From assembly GCF_000266905.1 (NCBI RefSeq), contig NC_018027.1, forward strand, positions 4,588,001-4,652,000: DNA of 64,000 bases. Direction: 5' to 3'. Below the pieces are notes generated by a model. It did not search any database and was not told the origin of the DNA. It saw nothing but the letters and a program-made list of their open reading frames with translations. The position numbers and the translations under genes are program-made. Origin of the DNA: Mycolicibacterium chubuense NBB4 (lineage in GTDB: Bacteria; Actinomycetota; Actinomycetes; Mycobacteriales; Mycobacteriaceae). Shown here piece by piece: positions 1 to 64,000 of the stretch (positions are counted from its first letter, which is position 1; each line of letters starts with the position of its first letter).

Positions 1-111
1 CCACACGCGGTGAATCGACAGCCATTCCTTGTACCGAGACAGGTCAGACGCGCTCTCCCATGCCCTTTCCGGGGGCAACGGCACGTCGACCGACACCGAC
101 AACTTGGCCAT
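1..111 (-). CDS. SRPBCC-family toxin, Rv0910-like (3' part missing at window edge)
   Basis: The reverse strand encodes 37 codons starting MAKLSVSVDVPLPPERAW and continuing SDLSRYKEWLSIHRVW before running off the left edge. This resembles the N-terminus of the M. tuberculosis Rv0910 family, START/SRPBCC-fold proteins described as toxins paired with Rv0909-type antitoxins. It starts 4 bases after the stop of the antitoxin-like gene on the same strand, so the two should be co-transcribed. The ligand-binding cavity and C-terminus lie outside the window. Confidence 0.72.
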   Translation of the reverse strand, partial: MAKLSVSVDVPLPPERAWESASDLSRYKEWLSIHRVW

Positions 112-115
112 CGGT

Positions 116-358
116 TTACGACGTGGGCGGAGCAGCCGGGGGCTGTTGCTGCGGCGGCACCGGCGGCTGTGCGGGCGGGTTGGCGGCGTTCGCATTGTCG
201 GCGACGGCCTTCTTCGCGGCGTCCTGCACCTTGTCGACCGTCGATGCGTACTTGCCCTGGGTCTTCTTGTCGACGACGTCGCCCGCCTTGTCGATCACCG
301 TGTCCACTTTGTCGGCGTTCTTGGAGAGCAAATCTTTGGCCTTGTCCAAAAATCCCAT
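116..358 (-). CDS. MT0933-like antitoxin (Rv0909 family)
   Basis: Eighty residues beginning MGFLDKAKDLLSKNADKVD, rich in K, D and A with a heptad-like helical pattern to about residue 58. A Pro/Gln/Ala tail (PPVPPQQQPPAAPP) follows. This layout is typical of the MT0933 antitoxin family, whose partner is the Rv0910-type SRPBCC toxin immediately downstream, 4 bases away. The gene starts 10 bases after the ctpE stop on the same strand, so it may be read from the ctpE transcript. Toxin neutralisation is inferred from the family and the pairing. Confidence 0.75.
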   Translation of the reverse strand: MGFLDKAKDLLSKNADKVDTVIDKAGDVVDKKTQGKYASTVDKVQDAAKKAVADNANAANPPAQPPVPPQQQPPAAPPTS

Positions 359-368
359 GCGCTCAACC

Positions 369-2756
369 CTACCGCTCGCGCTCCCGCCACAGTCGTCGAC
401 GTTCTCCCAGCACAGCGCCCTGTGCCCACCAGATCACCTCGACGACGCCGGCCCCGAGCAGCCCGAGGCCGAGCGCCATCGAACTCAGTTCGAGATTGGA
501 CGGGTCCAGCAGGAACAGTTTCCGCAGCGGGGGGAGGCTGAAGATCACCACGTAGGCCAGCGCAGACACCGCGACCAGAGCGACGCGCCACCACTGGTAC
601 GGACGCGCCACCACGGCGAGTACCCAGATCGCCGAGATCAGCAGCGTGATCAGCGCCGCGGTGGACGCCTGGGTCTGTTCGGCCGCACCGGCCCCGCGCC
701 CCGGGTAGGCCAGCAGGTAGGAGGCGAAGGTCGCGAGCCCGACGGCAAGCCCCGACGGCAGCGCCGACGTCATCACCCGGCGGACGAAGCCGGAATGGGC
801 GCGTTCCTTGTTGGGTGCCAGCGACAGGATGAACGCCGGTATGCCGATGGTGAACCAGGCTGCGATCGTGACGTGGATGGGCTGGAACGGGAAGGGCAAC
901 GGATCGGTGTCGAAGATCTTGGCCGACAGGCCGGCCACTCCGACCAGCACGGCGAGCAGCACCGAGTAGACCGTCTTGGTCAGGAACAGGTTGGAGACGC
1001 GTTCGATGTTGCCGATCACCCGCCGTCCCTCCCCCACCACGTAGGGAAGGGTCGCGAACCTGTTGTCGAGCAGCACGATCTGTGCCACGGCGCGGGAGGC
1101 CGAGCTTCCCGAGCCCATGGCGACCCCGATGTCGGCGTCCTTGAGCGCCAGTACGTCGTTGACACCGTCACCGGTCATCGCGACGGTGTGCCCGCGCGAC
1201 TGCAGCGCGTGGACCATCGCGCGCTTCTGGTCGGGGCGGACCCGTCCGAAGGTCGTGCAATGCTCCAGCGTGTCGGCGAGAGCGTCGGTTCGATCGGGCA
1301 GGTGACGTGCGTCCATCGTCTCGCCGTCGAGACCCAGCGACCCCGCGACCGCCCCGACCGACACCGCGTTGTCGCCCGAGATCACCTTGACGGCGACCTT
1401 CTGCGCGGCGAAGTAGTCCAGGGTGTCGCGGGCGTCGGGCCGCACCCGCTGCTCGAGTACCACCAGCGCGACCGGCGTGACGGTGCCGGGTGCATCGGGG
1501 TGGTCGACCGGCAGATCGGAGGACCCGAGCAGCAGCACGCGGAGGCCCTGCGCACCGATTCGCTCGGCTTCCTCGGCGGCAGGCGACTCCGCGTCGAGCA
1601 GCACGTCGGGCGCTCCGATCACCCAGTTGCCGTGGTCGCCGTACGAGGTGCCGCTCCATTTGGTGGCCGACTTGAACGGCGCGGTGGCGCTGGCCTGCCA
1701 CCCCGGGGGCATCTTGTACGCCTCCGCGATGGCCGCCATGCTGGCATTGGGATGCGGGTCGTCGGCGGCCAACTGCGCCAACACGTTTCCGACGTCGGCG
1801 GCGGTGAGCGGCTTGAGTTCCGCGACGCGCATACCGTTCTCGGTGAGCGTTCCGGTCTTGTCGGCGCACACCACGTCGACCCGGGCCAGCCCCTCGATCG
1901 CGGGCAGCTCGTTGACCAGGCACTGCCGCCGGCCGAGACGGATCACCCCGACCGCGAACGCGATGGAGGTCATCAGCACCAGACCCTCGGGCACCATCGG
2001 CACCAGTGCCCCGACCATGCGCAGCACGGACTCGCGCCAGTCGGCGCCGGTGGTGAACAGCTGCGTGTAGATGATCAGCGCGCCGGCAGGCACGAGCAGG
2101 TAGGTGATGAACTGCAGGATCTTGTTGATGCCGTTGCGCAGTTCGGATTTCACCAGCGTGAACTTGCTGGCTTCCTCGGCGAGTTTGGCGGCGTAGGCCT
2201 CGCGGCCGACCTTGGCGGCGCGGTAGGCGCCGCTGCCGGCGACGACGAAGCTGCCCGACATCACCTGGTCGCCGGCGTCTTTCGCGATCGGATCCGCCTC
2301 GCCGGTCAACAGTGACTCGTCGACCTCGAGGCTCACCTCCTCGAGGACCACGCCGTCGACGACGATCTGATCTCCCGGACCGAGTTCGATCACGTCGTCG
2401 AGAACGACCTCGCTGGGGGCCAGCGCGCTGGTTCCGGACTGCCTGCGCACCAAGGGTTTCGCCTGTCCGACGATGGCCAGCTTGTCCAGCGTCTGTTTGG
2501 CGCGCAACTCCTGGATGATGCCGATGGCGCTGTTGGCGATGATGAGCAAGCCGAAGGCGCCGTTGATCACCGACCCGGTCGCGAGCACGATGACGAACAG
2601 CACCCCGAGGATGGCGTTGATGCGCGTGAACACGTTGCTGCGCACGATCTCCGGCACGCTGCGGGCGGCGCGGGTCGGGACGTCGTTGGTCTTGCCCTCG
2701 GCGACGCGCTGGGCGACGTCGGCGTCGGAGAGTCCCTGCGTGGTCGACGTCGTCAT
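369..2756 (-). CDS. ctpE: Cation-translocating P-type ATPase CtpE
   Basis: A P-type ATPase of 795 residues (numbering below counts a preceding in-frame GTG). The A-domain has LTGEADP near 151-157. The membrane motif PMVPEGL (254-260) resembles the PEGL motif of P2-type Ca2+ pumps. The phosphorylation site is DKTGTLTEN with Asp300. The hinge motif [17 protein letters not shown] lies in the P-domain. No N-terminal metal-binding CXXC domain is present. CtpE of mycobacteria has been linked to calcium uptake. It is the same length as M. tuberculosis CtpE (797). The ATG at 2756 is preferred over the adjacent GTG at 2759. The Rv0909/Rv0910-like pair lies directly downstream. Confidence 0.9.
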
Positions 2757-2842
2757 CACCGTCTACTCATCGTCATCGTCTGGCCCGTCGGCGTCTGCCC
2801 GAGCGTCGGCGTCTGTCCCCTGCACTTCGTGCGGGGCCCCAC

Positions 2843-2990
2843 TTCGCGCGGGCGCTCATCGCCATCGTCTTCTCTTCGCGCGAGCGCTCATCGCCATCGT
2901 CTTCTCTTCGCGCGAGCGCTCATCGGCATCGTCTTCTCTTCGCGCGAGCGCTCATCGCCATCGTCTTCTCTTCGCGCGAGCGCTCATCGC
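2843..2990. repeat. Five tandem copies of a 32-bp direct repeat
   Basis: The motif TTCGCGCGAGCGCTCATCGC and its following 12 bases recur with an exact 32-base period at 2843, 2875, 2907, 2939 and 2971. The first copy has one change in the core (GGGCGCTC), the third has CGGCATC for CGCCATC, and the last is cut short at about 2990. The last copy runs into the coding end of the neighbouring hydrolase gene and supplies its stop codon. Copies are contiguous with no spacers, so this is not a CRISPR. It looks like a slippage-generated minisatellite of a gene 3' end. Confidence 0.9.
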
Positions 2991-4579
2991 AAGAACACCC
3001 CGTTGTGCTCCTCGTCGAAGTACTCCAGCGTCAGCGTGTTCCCGTCGAACGTGGCTTTCGACACCGTGCCCGGCGGCGCGTTCTCGGTGACGAAGGAGAA
3101 CGTGAAGACGTTGCCGTCCCACGGCTGCAACTCGAACGTGCCGCGCGGCCCGACCGTCAACTCGAGGCGCCCGTCGCGTTCGGTGACGGTGGCCGGACCC
3201 CAGAAGTCGTTGCGGTACGTACCGGTATAGGTCGCGAGCGGCGCCGGCGGCTTCGCCCCGGCGGGCCGCTGCTGCCCGGCCAACGACCCGACCGGCTGCT
3301 CCATGTCCGCGAAAGCCTTGTGGTACAGCGCATACCAGTCCTCGCGCACCTTGCCGAACTGCACCAGATCGGCGAACTGGGCGGTCAGGGCTTCGGGCAC
3401 ACCGGCCGGGGTGGCGTTGGTCAGCGCGACGATCGCGACGTCGGCCGACGGAAGCACCAGGACGTTCGAGCCGGCACCGAGTTCGAAGGCCCCCGAGTGG
3501 CTGAGCTCGGTACGCGCCCCCGAGGTAGTGCCGACGTTGAATCCGTATCCGTAGAACCCTGAGCGCATCGAGGGCTCGCTGCCCCGCGAGGACACGATCT
3601 GCGGTGTCAGCGCGGGCAACAGAGCCTTCGGGTCGATGAACGGCGCGCCGTCGCGCTGCCCGTCGGCGAGCATCATCGTCATCCAGCGGGTCATGTCGTT
3701 GACCGACGAACTGACGCCCCCGGCCGGCGACTGAGCCTGCGGGTCACGGACATACCTGGGCTCGTACCGGCCGTCGACGTGGATGTGGCCCACGGCACGG
3801 TCGCGGCGAGCCTGGAAGTCGGTGAAGCGGTAACTCGTCGACGCCATGCCCAGCGGGCCGAACAGCTCGTCCTGGGCGAGGGTCTCCCAGTCCTCACCTG
3901 CTGCCGCGGCAACGGCTTCGGCCCCGGCCGTCAACCCGAAGTTGGTGTAGGCGTAGGAGATCCGGAACGGAGCGAGCGGCAGCTGGCGGAGTCTCTCGAG
4001 CACCTGGCGACGGTCGTAACCGAGGTCTTCGAGCCGATCGCCGGCGTGGTCCGGCAGGCCGGAGCGGTGCGAGAACATGTCGCCCACGGTCACCGTCTTC
4101 GTCACCGCGGGGTCCGACAGCGCGAACCACGGCAACCGCGACACGATCGGCGTGTCCCAGGTGATCGCGTTCCGGCTCACCTGCCGAGCAACCACCGTGG
4201 CGCTCAACGGCTTCGACAACGACGCCAACTGGAAGACGGTGTCCGCATCGACCCGGTTCCCGGCGCCGTCGGGGGCAAAGGTGTTCTTGACTCCGAAACC
4301 CTTGGCGTACACGGTCTTCCCGCCGTGCACCACCGCGACCGCCATGCCGGGGATGCCCGACTTCGTCATCAGGGCTTCGGCCATGCCGTCCAGTTCGGCC
4401 ACCGCATCGGCCACGGCGTTGTCCGGCAACGGCATGGCGGGCATGAGCGGAGGAGGGACCTCGGCGGACTGGCTGCTCGGGGACGGTGTGGTGTCGGCCC
4501 CTCGGGTGCTGTCGGATCCGCAGGCGGCGAGGAGGGCGACGAGCGACACGAGAACGGCCACGCGGGCCGGTGGGTTCAT
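2984..4579 (-). CDS. Lipoprotein serine hydrolase, beta-lactamase/penicillin-binding family (Rv0907-like)
   Basis: 531 residues from the ATG at 4579 (a GTG three codons upstream is also possible). The N-terminus is a lipoprotein signal: a hydrophobic stretch ending LVALLAACGSDS with the lipobox cysteine. The class C/serine hydrolase motif SxxK appears as SLSK, and the YxN-type motif as AYTNFGL. A C-terminal lipocalin-like domain probably covers the last 100 residues (YTGTYRNDFWGPATV). Length equals Rv0907 of M. tuberculosis. It is probably a secreted esterase or peptidase rather than a resistance enzyme; the substrate is unknown. Its stop codon sits in the last copy of a 32-bp tandem repeat. 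Confidence 0.82.
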   Translation of the reverse strand: MNPPARVAVLVSLVALLAACGSDSTRGADTTPSPSSQSAEVPPPLMPAMPLPDNAVADAVAELDGMAEALMTKSGIPGMAVAVVHGGKTVYAKGFGVKNTFAPDGAGNRVDADTVFQLASLSKPLSATVVARQVSRNAITWDTPIVSRLPWFALSDPAVTKTVTVGDMFSHRSGLPDHAGDRLEDLGYDRRQVLERLRQLPLAPFRISYAYTNFGLTAGAEAVAAAAGEDWETLAQDELFGPLGMASTSYRFTDFQARRDRAVGHIHVDGRYEPRYVRDPQAQSPAGGVSSSVNDMTRWMTMMLADGQRDGAPFIDPKALLPALTPQIVSSRGSEPSMRSGFYGYGFNVGTTSGARTELSHSGAFELGAGSNVLVLPSADVAIVALTNATPAGVPEALTAQFADLVQFGKVREDWYALYHKAFADMEQPVGSLAGQQRPAGAKPPAPLATYTGTYRNDFWGPATVTERDGRLELTVGPRGTFELQPWDGNVFTFSFVTENAPPGTVSKATFDGNTLTLEYFDEEHNGVFLR

Positions 4580-4607
4580 GATCAGCACCGTAACGCGTCC
4601 GCGAAAC

Positions 4608-5723
4608 CTACATGCGCCACCAGGGCTCGAATGTCGTCTCGGTATCGACCCGGGCGCCCGGGATCGGTATCGAGATGCGCACCCTCTCGGGTTCGGCGGC
4701 TGCGACCAGGCGCTCGGCGGGCTCCGCCCAGGGATGGGGCGCCAGCCGGAACGTGGCCCAGTGGATGGGAACCATCAGGCCGGCCTCGACGTCGGTGAGA
4801 TCGAGATGTGCACGCACCGCGTCCTCCGGGTTCATGTGGATGTCAGCGAACGCGGGGTGGTAGGCGCCGATCGGCAGAAGCGTCAGGTCGAACGGGCCGT
4901 ACTCGGCGCCGATCTCAGCGAAGCTCTTGGTGTAGCCGGTGTCGCCGCCGAAGTAGGCGCGGTGGGCGGGGCCGGCGACCACCCACGACGCCCACAGCGT
5001 GGTGTCGCGGGTGAACAACCGCCCGGAGAAGTGCCGGGCGGGTGTGCAGACCAGCGTGAGATCTCCGATCTTGTGCGACTCGTACCAGTCGAGCTCCACG
5101 ATCCGGCTTTCCGGGATGCCCCACTTGCGCAGATGCGCCCCGATTCCCAGCGGCACCAGGAACGGTGAACGCTGGCTGTGGGCCAGCGCGACGATCGTGT
5201 CGATGTCCAGGTGGTCGTAGTGGTCATGGCTGATCAGCACCGCGTCGACCGCAGGCAGCGCCTCCAGCGGCACGGGCACATCGTGCATCCGGTGCGGCCC
5301 GACCGCGCGCGACGGCGAGCAGCGCTTGCTCCACACCGGGTCGGCGAGCACCCGGTAGCCGTCGACCTCGATCAGCACGCTGGAGTGGCCGTACCAGCTG
5401 GCCGCCGCCGGACCCGGTTCGGCGTCCACGTTGGCCGGTTCGGCCAGCGGGATCGGTCGTGGCGGCTTGCCCGCCGATCCGACGTTGGCGAGGTCACGCA
5501 GCAGCACGCGCTGCGCTTCGCGGTCCATCGTGATGCCCGACGGCGGCTCCAGGTTGACGAACTTGCCGTCGCGGAAGTGCGGGGACTGCCTCGCGACCGG
5601 CGCGATCTCCGCCGGCGTCGCGCCGAGGGATGCCGGGGTGCCCTGCAGCGCGCGCAGCACCCACCCGCCGGCCAGCAGCGACGCCGTACCGAACCCGAAC
5701 CGCAGGGCCGACCGCACGACCAT
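4608..5723 (-). CDS. Metallo-beta-lactamase-fold hydrolase (Rv0906-like, NAPE-PLD type)
   Basis: 371 residues. The metal-binding motif HDHYDH lies at 166-171, after the strand YGHSSVLIEVDGYRVLADPV. Further ligands are plausible at PARHFSGR, FGGDTGY and MVPIHWATF. This arrangement matches UlaG/NAPE-phospholipase-D-like hydrolases, which usually cleave phosphoester or lipid-amide substrates. One hydrophobic N-terminal segment (LRFGFGTASLLAGGWVL) suggests membrane anchoring or export. The start ATG overlaps the echA6 stop (TGATG), which fixes the start and shows translational coupling with echA6. The reading frame is open further upstream, but that extension would lie inside echA6. Confidence 0.82.
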   Translation of the reverse strand: MVVRSALRFGFGTASLLAGGWVLRALQGTPASLGATPAEIAPVARQSPHFRDGKFVNLEPPSGITMDREAQRVLLRDLANVGSAGKPPRPIPLAEPANVDAEPGPAAASWYGHSSVLIEVDGYRVLADPVWSKRCSPSRAVGPHRMHDVPVPLEALPAVDAVLISHDHYDHLDIDTIVALAHSQRSPFLVPLGIGAHLRKWGIPESRIVELDWYESHKIGDLTLVCTPARHFSGRLFTRDTTLWASWVVAGPAHRAYFGGDTGYTKSFAEIGAEYGPFDLTLLPIGAYHPAFADIHMNPEDAVRAHLDLTDVEAGLMVPIHWATFRLAPHPWAEPAERLVAAAEPERVRISIPIPGARVDTETTFEPWWRM

Positions 5724-6457
5724 CAGGCGCCCTGGAACTTCGGCGCCCGCTTCTCGATGCGCGCGACCTGCGCCTCGATGATGTCCTGACTGGCCCATGC
5801 CCGGTCGAAGAGCTCCTGGTGAGCGGGCCAGGGCTCCTCGTAGGCGCCGTCGTCGTTGAGCACCCGCTTGGCGTGTTGCAGTGCCAGAGGCGCGAAGCCT
5901 CCGATCTCCGCCGCCCACGCCTGGGCGTCGGCGAGCGTGCCGATCCTGTTGGCCATGCCGGTCTGCAGGGCGGCCTCGGCGGTGAGGCGCTCGGCGGCCA
6001 GCAGCATGCCGCGCGCCCGGCCGGCGCCCACCAGCGACGTCAGCCTCCGGATGCTCCAGTTGTCCAGCGCGATGCCGTACTTAGCGACGGGGAACTGGAA
6101 GTAGGCGTCCGGCGCGACGACGCGAAGGTCGCAGATCATCGACAGGATGACGCCTGCCCCGATCGCGGGGCCGTTGACCGCGCCGATCACCGGGACGGGC
6201 GCGGAGTCGATGGCCAGGTTCAGGGCTTTGGCCTTGTCGGGCAGCTCGTCGGCGACGCCCTGGCCGCCCGACAGATCTGCTCCGGAGCTGAAGACGTGGC
6301 CCTGCCCGGTGAGCACGATCGCGCGGACGTCCTCGGTGGCCGCCTTCTCGATCGCCTCGCGGAGGCCGTCGACGAGTTCGGCGTTGAGGGCGTTGCGTCG
6401 CTCCGGACGCTGCATCTCCAGGGTCAGCACGTGGCCGTCACGGGTCGCTTGGATCAT
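5723..6457 (-). CDS. echA6: Enoyl-CoA hydratase-like protein EchA6
   Basis: 244 residues of crotonase fold. The oxyanion-hole region is SSGADLSGG, and the second hole motif is [11 protein letters not shown]. The C-terminus [14 protein letters not shown] is very close to M. tuberculosis EchA6 (Rv0905). EchA6 has been described there as a non-catalytic carrier of acyl-CoA/mycolate precursors acting with FAS-II and as a drug target. Residues at the usual catalytic glutamate positions look non-acidic here too, consistent with that view. It is divergent from accD3 across a 25-base gap, so the two promoters are close together, and coupled to the downstream metallo-hydrolase. Confidence 0.9.
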
Positions 6458-6482
6458 GGGCCCACACTATTAGCCTTTTCCT

Positions 6483-7955
6483 GTGAGCCGGATCCGCGCC
6501 CTCGAGCTACGCGACGCCGTCCTGGACGAGGGGTCTTTTCACAGCTGGGACGCGCCGCCGCTGGACGTCCCGAAGTCGGCGCAGTATCGCCGCGAACTCG
6601 ACGCCGCCGCAGCCGCGACCGGTCTCGACGAAGCCGTGCTGACCGGTGAGGGGCGGGTGCTCGGCCGGCGGGTGGCGCTGGTGGTGTGCGAATTCGACTT
6701 CCTCGCCGGATCGATCGGTGTCGCGGCCGCCGAGCGGATCGTCGCCGCGGTGCACCGGGCGACCGCCGAAGGGCTGCCGCTGCTGGCATCGCCGAGTTCG
6801 GGCGGCACCCGCATGCAGGAGGGCACGGTCGCGTTCCTGCAGATGGTCAAGATCACCGCGGCCGTCCAGTTGCACAAGCGTGCGCACCTGCCCTACCTGG
6901 TCTACCTGCGTCACCCGACCACCGGCGGGGTCTTCGCGTCGTGGGGGTCCCTGGGCCACGTGACCGCCGCCGAGCCGGGCGCACTCATCGGGTTCCTCGG
7001 GCCGCGCGTCTACGAACACCTCTACGGCGAGCCGTTCCCCTCGGGCGTCCAGACCGCGGAGAACCTGCAGCGCCACGGCGTCATCGACGCCGTCGTCCCG
7101 GTCGACCTGCTCCGGTCCACGCTGGACCGGACACTGAAGGTGGTCTCCGACCCGCCCGGCCCGCCGCCCGCGGCCCCACCGCAGGAGGAGTTGCCCGACA
7201 TCCCGGCGTGGCAGTCGGTGGAGGTATCGCGCCGGCCGGACCGCCCCGGCGTCGGCTTCCTGCTGCGGCACGGGTCCACAGAGCGGGTGCTGCTGTCCGG
7301 GACCGGGCAGGGCGAGTCGGCGACGACCATGCTGGCGCTGGCGCGGTTCGGCGGGCAGCCTGCGGTGGTGCTCGGTCAGCAGCGCGTCGTCGGTGGCCTG
7401 ATCGGGCCCGTCGCGCTGCGGGAGGCACGCCGCGGAATGGCGCTGGCGGCCGGCCTGCAGCTGCCGCTGGTGCTCGTCATCGACACCGCGGGGCCTGCGT
7501 TGTCGACCGAGGCCGAGGAAGGTGGCCTCGCGGGCGAGATCGCTCGCTGTCTGGCCGATCTCGTCACGCTCGACACGCCGACGGTGTCGGTGCTGCTCGG
7601 CCAGGGCAGCGGCGGGCCGGCCCTGGCCATGGTGCCCGCCGACCGGGTACTGGCGGCGCTGCACGGCTGGCTGGCGCCGCTGCCTCCGGAGGGCGCCAGC
7701 GCGATCGTCTACCGTGACGTCGACCATGCTCCGGAATTGGCTGCTGCACAGGGCATCCGGTCTGCGGACCTGTTGCGCGACGGCATCGTCGACGCCGTGG
7801 TGGCCGAGCACCCCGATGCCGCCGACGAGCCGCGGGCGTTCACCGACCGATTGTCGGCGACGATCGCCGCGGAATTGCACGGGCTGCGGTCCGTTCCCGG
7901 CGAGCAGCGGCTCGCCGCGCGATTGGAGCGCTACCGCCGCATCGGCCTGCCCTGA
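6483..7955 (+). CDS. accD3: Acyl-CoA carboxylase carboxyltransferase subunit AccD3
   Basis: 490 residues (Rv0904c is 495) with a GTG start. The N-terminal half is AccD-like (SPSSGGTRMQEGTVAFLQM, HPTTGGVFASWGSLGH). The C-terminal half is AccA-like (GGLAGEIARCLADL, LGQGSGGPALAM). Both carboxyltransferase halves are therefore present in one chain, as in the acetyl-CoA carboxylase carboxyltransferase family. It would transfer carboxyl from a biotinylated AccA partner to an acyl-CoA. It lies next to echA6, suggesting a lipid-precursor locus. The gene is followed at once by a strong inverted repeat that probably terminates transcription. Confidence 0.88.
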   Translation: MSRIRALELRDAVLDEGSFHSWDAPPLDVPKSAQYRRELDAAAAATGLDEAVLTGEGRVLGRRVALVVCEFDFLAGSIGVAAAERIVAAVHRATAEGLPLLASPSSGGTRMQEGTVAFLQMVKITAAVQLHKRAHLPYLVYLRHPTTGGVFASWGSLGHVTAAEPGALIGFLGPRVYEHLYGEPFPSGVQTAENLQRHGVIDAVVPVDLLRSTLDRTLKVVSDPPGPPPAAPPQEELPDIPAWQSVEVSRRPDRPGVGFLLRHGSTERVLLSGTGQGESATTMLALARFGGQPAVVLGQQRVVGGLIGPVALREARRGMALAAGLQLPLVLVIDTAGPALSTEAEEGGLAGEIARCLADLVTLDTPTVSVLLGQGSGGPALAMVPADRVLAALHGWLAPLPPEGASAIVYRDVDHAPELAAAQGIRSADLLRDGIVDAVVAEHPDAADEPRAFTDRLSATIAAELHGLRSVPGEQRLAARLERYRRIGLP

Positions 7956-7957
7956 CC

Positions 7958-8022
7958 CCGCCGAAATTGCATTCCACGCGCCGTAATTCGCGAAAACCCC
8001 GCGTGGAATGCAATCTCGGCGG
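7958..8022. repeat. Dispersed hairpin repeat, copy 1 (probable bidirectional terminator)
   Basis: An inverted repeat with 23-base arms (7958-7980 and 8000-8022) matching at 22 of 23 positions, separated by a 19-base loop. The arm core is CCGCCGAAATTGCATTCC. It fills the gap between the convergent accD3 and the small membrane protein gene. Related copies lie at 19702-19766 and 24606-24668. Confidence 0.88.
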
Positions 8023-8038
8023 AGATAGGGCTACAGGG

Positions 8039-8305
8039 CTACAGGGACAGGGCCACGGCGCCGAGAACCAGCTGCAGCACACAGCCCGCGAGGGCGAACC
8101 ACACCGCGGAGCGCCGGCGCGCGACCCGCCACACCGACACCCCCAGGACCACCATCAGCAGCGCCAGCCCGATGTAGAGCACGACCACGGGCCGGCCGTG
8201 GGTCAGGAACGCCGCGGCGCGCCATACCGCCGCCTGCACCAGCAGGAACACCACCGTGCCGGCGAAATCCTTCAACCGCCGGGTGTCGGCGTCATCGGTC
8301 GCCAT
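8039..8305 (-). CDS. Small membrane protein downstream of YhgE/Pip protein
   Basis: 88 residues starting MATDDADTRRLKDFAGTV. Three hydrophobic segments are visible: FAGTVVFLLVQAAVWRAAAF, VVVLYIGLALLMVVLGVSV and AVWFALAGCVLQLVLGAVAL. I do not recognise the family. The ATG lies 1 base after the stop of the YhgE/Pip gene, so it is the last gene of that operon (degenerate ABC ATPase, YhgE/Pip, this protein) and may be an accessory subunit of the same export complex. The frame is open upstream, but that part would overlap the YhgE/Pip gene. Confidence 0.7.
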   Translation of the reverse strand: MATDDADTRRLKDFAGTVVFLLVQAAVWRAAAFLTHGRPVVVLYIGLALLMVVLGVSVWRVARRRSAVWFALAGCVLQLVLGAVALSL

Positions 8306-8306
8306 G

Positions 8307-10313
8307 TCAGACCTCGATCGGCGGGTGCAGCCGCTCCATCGTGTACTGGCGGTTGCGCCTCGCCGCCCACGCACTCGCCGCCAACGACGCCGCGAGCAGC
8401 CCGGCCAGCACCGCGATGGCCACCCACAGCCGTGAGTCGATCTCACCGACGGTGAGCTGTCGTAATCCGTTGACGGCGTAGGTCATCGGGTCGAAGGGAT
8501 GGATGATCTGGAATGGCTCGGCGGTGGTCTCCACCGGATAGATGCCGCCCGCCGAGACCAGCTGCAGCATCAGGAACGCCAGCGTCACGACACGGCCGAC
8601 CGCCACCCCGAACACCGCGTTGAACGCCTGGATCAGCGCCAGGAACGCCCCGGCCACCAGCACGAGGAATCCCACCGTGGCCACCGGATATCTAGCCTGC
8701 AACCCGACCCCGAAGTGCACGACCGCATACATCACCACCACTTGGCACACCACCACCAGAAGGCCCGGCCAGTACGAGGCCAGCACCACCCGCAGCGCCC
8801 CGAGCCCGTTGACGATGGGCCGAGACTGCAACGGCGTCAACAACATCCACACGATCAGCGCGCCGATGAACAGCGCCAGCGGCAGGAAGAACGGCGCGAA
8901 CCCGGTGCCGAACGTCGCGGCCGGATGGGTGTTCACCAGATCCAGGCCGACCGGCGCCGACAGCGTGCGCGCCACGTCGGTGCGTTGCCGCGGCGACCAG
9001 GACGGCACCGTCGCCGCGCCCTGCCGCAGTTTGGTCGCCAGCTCCTGGCCACCGGCCTGCAGCCGCTGCGTGCCCTCGGCGAGTTCACCAGCGCCGGAGG
9101 CGAGTTGGTCACCGCCGTCGGCCAACTGCCCGAGACCGGCGGTGAGCCGCTGCGCGCCGGCGTCGAGCTGGTCGACCCCGCTGCGCAAGGTGACGACGTC
9201 CCGGCGCAGACCGCCGTTCAGCGCCCGGGTGAGAAAGACCCGCAGCGTGCTGTTCGGGTCGCCGAGTTCACCCTCGAGCCGAGAAGCACTGTCCCGCAGG
9301 CGGACCAGCCCGTCATCGGTGGTGGGATCGATGCCCTGAGCGCGGAGCAACCGCTGCGCGCCGGCCAATGCCTGGCCCGCGTCGCGCACAGCCGGATCGG
9401 ATTTGTTCTGGAGAAAGCCGACTGTCTGGTCGACGATCGCGGCCGCCTGGGTGTTGTTGACGTTGAGCGCGGCGATGCGGTCGGTGGTCGAGCGCACCGC
9501 ACTACTCAGCTGCTGGGCGGCGACCGCGACGTCGTCCGGGTTCAGGTTCAGCCCACCGACCCGGTCCAGCACATCCAGCAGCGGGCCGGTCGCCTCGTCG
9601 ATCGCGCCGGACAGCTGCCGCGTGCCCGCGGCCAGTTGCGCCGAACCTGTTCGCGCCGAGTGCAATCCGGAGGACAACGTATCGGCCCCGCCGGACAGGC
9701 GATGCGCTCCGTCGTTGGCGGTGGCCAGACCGGTAGCCAGCTGCTGCGCACCGTCTGCGGCCCGATCGAGCCCCTGACCGGCGTCGGTGAGCCCCGTCAC
9801 GACCGTGCCGATCGTGCGCTGGCCGATCTTGGCGTTGACCTGATTGAGAACCTCACGGGAGGCGTTCTGCCCGATCACCGTGGCCAGATAGTTGTTGGCG
9901 TCGTTGAAGGTGAAATGGATCGCCGCCTGCCGGGGAGCGTCACTCGACGGGGACGCGACGCGCTCGGAGAAGTCCGGCGGCAGGCTGATCGAGAAGTAGT
10001 AACGGCCGCCGGCCACGCCCCGGGCGGCCTCGGCCGCCGAGGTCTCGGTGAGCTTCAGCTGATCGGAGTCCAGCAAGGCCCGGGCGACCTCGTCGCCGGC
10101 CCGGAGCTGCTGGCCCTGTGCCGTCGCGCCCCGGTCCTCGTTGACCAGCGCGACGGGAACCTTGTTGACTTCGGCGAACGGATTCCAGAACGCCCACAGG
10201 TACATCGCCCCGTACAGCAGCGGCAGCACGATGATGGTGGCGAGCGCGATGCGCGGCAGAACGCCACGTGAATAACGCTTGAGGTCGGTGCCCAGCGACA
10301 TCCCGGCAAGCAC
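8307..10313 (-). CDS. YhgE/Pip-family ABC-2-type membrane protein
   Basis: About 668 residues. One N-terminal membrane segment (ALATIIVLPLLYGAMYLW) leads into the typical YhgE opening FWNPFAEVNKVPVALVNEDR. A large extracytoplasmic region follows, with repeated small-residue helices such as GAQQLATGLATANDGAHRL and QLADGGDQLASGAGELAEG. The C-terminal part has about five membrane segments (ABC-2 type). Relatives act in export of surface factors, including phage-infection protein and type VII-like secretion helpers. A GTG start 2 bases after the ATPase gene stop is given; the ATG at 10301 is an alternative. The upstream ATPase and downstream small membrane protein complete the unit. Confidence 0.85.
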   Translation of the reverse strand: MLAGMSLGTDLKRYSRGVLPRIALATIIVLPLLYGAMYLWAFWNPFAEVNKVPVALVNEDRGATAQGQQLRAGDEVARALLDSDQLKLTETSAAEAARGVAGGRYYFSISLPPDFSERVASPSSDAPRQAAIHFTFNDANNYLATVIGQNASREVLNQVNAKIGQRTIGTVVTGLTDAGQGLDRAADGAQQLATGLATANDGAHRLSGGADTLSSGLHSARTGSAQLAAGTRQLSGAIDEATGPLLDVLDRVGGLNLNPDDVAVAAQQLSSAVRSTTDRIAALNVNNTQAAAIVDQTVGFLQNKSDPAVRDAGQALAGAQRLLRAQGIDPTTDDGLVRLRDSASRLEGELGDPNSTLRVFLTRALNGGLRRDVVTLRSGVDQLDAGAQRLTAGLGQLADGGDQLASGAGELAEGTQRLQAGGQELATKLRQGAATVPSWSPRQRTDVARTLSAPVGLDLVNTHPAATFGTGFAPFFLPLALFIGALIVWMLLTPLQSRPIVNGLGALRVVLASYWPGLLVVVCQVVVMYAVVHFGVGLQARYPVATVGFLVLVAGAFLALIQAFNAVFGVAVGRVVTLAFLMLQLVSAGGIYPVETTAEPFQIIHPFDPMTYAVNGLRQLTVGEIDSRLWVAIAVLAGLLAASLAASAWAARRNRQYTMERLHPPIEV

Positions 10314-10315
10314 GG

Positions 10316-11017
10316 TCAGCGACCACCCCTCTGTCCGCTCGCCAGTTCTTCCCGCGAGGCGTTGTCGACCTCGAGCTGTGTGACGGCGTGTCCCACCACC
10401 CCGTTGACACTCGCAGTGATCACGGTCTGTTCCCGGCCGAGTTCGACGAGCCGGGCCAGCAGCAGGTCGCGGCTGCGATCGCTGGTCACCTGCTCGAGGT
10501 CACCGACGACCAGTAGCGGCGGCCGCAGCGTGTTGGCCAGCGCGATGCGCAGCAGAATCCCGTCGAGCTCGGTCAGTTCCTCGACGTACTCCGACAGCGG
10601 GGGCAACGGCAGATCGCCGAACACCGGTGCGCAGACCCGGGCCCGGTCGACGTCGTCGGCGCGTCGAATCAGCTTGTACCACGGCGCATCCCACCGCAAC
10701 TGCTCGGTGATCAGGTCCCGCACGGTGACGGGCTCGGCGACGGTGTCGAGTTCGTCGATAGCGGCCAGCGCGGCATGGGCGAAGATGTCCTTCGCGCGCG
10801 TCCTCCCGAAGACGCTCAGGCTGCCCGAGACGGGCTGCATTCGGCCGGCGAGCGTCGTCAACAAGGCGGTCCGGCCCGAACCCGCGGGGCACACCAGGAC
10901 GGTGACACCACCGGCCTGGACGTCGAGGTCGACGGGCCCGTACACCGGCCCCCAGGGCCCGCGCATCGTGATCGCCCGCGCGACGACAGCGGGTTCGACG
11001 GTCGAAGTCTCGGTCAC
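10316..11017 (-). CDS. Degenerate ABC-type ATPase partner of YhgE/Pip protein
   Basis: About 233 residues from a GTG at 11017 (VTETSTVEPAV). The fold follows an ABC nucleotide-binding domain, with GPVDLDVQAGGVTVLVCPAG in the Walker A region. Key motifs are altered. Walker A reads PAGSGRT, with Arg in place of the essential Lys. The signature LSGGQ is not recognisable (TELDGILLRIALAN occupies the place). Walker B reads LLVVGDLEQVT instead of LLLDEPT. It may bind nucleotide weakly or act structurally. It lies 2 bases upstream of the YhgE/Pip gene, so it is probably the cognate subunit. Divergent from the next gene across 40 bases. Confidence 0.72.
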   Translation of the reverse strand: MTETSTVEPAVVARAITMRGPWGPVYGPVDLDVQAGGVTVLVCPAGSGRTALLTTLAGRMQPVSGSLSVFGRTRAKDIFAHAALAAIDELDTVAEPVTVRDLITEQLRWDAPWYKLIRRADDVDRARVCAPVFGDLPLPPLSEYVEELTELDGILLRIALANTLRPPLLVVGDLEQVTSDRSRDLLLARLVELGREQTVITASVNGVVGHAVTQLEVDNASREELASGQRGGR

Positions 11018-11057
11018 CGGGCAATCCCACCACAACGACCGATGGCATTCTGGGGAT

Positions 11058-11756
11058 GTGGAAGCCCTCCTGCATTTCGCCGGGAACTTCTGGTGGCTGA
11101 TCTTCCCGCTCGGCGGCGTGGTCGGTGGCGCCGTCAGGACGGTGGCAGCGGCGAACGAGCGGCGCGCGCAGCGCAGGCTCGAGCGCTACCGCATCAAGCA
11201 GGAGACGAAGGTCGCGCTCGCCAGGGAGAAGGCCTCGGCCTCGGCACAGACCCGCGCGGAAGGCAACCGGCGCGAGATGGTCAAGGTCGCACAGCGGCAC
11301 GACGACACCGACGCGCGCTGGCTCTCCTACGAGATCGACGTGGCGAAGCTGCTGGACTTCCCGGTGATGACCGACATGCGCGAGCCGTTGACCCTCGGAT
11401 TCCACAAGGCCAAGAGCCGGGCGGATCTGCTGCGTCCGGCGCGGGTCGAGGACATTCTCGACGACCGGGATGCGCAACTGGAGTACCGAGACGCGGTCAA
11501 CGACTACGTCGCGGCGTTCGACGTGGCCGAGGCCGAGGCGATCCGGCGGCGGCGCAGCGACTTCTCCAGCGAGGACCAGGACCGGCTCGCCCGCGCACAG
11601 CACCTGCTGCGGCTGGCCGCCGACGACGCCGCGACGCCGCAGGAGCGGCAGAACGCCTACGGCCGGGCGCAGAAGGAACTGGCCGGGCTGGTGGTACTGC
11701 CGGCGGCGGCGCGCGCCGCGATCGAGAGCAAGGTCATCGGCGAGATCGAGGCGTGA
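11058..11756 (+). CDS. Membrane-anchored, charged helical protein of unknown function
   Basis: 232 residues from a GTG at 11058 (VEALLHFAGNFWWLIF). One N-terminal hydrophobic segment (FWWLIFPLGGVVGGAVRTV) is followed by a highly charged helical region (RRAQRRLERYRIKQETKVAL). A conserved-looking part is WLSYEIDVAKLLDFPVM. The second half is rich in Ala/Arg/Glu and is probably coiled. I do not recognise a named domain. It is divergent from the degenerate ABC ATPase gene and is followed 37 bases later by a crotonase gene. The upstream open frame is not coding because it runs antisense to the ATPase. Confidence 0.72.
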   Translation: MEALLHFAGNFWWLIFPLGGVVGGAVRTVAAANERRAQRRLERYRIKQETKVALAREKASASAQTRAEGNRREMVKVAQRHDDTDARWLSYEIDVAKLLDFPVMTDMREPLTLGFHKAKSRADLLRPARVEDILDDRDAQLEYRDAVNDYVAAFDVAEAEAIRRRRSDFSSEDQDRLARAQHLLRLAADDAATPQERQNAYGRAQKELAGLVVLPAAARAAIESKVIGEIEA

Positions 11757-11793
11757 GCCGTTCGAGCGCGGGCCCGTCGGTAGCCTCGCCGAC

Positions 11794-12672
11794 GTGAACT
11801 ACGAAACTCTGCACTGCACCGTCGACAACGACGGTGTGGCGCTGCTGACGCTGTCCCGGCCCGAGCAGCTCAACGCCTTCACCGTGACGATGGCCCGCGA
11901 ACTGGAGCAGTTCTTCACCGTCGACGCCCGCGACGACGGCATCCGCGCCGTCGTGGTCACCGGCGCCGGCCGGGCGTTCTGCGCGGGCATGGACCTGTCC
12001 GCGCAAGGCAACGTGTTCGGCCTCGACGAGAGCCTGGCGCCCACGCCGGAGCAGATGCACACCGCCTACGACACCGAACCACTGCACAGTGGCGTCCGCG
12101 ACACCGGCGGCAAGGTCACCCTCGCGATCCATGCGCTGCCCAAACCCGTCATCGCCGCGATCAACGGTGCCGCCGTGGGCATCGGGGCCACGATGACGCT
12201 GGCCATGGACATCCGGCTGGCCTCCGACAACGCCCGCATCGGCTTCGTGTTCGGCAAGCTGGGAATCGTGCCCGAAGCGTGCTCGTCGTGGTTCCTGCCC
12301 CGGCTCGTCGGCATCCAGCAGGCCCTGGACTGGGTCTACTCGGCCGACATCATCACCGCCGAGGACGCGCTGCGCGGTGGTCTGCTGCGCTCTGTCCATT
12401 CCCCGGAGTCGCTGGTGGACGACGCGCTGGCACTGGCGCGCAGCTACGTCAGCCGACGTTCACCGGTGGCGCTGGCACTGGCGAAGAAGCTGCTGTACCG
12501 CAACGGTGCGGCCGACTCGCCGCTGCAAGCGCACCTGAGTGACTCGCTGGCGATGTTCTACACCTCGATCGGTGACGGCAAGGAAGGCGTGGCGGCGTTC
12601 CGGGAGAAGCGCCCGCCGCAGTTCACGGGCAGCGCCACCGCGCTGCCGCGGGTCTTCCCCGACGACGAATAG
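11794..12672 (+). CDS. Enoyl-CoA hydratase/isomerase family protein
   Basis: 292 residues from a GTG at 11794. Crotonase motifs are clear: the first oxyanion-hole loop GAGRAFCAGMDLSAQG and the second NGAAVGIGATMTLAMD. Glu in GIVPEACSSW is at the position of the second catalytic acid of hydratases, so this copy should be catalytically active, unlike EchA6. The C-terminus ends RVFPDDE. It may process unsaturated acyl-CoAs; the substrate cannot be told. It follows the membrane-anchored protein gene on the same strand and converges on a membrane protein gene with a 1-base gap. Confidence 0.82.
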   Translation: MNYETLHCTVDNDGVALLTLSRPEQLNAFTVTMARELEQFFTVDARDDGIRAVVVTGAGRAFCAGMDLSAQGNVFGLDESLAPTPEQMHTAYDTEPLHSGVRDTGGKVTLAIHALPKPVIAAINGAAVGIGATMTLAMDIRLASDNARIGFVFGKLGIVPEACSSWFLPRLVGIQQALDWVYSADIITAEDALRGGLLRSVHSPESLVDDALALARSYVSRRSPVALALAKKLLYRNGAADSPLQAHLSDSLAMFYTSIGDGKEGVAAFREKRPPQFTGSATALPRVFPDDE

Positions 12673-12673
12673 G

Positions 12674-13126
12674 TCAGGCCAGCGCCAGCGCGGTGAGCAT
12701 CGCGCAGGACGTCACCAGCAGCAGCAGAACCCGCAGCGCGTTCTGCCTCGTCCATGACACCGCGGCCGCCTCGTCGACATCGGCCGGGTCCTCCCGCTCG
12801 AACTCGACGGCCTTCGGGATGAGGTGGAACAGCGCCCACAGCCGCATCGCGGCGTGACTGACCAGCGCCACCAGCAGTGCCGCGCCGACCTCACCGTCGC
12901 CCCACGTGAAGACCAGGCTCGCGATGAGGAGCACCTCGAACGCCACGGGCGCGGGCAACCAGAACCGCACCCGGGCGATACCCCCGTTGCGGGACTGGAT
13001 GATGCCGGGCCGCTGGGGCCAGGCCGGGTCCACGACGAGCACTTCGTAGAGCGCTCCGCCGAGGCACAGGCAGGCCGCCAGCGTGGTGGCGGCGATCAGG
13101 ACGAGCGTCGGGGTCGACACAACCAC
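12674..13126 (-). CDS. Four-helix integral membrane protein
   Basis: 150 residues with hydrophobic segments near 6-28 (LVLIAATTLAACLCLGGALY), 57-75 (APVAFEVLLIASLVFTW), 81-100 (ALLVALVSHAAMRLWALF) and 130-148. The pattern and the loop DPAWPQRPGIIQSRNGGI resemble small DUF1772-like membrane proteins, but I am not certain. The start is a GTG at 13126, 26 bases from the divergent epoxide hydrolase start. No catalytic motif is seen. Confidence 0.65.
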   Translation of the reverse strand: MVVSTPTLVLIAATTLAACLCLGGALYEVLVVDPAWPQRPGIIQSRNGGIARVRFWLPAPVAFEVLLIASLVFTWGDGEVGAALLVALVSHAAMRLWALFHLIPKAVEFEREDPADVDEAAAVSWTRQNALRVLLLLVTSCAMLTALALA

Positions 13127-13152
13127 CGATTATCCCGATGCCAGGATGAGCC

Positions 13153-14256
13153 ATGCCTGCCGTACGCCCTTTCCGCATCGCGGTGCCCGACGCCGATCTC
13201 GCCGACCTGCGCCGACGACTGCAGCACACCCGATGGCCGGAGGCCGAATGCGTGAACGACTGGGGCCAGGGCGTGCCGCTGGTCTACACCCGTGAGCTGG
13301 CGCAGTACTGGGCCGACGAATATGACTGGCGCACAAGGGAAGCGGCATTGAACCGCTTCGATCAGTTCACCACCGACATCGACGGCCTGCCGATCCATTT
13401 CATCCATCAGCGCTGCGGCCGCGACGATGCCTTCCCGGTGCTCATCACGCACGGCTGGCCGGGCTCGGTCGTCGAGTTCGGCAAGGTGATCGGGCCGCTC
13501 ACCGAGGCCGGGTTCGACGTCGTGTGCCCGTCGCTGCCGGGCTACGGCTTCTCCGGCAAGCCGTCGGCCACCGGGTGGGGTGTGGAGCGCATCGCCGAAG
13601 CGTGGGACGAGCTCATGGTTCGGCTGGGCTACTCACGCTACGGCGCCCAGGGTGGCGACTGGGGCGCTGCGGTGACCACCCAGATCGGCCGCAACCGAGG
13701 GCACTGCGTCGCCATCCACACCAACATGCCGATGGGCCGGCCGCCGAAGAACCTGGCCGACCCGACGCCCGACGAGGCCGCGGCGCTCGACCGGCTGAGC
13801 TATTACCGGCGCTGGGATTCCGGCTACTCCAAACAGCAGTCGACGCGACCGCAGACCCTGGGATACGGGCTCACCGACTCCCCGGTCGGGCAGCTGGCGT
13901 GGATCGTCGAGAAATTCTGGTCATGGACGGACTGCGACGGACATCCCGAGAACGTGCTCAGCAGAGACGAATTGCTCGACAACGTGATGCTGTACTGGGT
14001 CACCGGCACCGGCGCGTCCTCGGCGCGGCTGTACTGGGAGAGCTTCGGCAGCTTCGGCGCCGGCTCGCCCGTCACGCTGCCGACCGGAGTGGCGGCCTTC
14101 CCGAAAGAGATCCTGCGCTCCCCGCGCAGTTGGTGCGAGCCCAACTACCACATCACCCGGTGGACTGCGATGCCGCGCGGCGGGCATTTCGCCGCCTTCG
14201 AACAGCCGGAGCTCTACGTCGACGACGTCAGCGCCTTCTTCGCCGAATTTCGCTGA
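13153..14256 (+). CDS. Epoxide hydrolase with EHN domain (alpha/beta hydrolase)
   Basis: 367 residues. The N-terminal EHN domain (about 1-110: PFRIAVPDADLADLRRRL, TRWPEAE) precedes an alpha/beta-hydrolase core with the oxyanion motif THGWPGSV and the nucleophile elbow QGGDWGAAV. The elbow has Asp, as in microsomal-type epoxide hydrolases. The C-terminal PRGGHFAAFEQPELYVDD supplies the catalytic His. Tyr residues in the lid (SARLYWESF) could activate the epoxide. It would hydrolyse epoxides of lipids or xenobiotics in the cytosol. It is convergent with the broken acyl-CoA ligase gene. Confidence 0.87.
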   Translation: MPAVRPFRIAVPDADLADLRRRLQHTRWPEAECVNDWGQGVPLVYTRELAQYWADEYDWRTREAALNRFDQFTTDIDGLPIHFIHQRCGRDDAFPVLITHGWPGSVVEFGKVIGPLTEAGFDVVCPSLPGYGFSGKPSATGWGVERIAEAWDELMVRLGYSRYGAQGGDWGAAVTTQIGRNRGHCVAIHTNMPMGRPPKNLADPTPDEAAALDRLSYYRRWDSGYSKQQSTRPQTLGYGLTDSPVGQLAWIVEKFWSWTDCDGHPENVLSRDELLDNVMLYWVTGTGASSARLYWESFGSFGAGSPVTLPTGVAAFPKEILRSPRSWCEPNYHITRWTAMPRGGHFAAFEQPELYVDDVSAFFAEFR

Positions 14257-14265
14257 GCCGGGCCG

Positions 14266-15887
14266 TCACAACCCGAGCAGGCGCACGCTCTGCTCGCGCA
14301 TGTCGACCTTGCGGACCTTGCCGGTGACCGTCATCGGAAACTGGTCCACCACGTGCACGTAGCGGGGAATCTTGAAGTGCGCCAGCTTGCCGGAGGCGAA
14401 CTCGCGGATCGATGCGGCGTCGAGGGCCGTGCGCCCCGGCTTCATCCGGATCCAGGCGCAGAGCTCCTCGCCGTATCTGGCATCGGGCACGCCGACCACC
14501 TGCGCGTCCTCGACGTCGGGGTGCGTGTAGAGGAACTCCTCGATCTCGCGGGGGTAGATGTTCTCACCGCCACGGATGACCATGTCCTTGATGCGGCCGA
14601 CCACGTTGCAGTAGCCGTCGCCGCGCATCACCGCCAGATCACCGGTGTGTATCCAGCCGTCGGGATCGATGGCCTCGCGGGTCTTCTCGTCGTCGCGCCA
14701 ATAGCCGAGCATCACCGAGTAACCGCGGGTGCAGAACTCCCCGGTTGCCCCCGCTCGACGATGTCCCCGGTGTCGGGGTCGACGATCTTGATCTCCACGT
14801 GCGGATGCGCCCGGCCGATGGACCCGGTCCGGCGCTCCAGGTCGTCGTCACTGAGCGTCTGACAGGACACCGGCGACGTCTCCGTCATGCCATAGGCGAT
14901 GGCGACCTCCGACATGTGCATGTCCTCGACGCAGCGTTTCATCACCTCCACGGGGCACACCGCCCCGGCCATGATGCCCGTGCGCAGCGACGACAGGTCG
15001 CGAGAACCGAAGTCGGGGTGGTTCTGCATGGCGATGAACATCGTCGGCACTCCGTACACGCCTGTGCAGCGCTCGGTTTCGATCGCTTTCAGCGTCTCGG
15101 CCGGGTCGAATCCGGGAGCGGGGATGACGACCGTGGCTCCGTGCGTCGTGCATCCGAGCGTGCCCATCACCATGCCGAAGCAGTGGTAGAACGGCACCGG
15201 GATGCACAGCCGGTCGGAGGGTCCTAGGCGGATGAGGTCGGTGGTGAAGTACCCGTTGTTGAGGATGTTGCGGTGCGACAGCGTCGCACCTTTGGGGAAA
15301 CCCGTTGTCCCCGAGGTGTACTGGATGTTGATGGGGTCGTCGTGGGACAGTCCGGCCAGCCGGGCGGCGAGTCGCCCGGCACTGACCTCGGCCGCGCGCT
15401 CGCGCAACCGCTCCCAGTCATCGGTGTCGAGGAACACGACGTCCCGCAACGCAGGAGCCTGCGGCCGGACCTCGGCGATCATGCCCACGTAATCCGACGA
15501 CCTGAACGACGTCGCGGAGATCAGCGTGCGCAGGCCGGACTGCTCGAGCACGTACGCCAGTTCGTGGGTCCGGTAGGCGGGATTGATGTTGACCAGGATC
15601 GCGCCGATCGTGGCCGCGGCGAACTGCGTGATGACCCACTGCGCACAGTTCGGCGCCCAGATGCCCACGCGGTCACCGGCGGCCACCCCGTCTGCCATCA
15701 ATCCCCTTGCCAGGACGTCGATCTCGGCGGCGAGCTCGGAGTAGGTCCAGGTGCGGCCGGCGGCGACGTCAACCAGTGCGTCGTGGGCCGGATGTGTGGC
15801 GGCGATGCGCGCGAAGTTGGCGCCGATGGTCTCCTCGAGGATCGGCGTCTCGGTGGGCCCGGCCTCGTAGGACTGCATGGCCACCAT
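14266..15887 (-). pseudogene. Fatty-acid-CoA ligase (FadD-type, AMP-forming), frameshifted
   Basis: Two overlapping frames together make one acyl-CoA synthetase of about 540 residues. The N-terminal 391 residues contain YTSGTTGFPKGATLSHRN and AYGMTETSPVS, then run into PDTGDIVERGQPGSSAPAV and a stop. The other frame (stop at 14266) continues with MLGYWRDDEKTREAIDPDGW, HTGDLAVM and the catalytic-lysine motif PMTVTGKVRKVDM. One extra C in the C run at 14739-14742 would restore the canonical GQPGEFCTRGYSVMLGYW. So a single-base deletion, or a sequencing error, breaks the gene near that run. It resembles FadD35-type ligases, but I would not fix a symbol. Confidence 0.8.
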
Positions 15888-15937
15888 GATCCCCGCCGGC
15901 GGCGTCGGTGTACTGCCTTCCTGTTATCGAGGTCGCG

Positions 15938-17755
15938 TCAGGCCAGTGACTGCACCCACGAACGGTGCAGCGCGGCGTAGTGCCCGTCGTCACGGGCGGT
16001 CAACTCGTCGGGCGGGCCGTCCTCCACGATGCGGCCGTTCTCGAGGACGAGCACCCGATCGGCGATCTGCACCGTCGAGAGCCGGTGCGCGATCACCAGC
16101 GCAGTCCGGTCGGCCAGCACCGTTTCCAGCGCACGTTGCACCATGCGCTCGCTCGGGATGTCCAGCGATGACGTCGCCTCGTCCAAGATCAGCACCGCCG
16201 GATCGGCCAGGAACGCGCGGGCGAACGCGATCAACTGCCGCTGCCCTGCCGAGAGCCGGCCGCCCCGCTTGGCGACGTCGGTGTCGTACCCCTCGGGCAG
16301 CGCCGCGATGAAGCCGTCGGCCCCCACGGCCCTGGCCGCCGCGCGGACGTCCTCATCGGAGGCGTCGGGCCGGCCGAAGCGGATGTTGTCGGCCACCGTC
16401 CCGCCGAACATGAAGTTCTCCTGGGTCACCATCACGACGTGGCGCCGCAGGTCGGCTTGCGCGACGTCGCGAAGATCCGTCCCGTCCAGCGTCACCGCCC
16501 CCGAGACCGGGTCGTAGAAGCGGCTGACCAGCTTCGCGATCGTCGTCTTGCCCGCACCGGTGGTACCGACCAGCGCGACCGTCTGCCCGGCCGGGATCGT
16601 CAGAGTGAGGTCGGGGAGCACCGGCCGGCCCTGAACGTAGCTGAATTGCACGTCGCGGAACGCGATCTCGCCGCGTACGGCACCGAGCGCGACGGGCTCG
16701 GCCGGGTCGGCGATGGCCGGTTTCTCGGCGAGCACACCGGCGAGCTTCTCCAGCGCTGACGACGCGGACTGGAAGGTGTTGAAGAACTGCGAGATCTCCT
16801 GCATCGGCTCGAAGAACATCCGCAGGTACAGCAGGAACGCCGCCAGGGTGCCGATCGTCATCTGTCCGTGCAGCACGCGGTAGCCGCCGTAGAGCAGCAC
16901 CACACCGGTGGTCAGGTTGCCGACGAGCTTGACCCCGGGCATGAACACGGCCAGCAGCTTGAACGTCCGCTCGTTGATCACCCGGTACCGGTCGGCGACG
17001 TCTTCGAAGATCTCCTGATTGCGCTGCTCCCGGCGGTACGCCTGCACTGCCTTGATGCCGGTCATGGTCTCGACGAACTGCACGATCACCAGTGCCGAGA
17101 TCTCGCGCACCTCGCGGTAGGTCTTCGACGACTCCCGGTGGAACCACCACACCAGGAACACGAGCACGGGGAATGCGGCCAGACACATCAAACCGAGTTC
17201 GACGTCGAGCGTCACCAGCAGAACGGCTGTGCCGACGAGCGTGAGCACCGCGGTGATCAGGCTGTCAAAGCCGGTCTCGAGCATGTCCTGGATCGCTTCG
17301 ACGTCGTTGGTGGAGCGGCTCACCACGCGCCCGGACGTGTAGCGATCGTGAAACGCCACGTCGAGGCGCCCGAAGTGGCCGAAGATGCGTCTGCGCAACT
17401 CCCGCAACACTTTCTGGCCGATCCGTCCCGACCGGCGCAGGAAGAACATCCGGCTCGCGGCCTGTATGACGACCACCACGCACAACGCCGCGACGACCGA
17501 TATCAGCGTGCGTGCCGGCCCACCCGCGAGCAGGGGCGGGATGCCGTCGTCGATGCCCTTCTGCACCAGAAGCGGAACCGACAGCCGGGCAGCGTTTTCC
17601 ACCACCACGACCACCGCCAGCAGCGCGACGGCCCAGCGATAAGGCCGCAGAAGCGACCCCAGCAGCGCGCGCGCCTCACGCCGACGCGGCACCGTCTCGT
17701 CGATCGGCAGGTCGCTCTGCTCGTCGAACTTTCCGCGCCAGTCGGTCGCGGTCAC
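15938..17755 (-). CDS. ABC exporter half-transporter, canonical ATPase subunit
   Basis: 605 residues from a GTG at 17755 that overlaps the upstream gene stop (GTGA). Six membrane segments occupy about 40-310, with an exporter coupling region (YTSGRVVSRSTNDVEAIQDM). The nucleotide-binding domain has Walker A GTTGAGKTT, Walker B VLILDEATSSLD with catalytic Glu, and H-loop IAHRLST. The signature is LSAGQRQ instead of LSGGQ. Together with the next gene upstream it forms a heterodimer-like pair in which the two ATP sites are unequal. Substrate unknown; lipid or drug export is typical of such pairs. Confidence 0.88.
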   Translation of the reverse strand: MTATDWRGKFDEQSDLPIDETVPRRREARALLGSLLRPYRWAVALLAVVVVVENAARLSVPLLVQKGIDDGIPPLLAGGPARTLISVVAALCVVVVIQAASRMFFLRRSGRIGQKVLRELRRRIFGHFGRLDVAFHDRYTSGRVVSRSTNDVEAIQDMLETGFDSLITAVLTLVGTAVLLVTLDVELGLMCLAAFPVLVFLVWWFHRESSKTYREVREISALVIVQFVETMTGIKAVQAYRREQRNQEIFEDVADRYRVINERTFKLLAVFMPGVKLVGNLTTGVVLLYGGYRVLHGQMTIGTLAAFLLYLRMFFEPMQEISQFFNTFQSASSALEKLAGVLAEKPAIADPAEPVALGAVRGEIAFRDVQFSYVQGRPVLPDLTLTIPAGQTVALVGTTGAGKTTIAKLVSRFYDPVSGAVTLDGTDLRDVAQADLRRHVVMVTQENFMFGGTVADNIRFGRPDASDEDVRAAARAVGADGFIAALPEGYDTDVAKRGGRLSAGQRQLIAFARAFLADPAVLILDEATSSLDIPSERMVQRALETVLADRTALVIAHRLSTVQIADRVLVLENGRIVEDGPPDELTARDDGHYAALHRSWVQSLA

Positions 17756-19662
17756 GGCCGCCGCTCCAGGACCTCGCGCTCCAGCAGGCTCCGATCGTCG
17801 TCGGTGCCGGCCCGCTGCGGCCGCAGCTCGTCCTCCCACCCGCACTGCCGCTCGCAGCCGTCGTCGAGTTCGTCGTCGGCCGCGAGGAGGTAGCGGTACT
17901 CGGGAACCTGCGCGAGCAGCTGGGCATGCGTCCCGACATGGGTGATGGTGCCGTGCTGCAGGAGCGCGACCCGGTCGGCCAGCAACACCGTCGACGCGCG
18001 GTGCGCGACGACGACGCCGGTGACCGAGTGCAGCACCCGGCGCAGCGCCTCCTCGACCACGGCCTCGGTGTGCACGTCGAGAGCCGACAGCGTGTCGTCG
18101 AGCACCAGAATCCTCGGGCCGGCCAGGATCGCGCGCGCGAGCGAAAGCCGTTGCCGCTGGCCGCCGGACAGGCTCATCCCCTGTTCGCCGATGCGGGTGT
18201 CCAGGCCGAAGGGGAGGTCGTAGACGGATCGTGCCGCGGCGACGTCGATCGCCTGGCGGAGCTCCTCGTCCGTCGCGTCCGGCTTGCCCAGCCTCAGATT
18301 CTCCGCCACCGACATCGAGAACAGCGTCGGATCCTCGAATGCGGTGGCCACTGCCTGGCGCAGCGCGTCGAGCGACAACTCGCGGATGTCCTGTGCGTCG
18401 ACGCGGATCTCACCCTCGGTGACGTCGTAGAGCCGGGACAGCAGCCCGATGAGCACCGACTTGCCCGACCCGGTCGCGCCGACCAGCGCCAGCGTCTCGC
18501 CCGGCTCCACGGTGACATCGAGGTGCCGCAGGACCCACTCTCCGGAGTCTGGGAACCGGAAGCCGACGTCGACGAGCTCGAGCCGGCCGCCGCGCGGAGC
18601 CTCGTCGCGCGGCCCGTCGGTGATCTCCCGCGGCGCGTCGAAGATCTCGGCGATGCGGTTGGCCGCGGTGAACGACTCCTGCGTCATCGACAGCAGGAAG
18701 CCCAGCGACGCGATCGGCCACACCAGCGACAGCATCATCGTGATGAACGCGACGAGCGTCCCCATCGTCACGTAGCCGTGGCCGGCGGCGTAGGCGCCGA
18801 AGCCGAGCACGATGATCAGCGTCAGGTTGGGGATGATCTCGAGCAGCGTCCAGAACTTCGCCGACACCGACACCCGGCTGACCTGCGTGTCGTACAGGCC
18901 GGTGAGTTGCTCGTCGAAGCGGTCGTAGACGTAGTCCTCACGCCCGAACGACTTCACCACGCGCAACCCCAGCGCGGCCTCCTCGACATGGGTGGCGACG
19001 TGGCCGGCCTGGTCCTGCGCCAGCCGCGAGAGGCGCGTGTACTCCTGCTGGAAGTGCAGCACGGTCAGCGTGATCGGCACGATGGACACCAGCACGACGA
19101 CGCCCAGCGGCCAGTACATCACCAGCAGGATCGCGGTGACCACCGTGATCTGCAGGATGTTCAGCACCAGGAACGTCAGGCCGAACGACATGAAACGGCG
19201 AATCGTGCTCAGGTCGTTCATGATTCGTGACAGCAACTGCCCGGACTGCCACCGGCTGTGGAAGGACATCGGCAGGATCTGCAGACGCGCGTACAGGTCC
19301 TTGCGGATGTCGGCCTCCACACCCATCGTGGCCCGGGAGACCAGCCAGCGGCGGATGAACCACAGCACCGCCTCGGCGACCCCGACGCCCACGGCCGCGG
19401 TGCCGAGCACCCAGAGTCCCTGCTGATCCTGATGACGCACCGGGCCGTCGATGACCGCCTTCGTCATCAGCGGGATCGACACGGTGGCGACGAGGCTGAG
19501 GAGCGCCACCACGAACATCGAGACCCAGCGGACGCGGTAGGGGATCAGATACGGGAGCATCCGCCACAGGTCCGAGCTGGCCCTGGTTCGCTTCGGCGGC
19601 GGCGCTATGGCGGGCGCCGCGCGAAGCCCCGCGGGTGGGGGTGCGGATCGGGTATCAGCCAC
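17752..19662 (-). CDS. ABC exporter half-transporter, degenerate Walker B subunit
   Basis: 636 residues from a GTG at 19662. The transmembrane domain is followed by a nucleotide-binding domain with Walker A GATGSGKSV and signature LSGGQRQR. Walker B reads ILVLDDTLSALD: the catalytic Glu is replaced by Asp, a hallmark of the non-hydrolysing site in heterodimeric exporters. The C-terminal tail (DGCERQCGWEDELRPQRAG) is polar. Its start overlaps the end of the third transporter by 8 bases, and its stop overlaps the partner start by 4 bases, so all three are one operon. Confidence 0.88.
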   Translation of the reverse strand: MADTRSAPPPAGLRAAPAIAPPPKRTRASSDLWRMLPYLIPYRVRWVSMFVVALLSLVATVSIPLMTKAVIDGPVRHQDQQGLWVLGTAAVGVGVAEAVLWFIRRWLVSRATMGVEADIRKDLYARLQILPMSFHSRWQSGQLLSRIMNDLSTIRRFMSFGLTFLVLNILQITVVTAILLVMYWPLGVVVLVSIVPITLTVLHFQQEYTRLSRLAQDQAGHVATHVEEAALGLRVVKSFGREDYVYDRFDEQLTGLYDTQVSRVSVSAKFWTLLEIIPNLTLIIVLGFGAYAAGHGYVTMGTLVAFITMMLSLVWPIASLGFLLSMTQESFTAANRIAEIFDAPREITDGPRDEAPRGGRLELVDVGFRFPDSGEWVLRHLDVTVEPGETLALVGATGSGKSVLIGLLSRLYDVTEGEIRVDAQDIRELSLDALRQAVATAFEDPTLFSMSVAENLRLGKPDATDEELRQAIDVAAARSVYDLPFGLDTRIGEQGMSLSGGQRQRLSLARAILAGPRILVLDDTLSALDVHTEAVVEEALRRVLHSVTGVVVAHRASTVLLADRVALLQHGTITHVGTHAQLLAQVPEYRYLLAADDELDDGCERQCGWEDELRPQRAGTDDDRSLLEREVLERRP

Positions 19663-21643
19663 TTAGTAGATCTTCCCATTGCCCGCAAGCGGTTAACTCC
19701 CCCGCCGAACTGGCATTCCGCGCGCACAAGTGCGAGTGAGGGCCGCGTGGAATGCAAGTTCGGCGGTCAGGTCCGGATTGGGGGCCGAATTGGGTCAGGT
19801 ACAGCTCGGCGTATCGGCCGCCGCGGGCCAGCAGCTCGGTGTGGGTGCCCCGCTCGACGATCCGCCCGTCCTCGACGACCAGGATCAGGTCGGCGGCCCG
19901 CACGGTCGAGAGCCGGTGCGCGATCACCAGTGACGTGCGTCCGGCCAGTGCCTCGGCGAGCGCCTGCTGCACCGCGGCCTCCGACTCCGAGTCCAGCGAC
20001 GCCGTGGCCTCGTCGAGCACCACGACCTGCGGTGCCGCCAGCAGCACCCGCGCGATCGTCAGCCGCTGCCGTTGACCACCCGAGAGCCGGTAGCCGCGTT
20101 CCCCGACGATCGTGTCGAGTCCGTCGGGCATGGCGGCGACGACGTCGTCGAGTCGTGCCCGCTTCAGCGCCTCCCACAGATCGGCATCGGTCGCGTGCGG
20201 TGCCGCCAGGCGAAGATTGGACCGAATGGACTCGTGGAAGAGGTGCCCGTCCTGGGTGACCATCCCGACCGTGGCCTTCAGCGAGGCGAACGACGCGTCC
20301 CGCACGTCGACGCCGTTGAGCCGGATCGCGCCGGAATCGACATCGTAGAGGCGCGCCAGCAGCGATGCCGTCGTCGACTTCCCCGCCCCCGACGAACCCA
20401 CCAACGCCACCATCTGACCGGGCGCGGCGGTGAACGAGACGCCGTGCAGCACCTCCTCGCCGCCGCGGTCGTCCAGTTCGGCGACCTCCTCCAACGAGGC
20501 CAGTGACACCTTGTCGGCGGCCGGGTACGAGAAGCGGACGTCGTCGAACTCGACCGTCACCGGCCCCTCGGGGACGGCCACCGCGTCCGGCCGCTCGCGG
20601 ATCAGGGGCACCAGATCCAGGACCTCGAAGACCCGCTCGAAGCTGACCAGCGCGCTGGCGATCTCCACGCGCGCGTTGGCCAGCGCGGTGAGCGGGGCGT
20701 AGAGCCGGGTCAGCAGCAGAGCCAGCGACACGATGGCGCCCGCCTGCAGGTGCCCGCCCAAGGCGAGGGCCCCGCCCAGACCGTAGACCAGCGCCAACGC
20801 CAGCGCCGACATCAACGTCAGCGAATTCATGAACGTCGACTGCAGCATCGCGGTGCGCACCCCGATGTCGCGCACCCGGCCGGCCCGCAGCCGGAATTCG
20901 CGTGATTCGGCAGCGCTGTCGCCGAACAACTTCACCAACGTCGCGCCCGGGGCGGAGAACCGCTCGGTCATCTGGGTGTTCATCGTCGCGTTGTGCGCGG
21001 CCGCCTCGCGCGACAGCGCCGCCATCGCCGAACCGATCCGGCGCGCGGGGATCAGGAACAGCGGCATCAACGCCAGCGACACCACCGTGACCTGCCACGA
21101 GATGCTCAGCATCACGGCCAGCGTCAGCGTCAGCGTCACGACATTCGACACGACGCCGGAGAGTGTGTCGGAGAATGCGCGCTGGGCGCCCATCACGTCA
21201 TTGCCGAGACGACTGACCAGCGCGCCCGTCCGCGTCCGCGTGAAGAACGCCACCGGCATGCGCTGGACGTGATCGAACACCGCGGTGCGCAGGTCGAGGA
21301 TCAGGCCCTCGCCGATCGTCGACGACAGCCAGCGGGTCAGCAGCGCCGTCGCCGCTTCGGCCACCGCCACCACGGCGATGACCACCGCCAGGAGCACCAC
21401 CACGCCGGCCGTCCCGGCACCGGTGATCTCGTCGACGACCCGCCCCGCCAGCAGCGGGGTCGCGACCGTCAACACCGCGCCGAGTACGCTGACCGCGACG
21501 AACACGCCCAGCCGGTGATGATGCCGACCGGCGAACCGCCAGATGCGACCGAGCAGGCGACGATCCGTCAGCGAATGCAGGTCACCGCCGCGCGCATGCG
21601 TCTGGCGGTACAGAGACTGCCGGGCAACCGTTTCCAAGCTCAT
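19655..21643 (-). CDS. ABC exporter half-transporter with repeat-derived C-terminus
   Basis: About 662 residues from the ATG at 21643 (MSLETVARQSLYRQTHARGG); GGTGA lies 5 bases upstream. Six membrane segments are followed by a canonical nucleotide-binding domain: GSSGAGKST, LSGGQRQR, VVVLDEATASLDSES, IAHRLST. Both ATP motifs are intact, so it could work as a homodimer. The last roughly 37 residues after YLTQFGPQ are encoded by a dispersed hairpin element (19702-19766) and the sequence beyond it, so the original C-terminus was probably shorter. The gene leads the three-gene ABC operon and is divergent from the potassium channel. Confidence 0.86.
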   Translation of the reverse strand: MSLETVARQSLYRQTHARGGDLHSLTDRRLLGRIWRFAGRHHHRLGVFVAVSVLGAVLTVATPLLAGRVVDEITGAGTAGVVVLLAVVIAVVAVAEAATALLTRWLSSTIGEGLILDLRTAVFDHVQRMPVAFFTRTRTGALVSRLGNDVMGAQRAFSDTLSGVVSNVVTLTLTLAVMLSISWQVTVVSLALMPLFLIPARRIGSAMAALSREAAAHNATMNTQMTERFSAPGATLVKLFGDSAAESREFRLRAGRVRDIGVRTAMLQSTFMNSLTLMSALALALVYGLGGALALGGHLQAGAIVSLALLLTRLYAPLTALANARVEIASALVSFERVFEVLDLVPLIRERPDAVAVPEGPVTVEFDDVRFSYPAADKVSLASLEEVAELDDRGGEEVLHGVSFTAAPGQMVALVGSSGAGKSTTASLLARLYDVDSGAIRLNGVDVRDASFASLKATVGMVTQDGHLFHESIRSNLRLAAPHATDADLWEALKRARLDDVVAAMPDGLDTIVGERGYRLSGGQRQRLTIARVLLAAPQVVVLDEATASLDSESEAAVQQALAEALAGRTSLVIAHRLSTVRAADLILVVEDGRIVERGTHTELLARGGRYAELYLTQFGPQSGPDRRTCIPRGPHSHLCARNASSAGELTACGQWEDLLSG
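19702..19766. repeat. Dispersed hairpin repeat, copy 2, inside an ABC transporter gene
   Basis: Inverted arms of 23 bases (19702-19724 and 19744-19766), 21 of 23 matching, with a 19-base loop. The arm core is CCGCCGAACTGGCATTCC. Length and loop size equal copy 1. Here it lies within the 3' end of the ABC exporter reading frame and about 40 bases upstream of the next gene start, so any terminator activity would act inside an operon. Confidence 0.88.
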
Positions 21644-21744
21644 GTTTTCACCGTAAAACCTCAACAATGGATGAGGTCAAAGGCTTCCCTGCTGACCTCG
21701 ACCGCAATCAGGGCGACGTTTGATTTGCCGCCGGAAAGGAGAAC

Positions 21745-22506
21745 TTGTTTCCGGTGACGGCTCAAACGAAACTCGACGCCTGGGAGCAGCGCACCGAATG
21801 GCCGTTGGCCGGAGCCGCGGTCATCTTCCTCGTCGCCTACGCGGTCGGTGTTCTCGATCAGCCCGCGGGCGCGGCTGCGGCAGCAGTCGGGATGGTCACA
21901 GCCGTGACGTGGGCGCTGTTCGCGATGGACTACGTCGTCCGGCTGTGGCTGGCTCCCCGTCGATGGCGCTGGTTCTATCGCCACCTGTTCGACCTGGCCA
22001 TCGTGGTCCTTCCGCTGCTGCGGCCCCTGCGACTCCTGCGGCTGGTCACGCTGATCGCGGTGCTGCAGCGGGCCGCCGGCCGCGCGATCCGCGGCCGGGT
22101 GGTGCTCTACACGGTCTCCGGCGCGATCTTGCTGGTGTTCGTCGCCTCGCTGGCAGTCCTCGAGGCCGAGCGCGGGCAACCCGATGCGCACATCGTGAAC
22201 TTCGCCGATGCGCTGTGGTGGTCGATGACGACCATCACGACCGTGGGATACGGCGACATGACGCCCGTCAGCACCACCGGCCGGGTGATCGCCGTGCTGC
22301 TGATGATCGGCGGTATCAGTCTGGTCGGGTCGATCACCGCGACCCTGGCGTCGTGGATCGTCCAGCGCGTGGCCGACGAGGACAACGCGGGGCGGGTCGT
22401 CACCACGGCGCACATCGAGCGACTGATGGACGAGATCCAGCAACTGCGCGGCGAGGTTCAACGGCTCCAAGGCGTTCCCGCCCGCGGCGACCGACCCGAC
22501 GGCTAA
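21745..22506 (+). CDS. Voltage-gated-type potassium channel
   Basis: 253 residues. The selectivity filter TTVGYGD sits at 166-171, preceded by the pore helix [13 protein letters not shown]. Earlier segments (27-110) resemble S1-S4, with RPLRLLRL giving three regularly spaced arginines of a reduced voltage sensor. The C-terminal tail ([20 protein letters not shown]) is a short coiled coil, likely for tetramer assembly. AAAGGAG at 21735-21741 precedes a TTG at 21745 (spacing 3) and an in-frame GTG at 21754 (spacing 12); either could be used. No regulatory RCK domain is present. It is divergent from the ABC operon and 49 bases upstream of prrA. Confidence 0.87.
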
Positions 22507-22555
22507 AGGTGCAGCCTCCCCCGCAGACATCGCCGCATCAGGCAAGATTGCGGGC

Positions 22556-23251
22556 ATGGACAGTGGCTCGCCCAGGGTGCTCGTGGTCGACGACGATCCC
22601 GACGTCCTCGCCTCACTCGAGCGTGGGCTGCGCCTGTCCGGCTTCGACGTCGCCACCGCGGTCGACGGTGCCGAGGCCTTGCGCAGCGCCACCGAGACCC
22701 GGCCCGACGCGATCGTGCTCGACATCAACATGCCGGTGCTCGACGGTGTGTCCGTGGTGACCGCCTTGCGGGCGATGGACAACGACGTGCCGGTGTGTGT
22801 GCTCTCGGCGCGGTCCTCGGTCGACGACCGGGTCGCGGGCCTGGAGGCCGGCGCTGACGACTACCTGGTGAAACCGTTCGTGCTGGCCGAGCTGGTCGCC
22901 CGGGTCAAAGCGCTGCTGCGGCGCCGCGGGTCGACGGCGACGTTCTCGTCGGAGACCATCACCGTCGGGCCGCTCGAGGTCGACATCCCCGGTAGGCGGG
23001 CGCGGGTCGACGGGGTGGACGTCGACCTGACCAAACGCGAGTTCGACCTGCTCGCGGTGCTGGCCGAACACAAGACCGCGGTGCTCTCGCGCGCCCAGCT
23101 GCTCGAGCTGGTGTGGGGCTACGACTTCGCCGCCGACACCAACGTCGTCGACGTCTTCATCGGGTATCTGCGGCGCAAGCTCGAGGCCAACGGCGCACCG
23201 CGGCTGCTCCACACCGTCCGCGGCGTGGGGTTCGTACTCAGACAGCAGTAG
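22556..23251 (+). CDS. prrA: Two-component response regulator PrrA
   Basis: 231 residues, OmpR/PhoB type. The receiver domain has the acidic pocket VVDDDPD (12-14), phospho-acceptor Asp56 ([11 protein letters not shown]) and Lys106 (DDYLVKPF). The C-terminal winged helix includes [15 protein letters not shown] and [13 protein letters not shown]. It is close to M. tuberculosis PrrA (Rv0903c), an essential regulator linked to nitrogen limitation, respiration and early growth in macrophages. It is followed 6 bases later by prrB, its kinase. Confidence 0.94.
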
Positions 23252-23257
23252 CTCCGG

Positions 23258-24601
23258 ATGGTCGATCTCACCCGCATCTTCCGCCGCACGCCCTCACTGA
23301 GGACGCGGGTGGCGTTCGCGACGGCCATCGCCGCGGCGATCGTCGTGGGGATCGTCGGAACGGTCGTGTGGATCGGCATCACCAACGACCGCAAGGAGCG
23401 TCTCGACCGCCGGCTCGACGAGGCCGCCGGGTTCGCGATCCCGTTCCTGCCGCGGGGCCTGGACCAGATCCCGCCCTCGCCCAACGACCAGGACGCCATC
23501 ATCACCGTCCGACACCAAGACGGCCAGGTGACGTCGAACTCCAAGGTGGTGCTCCCCGAGCTGGAACCCGGCTACGCCGACACCTATGTCGACGGGATCC
23601 GCTACCGGGTCCGGACGGTGGATTTGTCCACGCCCTCGCCCATGCAGGTCGCGGTCGGCGCCACCTACGACGCGACCATCAACGACACCAACAACCTGCA
23701 TCGCCGGGTGCTGATCATCTGCACGCTGGCCGTCGGCGCGTCGACCCTCGGGGGCTGGCTGCTGGCCGCGTTCGCGGTGCGCCCGTTCAAGCGGCTGGCT
23801 CAGCAGACCCGGTCGATCGACGCGGGCGACGAGCGGCCCGACGTCGAGGTGCGCGGCGCCACCGAGGCGGTCGAGATCGGCGATGCGGTCAACGGTCTGC
23901 TGCAGCGCATCTGGACGGAGCAGGACCGCACCAAGGCGGCGCTGGCGTCGGCGCGGGACTTCGCGTCGGTGTCGGCCCACGAGCTGCGCACGCCGCTGAC
24001 CGCGATGCGCACCAATCTCGAGGTGCTCTCGACACTCGATCTGGCCGAGGAGCAGCGCAAGGAGGTCGTCAACGACGTCATCCGCACTCAGACCCGCATC
24101 GAGGCCACGCTCGGCGCGCTGGAACGGCTGGCGCAGGGCGAGCTGTCCACGGCCGACGACCACGTGCCGGTCGACATCACCGAACTGCTCGACCGGGCCG
24201 CGCACGACGCGATGCGCGTCTATCCCGACCTGGAGGTGTCGCTGGTGCCCGCGCCGACGGTCATCATCGTCGGGCTGCCCGCGGGCTTGCGGCTGGCGGT
24301 CGACAACGCGATCGCCAACGCCGTCAAACACGGCGGCGCCACCCGCGTGCAATTGTCGGCGGTGAGTTCGCGCGCCGGCGTGGAAATCGCGATCGACGAC
24401 GACGGTGTCGGCGTGCCGGAGGAGGAACGTAAGGTCGTGTTCGACCGCTTCTCCCGCGGGTCGACGGCCTCGCATTCCGGTTCCGGGCTGGGTCTGGCGC
24501 TGGTGGCCCAGCAGGCCGAGCTGCACGGCGGCACGGCGTCGCTGGAGGCCAGCCCGCTGGGCGGGGCGAGGCTGCTGCTGCGGCTGCCCGGCCCGCGCTG
24601 A
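23258..24601 (+). CDS. prrB: Sensor histidine kinase PrrB
   Basis: 447 residues (Rv0902c has 446). Membrane segments lie at about 18-42 and 150-173, flanking an extracytoplasmic sensor region of roughly 105 residues. A HAMP linker follows (RPFKRLAQQTRSIDAGDE). The dimerisation box contains the phospho-accepting His241 (SVSAHELRTPLTAMRTN). The ATPase domain shows DNAIANAVKHGG, DDDGVGVPEEER and GSGLGLALVAQQ. It pairs with PrrA immediately upstream. Transcription probably ends at the hairpin starting 5 bases after its stop. Confidence 0.94.
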   Translation: MVDLTRIFRRTPSLRTRVAFATAIAAAIVVGIVGTVVWIGITNDRKERLDRRLDEAAGFAIPFLPRGLDQIPPSPNDQDAIITVRHQDGQVTSNSKVVLPELEPGYADTYVDGIRYRVRTVDLSTPSPMQVAVGATYDATINDTNNLHRRVLIICTLAVGASTLGGWLLAAFAVRPFKRLAQQTRSIDAGDERPDVEVRGATEAVEIGDAVNGLLQRIWTEQDRTKAALASARDFASVSAHELRTPLTAMRTNLEVLSTLDLAEEQRKEVVNDVIRTQTRIEATLGALERLAQGELSTADDHVPVDITELLDRAAHDAMRVYPDLEVSLVPAPTVIIVGLPAGLRLAVDNAIANAVKHGGATRVQLSAVSSRAGVEIAIDDDGVGVPEEERKVVFDRFSRGSTASHSGSGLGLALVAQQAELHGGTASLEASPLGGARLLLRLPGPR

Positions 24602-24605
24602 CTCA

Positions 24606-24668
24606 CGCCGAACTTGCATTCCGGTAGGACTTGAGCGAGTGAACGCCTCGCGGAATGCAAGTTCGGCG
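24606..24668. repeat. Dispersed hairpin repeat, copy 3 (probable bidirectional terminator)
   Basis: Perfect 18-base inverted arms (24606-24623 and 24651-24668; core CGCCGAACTTGCATTCCG) around a 27-base loop. The loop shares an ACTTGAGCGAGTGA-like segment with copy 2. It separates the convergent prrB and FKBP genes, which fits a two-way terminator. Confidence 0.88.
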
Positions 24669-24670
24669 GA

Positions 24671-25045
24671 TCAGCGGGTGGCCAGCAGGTCGATGACGAA
24701 GATCAGAGTCTTGCCCGACAGCCGGTGTCCGCCGCCGGCCGGGCCGTAGGCCTGCTCCGGCGGGATCGTCAACTTGCGCCGGCCGCCCACCTTCATGCCG
24801 GGGATTCCGTCCTGCCAGCCCTGGATCAGGCCGCGCAGCGGGAACTCGATCGACTCGCCGCGATTCCACGAGCTGTCGAACTCCTCGCCGGTGTCGTACT
24901 CCACCCCGACGTAGTGGACCTCGACATTGGCGCCCGGGACCGCTTCGGCGCCTTCGCCGACGACGATGTCCTCGATCACCAACTCGGTCGGTGCCGGGCC
25001 GTCGGGGAAGTCGATCTCGGGTTTCTGTCCCGCATTCGAAGTCAC
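24671..25045 (-). CDS. FKBP-type peptidyl-prolyl cis-trans isomerase
   Basis: 124 residues from a GTG at 25045 (VTSNAGQKPEIDFPDG). A single FKBP domain fills most of the chain: VEVHYVGVEYDTGEEFDSSW, RGESIEFPLRGLIQGWQDGI, GMKVGGRRKLTIPPEQAYG and a final TLIFVIDLLA. The residues lining the prolyl pocket (Y, F, D, I, W, Y) are present. No signal peptide is seen, so it should be cytosolic and assist protein folding. It stands between prrB and the Rv0898c homologue, where M. tuberculosis has the ompATb cluster. It is divergent from the DUF2630 gene across 31 bases. Confidence 0.88.
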   Translation of the reverse strand: MTSNAGQKPEIDFPDGPAPTELVIEDIVVGEGAEAVPGANVEVHYVGVEYDTGEEFDSSWNRGESIEFPLRGLIQGWQDGIPGMKVGGRRKLTIPPEQAYGPAGGGHRLSGKTLIFVIDLLATR

Positions 25046-25076
25046 GCGCCCCACCGTAGTCGGGCAGACTGGGTTG

Positions 25077-25325
25077 GTGGCCAAAGACGAAGACATCCTC
25101 GCTCAGGTGAACCAGCTCGTCGCTGAGGAGAAGGAGCTGCGGTCGAAGCTGCAGCATCACGACATCGACCAGACCGAGGAGCACAAGCGGCTGCGCGCCG
25201 TGGAGGTCCAACTCGACCAGTGCTGGGATCTGCTGCGTCAACGCCGCGCTCTGCGCGACACCGGCGCTGATCCGCGGGCGGCCGAGGTGCGCCCGGCCGA
25301 CGAGGTCGAGGGCTACCTGAGCTGA
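25077..25325 (+). CDS. DUF2630 family protein (Rv0898c-like)
   Basis: 82 residues from a GTG at 25077 (VAKDEDILAQVNQLVAEEKE). The whole chain is charged and helical (LRSKLQHHDIDQTEEHKRL, QLDQCWDLLRQRRALRD), as in DUF2630 proteins. Function is unknown. Its TGA stop overlaps the presumed CTG start of the following oxidoreductase gene, so the two are probably translated together. Confidence 0.8.
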   Translation: MAKDEDILAQVNQLVAEEKELRSKLQHHDIDQTEEHKRLRAVEVQLDQCWDLLRQRRALRDTGADPRAAEVRPADEVEGYLS

Positions 25326-26890
25326 ACGCCGCCACCGGCACCGATACCGACATCGTCGTCGTCGGTGGCGGACACAACGGTCTGGTGGCGGCGGCCTACC
25401 TGGCGCAGGCCGGCCGTCGGGTGACCGTGCTCGAGCGCCTCGACCACGTCGGCGGTGCAGCGGTGTCGGCGCACACGTTCGAGGGCGTCGACGCACGTCT
25501 GTCGCGGTACTCGTATCTCGTCAGCCTGCTGCCGCGGCGCATCGTCGACGATCTCGGCGCCCGCGTCCGGCTCGCGCGGCGACGCTGGTCGTCGTACACA
25601 CCGGACCCGTCCACCGGGGGCCGCACAGGGCTGCTCATCGGACCGGAGTCGACCTTCGCCGCCGTCGGCGCGGCCGGCGACGAGCGCGGGTTCGACGACT
25701 TCTACCGGCGCTGCCGGGCGGTGACCTCGCGGGTGTGGCCGACGCTCATCGAGCCGCTGCGGACCCGATCGCAGGTGCATCGGGAGGTCGTCGCGGGCGG
25801 TGGACCCGACGCCGGCGCCGCGTGGCGGGCGATGATCGACGAACCGATCGGCGGTGCGATCACCGCGGCGGTCGGCAACGATCTGGTCCGCGGCGTCATG
25901 GCGACGGACGCGTTGATCGGCACCTTCGCCCGTCTCGACGACGAGTCCCTGATCCAGAACGTCTGCTTCCTCTACCACCTGATCGGCGGCGGCACCGGCG
26001 ACTGGGACGTCCCGATCGGCGGGATGGGTGCGGTCACCGGCGCGCTGGCCGCGGCCGCGACCGGATTCGGCGCCGAGATCGTCACCGGAGCCGAGGTGTA
26101 CGCGATCTCCCCCGACGGTGAGGTGCGCTACCGGCGGGGTGACGGCGAGTATCGCGTCGTCGCCGACCGTGTCCTGGCCAACGTGACGCCCAGCGTGCTG
26201 GCTCGTCTGGTCGGCGACGAGGCACCCGATGCGCAGCCGGGTGCGCAGATCAAGGTGAACCTGATGCTGCGCCGCCTGCCGCGGTTGCACAACGACTCGG
26301 TCACCGCGGAGCAGGCCTTCGGCGGGACCTTCCACATCAACGAGACCTACGGCCAGCTCGACGCCGCCTACCGCCAGGCGGCCGGTGGATCGGTGCCCGA
26401 GCCGCTGCCCTGCGAGGTCTACTGCCACTCGCTGTCGGATCCGACGATCCTGTCGGAGTCGCTGCGCCAGTCCGGCGCGCAGACGCTGACCGTGTTCGGT
26501 CTGCACACCCCGCACAGCCTGGTCACTTCCGGCACGCCCGAGCGCATCCGCGACTCGCTGACGTCGGCAGTTCTGACGTCGTTGAATTCCGTTCTCGCCG
26601 AACCGATTCAGGACGTGTTGATGGAGGACTCATGGGGGCGGCTGTGCATCGAGGCCAAGACGACGCTCGATCTGGACGCCTCACTGGGCATGACGGCGGG
26701 CAACATCTTCCACGGCGGGCTGAGCTGGCCCTTCGTCGAGGACGACGAGCCGCTCACCACCCCTGCGCAGCGGTGGGGTGTGGCGACCGCTTTCGACCGG
26801 ATTCTGTTGTGCGGCTCGGGCTCTCGCCGCGGAGGCGCGGTATCGGGGATCGGGGGCCACAACGCCGCGATGGCGCTCCTGCAGGCCTGA
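25322..26890 (+). CDS. FAD-dependent phytoene-desaturase-like oxidoreductase (Rv0897c-like)
   Basis: About 522 residues if translation starts at the CTG at 25322. The dinucleotide-binding motif DIVVVGGGHNGLVAAAYL begins upstream of the first in-frame GTG at 25385. From 25271 to 25385 the frame has no ATG, GTG or TTG, so a GTG start would remove the FAD-binding GxGxxG loop. The CTG overlaps the previous stop as CTGA. Further motifs are ERLDHVGGAAVSAHTFEGVD and the C-terminal flavin motif LCGSGSRRGGAVSGIGGHNA. It is a GMC/carotenoid-desaturase-like flavoprotein of unknown substrate. Confidence 0.85.
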   Translation: MNAATGTDTDIVVVGGGHNGLVAAAYLAQAGRRVTVLERLDHVGGAAVSAHTFEGVDARLSRYSYLVSLLPRRIVDDLGARVRLARRRWSSYTPDPSTGGRTGLLIGPESTFAAVGAAGDERGFDDFYRRCRAVTSRVWPTLIEPLRTRSQVHREVVAGGGPDAGAAWRAMIDEPIGGAITAAVGNDLVRGVMATDALIGTFARLDDESLIQNVCFLYHLIGGGTGDWDVPIGGMGAVTGALAAAATGFGAEIVTGAEVYAISPDGEVRYRRGDGEYRVVADRVLANVTPSVLARLVGDEAPDAQPGAQIKVNLMLRRLPRLHNDSVTAEQAFGGTFHINETYGQLDAAYRQAAGGSVPEPLPCEVYCHSLSDPTILSESLRQSGAQTLTVFGLHTPHSLVTSGTPERIRDSLTSAVLTSLNSVLAEPIQDVLMEDSWGRLCIEAKTTLDLDASLGMTAGNIFHGGLSWPFVEDDEPLTTPAQRWGVATAFDRILLCGSGSRRGGAVSGIGGHNAAMALLQA

Positions 26891-26911
26891 CCTACAAGGG
26901 CGCCGCGCGTG

Positions 26912-27331
26912 CTAAGAGCCGGCCATCTTGTCGAGAATGGCTCGGAGCGTGGCGAGTTCACCCGCGTCGAGCGCGGTGAGGATCTCGGGCGCGGGATCGT
27001 GCACGGCGTCGATCGCCCGCACGGTGTCGCGTCCGGCGTCGGTCAGCGACACCACCTTGCAGCGCCGATTCGCCGGATCGACCCGTCGCACGACCAGCCC
27101 GCGGTCCTCGAGATCGTTGACCGCGACGGTGGCAGCAGGCGCGTCGATGGTGGCGGCGGCGGCCAGCTGCTTGACCGTCATCGGCGCGCGGCTCAGCCGC
27201 TTGAGGATGCGGATCCTGCTGAACGGCAGGCCCGACCGCTCGACGACCGCGCGCTTCCACCCGTCGCGGTGGTCGAGCACCACGGCCGACAGGTCCCGCC
27301 ACACCTCATCGGCGAGTGCGTCACCGGACAT
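26912..27331 (-). CDS. MarR-family transcriptional regulator
   Basis: 139 residues with a winged helix-turn-helix around 40-105: RIRILKRLSRAPMTVKQLA, AATIDAPAATVAVNDLEDRG and the wing VRRVDPANRRCKVVSLTDAG. Its start overlaps the end of the MFS transporter gene by 11 bases on the same strand. This layout is typical of a local repressor co-transcribed with the pump it controls. A palindrome at 28778-28790 in front of the transporter is the likely operator. Confidence 0.85.
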   Translation of the reverse strand: MSGDALADEVWRDLSAVVLDHRDGWKRAVVERSGLPFSRIRILKRLSRAPMTVKQLAAAATIDAPAATVAVNDLEDRGLVVRRVDPANRRCKVVSLTDAGRDTVRAIDAVHDPAPEILTALDAGELATLRAILDKMAGS

Positions 27332-28757
27332 GGGCGTCCTCCGGAAGGGTCGGTGTACCCGAGATCAGCGGAGCCAGCCGCTCGGCCGACCGATGGGCCC
27401 GCCGGGTCGTGGAGAACGTGCCGAGCACCAGGATCACCAGACCGAGCCCAATACAGACGAACCACAGCGGGCGGGCTGCCGACGCGAAATCCGCACCGGC
27501 GACGGAGATCGCCGGCCCGGCGACGGAGCCGCACAGGGCCACACCGATGCTCACCCCGACCTGACGGCTCGTCGACGTCACCGCCGAGGCCGCCCCGGCC
27601 CGGTCGAGCGGCATGCCGCTCACCGCGGCGTTCGTCAGCGGAGCGTTGACCATCGAGAATCCGATACCGAACACGGCGAAGACCACCAGCAGCTGCCACA
27701 CCGGCGTCGTCGCCGTCAGGAACGTCAGCATCGTCGCGGCCACCGAGATCAGCACCCCGGCCGTCAGCAGAGACGGACGCGCGCCGTAGCGCCCCACCAG
27801 CCGGCCGGACAGCGGCGAGAACAACAACGCGCCCAAGGCGATCGGCAGGTAGATCAGGCCGGTGTGCATGGCGGAATAGCCGCGCTCACCCTGCAGATAC
27901 AGCGACATCATGAACAGGAAGGCGCCCCAGCCCGCGAAGGCGCTGACAGCCGTCACCGTCGCCGACGTGAACGGGATGCTGCGGAAGAAGCGCAGGTCGA
28001 GGAACGGGTCTTGGCGCCGCGACTCGTAGCGCAGGAACGCGACGAACGCGAGCGCCGCGACGACGGCGATGCCCACGACGCGCGGACTGGTCCAGCCCAG
28101 TCCGGGACCCTCGATCAAGGCGTACACGACGCCGAACAGGAACAGCACCGCCAAGCCCTGGCCGACGGGGTCGACGTTGCGCATGGTCGTCGACTTGGTT
28201 TCCGGCACGAAGATCGCGGTGAGCATGATCGCGGCGGCGCAGATCGGCAGGTTGATCCAGAACACCGACCGCCATCCGATGGTCTCGATGAGCAGTCCGC
28301 CCACGATCGGGCCGAGCGACATCGAGATCCCGACCACGGCGCCCCACACGCCGAGCGCCCGGGCCCGCTCCTCGCGTCCGACGAATATCTGCGAAATGAT
28401 GGACAGCGCAACGGGATTGAGCATAGATCCGCCGATACCCTGCAGGAACCGCGCAGCGATGAGGGTGTCGATCGTGGGCGCGAGGCTGCACGCCAGCGAG
28501 CCGACCGCGAAGACCGTCAGGCCGATCTGGAACACCCGCCTGCGCCCGAAGCGGTCGCCGGTGGCGCCCGAGAGCATCAGCAGCGACGCGAGCACGAGCG
28601 TGTAGATGTCGACGACCCACTGCATCTGCGCGGCCGAGGCCGACAGGTCCGCACGGATCGCGGGGATCGCGACGTTGACGATGGTCGCGTCCATCGACAC
28701 GATGAGCAGGCTCAGACAGCACGAGACCAAGATGATGGCCTTGCGTCTCGGCGTCAT
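27321..28757 (-). CDS. MFS drug exporter, DHA2 (EmrB/QacA) family
   Basis: About 478 residues from the ATG at 28757 (MTPRRKAIILVSCCLSLLIV); a GTG at 28778 would add 7 residues but lies in the palindrome. Fourteen membrane segments are expected. Family motifs are visible: SMDATIVNVAIPAI in helix 1 (motif D1), GATGDRFGRRRVF (motif A) and ARFLQGIGGSMLNPVALSII (motif B/C region). Probable proton-driven export of hydrophobic toxins. Co-transcribed with the downstream MarR gene, which overlaps its 3' end. Confidence 0.87.
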   Translation of the reverse strand: MTPRRKAIILVSCCLSLLIVSMDATIVNVAIPAIRADLSASAAQMQWVVDIYTLVLASLLMLSGATGDRFGRRRVFQIGLTVFAVGSLACSLAPTIDTLIAARFLQGIGGSMLNPVALSIISQIFVGREERARALGVWGAVVGISMSLGPIVGGLLIETIGWRSVFWINLPICAAAIMLTAIFVPETKSTTMRNVDPVGQGLAVLFLFGVVYALIEGPGLGWTSPRVVGIAVVAALAFVAFLRYESRRQDPFLDLRFFRSIPFTSATVTAVSAFAGWGAFLFMMSLYLQGERGYSAMHTGLIYLPIALGALLFSPLSGRLVGRYGARPSLLTAGVLISVAATMLTFLTATTPVWQLLVVFAVFGIGFSMVNAPLTNAAVSGMPLDRAGAASAVTSTSRQVGVSIGVALCGSVAGPAISVAGADFASAARPLWFVCIGLGLVILVLGTFSTTRRAHRSAERLAPLISGTPTLPEDAHVR

Positions 28758-28777
28758 CACGCCGACGGTTTCAATCA

Positions 28778-28790
28778 CACAACTATTGTG
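28778..28790. promoter_or_regulatory. Candidate MarR operator in front of the MFS gene
   Basis: A perfect palindrome CACAA-CTA-TTGTG lies 21 bases before the MFS ATG. A TAGTTT that could serve as a -10 element lies next to it on the reverse strand. The TTG/CAA half-sites fit MarR-type recognition. Binding by the local MarR protein is inference from position. Confidence 0.5.
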
Positions 28791-28866
28791 AAACTACAAC
28801 CGTTCTGCAGGCAAGTGACGGTGATGTGACGTTCGCGGCCCACGAGCGTGCGCGTCCTACCGTTTT

Positions 28867-28884
28867 CGGGCGGCGTGTCGCCCG
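28867..28884 (-). terminator. Possible terminator hairpin behind gltA2
   Basis: Six-base arms CGGGCG and CGCCCG separated by GCGTGT, about 31 bases past the gltA2 stop. There is no T run, which is common for mycobacterial terminators. The whole 157-base gap to the MFS gene is GC-rich with no credible reading frame. Confidence 0.33.
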
Positions 28885-28914
28885 CAGACCCGCACGCCCG
28901 CGGGGGTGGCGAGG

Positions 28915-30219
<1,305 letters not shown>

Positions 30220-30339
30220 TGGGATCCCTTCGTGTCAATCGGGTCTGCGGGGAACTCGGGTCTTGGGGATTGAGGGGAGTCTGCCTACAAAAGGTAGTCC
30301 CATTGCTACGGTCACGCCCGCGGGGGTAGGAACAGCGGT

Positions 30340-30990
30340 TCAGACCGGCTGGGGGTACCCGGCCATTTCGCTCTCGAACTCCGCGTAGGTGGCCTCGAGC
30401 ACAGCGACGGCATCATCGACACCCACCGTGCCCACCTGCAGCCCGCGGTCGACCAGACAGGTCAACGCCGTCATCAGCACGGCACCGAAGGTCACCGACA
30501 CCAGCTGTACCCGGCGGTCGTCGACGGCGACGCCCATCCGCCGGGCCACGACCACGTCGACGGGGTTGCCGCGGAATTCCAGCGCAGACATCCGCAACGT
30601 CGGCGAGGACACCAGAATTCGCATGATCTGCAGCAGCCGGTCCGATGAGAGCTCACCCTTGCCCGCCACCTGCGTCCGCAACGCCATCGCGACGTAGGCG
30701 CGCCGCAACGCCTCGTAGTTGCCCAGAGCCAGCGGCTGCCGTTCGAGTTCGCCGGCGACGAGGTCGAGAACGTCGTCGATCAATGCCAGCACGATGGCGT
30801 CCTTGGTGGCGAAGTAGCGACTGAAGGTGCGCGGCGAGACGTCGGCGATCGCGGCGATCTGATCGACCGTGGTGCCGTCGAAACCCTGGCTCTCGCAGAG
30901 CCCTACCGCTGCGTTGATCAGGGTGTCGCGGGTGCGCCGCTTCTTGCGTTCCCGCAAACCGAGGGCCGGCTCCCCCCTGACATCGACCAC
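30340..30990 (-). CDS. TetR-family transcriptional regulator
   Basis: About 216 residues from a GTG at 30990 (VVDVRGEPALGLRERKKRRT). The frame is open to 31056, but those residues look non-native. The N-terminal helix-turn-helix is clear: RDTLINAAVGLCESQGFDG, TTVDQIAAIADVSPRTFSRY, FATKDAIVLALIDD. The C-terminal ligand domain resembles mycobacterial MftR-like regulators. It is 120 bases upstream of gltA2 on the same strand and downstream of an MFS exporter gene, so it may control either; no operator could be fixed. Confidence 0.8.
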   Translation of the reverse strand: MVDVRGEPALGLRERKKRRTRDTLINAAVGLCESQGFDGTTVDQIAAIADVSPRTFSRYFATKDAIVLALIDDVLDLVAGELERQPLALGNYEALRRAYVAMALRTQVAGKGELSSDRLLQIMRILVSSPTLRMSALEFRGNPVDVVVARRMGVAVDDRRVQLVSVTFGAVLMTALTCLVDRGLQVGTVGVDDAVAVLEATYAEFESEMAGYPQPV

Positions 30991-31095
30991 GTTCCGGATG
31001 CTAACCCGCCGAGCCGGGTGATGAGTGGGGAAACGGCACGTACCGCGATCTGACAACGCGCGTGCACCGATGTGCGCCCGCCTGCGCGCACAGGG

Positions 31096-32373
31096 TCAGC
31101 GTGCACCGTTGACGCGGTATCGGGCGAACGCCGGCACCGCCAGCGCGGCGATCGTCACGCCGATCACCACCAGCCCTCCCCCGCCTACCGCCGCCACCGT
31201 CGTGCCGACTGCGGCCGCCGCCGCGCCGTGCACCGCGTCGGCCAGGCGGGGACCGCCGGCGACGACGACCGTGAACACGCCCTGCAAGCGTCCACGCAGG
31301 TCATCGGACGCCACCTGCTGCAGGATCGTCGACCGGAACGCGGCCGACACCATGTCCGCGGCGCCGCCGATCGCCAAGAACAGCAAGGCAATCCACAGCA
31401 GGAGTCCCGCGTGACCGTGGGCGAAGCCCGCCGCGATCCCGAAGCCGACCATCGCCACGCCCCACACCAGGATCGCCACCACCACCGCGAGCCCCTGACG
31501 CCGGACGTGCGGCAACCAGCCGGAGAACAGCCCGCCGACCACGGCGCCGGCCGAGATCGCCGCCGACAGCAGCGCGATGGTCGTCCCGCCCTCGACAGGG
31601 CCACCGAAGCTCTCGTGCGCCATCTGCGGAAACAGCGCCCGTGGCATGCCGAAGATCATCGCGATCAGGTCGACGACGAACGACATCAGCACGACCGGGC
31701 TGCCGGCCAAATAGCGGAACCCGTCGATGACCGAGCGCACCGCCGCGAGACCCAGCCCGGCCGCGACCTCGTTCAGCGGGGGCATCGGAGCCAGCCGGAT
31801 CGTCGCCCAGATCGGCGCAAGGCAGGTCAGCGCATCGATCAGGTAGAGGGTGGACAGGTCGACCCAGCGCAGCATCACCCCCGCCAGCAGCGGACCGGCG
31901 ATGGCGCCGAACTGCATGACGGTCATGTTCAACGAGTTGGCCGCGGGCAGCTGATCGCCCGGCAGCATCCGCGGGATCGCCGCCGAACGCGTCGGGGAGT
32001 TGATCGCGAAGAACGCCTGCTGCACGGACAGCAGGCACAGCACCACCCAGACGTTGTTCAATGCCAGCGCTGCCTGCAGCCACAGCAACACCGACGCCGC
32101 CGCGAGACCGCACGAGGCGATGATCAGCAGTTTGCGCCGGTCCATCGCGTCGGCCCACGCGCCGCCCCACAGGCCGAAGACGATCAGCGGCACCAGCGCG
32201 AACAACCCGGACAACCCGACGTAGGCGGAGTTCTGCGTGAGCGCGTAGAGCTGCACCGGTACCGCGAAGATGGTCAGGTTGGCACCGATGACGGTGACGA
32301 TGCCGGCCAGCCACAACCGCCGGAAGTCCGGGGTCTGCAGCGGTGTGGTGTCGGCGAGGAGCCTGCCCGCCAC
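31096..32373 (-). CDS. MFS exporter, EntS/Tap-like (MFS_3 type)
   Basis: 425 residues with about twelve membrane segments. The start MAGRLLADTTPLQTPDFRRL is followed by LWLAGIVTVIGANLTIFAVP. The loop GGAWADAMDRRKLLIIA corresponds to motif A. The central region (NSPTRSAAIPRMLPGDQLPA) is typical of EntS-like exporters of siderophores or antibiotics. Its start is 1 base after the pdxH stop, so it is co-transcribed with pdxH. Substrate unknown. Confidence 0.83.
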   Translation of the reverse strand: MAGRLLADTTPLQTPDFRRLWLAGIVTVIGANLTIFAVPVQLYALTQNSAYVGLSGLFALVPLIVFGLWGGAWADAMDRRKLLIIASCGLAAASVLLWLQAALALNNVWVVLCLLSVQQAFFAINSPTRSAAIPRMLPGDQLPAANSLNMTVMQFGAIAGPLLAGVMLRWVDLSTLYLIDALTCLAPIWATIRLAPMPPLNEVAAGLGLAAVRSVIDGFRYLAGSPVVLMSFVVDLIAMIFGMPRALFPQMAHESFGGPVEGGTTIALLSAAISAGAVVGGLFSGWLPHVRRQGLAVVVAILVWGVAMVGFGIAAGFAHGHAGLLLWIALLFLAIGGAADMVSAAFRSTILQQVASDDLRGRLQGVFTVVVAGGPRLADAVHGAAAAAVGTTVAAVGGGGLVVIGVTIAALAVPAFARYRVNGAR

Positions 32374-32374
32374 C

Positions 32375-33040
32375 CTAGGGCTGGAGGCGTTCGATGGTGC
32401 CGTCGTCGGCGCCGCGCACGCGAATCCTGTTGTGCACGCGGTTCTCCCGGCCCTGCCAGAATTCGACCACCTCGGGCGCGATCACGTAGCCACCCCAGTG
32501 CGGTGGCACGGGGACTTCATCGGCGTCGGCGAACCGCTCGGTGATCTCCGCGAGCTGGGCGAGCAGCGCAGCACGCGAGGCGATCGGCTTGCTCTGCTGC
32601 GATGCCCAGGCGCCGAGCTGTGAGCCACGCGGACGCCTGGCCCAGTACGCAGCCGTCGCCTCCGGCGAGACCTTGGTGACCGGACCGCGGACATGGACCT
32701 GGCGGCCCAGCGCATACCAGGGGAAGGTGGCCGACGCGTAGGGATTGCCGGCCAGCTGCACGCCTTTGTCGGAGTCGTAGTTGGTGTAGAAGGAGATGCC
32801 CGAGTCGTCCACGCTCTTGCACAACACGGTCCGGGTGACGGGTCTTCCCTCGGCGTCGACCGTGCCCACGACCATCGCGTTCGGTTCGGCGACACCGGCT
32901 TCGCGGGCCTCGGCCATCCAGTCGTTCAGCAACGCCACCCAGCCGACATCCAGCCAGTCCGCGTCGAGATCCCTGCTGCCGTCCTTCTCCACCGATCCGT
33001 ACTCGACGCGCATGCGCGCGAGCTCCTCAGAAGTGCCCAC
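32375..33040 (-). CDS. pdxH: Pyridoxamine 5'-phosphate oxidase
   Basis: 221 residues (Rv2607 has 224). It oxidises pyridoxamine or pyridoxine phosphate to pyridoxal phosphate using FMN. Motifs include [39 protein letters not shown], the FMN segment [18 protein letters not shown] and the C-terminal substrate motif [17 protein letters not shown]. In M. tuberculosis pdxH lies elsewhere; here it is next to citA, divergent across 41 bases. SerC, a PLP enzyme, lies 6 kb away. Confidence 0.93.
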
Positions 33041-33081
33041 GCGACAACGCTACGCGCGACGGCGAGTGCGACAATCACCGC

Positions 33082-34200
33082 ATGACAGCGGTGCCCAAGG
33101 ATTTCGTCCCGGGACTTGCGGGCGTGGTGGCGTTCGAGACCGAGATCGCCGAACCGGACAAGGACGGCGGGGCGCTGCGGTACCGCGGCGTCGACATCGA
33201 GGACCTGGTCTCTGAGCACGTCACTTTCGGCGACGTGTGGGGGCTGCTCGTGGACGGCCGGTTCGGCTCCGGCCTGCCGCCGGCCGAGCCGTTTCCGCTG
33301 CCCATTCACAGCGGTGACGTCCGCGTCGACGTCCAGGCCGGCCTGGCGATGCTCGCGCCGATCTGGGGCTATTCGCCGATCCTGGACATCGACGACGAGA
33401 CGGCCCGCGACCAGCTGGCCCGCGCCTCGGTGATGGCCTTGTCCTACGTCGCCCAGTCCGCCCGTGGCATCTATCAGCCCGCCGTGCCGCAGCGCACCGT
33501 CGACGAATGCGGCACTGTCACAGCACGTTTCATGACCCGCTGGCAGGGCGATCCCGACCCGCGCCACGTCGAGGCCATCGACGCCTACTGGGTCAGCGCC
33601 GCCGAACACGGCATGAACGCCTCGACGTTCACCGCGCGGGTCATCGCGTCGACGGGTGCGGACGTGGCCGCGGCGCTCTCGGGTGCGATCGGAGCGATGA
33701 GCGGACCGCTGCACGGCGGCGCGCCGGCACGGGTGATCCCGATGATCGAGGAGGCCGAACGCAGCGGCGACGCACGCGCGGTGGTCAGGGGAATCCTGGA
33801 CCGCAACGAGAAGCTGATGGGCTTCGGACATCGGGTCTATCAGGCCGAGGATCCGCGGGCCCGGGTGCTGCGCGCGACCGCCGAGCGGCTCGAGGCTCCC
33901 CGCTACGACGTGGCGGCCGCACTCGAGCAGGCCGCACTGAGCGAGTTGCGCGAGCGGCGCCCCGACCGGGCCATCGAGACGAACGTCGAGTTCTGGGCGG
34001 CGGTCATCCTCGACTTCGCGCAGGTTCCGCCGAGGATGATGCCGGCGATGTTCACCTGCGGGCGCACGGCCGGCTGGTGTGCCCACATCCTCGAGCAGAA
34101 ACGGCTCGGGAAGCTGGTACGTCCCTCGGCCGTCTATGTCGGGCCCGGTCCGCGCAGCCCGCAGTCCGTCGAGGGCTGGGACCGACTCAGGCACGGATGA
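33082..34200 (+). CDS. citA: Citrate synthase 2 (CitA)
   Basis: 372 residues (Rv0889c has 373). Active-site motifs are AMSGPLHGGAPARVIPMI and KLMGFGHRVYQAEDPRARVL. It lacks the long N-terminal extension of GltA2 and begins VPKDFVPGLAGVVAFETEI, with GALRYRGVDIEDLV. It may act as an alternative citrate or methylcitrate synthase. Its stop overlaps the next gene start as ATGA. Confidence 0.92.
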   Translation: MTAVPKDFVPGLAGVVAFETEIAEPDKDGGALRYRGVDIEDLVSEHVTFGDVWGLLVDGRFGSGLPPAEPFPLPIHSGDVRVDVQAGLAMLAPIWGYSPILDIDDETARDQLARASVMALSYVAQSARGIYQPAVPQRTVDECGTVTARFMTRWQGDPDPRHVEAIDAYWVSAAEHGMNASTFTARVIASTGADVAAALSGAIGAMSGPLHGGAPARVIPMIEEAERSGDARAVVRGILDRNEKLMGFGHRVYQAEDPRARVLRATAERLEAPRYDVAAALEQAALSELRERRPDRAIETNVEFWAAVILDFAQVPPRMMPAMFTCGRTAGWCAHILEQKRLGKLVRPSAVYVGPGPRSPQSVEGWDRLRHG

Positions 34201-34811
34201 GCGAGCCCAGGGCCGTCTTCGCCTCGGCGGCAACCGGTTTCGCGTCGCTGGTGCGGTCCGTGCCGGAGGACCGGTGGAGCGACCCGGGGCTGGGTGAATG
34301 GAACGTCCGGGACCTGGTCGGCCATGCCTCGCGGTCCCTGATCACGGTCAGCACGTACCTGAGAACCACCGCCGAGCGCGAGGACGTGGTCAGCGCCGCC
34401 GACTACTACGTCGCGATGCACGGATACAGCGCCGGGCTCGGCGCCGCCGCCATCGTCGAACGGGGCCGGCAGGCCGGTCGGGACCTCGGCGACGATCCCC
34501 CTGCGGCCGTCGACGAGCTGCTGGCGCGCGTGCTGTCCGACCTGGAGGCGGTCGACGACCCGTTGATCGAGGTCATCGGCGGGCTCGGCATCCGGTTGAG
34601 CAACTATCTGCCCACCCGCACGTTCGAGTTGGCCGTGCACGGTCTGGACATCGCCGCGGCCATCGGCGAGGACGTCGTCCCGCCGGCCGAGGTGCTGACC
34701 GAGGCGGTATCGCTGGCGTCTCGGATCGGGGTAAAACTCGGCCAGGGCCCCGCGGTGCTGCTGGCGCTCACCGGACGCGCGCCGCTGCCTGCCGGATTCT
34801 CGGTGATCTGA
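34197..34811 (+). CDS. Maleylpyruvate isomerase N-terminal (DinB-like) domain protein
   Basis: 204 residues, ATG overlapping the citA stop. The N-terminus (VFASAATGFASLVRSVPEDR, GEWNVRDLVGHASRSLIT) matches the four-helix mycothiol-maleylpyruvate isomerase/TIGR03086 domain. A metal-site His is in LVGHA and a second in FELAVHGLDIAAA. Members bind a divalent metal and often use mycothiol. No downstream domain is present. Substrate unknown; coupling to citA suggests co-expression only. Confidence 0.78.
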   Translation: MSEPRAVFASAATGFASLVRSVPEDRWSDPGLGEWNVRDLVGHASRSLITVSTYLRTTAEREDVVSAADYYVAMHGYSAGLGAAAIVERGRQAGRDLGDDPPAAVDELLARVLSDLEAVDDPLIEVIGGLGIRLSNYLPTRTFELAVHGLDIAAAIGEDVVPPAEVLTEAVSLASRIGVKLGQGPAVLLALTGRAPLPAGFSVI

Positions 34812-34882
34812 GCGATGAGTTCTCCGCGCGGCGGCGGTCTGCATCGTCAGCCACGACAACCCGACCCGCAAGGAGAATGACC

Positions 34883-35335
34883 ATGGCAATCGAGAACACC
34901 CCCATGCTGGTGCCGCACCTGGTCGTCGACGATGCCGCTGCGGCACTCGACTTCTACGCCAAGGCGTTCGGCGCCGAGGAGATGGTCCGGATGCCCGGCC
35001 CGGGCGGCAAGCTGATCCACGCTTGTATGCGGATCAACGGCTCGCTGGTGTTCCTCAACGACGACTTCCCGGAGTTCAACGACGGCAGGTCGAGCACCCC
35101 CACGGCACTGGGCGGCACGCCGGTGACCATCCACCTGCAGGGCCCGGACGTGGACGCCCGGTTCCAGCGGGCCCTCGACGCCGGCGCCACGGTGGTCAAC
35201 CCGCTCGAGGATCAGTTCTGGGGTGACCGGTACGGCGTGGTGCGGGACCCGTTCGGCCATCACTGGTCGCTCGCCGAGACGGTGCGAGAGGTCGACATGG
35301 CCGAACTCCTGGCACAGATGAACGCCCAGGCCTAG
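34883..35335 (+). CDS. Glyoxalase/VOC-superfamily protein, PhnB-like (Rv0887c-like)
   Basis: 150 residues. The ATG at 34883 follows AAGGAG with 8 bases between; an in-frame ATG two codons earlier is too close to that site. A single VOC domain: VPHLVVDDAAAALDFYAKAF, LIHACMRINGSLVFLNDDFP and the C-terminal GVVRDPFGHHWSLAETV. This is the DUF1428/PhnB-like branch (related to 3-demethylubiquinone methyltransferase-like proteins). It is not a proven glyoxalase; the chemistry is unknown. Confidence 0.83.
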   Translation: MAIENTPMLVPHLVVDDAAAALDFYAKAFGAEEMVRMPGPGGKLIHACMRINGSLVFLNDDFPEFNDGRSSTPTALGGTPVTIHLQGPDVDARFQRALDAGATVVNPLEDQFWGDRYGVVRDPFGHHWSLAETVREVDMAELLAQMNAQA

Positions 35336-35400
35336 CCACTCAGCGAACGGCCGGTGTGTTTGCCGGTCGTGGTGGGCCCGCGTGGTGATAATGGCCAACT

Positions 35401-36180
35401 GTGCTCGCGCTGCTGCAGTTTCCCCCGCTGATCGTCGGCTTTCTCTGGGTTGCCGCCTTCGTCGTGATCTCGGTGGGCGGACTGTTCGTGTTCCGCCGGG
35501 CGGTGTCGCACACCAAGCTCGAGAACGCCAACTTCGTCTCGGGCGCGGTCTTTCAGGTCGCCGGCGTCCTCTACGCCGTGCTGGTGGCCTTCGTCGTGGT
35601 GGTCGTGTGGGAGCAGTTCGGCGACGCCGAGGACGCCAGCAGCAAGGAGGCCTCCGCGGTCGCCGACCTGCTGCGCGATTCCACGGCCCTGCCTCCGCAG
35701 TACCGGGCGGAAGTGCAGCAGAGCCTCGTCGCCTATTCCCACGACGTCGTCGACAACGAGTTCACGCGAATGCGGCGCGGCGAGTCGATCGAGGAGCAGT
35801 CCGACGCGCTGACCCGGGTGTGGGACTCGTATCTGAAGGTCCAGCCCGAATCACGCAGTGAAATAGCGTTTTTCGACTACGCGATCAGCAGGCTCAACGA
35901 CCTGAGCACCAACCGCAAGATGCGGGTGTCCACCGGGGACGCCTCGGTGCCCGGCGAGCTGTGGGTGCTGCTGCTGGGCGGCGGCGGCGTGCTGATGATG
36001 TTCACCTACCTGTTCGGCACCCGTGACGTCGTGGTGCACGCGATCGCGGTCGGGCTGACCGCGTCGCTGCTCGCGTTCGTCATGTACCTGATCTTCGCGC
36101 TGGAACACCCGTATGTCGGCGCGCTGTCGGTGAAGCCGACCCCCTACGTGAACATGCTCAAGGACTGGGCCGGCGGTTAG
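35401..36180 (+). CDS. DUF4239-like membrane protein
   Basis: 259 residues from a GTG. Membrane segments lie near 10-32, 47-68, 180-200 and 210-235. They flank a polar helical domain (EDASSKEASAVADLLRDSTA, YRAEVQQSLVAYSHDVV). The pattern FQVAGVLYAVLVAFVVVVVW is typical of bestrophin-like DUF4239 proteins. Function unknown; a channel role is only a fold-level guess. It ends 1 base from the convergent fprB stop. Confidence 0.75.
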   Translation: MLALLQFPPLIVGFLWVAAFVVISVGGLFVFRRAVSHTKLENANFVSGAVFQVAGVLYAVLVAFVVVVVWEQFGDAEDASSKEASAVADLLRDSTALPPQYRAEVQQSLVAYSHDVVDNEFTRMRRGESIEEQSDALTRVWDSYLKVQPESRSEIAFFDYAISRLNDLSTNRKMRVSTGDASVPGELWVLLLGGGGVLMMFTYLFGTRDVVVHAIAVGLTASLLAFVMYLIFALEHPYVGALSVKPTPYVNMLKDWAGG

Positions 36181-36181
36181 C

Positions 36182-37861
36182 TCAGCGCCGCAGACCCGCG
36201 AGCAGCCGCCGGTGCACCGGTGGCGCGGGCACGTCCGCCGCGGCCTCGAGCATCTCGGCGACCGAGCTGAACTTGGCACGCGGACGCACCCCGCCTCCGC
36301 GGGCGGTCTCGGCCGCGTCGATGGCCTTCCATCCCGCTGCGTCGATCACCGCGGGCTGCCTGCCCCGGACGAACCGGTCGAGCGCCGAGCCGGTGTGCGC
36401 GGGTTCTGACAGCAGCCCGTCGTTGTAGTCCGCGACGAGATTGTGCACCGTCTCGGTGGCACAGGACTTGTTGGTGCCGATGAAGCCCGTCGGCCCACGC
36501 TTGATCCAGCCCGCCACGTAACTGCCGGGCAGCGGGGCGCCGGTGGCCGGATCGAGCACCCGGCCGCCGTCGTTGGGTACCACGGCCGCCGACTCGTCGA
36601 AGGGCAGACCGCGAATCGGCACACCTCGATAGCCGATCGAGGTCAGCACCAGACCGGTCGAGATCTGTGCGACGTCGTCGGTGCCGGTGACCTCGAACTG
36701 GATTCCCTGCGCACTATCCGTGCCGAGCACCCGTCGCGGCGTGAGCTGGTAGGCAAAGCGGATGCGGGGCCGGGTGATCGGCGCCGAGGCATCGCCGAGT
36801 CCGGACAGCACCTCCAGCTTGTTGCGCGTCAGCGGATCGGTCTCGGTCGACAGATCGGCCAGGACGCGCTCGTGGTCGGCGGCATCGAGCACCACGTCAC
36901 CCGTCGACGTCAGGCCGATCAATTCGGGCAGCGTGAACGCGGACGCGGCCGGCCCGCGACGCGCGGCGATCACCACCTCGCGAACCCGTGAACTTCGCAG
37001 TGCTTGCAGTGCATGATCGGCGATGTCGGTGCGCGACAACACATCCGGATCCATCGTCAGGATGCGCGCCACGTCGAGCGCGACGTTGCCGTTGCCGATG
37101 ATCACCACCTGCTCGGTGTTCAGGTCGACAGTGAGGCCGGCGAAGTCAGGGTGACCGTTGTACCAGGCGACCACCTCGGTGGCGGTGGCTGTGCCGGGCA
37201 GCCCGATCCCGTCGACGTCGAGTCGGCGGTCGGTGGGCGAGCCGACCGCATACAGCACCGCGTGATGGTGTTCGAGGAGCTCGTCGTGGGTGACGTCGGA
37301 TCCGACCTCGACATTGAGGTAGAAGGAGAAGCCGCGCCGCGCGGCGATCTTGTCGAACAACGTCGTCACACGCTTGGTGTGCTGATGGTCGGGGGCCACC
37401 CCGGCGCGCGCCAAACCGTAAGGCGTGGGCAGCTTTTCGAAGACGTTGACCCGCACCCCCTTCTGGGTGAGCAGTTCGTCGGCGGCGTACATGGCCGCGG
37501 GGCCGGAGCCGACGATGGCCACGGTCAGCGGCGCTTTCGACCGGCGGCGCACGACCGGCGCCTCGAGCACGGGGGCCAGCTTCGACGTCGGCGGCAGCTT
37601 GCCTTCCCGCTTGGGATAGAACGCGGCGTTCAGCTCGATGAACGGAAGCTGCGCGGGTTCGAGTCGGGTGTCGGGAGCGATGGCGCCGACCGGGCACGCC
37701 GACACGCAGGCTCCGCAGTCGACGCACGCGACCGGGTCGATGTAGAGCATCTCCGCGGTCGCGAAGCCCGGCTCATCCGGTGAGGGATGGATGCAGTTCA
37801 CCGGGCACGCGTACACACAGGATCCGTCGCTGCAACACGACTGGGTGATCACATGGGGCAT
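36182..37861 (-). CDS. fprB: Ferredoxin/ferredoxin-NADP reductase fusion FprB
   Basis: 559 residues. The N-terminal ferredoxin part has cysteine clusters CCSDGSCVYACPVNCIHP and CVDCGACVSACPVGAI, suited to two Fe-S clusters. The reductase part shows FAD-binding VAIVGSGPAAMYAADELL and NADP-binding VVIIGNGNVALDVARIL. The C-terminal flavin motif is GWIKRGPTGFIGTNKSC. It resembles M. tuberculosis FprB (Rv0886). It passes electrons between NADPH and iron-sulfur or P450 partners. Upstream by 4 bases is the AurF-like oxygenase gene, which could use this reductase. Confidence 0.93.
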   Translation of the reverse strand: MPHVITQSCCSDGSCVYACPVNCIHPSPDEPGFATAEMLYIDPVACVDCGACVSACPVGAIAPDTRLEPAQLPFIELNAAFYPKREGKLPPTSKLAPVLEAPVVRRRSKAPLTVAIVGSGPAAMYAADELLTQKGVRVNVFEKLPTPYGLARAGVAPDHQHTKRVTTLFDKIAARRGFSFYLNVEVGSDVTHDELLEHHHAVLYAVGSPTDRRLDVDGIGLPGTATATEVVAWYNGHPDFAGLTVDLNTEQVVIIGNGNVALDVARILTMDPDVLSRTDIADHALQALRSSRVREVVIAARRGPAASAFTLPELIGLTSTGDVVLDAADHERVLADLSTETDPLTRNKLEVLSGLGDASAPITRPRIRFAYQLTPRRVLGTDSAQGIQFEVTGTDDVAQISTGLVLTSIGYRGVPIRGLPFDESAAVVPNDGGRVLDPATGAPLPGSYVAGWIKRGPTGFIGTNKSCATETVHNLVADYNDGLLSEPAHTGSALDRFVRGRQPAVIDAAGWKAIDAAETARGGGVRPRAKFSSVAEMLEAAADVPAPPVHRRLLAGLRR

Positions 37862-37865
37862 CGGC

Positions 37866-38894
37866 CTACGCGACCGAGACCAGGTGCTGGCGCTGGGGCT
37901 CGCTGCGGTAGCGGCTGGGCTTGCCGCTGATCCGGCAGATCCGCCAGACCAACTTGGCCACCGGGTTCATCAGGCCGGTGTCGTGGGCCAGCATCCGCAC
38001 GTCGCCGAACATGTCGCGCAGCATCAGCCTGGACTCCGGCGACTTGAAGAAGATCTCCTTGCGGACCGAGCGCGGAATGTCGAACTCCTTCCAGAACGCT
38101 CGGGGCGGCACGATGATCGCCGAGCACAGGACTCGCATCACGATCGGCACGTAGATCGACAGCCAGAACCGCTTGCGGCGGGGCAGGTCCGGAACACGCT
38201 TGCGCAGGTACTCGTGCGCGAAGGAGATGTGGCGCGCCTCCTCGGCGACGTGAATCGCCATGACCCGCTCCATGATCGGGTGCAGAGTCTTGCCCTCGCG
38301 CAGCACGTTCTTCTGCGTGTGATCGATCGGCTCCTCGCCGGCGAGGATCCCGAACCAGAACGGGATGGGCAGCGGACCGGCGACCAACGGGATGACGGGC
38401 TGAATCCACTTGAGCAGGCGCGGCATGCCGGGCACGTCGGCGCCGATGTGGTTCACCATCTCCTGGAACATCAGGGTGTGGTTGCACTCCTCGACCGCCT
38501 CGTGCAGGCAGTAGCGGTACTCCGGGGAGCCGTTCGGCGTCCAGAACGCGTACTCCATCAGCCCGCGGATCAGGATCGACTCGAAGTGCAGACCCACCTT
38601 GGCGACGTTCGCCTGGCGCCACATCCCGATCTCGATCTGCCGTTCGCGAGGCTGCGACCGGTACCACTCGTGCTGGCCGATCGGGTCGGTCGCCGGCAGG
38701 ATCCACCGTTCGTCGTTCGGCGTCACCGCGAACTCGGGCGAATCCCAGTCGATGTCGGTGTAGGGGTTGAAGTTGCGCCGCACCGAGCCCTCGGACAGCG
38801 TCTGGAGGGTGTTGACGTACTCCGGGTCGTCGAGGACGTCCATGTTCCTGCGCCACCGGCGGACGAGCCGGGTCCGTGATTCTTTGACAGCCAT
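37866..38894 (-). CDS. Diiron AurF-like oxygenase family protein (Rv0885-like)
   Basis: 342 residues from the ATG at 38894, preceded by GGGAGG at 6 bases. The chain contains di-iron ligand-like motifs: EAVEECNHTLMFQEMVNHIG, EEARHISFAHEYL and NVAKVGLHFESILIRGL. This matches p-aminobenzoate N-oxygenase/AurF-type proteins (Rv0885 family). It is co-transcribed with fprB, which lies 4 bases downstream and is a plausible electron donor. A palindrome about 45 bases upstream may regulate the pair. Confidence 0.82.
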   Translation of the reverse strand: MAVKESRTRLVRRWRRNMDVLDDPEYVNTLQTLSEGSVRRNFNPYTDIDWDSPEFAVTPNDERWILPATDPIGQHEWYRSQPRERQIEIGMWRQANVAKVGLHFESILIRGLMEYAFWTPNGSPEYRYCLHEAVEECNHTLMFQEMVNHIGADVPGMPRLLKWIQPVIPLVAGPLPIPFWFGILAGEEPIDHTQKNVLREGKTLHPIMERVMAIHVAEEARHISFAHEYLRKRVPDLPRRKRFWLSIYVPIVMRVLCSAIIVPPRAFWKEFDIPRSVRKEIFFKSPESRLMLRDMFGDVRMLAHDTGLMNPVAKLVWRICRISGKPSRYRSEPQRQHLVSVA

Positions 38895-38939
38895 GTTGAG
38901 CCTCCCGTGCCTCGAGTGAGGTTTACATTCGTACGCTCG

Positions 38940-38953
38940 CTGTCTAAAGACAG
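38940..38953. promoter_or_regulatory. Palindrome upstream of the AurF-like/fprB operon
   Basis: CTGTCT-AA-AGACAG, a perfect 6-2-6 inverted repeat, lies 46 bases before the AurF-like ATG in the 241-base divergent gap to serC. A second perfect palindrome, TCACATGTGA, is at 39018-39027 nearer serC. Both look like operator sites; the binding proteins are unknown. No reading frame is supported in the gap. Confidence 0.45.
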
Positions 38954-39027
38954 TACCCACGGTCCCAGGAATTAACCAGGGCCTTTTCGTCGGTGTGCGT
39001 TATCCAGGTTATTCGCGTCACATGTGA

Positions 39028-40257
<1,230 letters not shown>

Positions 40258-40364
40258 GACGGGGAGCGATCTCACCGACTGCCGCGTGTCACACGGGTTA
40301 CAGACTGATAACGCAGTAGGGTGACCCGAATATCGGGCATGGCGCCAGCCCGGAGGAGGTCGTG

Positions 40365-41144
40365 ATGCGGGAACTCAAGGTCGTCGGACTCGACGTCGAC
40401 GGCAAGCGGATCATCTGCGAAACCGACGACTCCGCGGAGAAATTCGTCCTCAGGTCCGACGACCGCCTCAAGGCCGCCGTACGAGGCGACTGGGTCGGCT
40501 CGAACCAGACCGCGATCGATGTCGAGGTGCCGAACATGCTGCGTCCCAAAGATATTCAAGCCAAGATTCGAGCCGGCGCCTCGGTCGAGCAGGTCGCCGC
40601 CGCCGCCGGCGCGGACCTCGCCCGAGTCGAGCGGTTCGCCCACCCGGTGCTGCTGGAACGCTCCCGCGCCGCCGAGCTGGCCACCGCCGCGCATCCGGTA
40701 CTGGCCGACGGGCCGTCGGTACTGACGCTGCTGGAAACGGTGACCGCCGCGCTCGTCGCCCGCGGCCTGGATCCCGACTCCCCGAGCTGGGACGCGTGGC
40801 GCAACGAGGACGGCCGCTGGACGGTGCAGATGGCGTGGAAAGCCGGCATGTCGGACAACGTCGCGCACTTCCGCTACGCCCCCGGCGTGCACGGCGGCAC
40901 CGTCACCGCGTTCGACGATGCGGCCTCCGAGTTGATCGACCCGAACTTCGCCCGCCCCCTGCGGCCGCTGGCGCCCGTCGCGCAACTGGCCCTCGAAGAA
41001 CCCCAGGCTCCGCTGTCGACACCCACCGAAGCGCCCGAGCCGCCGCCGACGACCAAGCCGCCGCGCCCCCGCAAGACACGTCCGGCCGTACCCGCCTGGG
41101 AGGACGTCCTGTTAGGCGTGCGTTCCAGCGGCGGCGAGCGCTAA
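40365..41144 (+). CDS. sepH: Septation protein SepH (DUF3071)
   Basis: 259 residues from the ATG at 40365, with GGAGGAGG 5 bases upstream (the adjacent GTG would be too close). The conserved N-terminus is MRELKVVGLDVDGKRIICE. The helix-turn-helix region is PKDIQAKIRAGASVEQVA followed by VERFAHPVLLERSRAAELA. The C-terminal tail is Pro/Thr-rich and disordered. SepH in actinobacteria binds FtsZ and promotes septum formation. Homologue of Rv0883c. Its last 33 bases overlap the convergent DUF2537 gene. Confidence 0.88.
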   Translation: MRELKVVGLDVDGKRIICETDDSAEKFVLRSDDRLKAAVRGDWVGSNQTAIDVEVPNMLRPKDIQAKIRAGASVEQVAAAAGADLARVERFAHPVLLERSRAAELATAAHPVLADGPSVLTLLETVTAALVARGLDPDSPSWDAWRNEDGRWTVQMAWKAGMSDNVAHFRYAPGVHGGTVTAFDDAASELIDPNFARPLRPLAPVAQLALEEPQAPLSTPTEAPEPPPTTKPPRPRKTRPAVPAWEDVLLGVRSSGGER

Positions 41145-41393
41145 CAGCGCGATCCACGCCCCCGCGACACCCACCCCGGCGCCGAGCACGAACCAGCGCC
41201 ACACCGGCACCTTGCGCCAGCCCCACACCGTGGGCGCGAGCCCGCCGACGGCGACCAGGTTCAGGCCCACCGCGAGCAGGGGATGAACGCGCGTGAGCCC
41301 GATGCTCAACACGATGATCGCCGCGGCCACCACCGCGGCGACGAACGCTGCGACCGTGAGCCCCGTCGCCCACGGCGTCGAGTCGTCACTCAC
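41112..41393 (-). CDS. DUF2537 membrane protein (Rv0882-like)
   Basis: 93 residues from a GTG that overlaps the methyltransferase stop (GTGA). Hydrophobic segments: LTVAAFVAAVVAAAIIVLSI, PLLAVGLNLVAVGGLAPTV and WFVLGAGVGVAGAWIALLAL. Same length as Rv0882 (94). Function unknown. Its 3' end overlaps sepH by 33 bases on the other strand. It follows the rRNA methyltransferase gene in one operon. Confidence 0.83.
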   Translation of the reverse strand: MSDDSTPWATGLTVAAFVAAVVAAAIIVLSIGLTRVHPLLAVGLNLVAVGGLAPTVWGWRKVPVWRWFVLGAGVGVAGAWIALLALAAAGTHA

Positions 41394-42217
41394 GGCGCGA
41401 GCCTATCCCGTTCGTAGAACGCCAACGCTGCAGCCGTGGCGACGTTGAGGGAGTCGGTGCCGCGCGACATCGGAATCCGCACGCGCACGTCGGCGGCCCG
41501 CATCGTCCGCTCCTGCAGCCCCGGGCCTTCCGCGCCCACCAGGATGGCCACGCGCTCCCCCGCCAACCCTGCGACCGCCTCGGCCAGCGTCAGCGCACCA
41601 GGATCGGGCGTCATCGCAATCAGCCGAAATTCTCTGCTAAGCAACAGATTCAGATCGTCCGGCCAGTTCGCCGCCCGCGCGAACGGCACCAGCAGGGCGT
41701 GTCCCATCGACACGCGCACAGCCCGCCGGTAGAGCGGATCGGCACAGCCGGACCCGAAGACGATCGCGTCGACGCCCAATCCGGCGGCGTTGCGGAATAT
41801 CGAACCCAGGTTCTCGTGGTCGTTGACGCCCTCGAGCACCGCGACCGTGCGGGCTGTGTCGAGGATCTGCGGCACCTCGAGTTCGGGAGCGCGCGACGCC
41901 GACGCCAGCACGCCGCGGTTGAGGTGGAAGCCGACGACCTCGGCCATCACCTCGGCGCTGACGCGGTAGAACGGCGCGCCCACTCCGTCGAGGCGGGCAC
42001 CGAGTTCGGTCAGCCGCCGGTCGGTGCCGAGGAACGCGCGGGCGACGAATCGGCTGGCCAGCATGCGCTGCACCACCAGAACGCCCTCGGCGATGACGAG
42101 CCCCTTGCCGGTGGGCAGGTCGGGCCTGGGGTCGACGCTGTTGAGATCACGGAAGTCGTCGAGCCGCGGGTCGGCGGGGTCAGCGACGTCGATGACATCG
42201 ACGACTTCGGCTCTCAC
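41390..42217 (-). CDS. SpoU/TrmH-type RNA methyltransferase (Rv0881-like)
   Basis: 275 residues from a GTG at 42217 (VRAEVVDVIDVADPADPRL). The N-terminal substrate-binding part precedes a SPOUT domain whose knot motifs are AVLEGVNDHENLGSIFRNAA, ILVGAEGPGL and VRIPMSRGTDSLNVATAAAL. This set marks 2'-O-ribose methyltransferases acting on rRNA or tRNA with S-adenosylmethionine. The frame is open upstream to 42850, but that part lies opposite DUF2530 and SRPBCC genes and is not coding. Confidence 0.88.
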   Translation of the reverse strand: MRAEVVDVIDVADPADPRLDDFRDLNSVDPRPDLPTGKGLVIAEGVLVVQRMLASRFVARAFLGTDRRLTELGARLDGVGAPFYRVSAEVMAEVVGFHLNRGVLASASRAPELEVPQILDTARTVAVLEGVNDHENLGSIFRNAAGLGVDAIVFGSGCADPLYRRAVRVSMGHALLVPFARAANWPDDLNLLLSREFRLIAMTPDPGALTLAEAVAGLAGERVAILVGAEGPGLQERTMRAADVRVRIPMSRGTDSLNVATAAALAFYERDRLAP

Positions 42218-42253
42218 GGATGTCGAGGTTACCCAGCCACTAGATTGACGGCG

Positions 42254-42499
42254 ATGGACGAATCCCCACAGCCGCCCCCGCTGCCCGCTGCCCTGCTGAC
42301 GCCGTGGCCCGTCATCGTGGTCATCACGTGCGGGTGGGTGATCGCGACGATCCTGGCGTTCACGGTGAGCTCGCTGCAGGACTGGCGGCCGATCTGCCTC
42401 GCGGGCCTCGGCGTGGGAGTGCTTGGCACATCGATCTTTCTGTGGCAACGTCACGCCGTGCGTCGCGGGTCCCGCGGCGCCCAGAGCGGCTTGAGCTGA
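42254..42499 (+). CDS. DUF2530 membrane protein (Rv0879c-like)
   Basis: 81 residues starting MDESPQPPPLPAALLTPWPV. Two membrane segments: VIVVITCGWVIATILAFTV and LAGLGVGVLGTSIFLW. The chain ends in a basic tail (RHAVRRGSRG). It resembles Rv0879c. It is divergent from the methyltransferase gene across 36 bases. Function unknown. Confidence 0.8.
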   Translation: MDESPQPPPLPAALLTPWPVIVVITCGWVIATILAFTVSSLQDWRPICLAGLGVGVLGTSIFLWQRHAVRRGSRGAQSGLS

Positions 42500-42532
42500 C
42501 GACTCGCCCGAAAGAACGAGAAAGAGGAATCC

Positions 42533-42985
42533 ATGGCAGCGCCGATATTGCAAGCGCAGATCGACATCAATGCCCCGGTGTCCACAGTCTGGGACCTGGT
42601 GTCCGACCTGAGCAAGATGCCGCAGTGGAGTCCGCAGTGCCGCTGGATGAAGCCCGTCGGCGGGCTGCGCCAAGGAGCACGCACCATCAACCTGAACCGG
42701 CGCGGCAAGCTGTTCTGGCCGACCACCTGCCGCATCACCGAGCTCGTCCCCGAGCAGAAGCTGGCGTTCCGGGTCAACGAGAACAACACCGTCTGGAGCT
42801 ATGAGCTCGAGCCGACCGAGGCGGGCACCCGGCTCATCGAGACCCGGCATGCCGAGAACGGCACGACGGCGACGTCGAACTTCCTCGTCGGCAAGTTCAT
42901 GGGCGGTGTGCCGAACTTCGAGAAGGAACTCGTCGAAGGCATGAACCAGTCGCTGACGCGCATCAAGAACGCCGCGGAGAACTAA
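42533..42985 (+). CDS. SRPBCC-family polyketide-cyclase-like protein
   Basis: 150 residues. GAGGA lies 6 bases before the ATG. Beginning AAPILQAQIDINAPVSTVWD, with SDLSKMPQWSPQCRWMKPV, it is a typical START/SRPBCC helix-grip fold that binds hydrophobic ligands. It ends in a C-terminal amphipathic helix (FEKELVEGMNQSLTRI). It is convergent with the DUF3027 gene, stop to stop with no gap. Role unknown; this fold is also used by the partial toxin-like protein at the left edge. Confidence 0.8.
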   Translation: MAAPILQAQIDINAPVSTVWDLVSDLSKMPQWSPQCRWMKPVGGLRQGARTINLNRRGKLFWPTTCRITELVPEQKLAFRVNENNTVWSYELEPTEAGTRLIETRHAENGTTATSNFLVGKFMGGVPNFEKELVEGMNQSLTRIKNAAEN

Positions 42986-43822
42986 CTAGTCGGGGCGCTC
43001 CACGAAGTCGAGGACGCCGTCGTCGTACGGGTCGTACAGCGGAGACCCGCCCCCGTGCGGCGCCGGCGTATCCGAGTGGGCACCGCAGCCGTACTCGGCG
43101 TCGACGACATGGCCGTCGGCGGCGAACTCGTTGGCACACACACCGAACAGCACCCCGAGCGAGCCGCCCAGCGGAACGTAGAAAGCGCAGTCGCGGCACA
43201 CGCGCCGCGTCGCCCTGGCCATCGCCGAGCCGGGACCGTGATCGCCGTCGTGCCAGCGCTGTGCGGTGTCATTACGTCCCCACAGGCTCAGGACCTGTCT
43301 GCGGCCGAGTCCGACCTCGACGGCCACGTCGTCGATCTGCGGATCGCCGGTGGCCATGTACCCCGGCACGAGGCGGGGATCGTCGGCCGGGGGCGCCAGC
43401 AAATCTCCGGGGCTGAGGTCTCCGGGCCGGACGCGCTCCTCCCAGGGCACCCACTGCGGCGCCAGCAGCGCTGTCGGACCCGGGACGAGCACCACTTCGC
43501 TGATGGTGGCCTGGGTGGCGCCGGGACATGCGGCGACGACGACCGCCCACTGCCAGCCCCGGTAGCCCGGCATCTCCGCGAGGAACCGGTGGGTCGCCGA
43601 CGCCGGATCCTCGAATCCGGCGCCGAGATACTCCCCGACGGTGTTCTCACCGCTGCTCTCGACGATCGCCGCACGGGCCTCGGCGACCGCACCGAGCAGA
43701 AGCTCCGCCAACTCGGCCGGCACCTCGCCGGGATCCGGCGCCGCGGCTGAGACGTCTGGCGCCGATTCCTGGTCTTGCGCCTGCACCACCTGCTGGTGAT
43801 CGGGATCCGTCACGCTGTCCAT
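42986..43822 (-). CDS. DUF3027 family protein (Rv0877-like)
   Basis: 278 residues from the ATG at 43822 (MDSVTDPDHQQVVQAQDQES). Visible conserved parts are GYRGWQWAVVVAACPGA, VVLVPGPTALLAPQWVPWEE and a C-terminal cysteine set: RVCRDCAFYVPLGGSLG, FGVCANEFAADG, EYGCGAHS. This suggests a metal-binding knuckle. DUF3027 is restricted to actinobacteria; function unknown. An in-frame ATG at 43894 is possible but would overlap the divergent MFS gene. Confidence 0.8.
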   Translation of the reverse strand: MDSVTDPDHQQVVQAQDQESAPDVSAAAPDPGEVPAELAELLLGAVAEARAAIVESSGENTVGEYLGAGFEDPASATHRFLAEMPGYRGWQWAVVVAACPGATQATISEVVLVPGPTALLAPQWVPWEERVRPGDLSPGDLLAPPADDPRLVPGYMATGDPQIDDVAVEVGLGRRQVLSLWGRNDTAQRWHDGDHGPGSAMARATRRVCRDCAFYVPLGGSLGVLFGVCANEFAADGHVVDAEYGCGAHSDTPAPHGGGSPLYDPYDDGVLDFVERPD

Positions 43823-43910
43823 CGCCCCCAATACTGCCCGAAAGCGGCGAGGTGCAGCCACACCGGTCGCCTGCGCGCCCACTGTCGCCTCCATGGGGGA
43901 GAATCGATGC

Positions 43911-45584
43911 GTGACAGGAGCGCGGCGCGACCACCAGGACCCGGATGGTCCGCACGGCGGACGCTACTACCCTCCGCGACCGCCTGTGGGTGAACACCCG
44001 GGAATGGCCAATTACCCCAGCGACCCGGTTTCCGACCCGGGTCGGCGCCGGGGCACACCGAACTCGAGCGCCAACCGGTGGCTCCCGCCACTCGACGATC
44101 GCGAGCGCCACCACGGGTACGACCAGTACGACGCGGGCGGCCGGTACGGGTCCGGCGGCGAGAAAGTCACCGTCACCCGCGCGGCGGCCCAGCGCAGCCG
44201 CGAGATGGGCTCGAAGATGTACGGCCTGGTGCACCGGGCCGCCACCGCCGACGGCGCGGACAAGTCGGGCCTGACGGCGCTGACGTGGCCGGTGGTCGCG
44301 AACTTCGCGGTCGACGCGGCGATGGCGGTCGCGTTGGCCAACACGCTGTTCTTCGCCGCCGCCACCGGGGAGAGCAAGAGTCGTGTGGCGCTCTACCTGC
44401 TCATCACCATCGCGCCGTTCGCCGTCATCGCGCCGCTGATCGGCCCCGCCCTCGACCGCCTGCAGCACGGCCGGCGGGTGGCGCTCGCCGCCTCCTTCGC
44501 CTTCCGTACGGTGCTCGCCGTGCTGTTGATCGCCAACTACGACGGAGCCACCGGTAGCTATCCGTCCTGGGTGCTCTACCCGTGCGCGCTCGGGATGATG
44601 GTGCTGTCGAAATCGTTCTCCGTGCTGCGCAGCGCCGTGACGCCGCGGGTGCTGCCGCCGTCGATCGACCTCGTCCGGGTGAACTCGCGGCTCACCACGT
44701 TCGGCCTGCTCGGCGGCACGATGATCGGCGGCGGTATCGCCGCGGCCGCCGAGTGGGGGTTCCAGCTCTTCCAGATGCCGGGCGCGCTGTACGTCGTGGT
44801 GGCGGTGACGATGGCCGGCGGCGTCCTGGCCATGCGCATCCCGAAGTGGGTCGAAGTGACCGAGGGTGAGGTGCCCACCACGTTGAGTTACCGCGGCGAC
44901 ACCGGTGAGACGCGTCGCCAGCCCGACTCCGCGAAGGCGCGCCAACCCCTGGGACGCAACATCATCGCCGCGCTCTGGGGCAACTGCACCGTCAAGGTGA
45001 TGGTCGGATTCCTGTTCCTGTATCCCGCGTTCGTCGCCAAGGCGCACGACGCCAGTGGTTGGGAACAGCTGCGCATCCTCGGACTGATCGGCGCAGCAGC
45101 GGCGATCGGCAACTTCACCGGCAACTTCACCGCCGCCCGGCTCGAGCTCGGCCACCCCGCGCAGCTGGTGGTGCGGTGCGCGGTCGCCGTCACCGCGATG
45201 GCGCTCGCGACGGCGCTGACCGGCAATCTGCTCGTCGCCGCCGCGGCGACGTTGATCACGTCTGCCGCCAGCGCGATCGCCAAGGCGTCACTGGACGCCT
45301 CGCTGCAGGATGACCTACCCGAGGAGTCGCGCGCGTCGGCCTTCGGACGGTCCGAATCGCTGCTGCAGTTGGCCTGGGTCGTCGGCGGCGCCACCGGCGT
45401 GCTGATCTACACCGAGCTGTGGGCAGGCTTCACGACGATCACCGGGCTTCTCATCCTCGGCCTGGCCCAGACGGTGTTCAGCTACCGCGGGGAGTCGTTG
45501 GTGCCGGGGCTCGGCGGTAACCGCCCGGTGCTGGCCGCACAACAGGGCGTGCGCGCCGACACTGCGGCGGTGACGCTCGAGTGA
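43911..45584 (+). CDS. MFS-like membrane protein (Rv0876c-like)
   Basis: About 557 residues from a GTG at 43911 (VTGARRDHQDPDGPHGGR). A long hydrophilic Pro/Gly/Arg-rich N-terminus of about 100 residues precedes roughly twelve membrane segments beginning near GLTALTWPVVANFAVDAAMA. The loop LIGPALDRLQHGRRVALA resembles MFS motif A, and a second one appears around FTAARLELGHPAQLVVR. Matches the Rv0876c type (548 residues). Its stop overlaps the next start (GTGA). Substrate unknown. Confidence 0.82.
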   Translation: MTGARRDHQDPDGPHGGRYYPPRPPVGEHPGMANYPSDPVSDPGRRRGTPNSSANRWLPPLDDRERHHGYDQYDAGGRYGSGGEKVTVTRAAAQRSREMGSKMYGLVHRAATADGADKSGLTALTWPVVANFAVDAAMAVALANTLFFAAATGESKSRVALYLLITIAPFAVIAPLIGPALDRLQHGRRVALAASFAFRTVLAVLLIANYDGATGSYPSWVLYPCALGMMVLSKSFSVLRSAVTPRVLPPSIDLVRVNSRLTTFGLLGGTMIGGGIAAAAEWGFQLFQMPGALYVVVAVTMAGGVLAMRIPKWVEVTEGEVPTTLSYRGDTGETRRQPDSAKARQPLGRNIIAALWGNCTVKVMVGFLFLYPAFVAKAHDASGWEQLRILGLIGAAAAIGNFTGNFTAARLELGHPAQLVVRCAVAVTAMALATALTGNLLVAAAATLITSAASAIAKASLDASLQDDLPEESRASAFGRSESLLQLAWVVGGATGVLIYTELWAGFTTITGLLILGLAQTVFSYRGESLVPGLGGNRPVLAAQQGVRADTAAVTLE

Positions 45585-46063
45585 AGCGGATCATCGCTGT
45601 TCTCGCGGCGGTGGCACTGGTGTCGTCGATCGCTACCGGCGTGCTGGTGTGGCGACTGACCCGCCACCACACCGCCGAGCTGCCGCAGATCTCGGCGTAC
45701 ACGCACGGGCACCTGGCCCGCGTGGGACCGTACCGGTTCTGCCAGGTCCTCAATCCGACCGACTGCGTCGTCCCCGGCGATCAGGGCGAGCTGCCGGTGA
45801 CCGCGCGCGACCCCATCCAGCTGTCGGTCCCTCCGGCCGTCTCGCGGGCTCCGTGGGTGCTGCTGCGCGCCTACGAGGACGCCGACGTGGTCAGTGAATT
45901 CCGGCCCGACACCCGGCTGGCGGTGACCATCCCGACCGTCGACCCGCAGCGGGGAAAGTTGACGGGGATCGCCGTGCAGCTGCCGACGCTGGTGCGCGAC
46001 GAGGCCGGCAACGAATTCCCGGTACCGCACGCCGAGTGGTCGGTGCGCACGGTCTGGGGCTAG
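45581..46063 (+). CDS. DUF2771 exported protein (Rv0875c-like)
   Basis: 160 residues. The N-terminal signal/anchor VKRIIAVLAAVALVSSIATG is followed by WRLTRHHTAELPQISAY. The mature part includes FCQVLNPTDCVVPGDQGEL, with two cysteines likely forming a disulfide outside the membrane. Coupled to the MFS gene by a 4-base overlap, so it may work with it. Rv0875c has 162 residues. Function unknown. Confidence 0.82.
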   Translation: MKRIIAVLAAVALVSSIATGVLVWRLTRHHTAELPQISAYTHGHLARVGPYRFCQVLNPTDCVVPGDQGELPVTARDPIQLSVPPAVSRAPWVLLRAYEDADVVSEFRPDTRLAVTIPTVDPQRGKLTGIAVQLPTLVRDEAGNEFPVPHAEWSVRTVWG

Positions 46064-47076
46064 TCGGCTCCGTGCCCTTCGGGCACCCGTTCGGTTTCGC
46101 GCGTCGGCCCGGGCGGGGTGCCGTCACCGAAGGGCCTGCCGCCCAACGCTTCCCGTCCATGTGGCGTGAGCCAATTGGACAGGTCGGGCCCCTTGGGAAC
46201 CACTCCGGTGGGGTTGATGTCGGAGTGCACGATGTAGTAGTGCTGCTTGATCTGGACGAAGTCGATGGTGTCCCCGAAACCGGGCGTCTGGAACAGGTCT
46301 CGCGCGTAGGCCCACAGCACCGGCATTTCGGAGAGCTTGCTGCGATTGGCCTTGAAGTGTCCGTGATACACCGGATCGAACCGGGCCAGCGTGGTGAACA
46401 GCCGCACGTCGGCCTCGGTGATGGTGTCGCCGACCAGGAACCGCTGATCGGTCAGCCGCTCGGAGACCCAGTCCAGCGCGGTGAACAACCGGTCGTAGGC
46501 GCGCTCGTAGGCCCTCTGTGAACCGGCGAATCCACAGCGGTACACACCGTTGTTGATCTCGGTGTAGATGCGCTGGGCGACGTCGTCGATCTCGTCGCGC
46601 AGCGGCTCGGGATAGAGCTGCGGCGCGCCGTCGCGGTGGTGAGCGCTCCACTCGGTCGAGAAGTCCAGGGTGATCTGGGCGAAGTCGTTGGTGACGACCT
46701 CGCCCGTGGGGATGTCGACGATCGCGGGGACAGTGACACCCTTCGGGTAGTCGGCGATGCGCTTGTTGTAGGCGTCGCGCAGGAAGTGGATGCCGAGAAC
46801 CGGGTCGACCTCGCCGGGGTCGAGGTCGAAGGTCCAGCTGCGTTCGTCATGAGTCGGGCCGCAAAAGCCAATGGACAGCACGTCTTCGAGGCCGAGCAGC
46901 CGGCGCACGATGATGGTGCGGTTCGCCCACGGGCACGCGCGGGCGACCACCAGCCGGTAGCGACCGGGCTCGACGGCATAGCCGTCCCGACCGTCGGCGG
47001 TGATCCGGGTGGTGATGTAGTCGGTGTCCCGGTTGAAGTCTCCACCGGAGGACGACGGGTCGGCGACATAGCTCAT
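46060..47076 (-). CDS. Glutathionyl-hydroquinone reductase-like (Xi-class GST) protein
   Basis: 338 residues. The thioredoxin-fold N-terminus has the active motif ACPWANR (Cys48), then GLEDVLSIGFCGPTHDERSW. The C-terminal helical domain has VYRCGFAGSQRAYERAYDRL and FLVGDTITEADVRLFTTLAR. This is the ECM4/YqjG type. Mycobacteria make mycothiol instead of glutathione, so the reducing thiol is probably mycothiol. The 3' end overlaps the convergent DUF2771 gene by 4 bases. Confidence 0.88.
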   Translation of the reverse strand: MSYVADPSSSGGDFNRDTDYITTRITADGRDGYAVEPGRYRLVVARACPWANRTIIVRRLLGLEDVLSIGFCGPTHDERSWTFDLDPGEVDPVLGIHFLRDAYNKRIADYPKGVTVPAIVDIPTGEVVTNDFAQITLDFSTEWSAHHRDGAPQLYPEPLRDEIDDVAQRIYTEINNGVYRCGFAGSQRAYERAYDRLFTALDWVSERLTDQRFLVGDTITEADVRLFTTLARFDPVYHGHFKANRSKLSEMPVLWAYARDLFQTPGFGDTIDFVQIKQHYYIVHSDINPTGVVPKGPDLSNWLTPHGREALGGRPFGDGTPPGPTRETERVPEGHGAD

Positions 47077-47117
47077 GGGTCAGTCATACCCGCCGAGGGT
47101 GGACTTCCGTCTGCGGC

Positions 47118-47528
47118 TCAGGCGTCGAGTTCGCGCGCGACCGCGCGCACCACCTCGGAGACTCGCCGGGCCACCTTGCGGTCCGGGTACCGCCCCTTGC
47201 GCAGCTCGGGCTGAACCGCGCCCTCGAGCAGGGTGATCATGTCCTCGACCATCCCGTGCAGTTCGTCGGGAGTGTGCTTGTGTTCGGCGGCCGCCGCCTC
47301 GCGACGAGTCCGCGTCAGGCTGGGCGGCGGGTCGATGAGCTTCAGGCTGAGTGCCTGCGGACCGCGGCGGCCGGCGGCGACACCGAACTCGACGCGCTGA
47401 CCTGCCTTCAGGCCCTCGACGCCGGCGGGCAACGCCGAGGAACGCACGTACACGTCCTCACCGTCTTCCTGCGAGAGGAACCCGAAGCCCTTCTCCGCGT
47501 CGTACCACTTCACCCGGCCGGTCGGCAC
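47118..47528 (-). CDS. cspB: Cold-shock-domain protein CspB
   Basis: 136 residues from a GTG at 47528 ([20 protein letters not shown]). The cold-shock domain occupies about 1-65, with RNA-binding motifs KGFGFLS and [11 protein letters not shown]-terminal helical extension of about 70 residues ([30 protein letters not shown]) is typical of mycobacterial CspB (Rv0871, 135 residues) and absent from CspA. GGTGAG lies upstream as a weak ribosome site. It is divergent from the YccF-like gene across 177 bases, in which I see no other gene. Confidence 0.88.
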
Positions 47529-47705
47529 TGGTCTCACCTGCTTGTCTGATCTGTTGCCAATAGTCTGTCCCGTTGCGGGTACACGCCTGTACATAGAGGA
47601 AGCGCCCCGGCAGCGTCGGGACGCGTCGAGGCTGATCCTACTCGGACGTCGCCGCAGCCAGCACCCCCTTATGTCGGTAGGCTGCAATCACTGCTGGAGG
47701 AAGAG

Positions 47706-48113
47706 ATGCGCCTGATACTGAACGTCATCTGGTTGATCTTCGGCGGTCTGTGGCTTGCGCTGGGCTATCTGCTCGCCGCCTTGATCTGCTTCATCCTCAT
47801 CATCACCATCCCGTTCGGGTTCGCGTCCCTGCGCATCGCGCTCTACGCCTTATGGCCGTTCGGTCGCACCATCGTCGACAAGCCGGGCGCCCGGCCAGGC
47901 GCGCTCGTCGGCAACATCATCTGGATCATCGTCGCCGGGGTGTGGCTGGCCCTCGGACATCTCGTCAGCGCCGTGGCCATGGCCGTCACGATCATCGGCA
48001 TCCCGCTGGCACTGGCGAACCTGAAGCTGATCCCGGTGTCGCTGATGCCGCTGGGCAAGGAGATCGTGCCGGTCGACGCGGCGCGGTCGACGCAGGTCGG
48101 AGTCGCCCTGTGA
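47706..48113 (+). CDS. YccF-domain membrane protein (Rv0870c-like)
   Basis: 135 residues. GGAGGAAG lies just before the ATG. Two YccF modules are visible: LNVIWLIFGGLWLALGYLLA with ITIPFGFASLRIALYALWPFG, and IIWIIVAGVWLALGHLVS with ITIIGIPLALANLKLIPVSL. Each ends in a Pro-containing hairpin. Function unknown. Its stop overlaps the moaA start (GTGA), so it heads the moaA-moaD unit. Confidence 0.85.
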   Translation: MRLILNVIWLIFGGLWLALGYLLAALICFILIITIPFGFASLRIALYALWPFGRTIVDKPGARPGALVGNIIWIIVAGVWLALGHLVSAVAMAVTIIGIPLALANLKLIPVSLMPLGKEIVPVDAARSTQVGVAL

Positions 48114-49171
48114 CGGTCGTGGCGCTCGGCCTGCCGTCGGTGCAGCGACCACTGCCGGCGGCGCCTACCGACGGTCCGCTGATCGACACGTTCGGTCGGG
48201 TGGCCACCGACCTGCGCGTCTCGCTGACCGACCTGTGCAATCTGCGCTGCACGTACTGCATGCCGGCCGAGGGACTCGACTGGCTGCAGGGCGAGCAGAA
48301 GCTGCGGCCCGCCGAGCTCAACCGGCTGATCTCGATCGCGGTCACCCGGCTCGGAATCACGAGCGTCCGCTTCACCGGGGGCGAGCCGCTCGTGGTGCCG
48401 CACCTCGAAGAGGTCATCGCTGCGACCGCGGTGCTGCGCCCTCGCCCGGAGATCACCCTGACCACCAACGGCGTCGGACTGGCCCGGCGCGCCGCCGGGC
48501 TCAAGGCCGCGGGGCTGGACCGGATCAACGTCTCGCTGGACACCGTCGACGCTGCGCGGTTCGCTGCCATCACCCGCCGTGATCGGCTGGCCGACGTCGT
48601 CGACGGGCTGCAGGCGGCCCAGGCCGCAGGGCTGGACCCCGTCAAGGTCAACGCGGTGCTCGACCCGGTCACCGGCCTCGACGACGCCGTGGCGCTGCTG
48701 CGGTTCTGCCTGCGACACGGCTACCAGCTGCGCATCATCGAACAGATGCCTCTCGACGCCGGTCACGCGTGGGAGCGGGACCGTGCCGTCCGCGCCGACG
48801 ACATCCTCGCCGAGTTGCGGCGACACTTCACGCTGAACCCCGATCCCGCCCCGCGCGGCTCCGCCCCGGCCGAGCTGTGGCAAGTCGATGACGGGACGGG
48901 CGCCACGGGTCGCGTGGGCATCATCGCGTCGGTGTCGCATGCGTTCTGTGCGGCATGTGACCGCAGTCGCCTGACCGCCGACGGCCAGGTCCGCAACTGC
49001 CTGTTCGCCCGCGAGGAGACCGATCTGCGTGCGCTGCTGCGGTCCGGAGCCGACGACGCCGCATTGGAGGCTGCGTGGCGCGCCGCGATGTGGGCCAAGG
49101 CGGCCGGGCACGGGATCAACGAGCCGGATTTCGTCCAGCCCGATCGTCCGATGAGCGCGATCGGCGGCTGA
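48110..49171 (+). CDS. moaA: GTP 3',8-cyclase MoaA (moaA2-type)
   Basis: 353 residues from a GTG overlapping the previous stop. The radical-SAM cluster motif is CNLRCTYC (Cys43, 47, 50). The second cluster cysteines are in CAACDRSRLTADGQVRNCLF. Other motifs are VRFTGGEPLV and the C-terminal GG (SAIGG) that enters the active site. It makes the first molybdopterin intermediate from GTP. Matches Rv0869c (moaA2). It is followed 3 bases later by moaD. Confidence 0.93.
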   Translation: MTVVALGLPSVQRPLPAAPTDGPLIDTFGRVATDLRVSLTDLCNLRCTYCMPAEGLDWLQGEQKLRPAELNRLISIAVTRLGITSVRFTGGEPLVVPHLEEVIAATAVLRPRPEITLTTNGVGLARRAAGLKAAGLDRINVSLDTVDAARFAAITRRDRLADVVDGLQAAQAAGLDPVKVNAVLDPVTGLDDAVALLRFCLRHGYQLRIIEQMPLDAGHAWERDRAVRADDILAELRRHFTLNPDPAPRGSAPAELWQVDDGTGATGRVGIIASVSHAFCAACDRSRLTADGQVRNCLFAREETDLRALLRSGADDAALEAAWRAAMWAKAAGHGINEPDFVQPDRPMSAIGG

Positions 49172-49174
49172 TCA

Positions 49175-49441
49175 GTGCAGGCAGACGTCGAGGTGCGGGT
49201 GACCGTTCGCTTCTTCGCCGCGGCACGGGCGGCAGCAGGCGCCGAGGAGGAGGTCGTCAAACTCCCCGCAGGCGCGACCGTGGCCGACCTGATCGCCCTC
49301 CTCGAGGCGCGCGGCGAGACGTTGTCGAGGGTGCTGGCTCGCTGCTCCTACCTGTGCGATGGAGTTGCGGTGCGCGACACCGCAACTGCGCTCGGCGACG
49401 CGCAGACCCTCGATGTGCTGCCGCCGTTTGCAGGCGGATAG
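49175..49441 (+). CDS. moaD: Molybdopterin synthase small subunit MoaD (moaD2-type)
   Basis: 88 residues from a GTG. Ubiquitin-like fold: VTVRFFAAARAAAGAEEEVV and VADLIALLEARG. The C-terminus DVLPPFAGG carries the di-glycine that is thiocarboxylated to donate sulfur to precursor Z. Matches Rv0868c. Its partner MoaE is encoded 1.6 kb away on the other strand, across rpfA. Starts further inside the gene are possible. Confidence 0.88.
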   Translation: MQADVEVRVTVRFFAAARAAAGAEEEVVKLPAGATVADLIALLEARGETLSRVLARCSYLCDGVAVRDTATALGDAQTLDVLPPFAGG

Positions 49442-49474
49442 CGCGGTCACACCCGTTCCGCGCGGAATGTATTC

Positions 49475-49490
49475 CGTGATTTGCGTCACA
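49475..49490. promoter_or_regulatory. Crp-like binding site upstream of rpfA
   Basis: CGTGATTTGCGTCACA fits the mycobacterial Crp consensus TGTGA-N6-TCACA with one change. It lies within a larger inverted repeat, ATTCCGTGAT (49471-49480) and ATCACGGAAT (49490-49499). A further CGGAAT-GT-ATTCCG palindrome overlaps at 49463-49476. The cAMP receptor protein Rv3676 is known to control rpfA in M. tuberculosis, so a site here is expected. It is 35 bases past moaD. Confidence 0.72.
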
Positions 49491-49560
49491 TCACGGAATG
49501 GTCACAGGATGGCTACGCGGAGGTTGAGGAACCCGGCACCTGCAGGAACGACGCTTCCTC

Positions 49561-49592
49561 CTGCGCATTTAGAGATTTTTTAGTATTTGCCG
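49561..49592 (+). promoter_or_regulatory. AT-rich block, possible rpfA promoter
   Basis: A short AT-rich island (AGAGATTTTTTAGTATTTGC) stands out against GC-rich surroundings. TAGTAT at 49581-49586 and TTAGAGAT nearby fit a TANNNT -10 element. Transcription from here would give a leader of about 320 bases that includes the riboswitch. The exact start cannot be set from sequence. Confidence 0.35.
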
Positions 49593-49703
49593 CGGTCTCA
49601 GACACGGCGTGGAGCAAAAGGTGACGGGACTGTGGCGAGCCGTTACGGTCTTGAACCAGGCCATCGACCCCCACCTTGCGATCGGCCTGCCGCGTCACCA
49701 GCC

Positions 49704-51088
<1,385 letters not shown>

Positions 51089-51096
<8 letters not shown>

Positions 51097-51514
51097 AGTT
51101 GACCCACTCGTCGGTGCCGTCAGAGAAGAACTGGTGCTTCCACACCGGAAGCCGGGCTTTGACGGCGTCGACGAGACGGGAGCAGGTCTCGAACGCAGCG
51201 CCGCGGTGGTCGGCCGCTACCGCGGCGACCAGCGCGGCGTCTCCGATGTGCAGCGTCCCGATGCGGTGGCTGACCGCGATGGCCCGCACTCCCTGACAAG
51301 TCGCGGCGATCTCCGCGGCGACCTCGGACAGGGTCTGCTCCGCGGTCGGGTGCGCCGAGTATTCGAGCCGGGTCACGCCGCGTCCGCCGTCGTGGTCGCG
51401 GACGACGCCGGCGAAGGCGACCACCGCACCGGCGGCGTGGTGGGCGACCAAGGCCTCGTGCTCGGGTGAATCGATGGGGTGCTCGGTCAGTGCAACGCGC
51501 ACGACGGTTGTCAT
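51089..51514 (-). CDS. moaE: Molybdopterin synthase large subunit MoaE (moaE2-type)
   Basis: 141 residues, same length as Rv0866. Motifs are [53 protein letters not shown] and the catalytic-lysine segment [20 protein letters not shown]. With MoaD it converts precursor Z to molybdopterin. It overlaps mog by 4 bases (ATGA) and is the last gene of the moaC-mog-moaE unit. Confidence 0.93.
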
Positions 51515-51990
51515 CGTGAGTGGTCCTTGCCTCGGAGTTGGTCGAGTGCGTGGTCGAGCACGTCTGCGAGCACACCCAGCCCGTCTCGCACGCCCCCGAC
51601 CGAACCCGGCAGGTTGACGATCAACGTGCGGCCGGACACCCCGCAGACGCCGCGCGACAGCACCGACGTGGGCACCCGCGGAAGCCCCGAACGCCGGAGC
51701 GCATCGGCCAGGCCAGGGATCTCGTAGTCCAGCAGCGCGGCAGTCACCTGCGGAGTGGAGTCGGTCGGCGAGATGCCGGTGCCCCCGGAGGTGATGACGA
51801 CGTCGGCTTCCCGCACGAGCGCGTCACGCAGCGCCGATCCGACGGGCTCGCCGTCGGCGACGACGACGGCAGCTGAGGTGGCGATGCCGCGCTCGTTGAG
51901 CCAGTCCACGATGACGGGCCCGCAGCGGTCCTCGTACACACCGGCTGAGGCGCGGGTGGACGCGATGATGACCACGCCCGTCCGGCTCAC
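51511..51990 (-). CDS. mog: Molybdopterin adenylyltransferase Mog/MoaB
   Basis: 159 residues from a GTG at 51990. The MoCF_biosynth domain shows [58 protein letters not shown] and [19 protein letters not shown]. It activates molybdopterin by adenylation before molybdenum insertion. Matches Rv0865 (160 residues). It lies 4 bases after moaC and overlaps moaE. Confidence 0.92.
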
Positions 51991-51994
51991 GCGC

Positions 51995-52498
51995 TCACCT
52001 GGCCCACGTGCCCGTCTTGCCGCCCTCCTTGTGCACCACGCGGATGTCGTCGATGCGTGCGCTGCGGTCGACGGCCTTGATCATGTCGTAAACGGTCAGC
52101 GCCGCCACGCTGACGGCCGTCAGCGCCTCCATCTCCACACCCGTGCGATCGGTGGTCCGCACCGTCGCGGTGATGCCCACCGAGCCGGGGTCGCCGTTGT
52201 GGGCCACGGTGAAGTCGATGTCCACGCCGGTGATGCCCAGCGGATGACAGAGCGGCACCAGCTCGCTGGTGCGCTTGGCGGCCATGATGCCGGCGACTCG
52301 CGCGGTGGCCAGGGCATCACCCTTGGGCAGCCCGTTGGCGCTGATCATCTCGACGACGTCGGGGCGGGTGTGGACGGTCCCTGCAGCCACCGCCGTCCGC
52401 TTGGTGACGTCCTTGGCGCTGATGTCCACCATGTGCGCCGCGCCGGTCTCGTCGACGTGGGAAAGGGCGGGAACGTCGCCGGAGGGATCGGAGCCCAC
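51995..52498 (-). CDS. moaC: Cyclic pyranopterin monophosphate synthase MoaC (moaC2-type)
   Basis: 167 residues, same as Rv0864. Characteristic MoaC motifs: HVDETGAAHMVDISAKDVTK, ARVAGIMAAKRTSELVPLCH, TVRTTDRTGVEMEALTAV and YDMIKAVDRSARIDDIRVV. It rearranges the MoaA product to precursor Z. It is second in the cluster, after the Rv0863-like small gene, and 4 bases before mog. Confidence 0.93.
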   Translation of the reverse strand: MGSDPSGDVPALSHVDETGAAHMVDISAKDVTKRTAVAAGTVHTRPDVVEMISANGLPKGDALATARVAGIMAAKRTSELVPLCHPLGITGVDIDFTVAHNGDPGSVGITATVRTTDRTGVEMEALTAVSVAALTVYDMIKAVDRSARIDDIRVVHKEGGKTGTWAR

Positions 52499-52511
52499 CG
52501 CTGGTGCACCG

Positions 52512-52697
52512 CTACTTGTTGATGACGGTGACAGTGTGGATGAACGGCAGCTCGTCGGCAGGCAGCGGGAAAGTCACGTCGCCGAACGGCGAGAGGGCGC
52601 CGGTGCGGTCGGCGGCAAGCTCGCTGACGGCGTGGTCGTCGGCATCGGTCGTCGGCCAGCCCGGATCGACGTATCGGTTCTTCTTGTCATCAGCCAC
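52512..52697 (-). CDS. Small conserved protein (Rv0863-like)
   Basis: 61 residues from a GTG at 52697 ([20 protein letters not shown]). The rest reads [20 protein letters not shown] and [17 protein letters not shown]. No membrane segment or known domain. It sits 13 bases upstream of moaC on the same strand, the position of Rv0863 in M. tuberculosis, so it is probably expressed with the moa genes. The same frame stays open to 53870, but that part is antisense to the helicase-domain gene. Confidence 0.72.
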
Positions 52698-52761
52698 GGG
52701 GACATTGTGGCAGGCCGATCGCGCGCTGGCGAGCTCGGGAGGCTGCTTTACGCTGGTCACG

Positions 52762-55029
52762 ATGAGTGCGAACACTCCGGGCGTGCCACTGGGCGCCTGG
52801 TTGGCCGAGTTGGACGACGAGCGGCTGATCCGGCTGCTGCGCCTCCGCCCCGACCTCACGCAGCCGCCGCCGGGGACCATCGCCGCCCTGGCCGCGCGTG
52901 CGGCCGCCCGCCAGTCGGTCAAGGCTGCCACCGACGACCAGGACTTTCTGCACCTGACGGTGCTCGACGCCATGCTGACGCTGCACGCCGACACCGTCGC
53001 GGTGACGACGGCCGAGCTGCGCGACGTCCTCGGACAACGCGCCGCCGACGCGGACGTGGTGGGTGCTGTCGAGGACCTGCGCGAGCTGGCGCTGATCTGG
53101 GGTGAGTCGTCGGGTGACGGGGCGCTTCGCGTCGTCGCCGAAGCAGCGAACAGCTTGCCGTGGTATCCCGGACAGGCGACGCTCGAGACCACCGCGATGT
53201 CCGTCGACGACGTCGCCGGCGCCCTGAGCGCCCTGGACGCCCCCGCGCGGGACCTGCTCGACAAGCTCCGCGACGGATCGCCGATCGGCCGGACCCGCGA
53301 CGCCCTGCCCGACACCCCGCCCGAGCGGCCCGTGCCGCGTCTGCTGGCCGCGGGCCTGTTGCGCCGCCTGGACGCCGACACGGTGATCCTGCCCAGGCTG
53401 GTCGGGCAGGTTCTCCGCGGCGAGGTGCCCGGGCCCGTGAAGTTGACCAAGCCCGACCCGACGGTGTCGTCGACGGCCGTGCGCGACGTGGACGCCGTGG
53501 CCGCGGGCGCAGCGATCGACCTGCTGCGCGAGGTGGAGATCCTCCTCGAGACGCTCAGCACCGCGCCGGTGCCCGAACTGCGCAGCGGCGGGCTCGGGAT
53601 TCGCGACGTCAAGCGCCTGACGAAGACCACGGGGATCGACGAGCGGCGGCTCGGACTGCTCCTCGAGGTGAGCGCTGCCGCGGGGCTGATCGCGGCGGGC
53701 ATGCCCGACCCGGGCCCGCCGGACGCTGCGGGAACGTACTGGACACCGACCGTCGCCGCCGACCGGTTCATCGAGTCGGCGACGTCGGTCAGGTGGCATC
53801 TGCTGGCGTCGGCCTGGCTGGATCTGCCGGGCCGGCCCAGCCTCGTCGGCGCTCGCGGACCGGACGGCAAACCCTATGCGGCGCTGTCTGATTCGCTGTT
53901 CTCAACCGCCGCTCCGCTGGACCGCAGACTGCTGCTGGAGGTGCTGGCCGAACTCCCGCCGGGATCGGGCGTCGACGCGGACAGCGCCTCGCGGGCGATG
54001 GTGTGGCGCCGCCCGCGCTGGTCGGTGCGGCTGCAGCCGGATCCCGTCGCCGACCTGCTGACGGAGGCGCACGCGATGGGCGTGGTGGGCCGGGGAGCCA
54101 TCGCCTCGCCGATCCGGCGGATGCTCGCCGGTGAACCAGAGGACGCCGTCGTCGCGGCGATGGACAAAGCCCTGCCCACACCCATCGACCACTTCCTGCT
54201 CCAGGCCGACCTGACGGTGATCGTGCCGGGCCCGCTCGAGCGACCTCTGGCCGAGCAGTTGGCGTCCGTGGCCACAGTCGAGAGCGCCGGCGCGGCGATG
54301 GTGTACCGCATCGACGAGTCGTCCATCCGGCGCGCCTTGGACACGGGCAAAACGGCGGGCGAGCTGCACGCGCTGTTCGCGCGTCACTCGAAAACGCCCG
54401 TGCCACAAGCACTGACGTACATGATCGACGACGTCGCGCGGCGGCACGGCCAGCTGCGGGTGGGCATGGCGTCCTCGTTCGTGCGCTGCGAGGATCCCGC
54501 ACTGCTGGCGCAGGCCGTGGCCGCTCCGGCGACGGCTTCGGTGGAACTTCGGCTGCTGGCGCCCACCGTCGCGGTGTCGCAGGCACCGATCGCCGACGTG
54601 CTGGCCGCGTTGCGCAGATCCGGCTTCGCTCCCGCGGCCGAGGACTCGACGGGCACCATCGTCGATCTGCGCAGCCGCGGCGCCCGCGTGCCGGCGGTGG
54701 GCCGCCGTCGGGGGTACCGGCACACTCCCGCCCCGACCGATCAGACGCTCGCCGCGATCGTCGCCGTGTTGCGCAAGGTCGCCGCCGCGCCGCCGTCGGG
54801 CCTGCGACTGGACCCCGCCGTGGCGATCTTGGAACTGCAGCAGGCGGCTCACCATCAGGAATCGGTGGTGATCGGGTATGTCGATCCCGCCGGGGTCGCG
54901 ACGCAGCGGGTCGTCGCGCCGATCAACGTGCGCGGAGGGCAGCTGACCGCCTACGATCCGGCGTCCGGACGGGTGCGGGAGTTCGCCATCCACCGCGTGA
55001 CGTCGGTGGTGTCTGCAGAATCCGGATAA
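52762..55029 (+). CDS. Helicase-associated protein, XPB partner (Rv0862c-like)
   Basis: 755 residues from the ATG at 52762 ([20 protein letters not shown]), same length as Rv0862c. The N-terminal half is rich in Leu/Ala/Asp helices. The C-terminal half includes [20 protein letters not shown] and [20 protein letters not shown], typical of the helicase_C_3 domain seen in XPB/Ssl2-associated proteins. No Walker motifs are present, so it is not itself a helicase. A WYL-like C-terminus ([20 protein letters not shown]) may bind nucleic acid. It is followed 31 bases later by xpb; a joint repair role is inferred. Confidence 0.82.
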
Positions 55030-55060
55030 TGGGCAGGATGACGTCCCATCGAGGTGCCGC

Positions 55061-56710
55061 ATGACCGACGGCCCACTGATCGTGCAGTCCGACAAGACTG
55101 TCCTGCTCGAGGTCGATCACGAGCAAGCCGGCGCCGCGCGCGCGGCGATAGCCCCGTTCGCGGAGTTGGAGCGCGCGCCCGAGCACGTCCACACCTACCG
55201 CGTCACCCCGCTGGCGCTGTGGAACGCCCGCGCCGCCGGGCACGACGCCGAACAGGTCGTCGATGCGTTGGTGACGCATTCGCGGTACGCGGTGCCGCAG
55301 CCGCTGCTGGTCGACATCGTCGACACCATGGCCCGGTACGGCCGGCTCCAACTGGTCAAGCATCCGGCGCACGGCCTGACGCTCGTCAGCCTCGACCGCG
55401 CGGTACTGGAAGAGGTGCTGCGCAACAAGAAGATCGCCCCCATGCTGGGCGCGCGCATCGATGACGACACGGTGATCGTGCACAACAGCGAGCGCGGCCG
55501 GATCAAGCAGATGCTGCTCAAGATCGGCTGGCCGGCCGAGGACCTCGCCGGATACGTCGACGGCGAGGCGCACCACATCGGCCTCGAGCAGGACGGGTGG
55601 CAGTTGCGCGATTACCAGCAGATGGCCGCCGACTCGTTCTGGGACGGCGGGTCGGGGGTCGTCGTGCTGCCGTGCGGTGCCGGCAAGACCCTGGTCGGGG
55701 CGGCGGCGATGGCCAAGGCCGGGGCCACCACGCTGATCCTCGTGACGAACACCGTCGCGGGCCGCCAGTGGAAGCGCGAGCTGATCGCGCGCACCTCCCT
55801 GACGGAAAGCGAGATCGGCGAGTACTCCGGCGAGCGCAAAGAAATCCGTCCCGTGACGATCGCCACCTACCAGGTGATCACCCGCCGGACCAAGGGCGAG
55901 TACAAGCACCTCGAGCTGTTCGACAGCCGCGACTGGGGGCTGATCATCTACGACGAGGTGCACCTGCTTCCCGCGCCGGTGTTCCGCATGACGGCGGACC
56001 TGCAGTCGCGGCGCCGGCTCGGTCTGACCGCGACGCTGATCCGTGAGGACGGTCGCGAAGGTGACGTGTTCTCCCTGATCGGACCGAAACGGTATGACGC
56101 ACCGTGGAAGGACATCGAGGCGCAGGGCTGGATCGCGCCGGCGGAGTGTGTGGAGGTTCGGGTCACGATGACCGACAACGAGCGCATGCTCTACGCGACC
56201 GCCGAGCCCGACGAACGCTACAAGCTGTGCGCCACGGCGCACACCAAGATCGCAGTGGTGAAGTCGATCTTGGAGCGCCACCCCGACGAACCCACGCTGG
56301 TGATCGGCGCCTATCTCGACCAACTCGACGAGCTGGGCGCCGAACTCGACGCGCCCGTTATCCAGGGATCGACGAAGACTGCCGAGCGCGAGGCGCTCTT
56401 CGACGCGTTCCGCCGCGGCGAGATCCGCACCCTGGTGGTGTCCAAGGTGGCGAACTTCTCGATTGATCTTCCGGAAGCCAGTGTGGCCGTTCAGGTTTCG
56501 GGGACATTCGGCTCCCGGCAGGAGGAAGCTCAGCGCCTCGGGCGGTTGCTGCGCCCGAAGGCCGGCGGTGGCGGCGCGGTGTTCTACTCGGTGGTCTCGA
56601 GGGACAGCCTCGACGCCGAATACGCCGCGCACCGGCAACGGTTCCTGGCCGAGCAGGGCTACGGCTACGTCATCAAGGACGCCGACGACCTGCTCGGACC
56701 CGCGATCTAG
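55061..56710 (+). CDS. xpb: DNA repair helicase XPB (Ercc3)
   Basis: 549 residues (Rv0861c has 542). SF2 helicase: Walker A LPCGAGKT (203-210), DEVH box (298-301), motif III GLTATL and motif VI QEEAQRLGRLLRP. The N-terminal damage-recognition part is about 1-170. Bacterial XPB is a 3'-to-5' DNA helicase; mycobacterial members have been shown to unwind DNA in vitro. It lies downstream of its probable partner and ends 10 bases from the giant repeat gene on the other strand. Confidence 0.93.
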   Translation: MTDGPLIVQSDKTVLLEVDHEQAGAARAAIAPFAELERAPEHVHTYRVTPLALWNARAAGHDAEQVVDALVTHSRYAVPQPLLVDIVDTMARYGRLQLVKHPAHGLTLVSLDRAVLEEVLRNKKIAPMLGARIDDDTVIVHNSERGRIKQMLLKIGWPAEDLAGYVDGEAHHIGLEQDGWQLRDYQQMAADSFWDGGSGVVVLPCGAGKTLVGAAAMAKAGATTLILVTNTVAGRQWKRELIARTSLTESEIGEYSGERKEIRPVTIATYQVITRRTKGEYKHLELFDSRDWGLIIYDEVHLLPAPVFRMTADLQSRRRLGLTATLIREDGREGDVFSLIGPKRYDAPWKDIEAQGWIAPAECVEVRVTMTDNERMLYATAEPDERYKLCATAHTKIAVVKSILERHPDEPTLVIGAYLDQLDELGAELDAPVIQGSTKTAEREALFDAFRRGEIRTLVVSKVANFSIDLPEASVAVQVSGTFGSRQEEAQRLGRLLRPKAGGGGAVFYSVVSRDSLDAEYAAHRQRFLAEQGYGYVIKDADDLLGPAI

Positions 56711-56720
56711 AACATACCCG

Positions 56721-58688
56721 TCAGCGCGTCACGCTCAGGGTTACGCCCGCCGAGGCGGTCTGGCCCGAGTCGTCCTTGACGACGATCGCGATCGACCGAA
56801 TCCAGATGAGGTCCAACACCCCGCCTCCGAATGTGGTGGCGGAGAACGTGACCGCCTGAAGCGCCTGTTCGTACTGAGCCTTCGTCGCCGTGCCGTACAA
56901 CCGAAGCGTTCGCGTAGCCGAATCCCACGATGACTGAATCGGATTGCCTGCGATAGCGACGTACGCCAGAACGTCACCGTTGACGAAGTTGTTCGAAATC
57001 CGCAACGTGGCTTCAGTCATGTAGTCCGAGTCGCCGTCGAGGACGCTGGCAGTTGCGACGGGGTTGACTGCCGGATCGCCGACCCCGTAGCTGAGTAAGC
57101 GGCCGGTGGTAGTGACCAATGGCGCAAGGGGATTGGCTGCGCTCACCGTGACCGTGCCCGGCAGCACACTGCTCACCCCGGTGTCGTCGCTGACGCTCAC
57201 GCTGACCGTGCGGATGATGCCCGCTCCCCCGCTCGCCGAGAATGTCACCGCCTCGAGTGCCTGCTCGTACTGGGCCTTGGTCGCCACGCCCGACAGCGTC
57301 AGGGTGCTGCTGGCGGCGTCCCAGCTGGCGGTGATGGGGATACCCGAGATGGTTGCGTAGGCGAGCGCGTCTCCGGACTGACCGAATGCCGTGATCTTCA
57401 CGGTGGCTTGCGACATGTAGTCGGAGTCGGCGTCGGCGATGCCTGCAGCCGAGATGAAGGTCACGGGCGCCTTCCCGAACGTGTACGTCGCCCCGCCTGT
57501 GGTGGTGATCGTCGGGGCGAGCGAGTATCTCGCGCCGGCTGTCACGGTGGCCGGCAGCAGTGCACTCACCTGGGTGTCGTCGGTGACGCTGAACGAAATG
57601 GTCCGCGCGATCAGCACCGATTGGGTCGCTGCGAACGTGACGTTGGCCAGCGCCGTCTCGTACTCCGCGAGGGTGGCTTGCCCCGACAAGGTCAACGTCA
57701 GGGAGTCGGCGTCCCAGCTGGCCGAGATCGGCCCGGCAGCGGGACCGGCATACCCCAGGACGTCGCCGGTCTGGCCCAGCAGCGAAATCGCGACCGTCGC
57801 TTTGGAAAGGTATTGCGAATCGGCGTCGCTGATCGACACCGCCGAGGCGACCTTCACCGGTGGCGCACCGATGGTGTGCACGGGCGCTCCGAGCACGGTC
57901 AGTGACGGCGGTAGTCCCACGACGGTGACCAGAGCACTGCCAGGCACGGCACTGGTCACGCCGACGTCGTCGGTCACGCTGACCGAGATGCTCCGGGCGG
58001 CACCTCCCGCAGTCGTGGAGAAGGTGACCGCTTTGATGGCCGCCTCGTACTCCGCCGTCGTGGCGATCCCCGACAATGTCAGCGTCTGACTCACCGCATC
58101 CCAGGATCCCTGGATCGAAACACCCTCCGGTGCGGTGTAACTCAGGATGTCGCCGTCCTTACCGCCGCTGGCGATCTTCACGACGGCCTGAGACATCTGC
58201 GTGGAGTCCGCATCGATGATCGTCGCCACGGATACCACCGTCACCGGCGAGCTTCCCAGCTTGAAGATGGGTGCGCCGACCGTGGTCACCGACGGAGGCA
58301 GACCCACGACCGTGATCAGTGTCCCACTGGACAGCAGACTGTCCACAGTGGAGTCGTCCGTGACGACGATCGTCACGCCCCGCACCGGCCCGCCGTCGGT
58401 GGTCGAGAAGGTGACTGCCTCGATGGCGGATTCGTAGTCGGCCTTGCTCGCAAGTCCCGACAAGGTCAGCGTCGAGGTCGCTGCGTCCCACAACGATTGA
58501 ATCGAAACCCCTGAAGGTGCAACGTAACTCAGGACGTCGCCGGCTTGGCTGCCTGTGATGGTCAGCGCGGCCTTCGAGAGCTGATCGGAGTCGACGTCCG
58601 AGATCGTCGCCGAGGTCACGATCTTCACGGGCGAGCCGCCTAGCTTGAAGACGGGCGCACCCACGGTGACGATCGACGGCGGCAGACC
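56721..58688 (-). repeat. Five divergent C-terminal cadherin-like repeats
   Basis: About 655 residues forming five related but clearly different units, starting at GLPPSIVTVGAPVFKLGGSP. They keep the DxDS and WDA/LTLSG core (SDVDSDQLSK, IDADSTQMSQ, SDADSQYLSK, ADADSDYMSQ, LDGDSDYMTE). Elsewhere they differ strongly from the array beside them. Unit length is roughly 128-133 residues. Confidence 0.85.
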
Positions 58689-61600
58689 GATGACGGTCAC
58701 CACTACGGGCACCGATGCCGCACTGGCAACACTCACGTCATCGGTGACCACCACCGACACGCTCCGCGCCGAACCACCCTCCGTCGTCGAGAAGGTCACC
58801 GCCTTCAAGGCCGCCTCATACTCGGCCTTCGTCGCCGACCCGGTCAACGTGAGGGTCTGGGTGGTGGAATCCCACGCCCCGTGGATTATGCCGGTGTCGC
58901 TGTAAGCCAACGTATCCGACGGTTTCCCGCCGGCCAGCGTGATCGTGGCCCCGGAGAGGGTGTCGGAATCCAGATCAGTCACCGTCGCGACTGAGAACAC
59001 TCGCACCGGCGCCCCGCCCAGCTTGAAGATCGGCAGACCGGTCGCGGTCACCAACGGCGCCAGGCCGATCACCGAAATCACCACCGGCACCGAGGCCGCA
59101 CTGGCGACATTCACATCATCAGTGACCACCACGGTCACACTGCGGGTGGCCCCACCCTCCGTCGTCGAGAAGGTCACCGCCTGCAGGGCCGCCTCGTACT
59201 CGGCCTTCGTCGCTGACCCGGTCAACGTCAGCGTTTGAGTCTGAGCGTCCCAGGATCCCTGGATCGGATCACCGAGCGCGGAAACGTAATCTAGGACATC
59301 GCTGGACTTCCCGCCGGCGAGCGTGACCGTGGCACCGGAGAGGGTATTGGAATCCAGATCGGTGATCGTCGCGACTGAGAACACCCGCACCGGGGCCCCG
59401 CCCAGCTTGAAGACCGGCAACCCCGTCGCCGTCACCACCGGTGGCAGGCCGATCACCGAAATCACCACCGGCACCGACGCCGCACTGGCGACAATCACGT
59501 CATCGGTAACACTGACCGACACGCTGCGGGTGCCTCCGCCGTCGGTGGTCGTGAACGTGACCGCCTTGAGCGCGACCTCGTACTCGGCTTTGGTCGCTGA
59601 CCCGGTCAATGTCAGGGTTTGAGTCTGAGCGTCCCATTCCCCGTGGATTGTGCCGGTGTCGCTGAAGCCCAGGACATCGCTGGACTTCCCGCCAGCCAGC
59701 GTGACCGTCGCACCGGAGAGGGTGTCGGAATCCAGATCAGTGATCGTCGCCACCGAGAACACCCGCACCGGCGCCCCGCCCAGCTTAAAGATCGGCAGAC
59801 CGGTCGCGGTCACCACCGGTGGCAGGCCGATCACCGAAATCAGCACCGGCACCGACGCCGCACTGGCGACATTCACATCATCAGTGACCACCACGGTCAC
59901 GCTGCGGGTGGCACCACCCTCGGTGGTCCTGAACGTGATCGCCTGCAGGGCGGCCTCGTACTCGGCTTTGGTCGCTGACCCGGTCAACGTCAATGTCTGA
60001 GTCTCAGCCTCCCACGACCCCTGAATCGGATCACCGAGCGCAGAAACGTAACCCAGGACATCGCTGGACTTCCCGCCGGCCAGCGTGACCGTCGCGCCGG
60101 AGAGGGTGTCAGAATCCAGATCGGTCACCGTGGCCACCGAGAACACCCGCACCGGAGCACCGCCGAGCTTGAACACCGGCAACCCCGTCGCCGTCACCAC
60201 CGGCGCCAGGCCGATCACCGAGACCAGCACCGGCACCGACGCCGCACTGGCGACATTCACGTCATCGGTGACCGCCACGGTCACGCTGCGGACGGCTCCA
60301 CCCTCCGTCGTCGAGAAGGTCACCGCCTTGAGCGCGGCCTCGTACTCGGCCTTCGTCGCCGACCCGGTCAACGTCAGTGTTTGAGTCTGCGCGTCCCACG
60401 ATCCCTGAATCGGATCCCCGAGCGCAGAAGCATAATTCAGGACATCGCTGGACATCCCGCCAGCCAGCGTGACCGTCGCACCGGAGAGGGTGTCGGAATC
60501 CAGATCAGTGATCGTCGCCGCCGAGAACACCCGCACCGGCGCCCCACCCAGCTTGAACACCGGCAACCCCGTCGCCGTCACCACCGGTGGCAAGCCGATC
60601 ACCGAAATCAGCACCGGCACCGAGGCCGCACTGGCGACATTCACGTCATCGGTGACCGTCACGGTCACACTGCGGGTGGCACCACCCTCGGTGGTCGTGA
60701 ATGTGACCGCCTGCAAGGCGGCCTCGTACTCGGCCTTGCTCGCCGACCCGGTCAACGTCAATGTCTGAGTCTGAGCGTCCCACGAACCCTGAATCGGATC
60801 CCCGAGCGCAGAAACGTAACCCAGGACATCGCTGGACTTCCCGCCGGCCAGCGTGACCGTCGCACCGGAGAGGGTGTCGGAGTCCAGATCGGTGATCGTC
60901 GCGACTGAGAACACCCGCACCGGAGCACCGCCCAGCTTGAAGATCGGCAGGCCGGTCGCGTTCACGAGTGGTGGCAGGCCGATCACCGAGACCAGCACCG
61001 GCACCGAGACCGCACTGGCGACATTCACGTCATCGGTGACCGCCACGGTCACGCTGCGGGTGGCACCCCCTTCCGTCGTCGAGAAGGTGACCGTCTGCAA
61101 GGCGGCCTCGTAGTCGGCCTTCGTCGCTGAACCAGTCAACGTCAATGTCTGAGTCTGAGCGTCCCACGAACCCTGAATCGGATCCCCGAGCGCAGAAACG
61201 TAACCCAGGACATCGCTGGACTTCCCGGCGGCCAGCGTGACCGTCGCGCCGGAGAGGGTGTCGGAGTCCAGATCGGTGATCGTCGCGACTGAGAACACCC
61301 GCACCGGAGCACCGCCCAGCTTGAACACCGGCAACCCCGTCGCCGTCACCACCGGCGCCAACCCGATCACCGAAATCACCACCGGCACCGAGGCCGCACT
61401 GGCGACAATCACGTCATCGGTAACACTGACCGACACGCTGCGGGTGCCTCCGCCGTCGGTGGTCGTGAACGTGACCGCCTTGAGCGCGACCTCGTACTCG
61501 GCTTTGGTCGCTGACCCGGTCAATGTCAGGGTTTGAGTTTGAGCGTCCCATTCCCCGTGGATTGTGCCGGTGTCGCTGAAGCCCAGGACATCGCTGGACT

Positions 61601-64000
61601 TCCCGCCGGTCAGCGTGACCGTGGCGCTGGAGAGGGTGTCAGAATCCAGATCGGTCACCGTGGCCACCGAGAACACTTGCACCGGGGCACCGCCGAGTTT
61701 GAAGATCGGCAGACCGGTCGCGGTCACGAGTGGTGGCAGGCCGATCACCGAAATCAGCACCGGCACCGACGCCGCGCTCGCGACATTCACATCATCGATG
61801 ACCACCACCGACACGCTGCGGGTGGCTCCACCCTCCGTCGTCGAGAAGGTCACCGCCTTGAGCGCGGCCTCGTACTCGGCCTTCGTCGCCGACCCGGTCA
61901 ACGTCAATGTTTGAGTCTGAGCGTCCCAGGTGCTGCGGATCGTGCCGGTGTCGCTGAAGCCCAACGCATCCGACGGTTTCCCGCCGGCCAGCGTGACCGT
62001 GGCGCCGGAGAGGGTGTCGGAATCCAGATCAGTCACCGTCGCGACCGAGAACACCCGCACCGGCGCCCCACCCAGCTTGAAGACCGGCACCCCGGTCGCG
62101 GTCACCACCGGCGCCAACCCGATCACCGAGACCAGCACCGGCACCGACGCCGCACTCGCGACATTCACATCATCAGTGACCACCACGGTCACTCTGCGGG
62201 TGGCCCCACCCTCCGTCGTCGAGAAGGTCACCGCCTGCAGGGCGGCCTCATACTCGGTCTTCGTCGCCGACCCCGTCAACGTCAGCGTCTGAGTATCAGC
62301 GTCCCACGATCCGTGAATCGGATCACCGAGCGCGGAAACGTAATTCAGGACATCGCTGGACTTTCCGCCGGCCAGCGTGACGGTGGCACCGGAGAGGGTG
62401 TCGGAATCCAGATCGGTGATGGTCGCGACGGAGAACACCCGCACCGGGGCCCCGCCGAGCTTGAAGATCGGCAGACCGGTCGCGGTCACTACCGGTGGCA
62501 GGCCGATCACCGAGATCAGTACCGGCACCGAGGCCGCACTGGCGACATTCACATCATCAGTGACCGCCACCGACACGCTGCGGGTGGCACCGCCGTCGGT
62601 GGTCGTGAACGTGACCGCCTGCAGGGCCGCCTCGTACTCGGCCTTGGTCGCTGACCCGGTCAACGTCAGCGTTTGAGTCTGAGCGTCCCAGGATCCCTGG
62701 ATCGGATCACCGAGCGCGGAAACGTAATCTAGGACATCGCTGGACTTCCCGCCGGCGAGCGTGACCGTGGCCCCGGAGAGGGTGTTGGAATCCAAATCGG
62801 ACACCGTGACCACCGAGAACACCCGCACCGGGGCCCCGCCCAGCTTGAAGACCGGCAGACCGGTCGCGGTCACCACCGGTGGCAGGCCGATCACCGAAAT
62901 CAGCACCGGCACCGACGCCGCACTGGCGACATTCACATCGTCGGTCACACTGACCGACACGCTGCGGGTGGCCCCGCCGTCGGTCGTCGAGAAGGTGACC
63001 GTCTGCAAGGCGGCCTCGTACTCGGCCTTGGTCGCCGACCCGGTCAACGTGAGAGTTTGTGTCTGAGCGTCCCAGGTGCCGTGGATTGTGCCGGTGTCGC
63101 TGTACGCCAACGTATCCGATGGTTTGCCGCCGGCCAGCGTGACCGTGGCGCTGGAGAGGGTGTCGGAGTCCAGATCGGTGATCGTCGCGACTGAGAACAC
63201 CCGCACCGGAGCACCGCCCAGCTTGAAGACCGGCAACCCCGTCGCCGTCACCACCGGCGCCAACCCGATCACCGAAATCACCACCGGCACCGAGGCCGCA
63301 CTGGCGACATTCACGTCATCGGTCACACTGACCGACACGCTGCGGGTGCCTCCGCCGTCGGTGGTCGTGAACGTGACCGCCTTGAGCGCGACCTCGTACT
63401 CGGCTTTGGTCGCTGACCCGGTCAATGTCAGGGTTTGAGTCTGAGCGTCCCATTCCCCGTGGATTGTGCCGGTGTCGCTGAAGCCCAGGACATCGCTGGA
63501 CTTCCCGCCGGCCAGCGTGACCGTGGCCCCGGAGAGGGTGCCGGAATCCAAATCGGACACCGTGACCACCGAGAACACCCGCACCGGCGCCCCGCCCAGC
63601 TTAAAGATCGGCAGACCGGTCGCGGTCACCACCGGTGGCAGGCCGATCACCGAAATCAGCACCGGCACCGACGCCGCACTCGCCACGTTCACATCGTCGA
63701 TCACCATCACCGACACGCTGCGGGTGGCACCACCTTCCGTCGTCGAGAAGGTGACCGCCTGCAGGGCGGCCTCGTACTCGGCCTTGGTCGCCGCCCCGGT
63801 CAACGTCAGTGTCTGAGTCTCAGCGTCCCACGACCCCTGAATCGGATCACCGAGCGCAGAAACGTAACCCAGGACATCGCTGGACTTCCCACCGGCCAGC
63901 GTGACCGTCGCCCCGGAGAGGGTGTCAGAATCCAGATCGGTCACCGTGGCCACCGAGAACACTTGCACCGGGGCACCGCCGAGTTTGAAGATCGGCAGAC
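56721..64000 (-). CDS. Giant cadherin-like tandem-repeat protein, probable surface adhesin (5' end outside window)
   Basis: At least 2425 residues, open to the right edge, so the N-terminus is missing. It consists wholly of about 19 repeats. A typical unit reads GLPPVVTATGLPIFKLGGAP, then DLDSDTLSGATVTLAGGK, then SWDAQTQTLTLTGSATKAEY and TTEGGATRSVSV, ending in DDVNVASAASVPVLISVIG. This is the CSPG/cadherin-like module (DxDS acidic motif, WDA-TLTLSG core) of large bacterial adhesins. I see no cysteine, membrane segment, LPXTG or RTX motif in the visible part; it ends TLSVTR. Calcium binding and adhesion are inferred. It occupies the place where M. tuberculosis has fadB. Confidence 0.85.
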   Translation of the reverse strand, partial: LPIFKLGGAPVQVFSVATVTDLDSDTLSGATVTLAGGKSSDVLGYVSALGDPIQGSWDAETQTLTLTGAATKAEYEAALQAVTFSTTEGGATRSVSVMVIDDVNVASAASVPVLISVIGLPPVVTATGLPIFKLGGAPVRVFSVVTVSDLDSGTLSGATVTLAGGKSSDVLGFSDTGTIHGEWDAQTQTLTLTGSATKAEYEVALKAVTFTTTDGGGTRSVSVSVTDDVNVASAASVPVVISVIGLAPVVTATGLPVFKLGGAPVRVFSVATITDLDSDTLSSATVTLAGGKPSDTLAYSDTGTIHGTWDAQTQTLTLTGSATKAEYEAALQTVTFSTTDGGATRSVSVSVTDDVNVASAASVPVLISVIGLPPVVTATGLPVFKLGGAPVRVFSVVTVSDLDSNTLSGATVTLAGGKSSDVLDYVSALGDPIQGSWDAQTQTLTLTGSATKAEYEAALQAVTFTTTDGGATRSVSVAVTDDVNVASAASVPVLISVIGLPPVVTATGLPIFKLGGAPVRVFSVATITDLDSDTLSGATVTLAGGKSSDVLNYVSALGDPIHGSWDADTQTLTLTGSATKTEYEAALQAVTFSTTEGGATRRVTVVVTDDVNVASAASVPVLVSVIGLAPVVTATGVPVFKLGGAPVRVFSVATVTDLDSDTLSGATVTLAGGKPSDALGFSDTGTIRSTWDAQTQTLTLTGSATKAEYEAALKAVTFSTTEGGATRSVSVVVIDDVNVASAASVPVLISVIGLPPLVTATGLPIFKLGGAPVQVFSVATVTDLDSDTLSSATVTLTGGKSSDVLGFSDTGTIHGEWDAQTQTLTLTGSATKAEYEVALKAVTFTTTDGGGTRSVSVSVTDDVIVASAASVPVVISVIGLAPVVTATGLPVFKLGGAPVRVFSVATITDLDSDTLSGATVTLAAGKSSDVLGYVSALGDPIQGSWDAQTQTLTLTGSATKADYEAALQTVTFSTTEGGATRSVTVAVTDDVNVASAVSVPVLVSVIGLPPLVNATGLPIFKLGGAPVRVFSVATITDLDSDTLSGATVTLAGGKSSDVLGYVSALGDPIQGSWDAQTQTLTLTGSASKAEYEAALQAVTFTTTEGGATRSVTVTVTDDVNVASAASVPVLISVIGLPPVVTATGLPVFKLGGAPVRVFSAATITDLDSDTLSGATVTLAGGMSSDVLNYASALGDPIQGSWDAQTQTLTLTGSATKAEYEAALKAVTFSTTEGGAVRSVTVAVTDDVNVASAASVPVLVSVIGLAPVVTATGLPVFKLGGAPVRVFSVATVTDLDSDTLSGATVTLAGGKSSDVLGYVSALGDPIQGSWEAETQTLTLTGSATKAEYEAALQAITFRTTEGGATRSVTVVVTDDVNVASAASVPVLISVIGLPPVVTATGLPIFKLGGAPVRVFSVATITDLDSDTLSGATVTLAGGKSSDVLGFSDTGTIHGEWDAQTQTLTLTGSATKAEYEVALKAVTFTTTDGGGTRSVSVSVTDDVIVASAASVPVVISVIGLPPVVTATGLPVFKLGGAPVRVFSVATITDLDSNTLSGATVTLAGGKSSDVLDYVSALGDPIQGSWDAQTQTLTLTGSATKAEYEAALQAVTFSTTEGGATRSVTVVVTDDVNVASAASVPVVISVIGLAPLVTATGLPIFKLGGAPVRVFSVATVTDLDSDTLSGATITLAGGKPSDTLAYSDTGIIHGAWDSTTQTLTLTGSATKAEYEAALKAVTFSTTEGGSARSVSVVVTDDVSVASAASVPVVVTVIGLPPSIVTVGAPVFKLGGSPVKIVTSATISDVDSDQLSKAALTITGSQAGDVLSYVAPSGVSIQSLWDAATSTLTLSGLASKADYESAIEAVTFSTTDGGPVRGVTIVVTDDSTVDSLLSSGTLITVVGLPPSVTTVGAPIFKLGSSPVTVVSVATIIDADSTQMSQAVVKIASGGKDGDILSYTAPEGVSIQGSWDAVSQTLTLSGIATTAEYEAAIKAVTFSTTAGGAARSISVSVTDDVGVTSAVPGSALVTVVGLPPSLTVLGAPVHTIGAPPVKVASAVSISDADSQYLSKATVAISLLGQTGDVLGYAGPAAGPISASWDADSLTLTLSGQATLAEYETALANVTFAATQSVLIARTISFSVTDDTQVSALLPATVTAGARYSLAPTITTTGGATYTFGKAPVTFISAAGIADADSDYMSQATVKITAFGQSGDALAYATISGIPITASWDAASSTLTLSGVATKAQYEQALEAVTFSASGGAGIIRTVSVSVSDDTGVSSVLPGTVTVSAANPLAPLVTTTGRLLSYGVGDPAVNPVATASVLDGDSDYMTEATLRISNNFVNGDVLAYVAIAGNPIQSSWDSATRTLRLYGTATKAQYEQALQAVTFSATTFGGGVLDLIWIRSIAIVVKDDSGQTASAGVTLSVTR
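58689..64000 (-). repeat. Array of about 14 near-identical 378/384-bp repeats
   Basis: The segment CCGGAGAGGGTGTCGGAATC or a close variant recurs at 58951, 59335, 59713, 60097, 60481, 60865, 61249, 61627, 62005, 62389, 62773, 63151, 63529 and 63913. Spacing is either 384 bases (unit with YVSALGDPIQGSW) or 378 bases (unit with SDTGTIHGEW, two residues shorter). Many stretches are base-identical between units. The array continues past the window edge. Confidence 0.93.

Follow-up and report, generated by a model that had tools for sequence, protein, structure and literature searches.

A giant tandem-repeat protein of a mycobacterium carries an N-terminal signal shared by about 20 proteins of its genome

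We analysed a 64,000-nucleotide window (G000:C3:4588001-4652000) of a 6.34 Mb mycobacterial genome in three contigs and followed one of its genes past the window edge. The gene encodes a giant from a mycobacterial family that has been annotated but is uncharacterised, and the same N-terminal signal heads about 20 proteins of this genome, which suggests a possible way out of the cell for such a long fibre. Within the open-licence literature searched, what is new is this signal class, seen only in Mycobacterium among the sampled genera, and its relation to PE-type export. That search turned up no paper about mycobacterial giants of Ig-like or cadherin-like type and none in which four letter strings taken from the signal occur, and the available part of the main text of PMC11573180 does not mention mycobacteria.

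The window holds the C-terminal 42% of the giant (2,425 of 5,778 aa) at 56721..64000 on the minus strand, with the open frame at 56721-63998. Extending the contig upstream left the frame unbroken; the stop-to-stop frame at 56721-74096 (extended coordinates) was open throughout its 5,791 codons and ran uninterrupted across 17 kb. The start was placed at the first ATG of the frame, at extended position 74057, with GGAGG upstream as its ribosome site. Read from this ATG to the stop in the contig sequence, the full-length protein has 5,778 aa and a mass of 574 kDa, and an identical 5,778-aa protein is present in the protein database (P0003). The G+C content of the gene was 0.656 as compared to 0.658 in neighbouring genes. 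The remainder past the window edge, up to 74057 on the same strand, encodes the signal, a linker, a two-helix module, a Big_9 domain and units 1-24. A preliminary description of the window had proposed a giant tandem-repeat protein with at least 2425 residues in one frame, 19 visible units and an N-terminus outside the window. All of this was borne out, the window containing 18 whole units and one clipped unit, and the 42-unit protein is probably extracytoplasmic.

The 42 units span residues 433-5778 and are 126-136 aa each, and a unit profile made from 18 own units and 4 units of relatives recovered all of them in the protein. Mean internal DNA identity was 81.5% in block A (units 1-18) and 83.7% in block B (units 19-37), and 65% between A and B. 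Unit 24 is clipped by the window edge (63642..64000, minus strand; the whole unit is 63642-64025 in extended coordinates), and units 25-37, the in-window part of block B with 126-128 aa each, occupy 58686..63641 on the same strand. Units 38-42 form a divergent C-terminal tail at 56724..58685 (minus strand; 58302-58685, 57915-58301, 57522-57914, 57132-57521 and 56724-57131, respectively) with a mean DNA identity of 57%. The similarity of the units is far beyond chance. The nearest unit was within the same protein for 42/42 units, with a mean identity of 88% as compared to 46% for the best outside unit, in a comparison covering 38 of the 40 other proteins found by the residue 260-700 search described below (P0042 and P0043 were left out). 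As expected, units of close pairs of proteins, P0004 and P0005 for example, had their nearest unit in the partner. On this sequence comparison the units are multiplied and homogenised inside their own gene. An acidic pattern (DxDS, [GS]DxL and a D near the end) was present in 40 of the 42 units and might represent putative calcium binding.

The units had been described as CSPG/cadherin modules, an assignment that sequence profiles did not support. The cadherin family PF00028 had 0 matches in the whole genome, and a Pfam scan of 22 units (18 own, 4 of relatives) gave no credible match, the best ones being weak and scattered and none of them a Cadherin model; no scanned unit reached the cut-off of a cadherin, CSPG or any other Pfam family. 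Units 40-42 modelled together were predicted to be beta-sandwiches with a mean pLDDT of 87.8. Structural matches of the unit models were mostly surface and adhesion proteins, and Foldseek listed many cadherin chains for both models; the matches spanned several Ig-like folds at similar Z and are unspecific. The safe wording is a predicted general Ig-like beta-sandwich.

P0003 starts with a long, basic n-region (residues 1-50) followed by a signal-like stretch at residues 51-78, HIGRVGALAVSLGVGLAVANSAGVAYAD, which is likely cut after AYA, directly before DS. The signal type, a basic n-region, a hydrophobic stretch of 25 residues and an AxA cut site, was assigned by inspection and composition. 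At 50 residues the n-region is of unusual length, so the stretch could also act as an uncleaved membrane anchor. The preliminary description had called it unclear how the protein crosses and attaches to the envelope; this signal, beyond the window, is a partial answer to the export question. None of the scanned neighbours of the giant was recognisable as a gene dedicated to export. The signal is followed by a linker at residues 79-255 (177 residues), called disordered by eye, which is acidic and Ser/Thr/Pro-rich (net charge -20, 21% D/E, 24% S/T, 12% P). A two-helix module at residues about 270-315, taken from the model of a relative, carries WVRRQINHTFF in its second helix, the amphipathicity of which is mild. 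This model is of low confidence (pLDDT blocks of 43-60 across model residues 1-40), and any role given to the module is a guess. A Big_9 Ig-like domain at residues 312-390 (28.6 bits vs a cut-off of 23.6) was the sole match at E<=0.1 in a Pfam scan of residues 1-445, which returned no PE or PPE domain.

The last residues of the giant are its final strand, ending in VTLSVTR. The preliminary description had noted a C-terminus with no RTX motif, sorting signal or membrane anchor, and the full-length protein agreed with this: the giant contained 0 occurrences of GGxGxD RTX repeats and no LPxTG-type motif, and no terminal hydrophobic anchor was present at the C-terminus among the top hydropathy segments. 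The whole giant has one Cys, at residue 2. Sortase (PF04203) had 0 matches in the same genome and no match in 25/25 genomes of the genus, as compared to matches in 16/16 from other genera. Sortase absence in mycobacteria is likewise reported in the available part of a review (PMC8875947).

A family search using residues 260-700 as the query returned 41 proteins among 951 scored, made up of the giant itself, 14 mycobacterial-type giants and 26 proteins sharing mainly the unit, some of the latter named DUF4347 giants of Proteobacteria. Twelve of the 14 relatives (P0004-P0017) have a mycobacterial name and two (P0009, P0014) are nameless; their organisms are M. vaccae, M. iranicum, M. lacusdiani, M. 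grossiae, M. duvalii, M. kyogaense and unnamed species. They are 3,226-6,471 aa long with 22-47 units each by the unit profile, and are annotated, where a name is given, as 'Ig-like domain-containing protein' or 'beta strand repeat-containing protein'. Since these giants share the plan of ours, it belongs to an existing uncharacterised family. The N-module WVRRxIxHTFFN was present in 15/15 mycobacterial-type giants, own included, and the own protein matched the N-module profile at 6.7e-112 while being a row of that profile. Along with the N-module, P0004-P0017 share tandem units of the same profile and, where examined, placement beside xpb. The giant differs from them in that its units are only about 46% identical to the best outside unit and its C-terminal tail is unlike most listed C-termini.

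In the genus, the N-module profile matched 50/396 genomes at E<=1e-30, 24 of these at E<1e-80, own included. When the N-module loci in named genomes were considered, 20/22 were in Mycobacterium or Mycolicibacterium records, with two weak matches elsewhere. An order-level search matched 11/200 genomes at E<=1e-12, of which 10 belong to the own genus and the other to a sister genus. The unit itself was rare, its profile matching 8/396 genomes of the phylum at E<=1e-8, own included. Seven further frames of the same contig (512-4,051 aa; near 1.203-1.211, 1.281, 1.291-1.294, 1.297-1.299, 3.373-3.375, 5.115 and 5.545 Mb of G000:C3) matched part of the N-module profile, and some of them carry Big_9 arrays or beta-propellers.

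The giant (56721-74057, extended coordinates, minus strand) is convergent with an xpb-type helicase gene at 55061-56710 on the plus strand, 10 bases apart, which is a neighbour outside the system. Upstream of the giant, in extended coordinates and on the minus strand, are an LLM F420-type oxidoreductase (74725-75717), an acyl-CoA ligase (75728-77272), an AraC-type regulator (77211-78206), fadB (78548-80707), fadA (80717-82021) and a flavin oxidoreductase (82379-83485), followed by an aminotransferase on the plus strand (83537-84712). In M. tuberculosis fadA-fadB adjoins xpb, and the giant had been taken to replace fadB in the present genome. Replacement was rejected: fadA and fadB are both present in the source genome, on the same strand facing xpb, with fadB 21.8 kb away from xpb and the regulator, the ligase, the LLM oxidoreductase and the giant between them. 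Several related genomes likewise have the giant between the LLM oxidoreductase gene and xpb.

The locus was compared by stretch with nine other genomes. In G085, G140 and G205 no more than 15 bases separated the end of the giant from xpb, and the frames at the xpb site were also open; the distance was 4.0-4.5 kb for G256 and G196 and 25 kb for G225. G133, G316 and G388 had no giant beside xpb and kept the LLM oxidoreductase and fadB on that side; of these three, only G316 and G388 had the ligase and regulator, and they have the same three genes between fadB and xpb with the giant absent. Searching the empty sites of G133, G316 and G388 by tblastn with pieces of the giant detected nothing. On the opposite side of xpb, L097 in G085 (1,081 aa) and L098 in G140 (1,052 aa) have the same signal as the giant, the N-module and about five units. 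Genes beside xpb varied among genomes (L119, L120, L123 and L124; LysR-type, short-chain dehydrogenase-like and transporter-like, by eye). This variety gives the stretch beside xpb the look of an insertion hot spot.

The signal of the giant follows the motif GRVGxLAxxLGxG....AxA with D after the cut (general form GRxGxxA...GxG...AxA). Profile A4, made from six own signals and two signals of relatives, matched the own genome in 22 places at E<=1 and in 20 at E<0.002, 6 of the latter being profile rows. The N-terminus of the giant is one of the 20 (about 73.8-73.9 kb, extended coordinates), and another, L115, lacks GRxG. Two weaker places, L116 and L117 (E 0.3-0.8), were read and rejected as not of the GRVG type. 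The signals that were read lay within about the first 155 codons of the stop-to-stop frame, or later if the frame ran far upstream, and were followed by a disordered-looking stretch rich in Ser/Thr, Lys or acid, as judged by eye. The C-terminal parts were diverse and included S15 hydrolases, alpha/beta hydrolases, DUF4185, phosphoesterase, glucose/sorbosone dehydrogenase, a GH5-type domain with PGRS, Ig arrays and beta-propellers, and several had no Pfam family. Eight positions were invariant when 18 own signals were aligned (G5, R6, G8, A11, G15, G17, A27 and A29), and AxA followed by an acidic or polar residue was kept at the expected place. By eye, most N-termini of the giants, own included, carry a GRVG-type signal. 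The deposited sequences of P0007, P0012 and P0017 begin within the signal or past it, meaning that the export signal was lost in annotation, and the M. iranicum DNA frame contains it.

An 18-row profile, of which the 18 own-genome matches are rows and so not independent, matched 34/60 genomes of the genus at E<=1e-5 (33/59 without the own genome). Copies ranged from at least 1 to at least 28 per genome, all such counts from profile searches being lower bounds, and 26 genomes had none. As many Mycobacterium genomes had no match, the signal is not simply any mycobacterial signal peptide. Across the order the same profile matched 6/121 genomes, all of the own genus (1/49 genera), with no signal in any of the 48 other genera sampled. 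Of 220 candidates in a database search with a single signal, 100 proteins matched at E<=10, and 95 of the 100 hold GR[VI]GxLA (or GxWA) at a median position of 8; the organism names given were all mycobacterial.

Taken together, we infer cleavage, anchoring and adhesion for this protein and propose a very long secreted fibre, exported by Sec, cleaved, retained at its N-terminus and acting in contact, a combination to which we give about an even chance. The chain would pass unfolded through the general Sec route, with signal peptidase cutting it after AYA; export by the signal is very probable. The units would then fold externally and, if each is about 4.5 nm long, form a rod some 0.2 micrometre in length, several times the thickness of the envelope. 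As neither a C-terminal anchor nor a sortase match in the genome came to light, retention would be at the N-terminal end via the linker and the helical module, and we hold this step tentatively, at slightly under an even prospect. The fibre would likely make contact at up to about 0.2 micrometre in adhesion, aggregation or biofilm, and for an adhesion or aggregation role the case is evenly poised. Repeat number could change by recombination between similar units.

The main rival, which we consider unlikely, is a matrix protein fully secreted by the same signal and released unretained as a fibrous polymer. It fits the absence of an anchor at either end once the signal is cleaved and of a sortase match, but leaves unexplained a conserved module with no obvious need in secretion that lies between the signal and the units in 15/15 giants. 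Distinctly less likely is that the hydrophobic stretch stays uncut and the giant is an inner-membrane protein with its chain in or across the wall, serving as a periplasmic tether or ruler. Although the long basic n-region and the 25-residue hydrophobic stretch would suit such an anchor, AxA with its acidic or polar residue stands where a cut is expected and both Ala are invariant in the 18 signals.

The remaining alternatives have little probability. A passively expanding repeat gene of little function, open by chance or through recent origin, would account for the strong homogenisation of the units, the variable length among relatives and the three genomes with an empty site and no detected remnant. 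It is very improbable given that 17 kb are open with a G+C content like that of the neighbouring genes, that 40/42 units keep the acidic pattern and that the frames of G085, G140 and G205 are open too. Least probable of all is a true cadherin or CSPG adhesin as first named, for which the many cadherin chains in the Foldseek lists of both models could be cited.

The secreted, N-terminally retained fibre that we prefer resembles several known systems in part. Giant adhesins of the LapA type are Gram-negative, type I-secreted RTX proteins. The giant shares with these and with extending RTX adhesins a long tandem beta-sandwich extender, and one extending RTX adhesin structure was among its fold matches; it differs in lacking an RTX motif or C-terminal secretion signal and in having its export signal at the N-terminus. 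Gram-positive LPXTG Ig-like proteins such as a 7,651-residue Mobiluncus adhesin have, in the part of the source available, a similar N-terminal signal and very long Ig-like stalk, whereas the giant has no LPxTG motif and its genome no sortase match. YSIRK-G/S signals are extended signal peptides of Gram-positive cocci. They likewise place a conserved motif within a signal peptide common to a set of large surface proteins, but motif and phylum differ, sortase had no match here and GRVG targeting is putative. Mycobacteria appear to be sortase-free, and on the question of how large proteins outside type VII secretion are delivered to and held at the surface past the mycomembrane this locus supplies an extreme client of 5,778 residues and a recurring N-terminal signal. 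If the signal does target the surface, a whole class of secreted proteins in mycobacteria would be recognisable by a single short motif.

The distribution of the signal was compared with that of PE proteins in 60 Mycobacterium genomes (G000-G059). The signal was present in 0/21 genomes with >=10 PE matches, the highest PE count being at least 71, and all 34 signal-bearing genomes had 8 or fewer; five of the 60 had no signal and <10 PE matches. The PE-search control matched Escherichia coli and none of the other 13 control genomes, and weak PE matches may therefore be false. Since relatedness is uncorrected and one control behaved oddly, the exclusion is a pattern, confounded with phylogeny, and not proof of replacement; the Fisher value calculated for it does not count as a test on independent events. 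We advance as a tentative possibility, on the lower side of probability, that GRVG is a distinct Sec-dependent surface-targeting signal of PE-unexpanded mycobacteria, with PE-like cargo and a putative partner of its own for recognition or retention, that the two routes are mutually exclusive across the genus and that the giant is among its longest clients. The cargo meant is LipY-type lipases, PE-PPE-domain hydrolases, a PGRS protein and the 574-kDa fibre. If the signal does act in surface targeting, the split between signal-bearing and PE-rich genomes would be an evolutionary contrast needing explanation.

The likeness to PE/PPE type VII export lies in an N-terminal export part that can be exchanged while the kinds of cargo stay similar (LipY-like, PE-PPE-domain and PGRS proteins); the differences are that GRVG proteins use a signal of the signal-peptide type with no PE or PPE domain, and that the signal and >=10 PE matches never occurred in one of the 60 genomes. 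According to the available part of PMC3586085, the LipY catalytic domain is joined to PE in M. tuberculosis and to PPE in M. marinum, and in M. gilvum to a canonical signal peptide; these N-terminal parts are described as interchangeable and surface-targeting. Two LipY-like lipases of the own genome, L103:1279-3087 and L114:1193-2785 (both minus strand), lie behind the signal and not a PE/PPE domain, with LipY as their top NCBIfam hit; at E 1e-85 and 5e-74, each falls short of the equivalog cut-off. P0113, P0120 and P0138, the three scanned of seven PF08237 proteins from the single-signal search, have the PF08237 PE-PPE domain behind the signal with PE domain undetected. Another protein of the own genome, L111:960-3866 (plus strand), has the signal, then PGRS repeats (PF21526; 52.9 bits, cut-off 27) and then a GH5 cellulase-type domain, the best NCBIfam match of which was endoglycoceramidase I, below cut-off.
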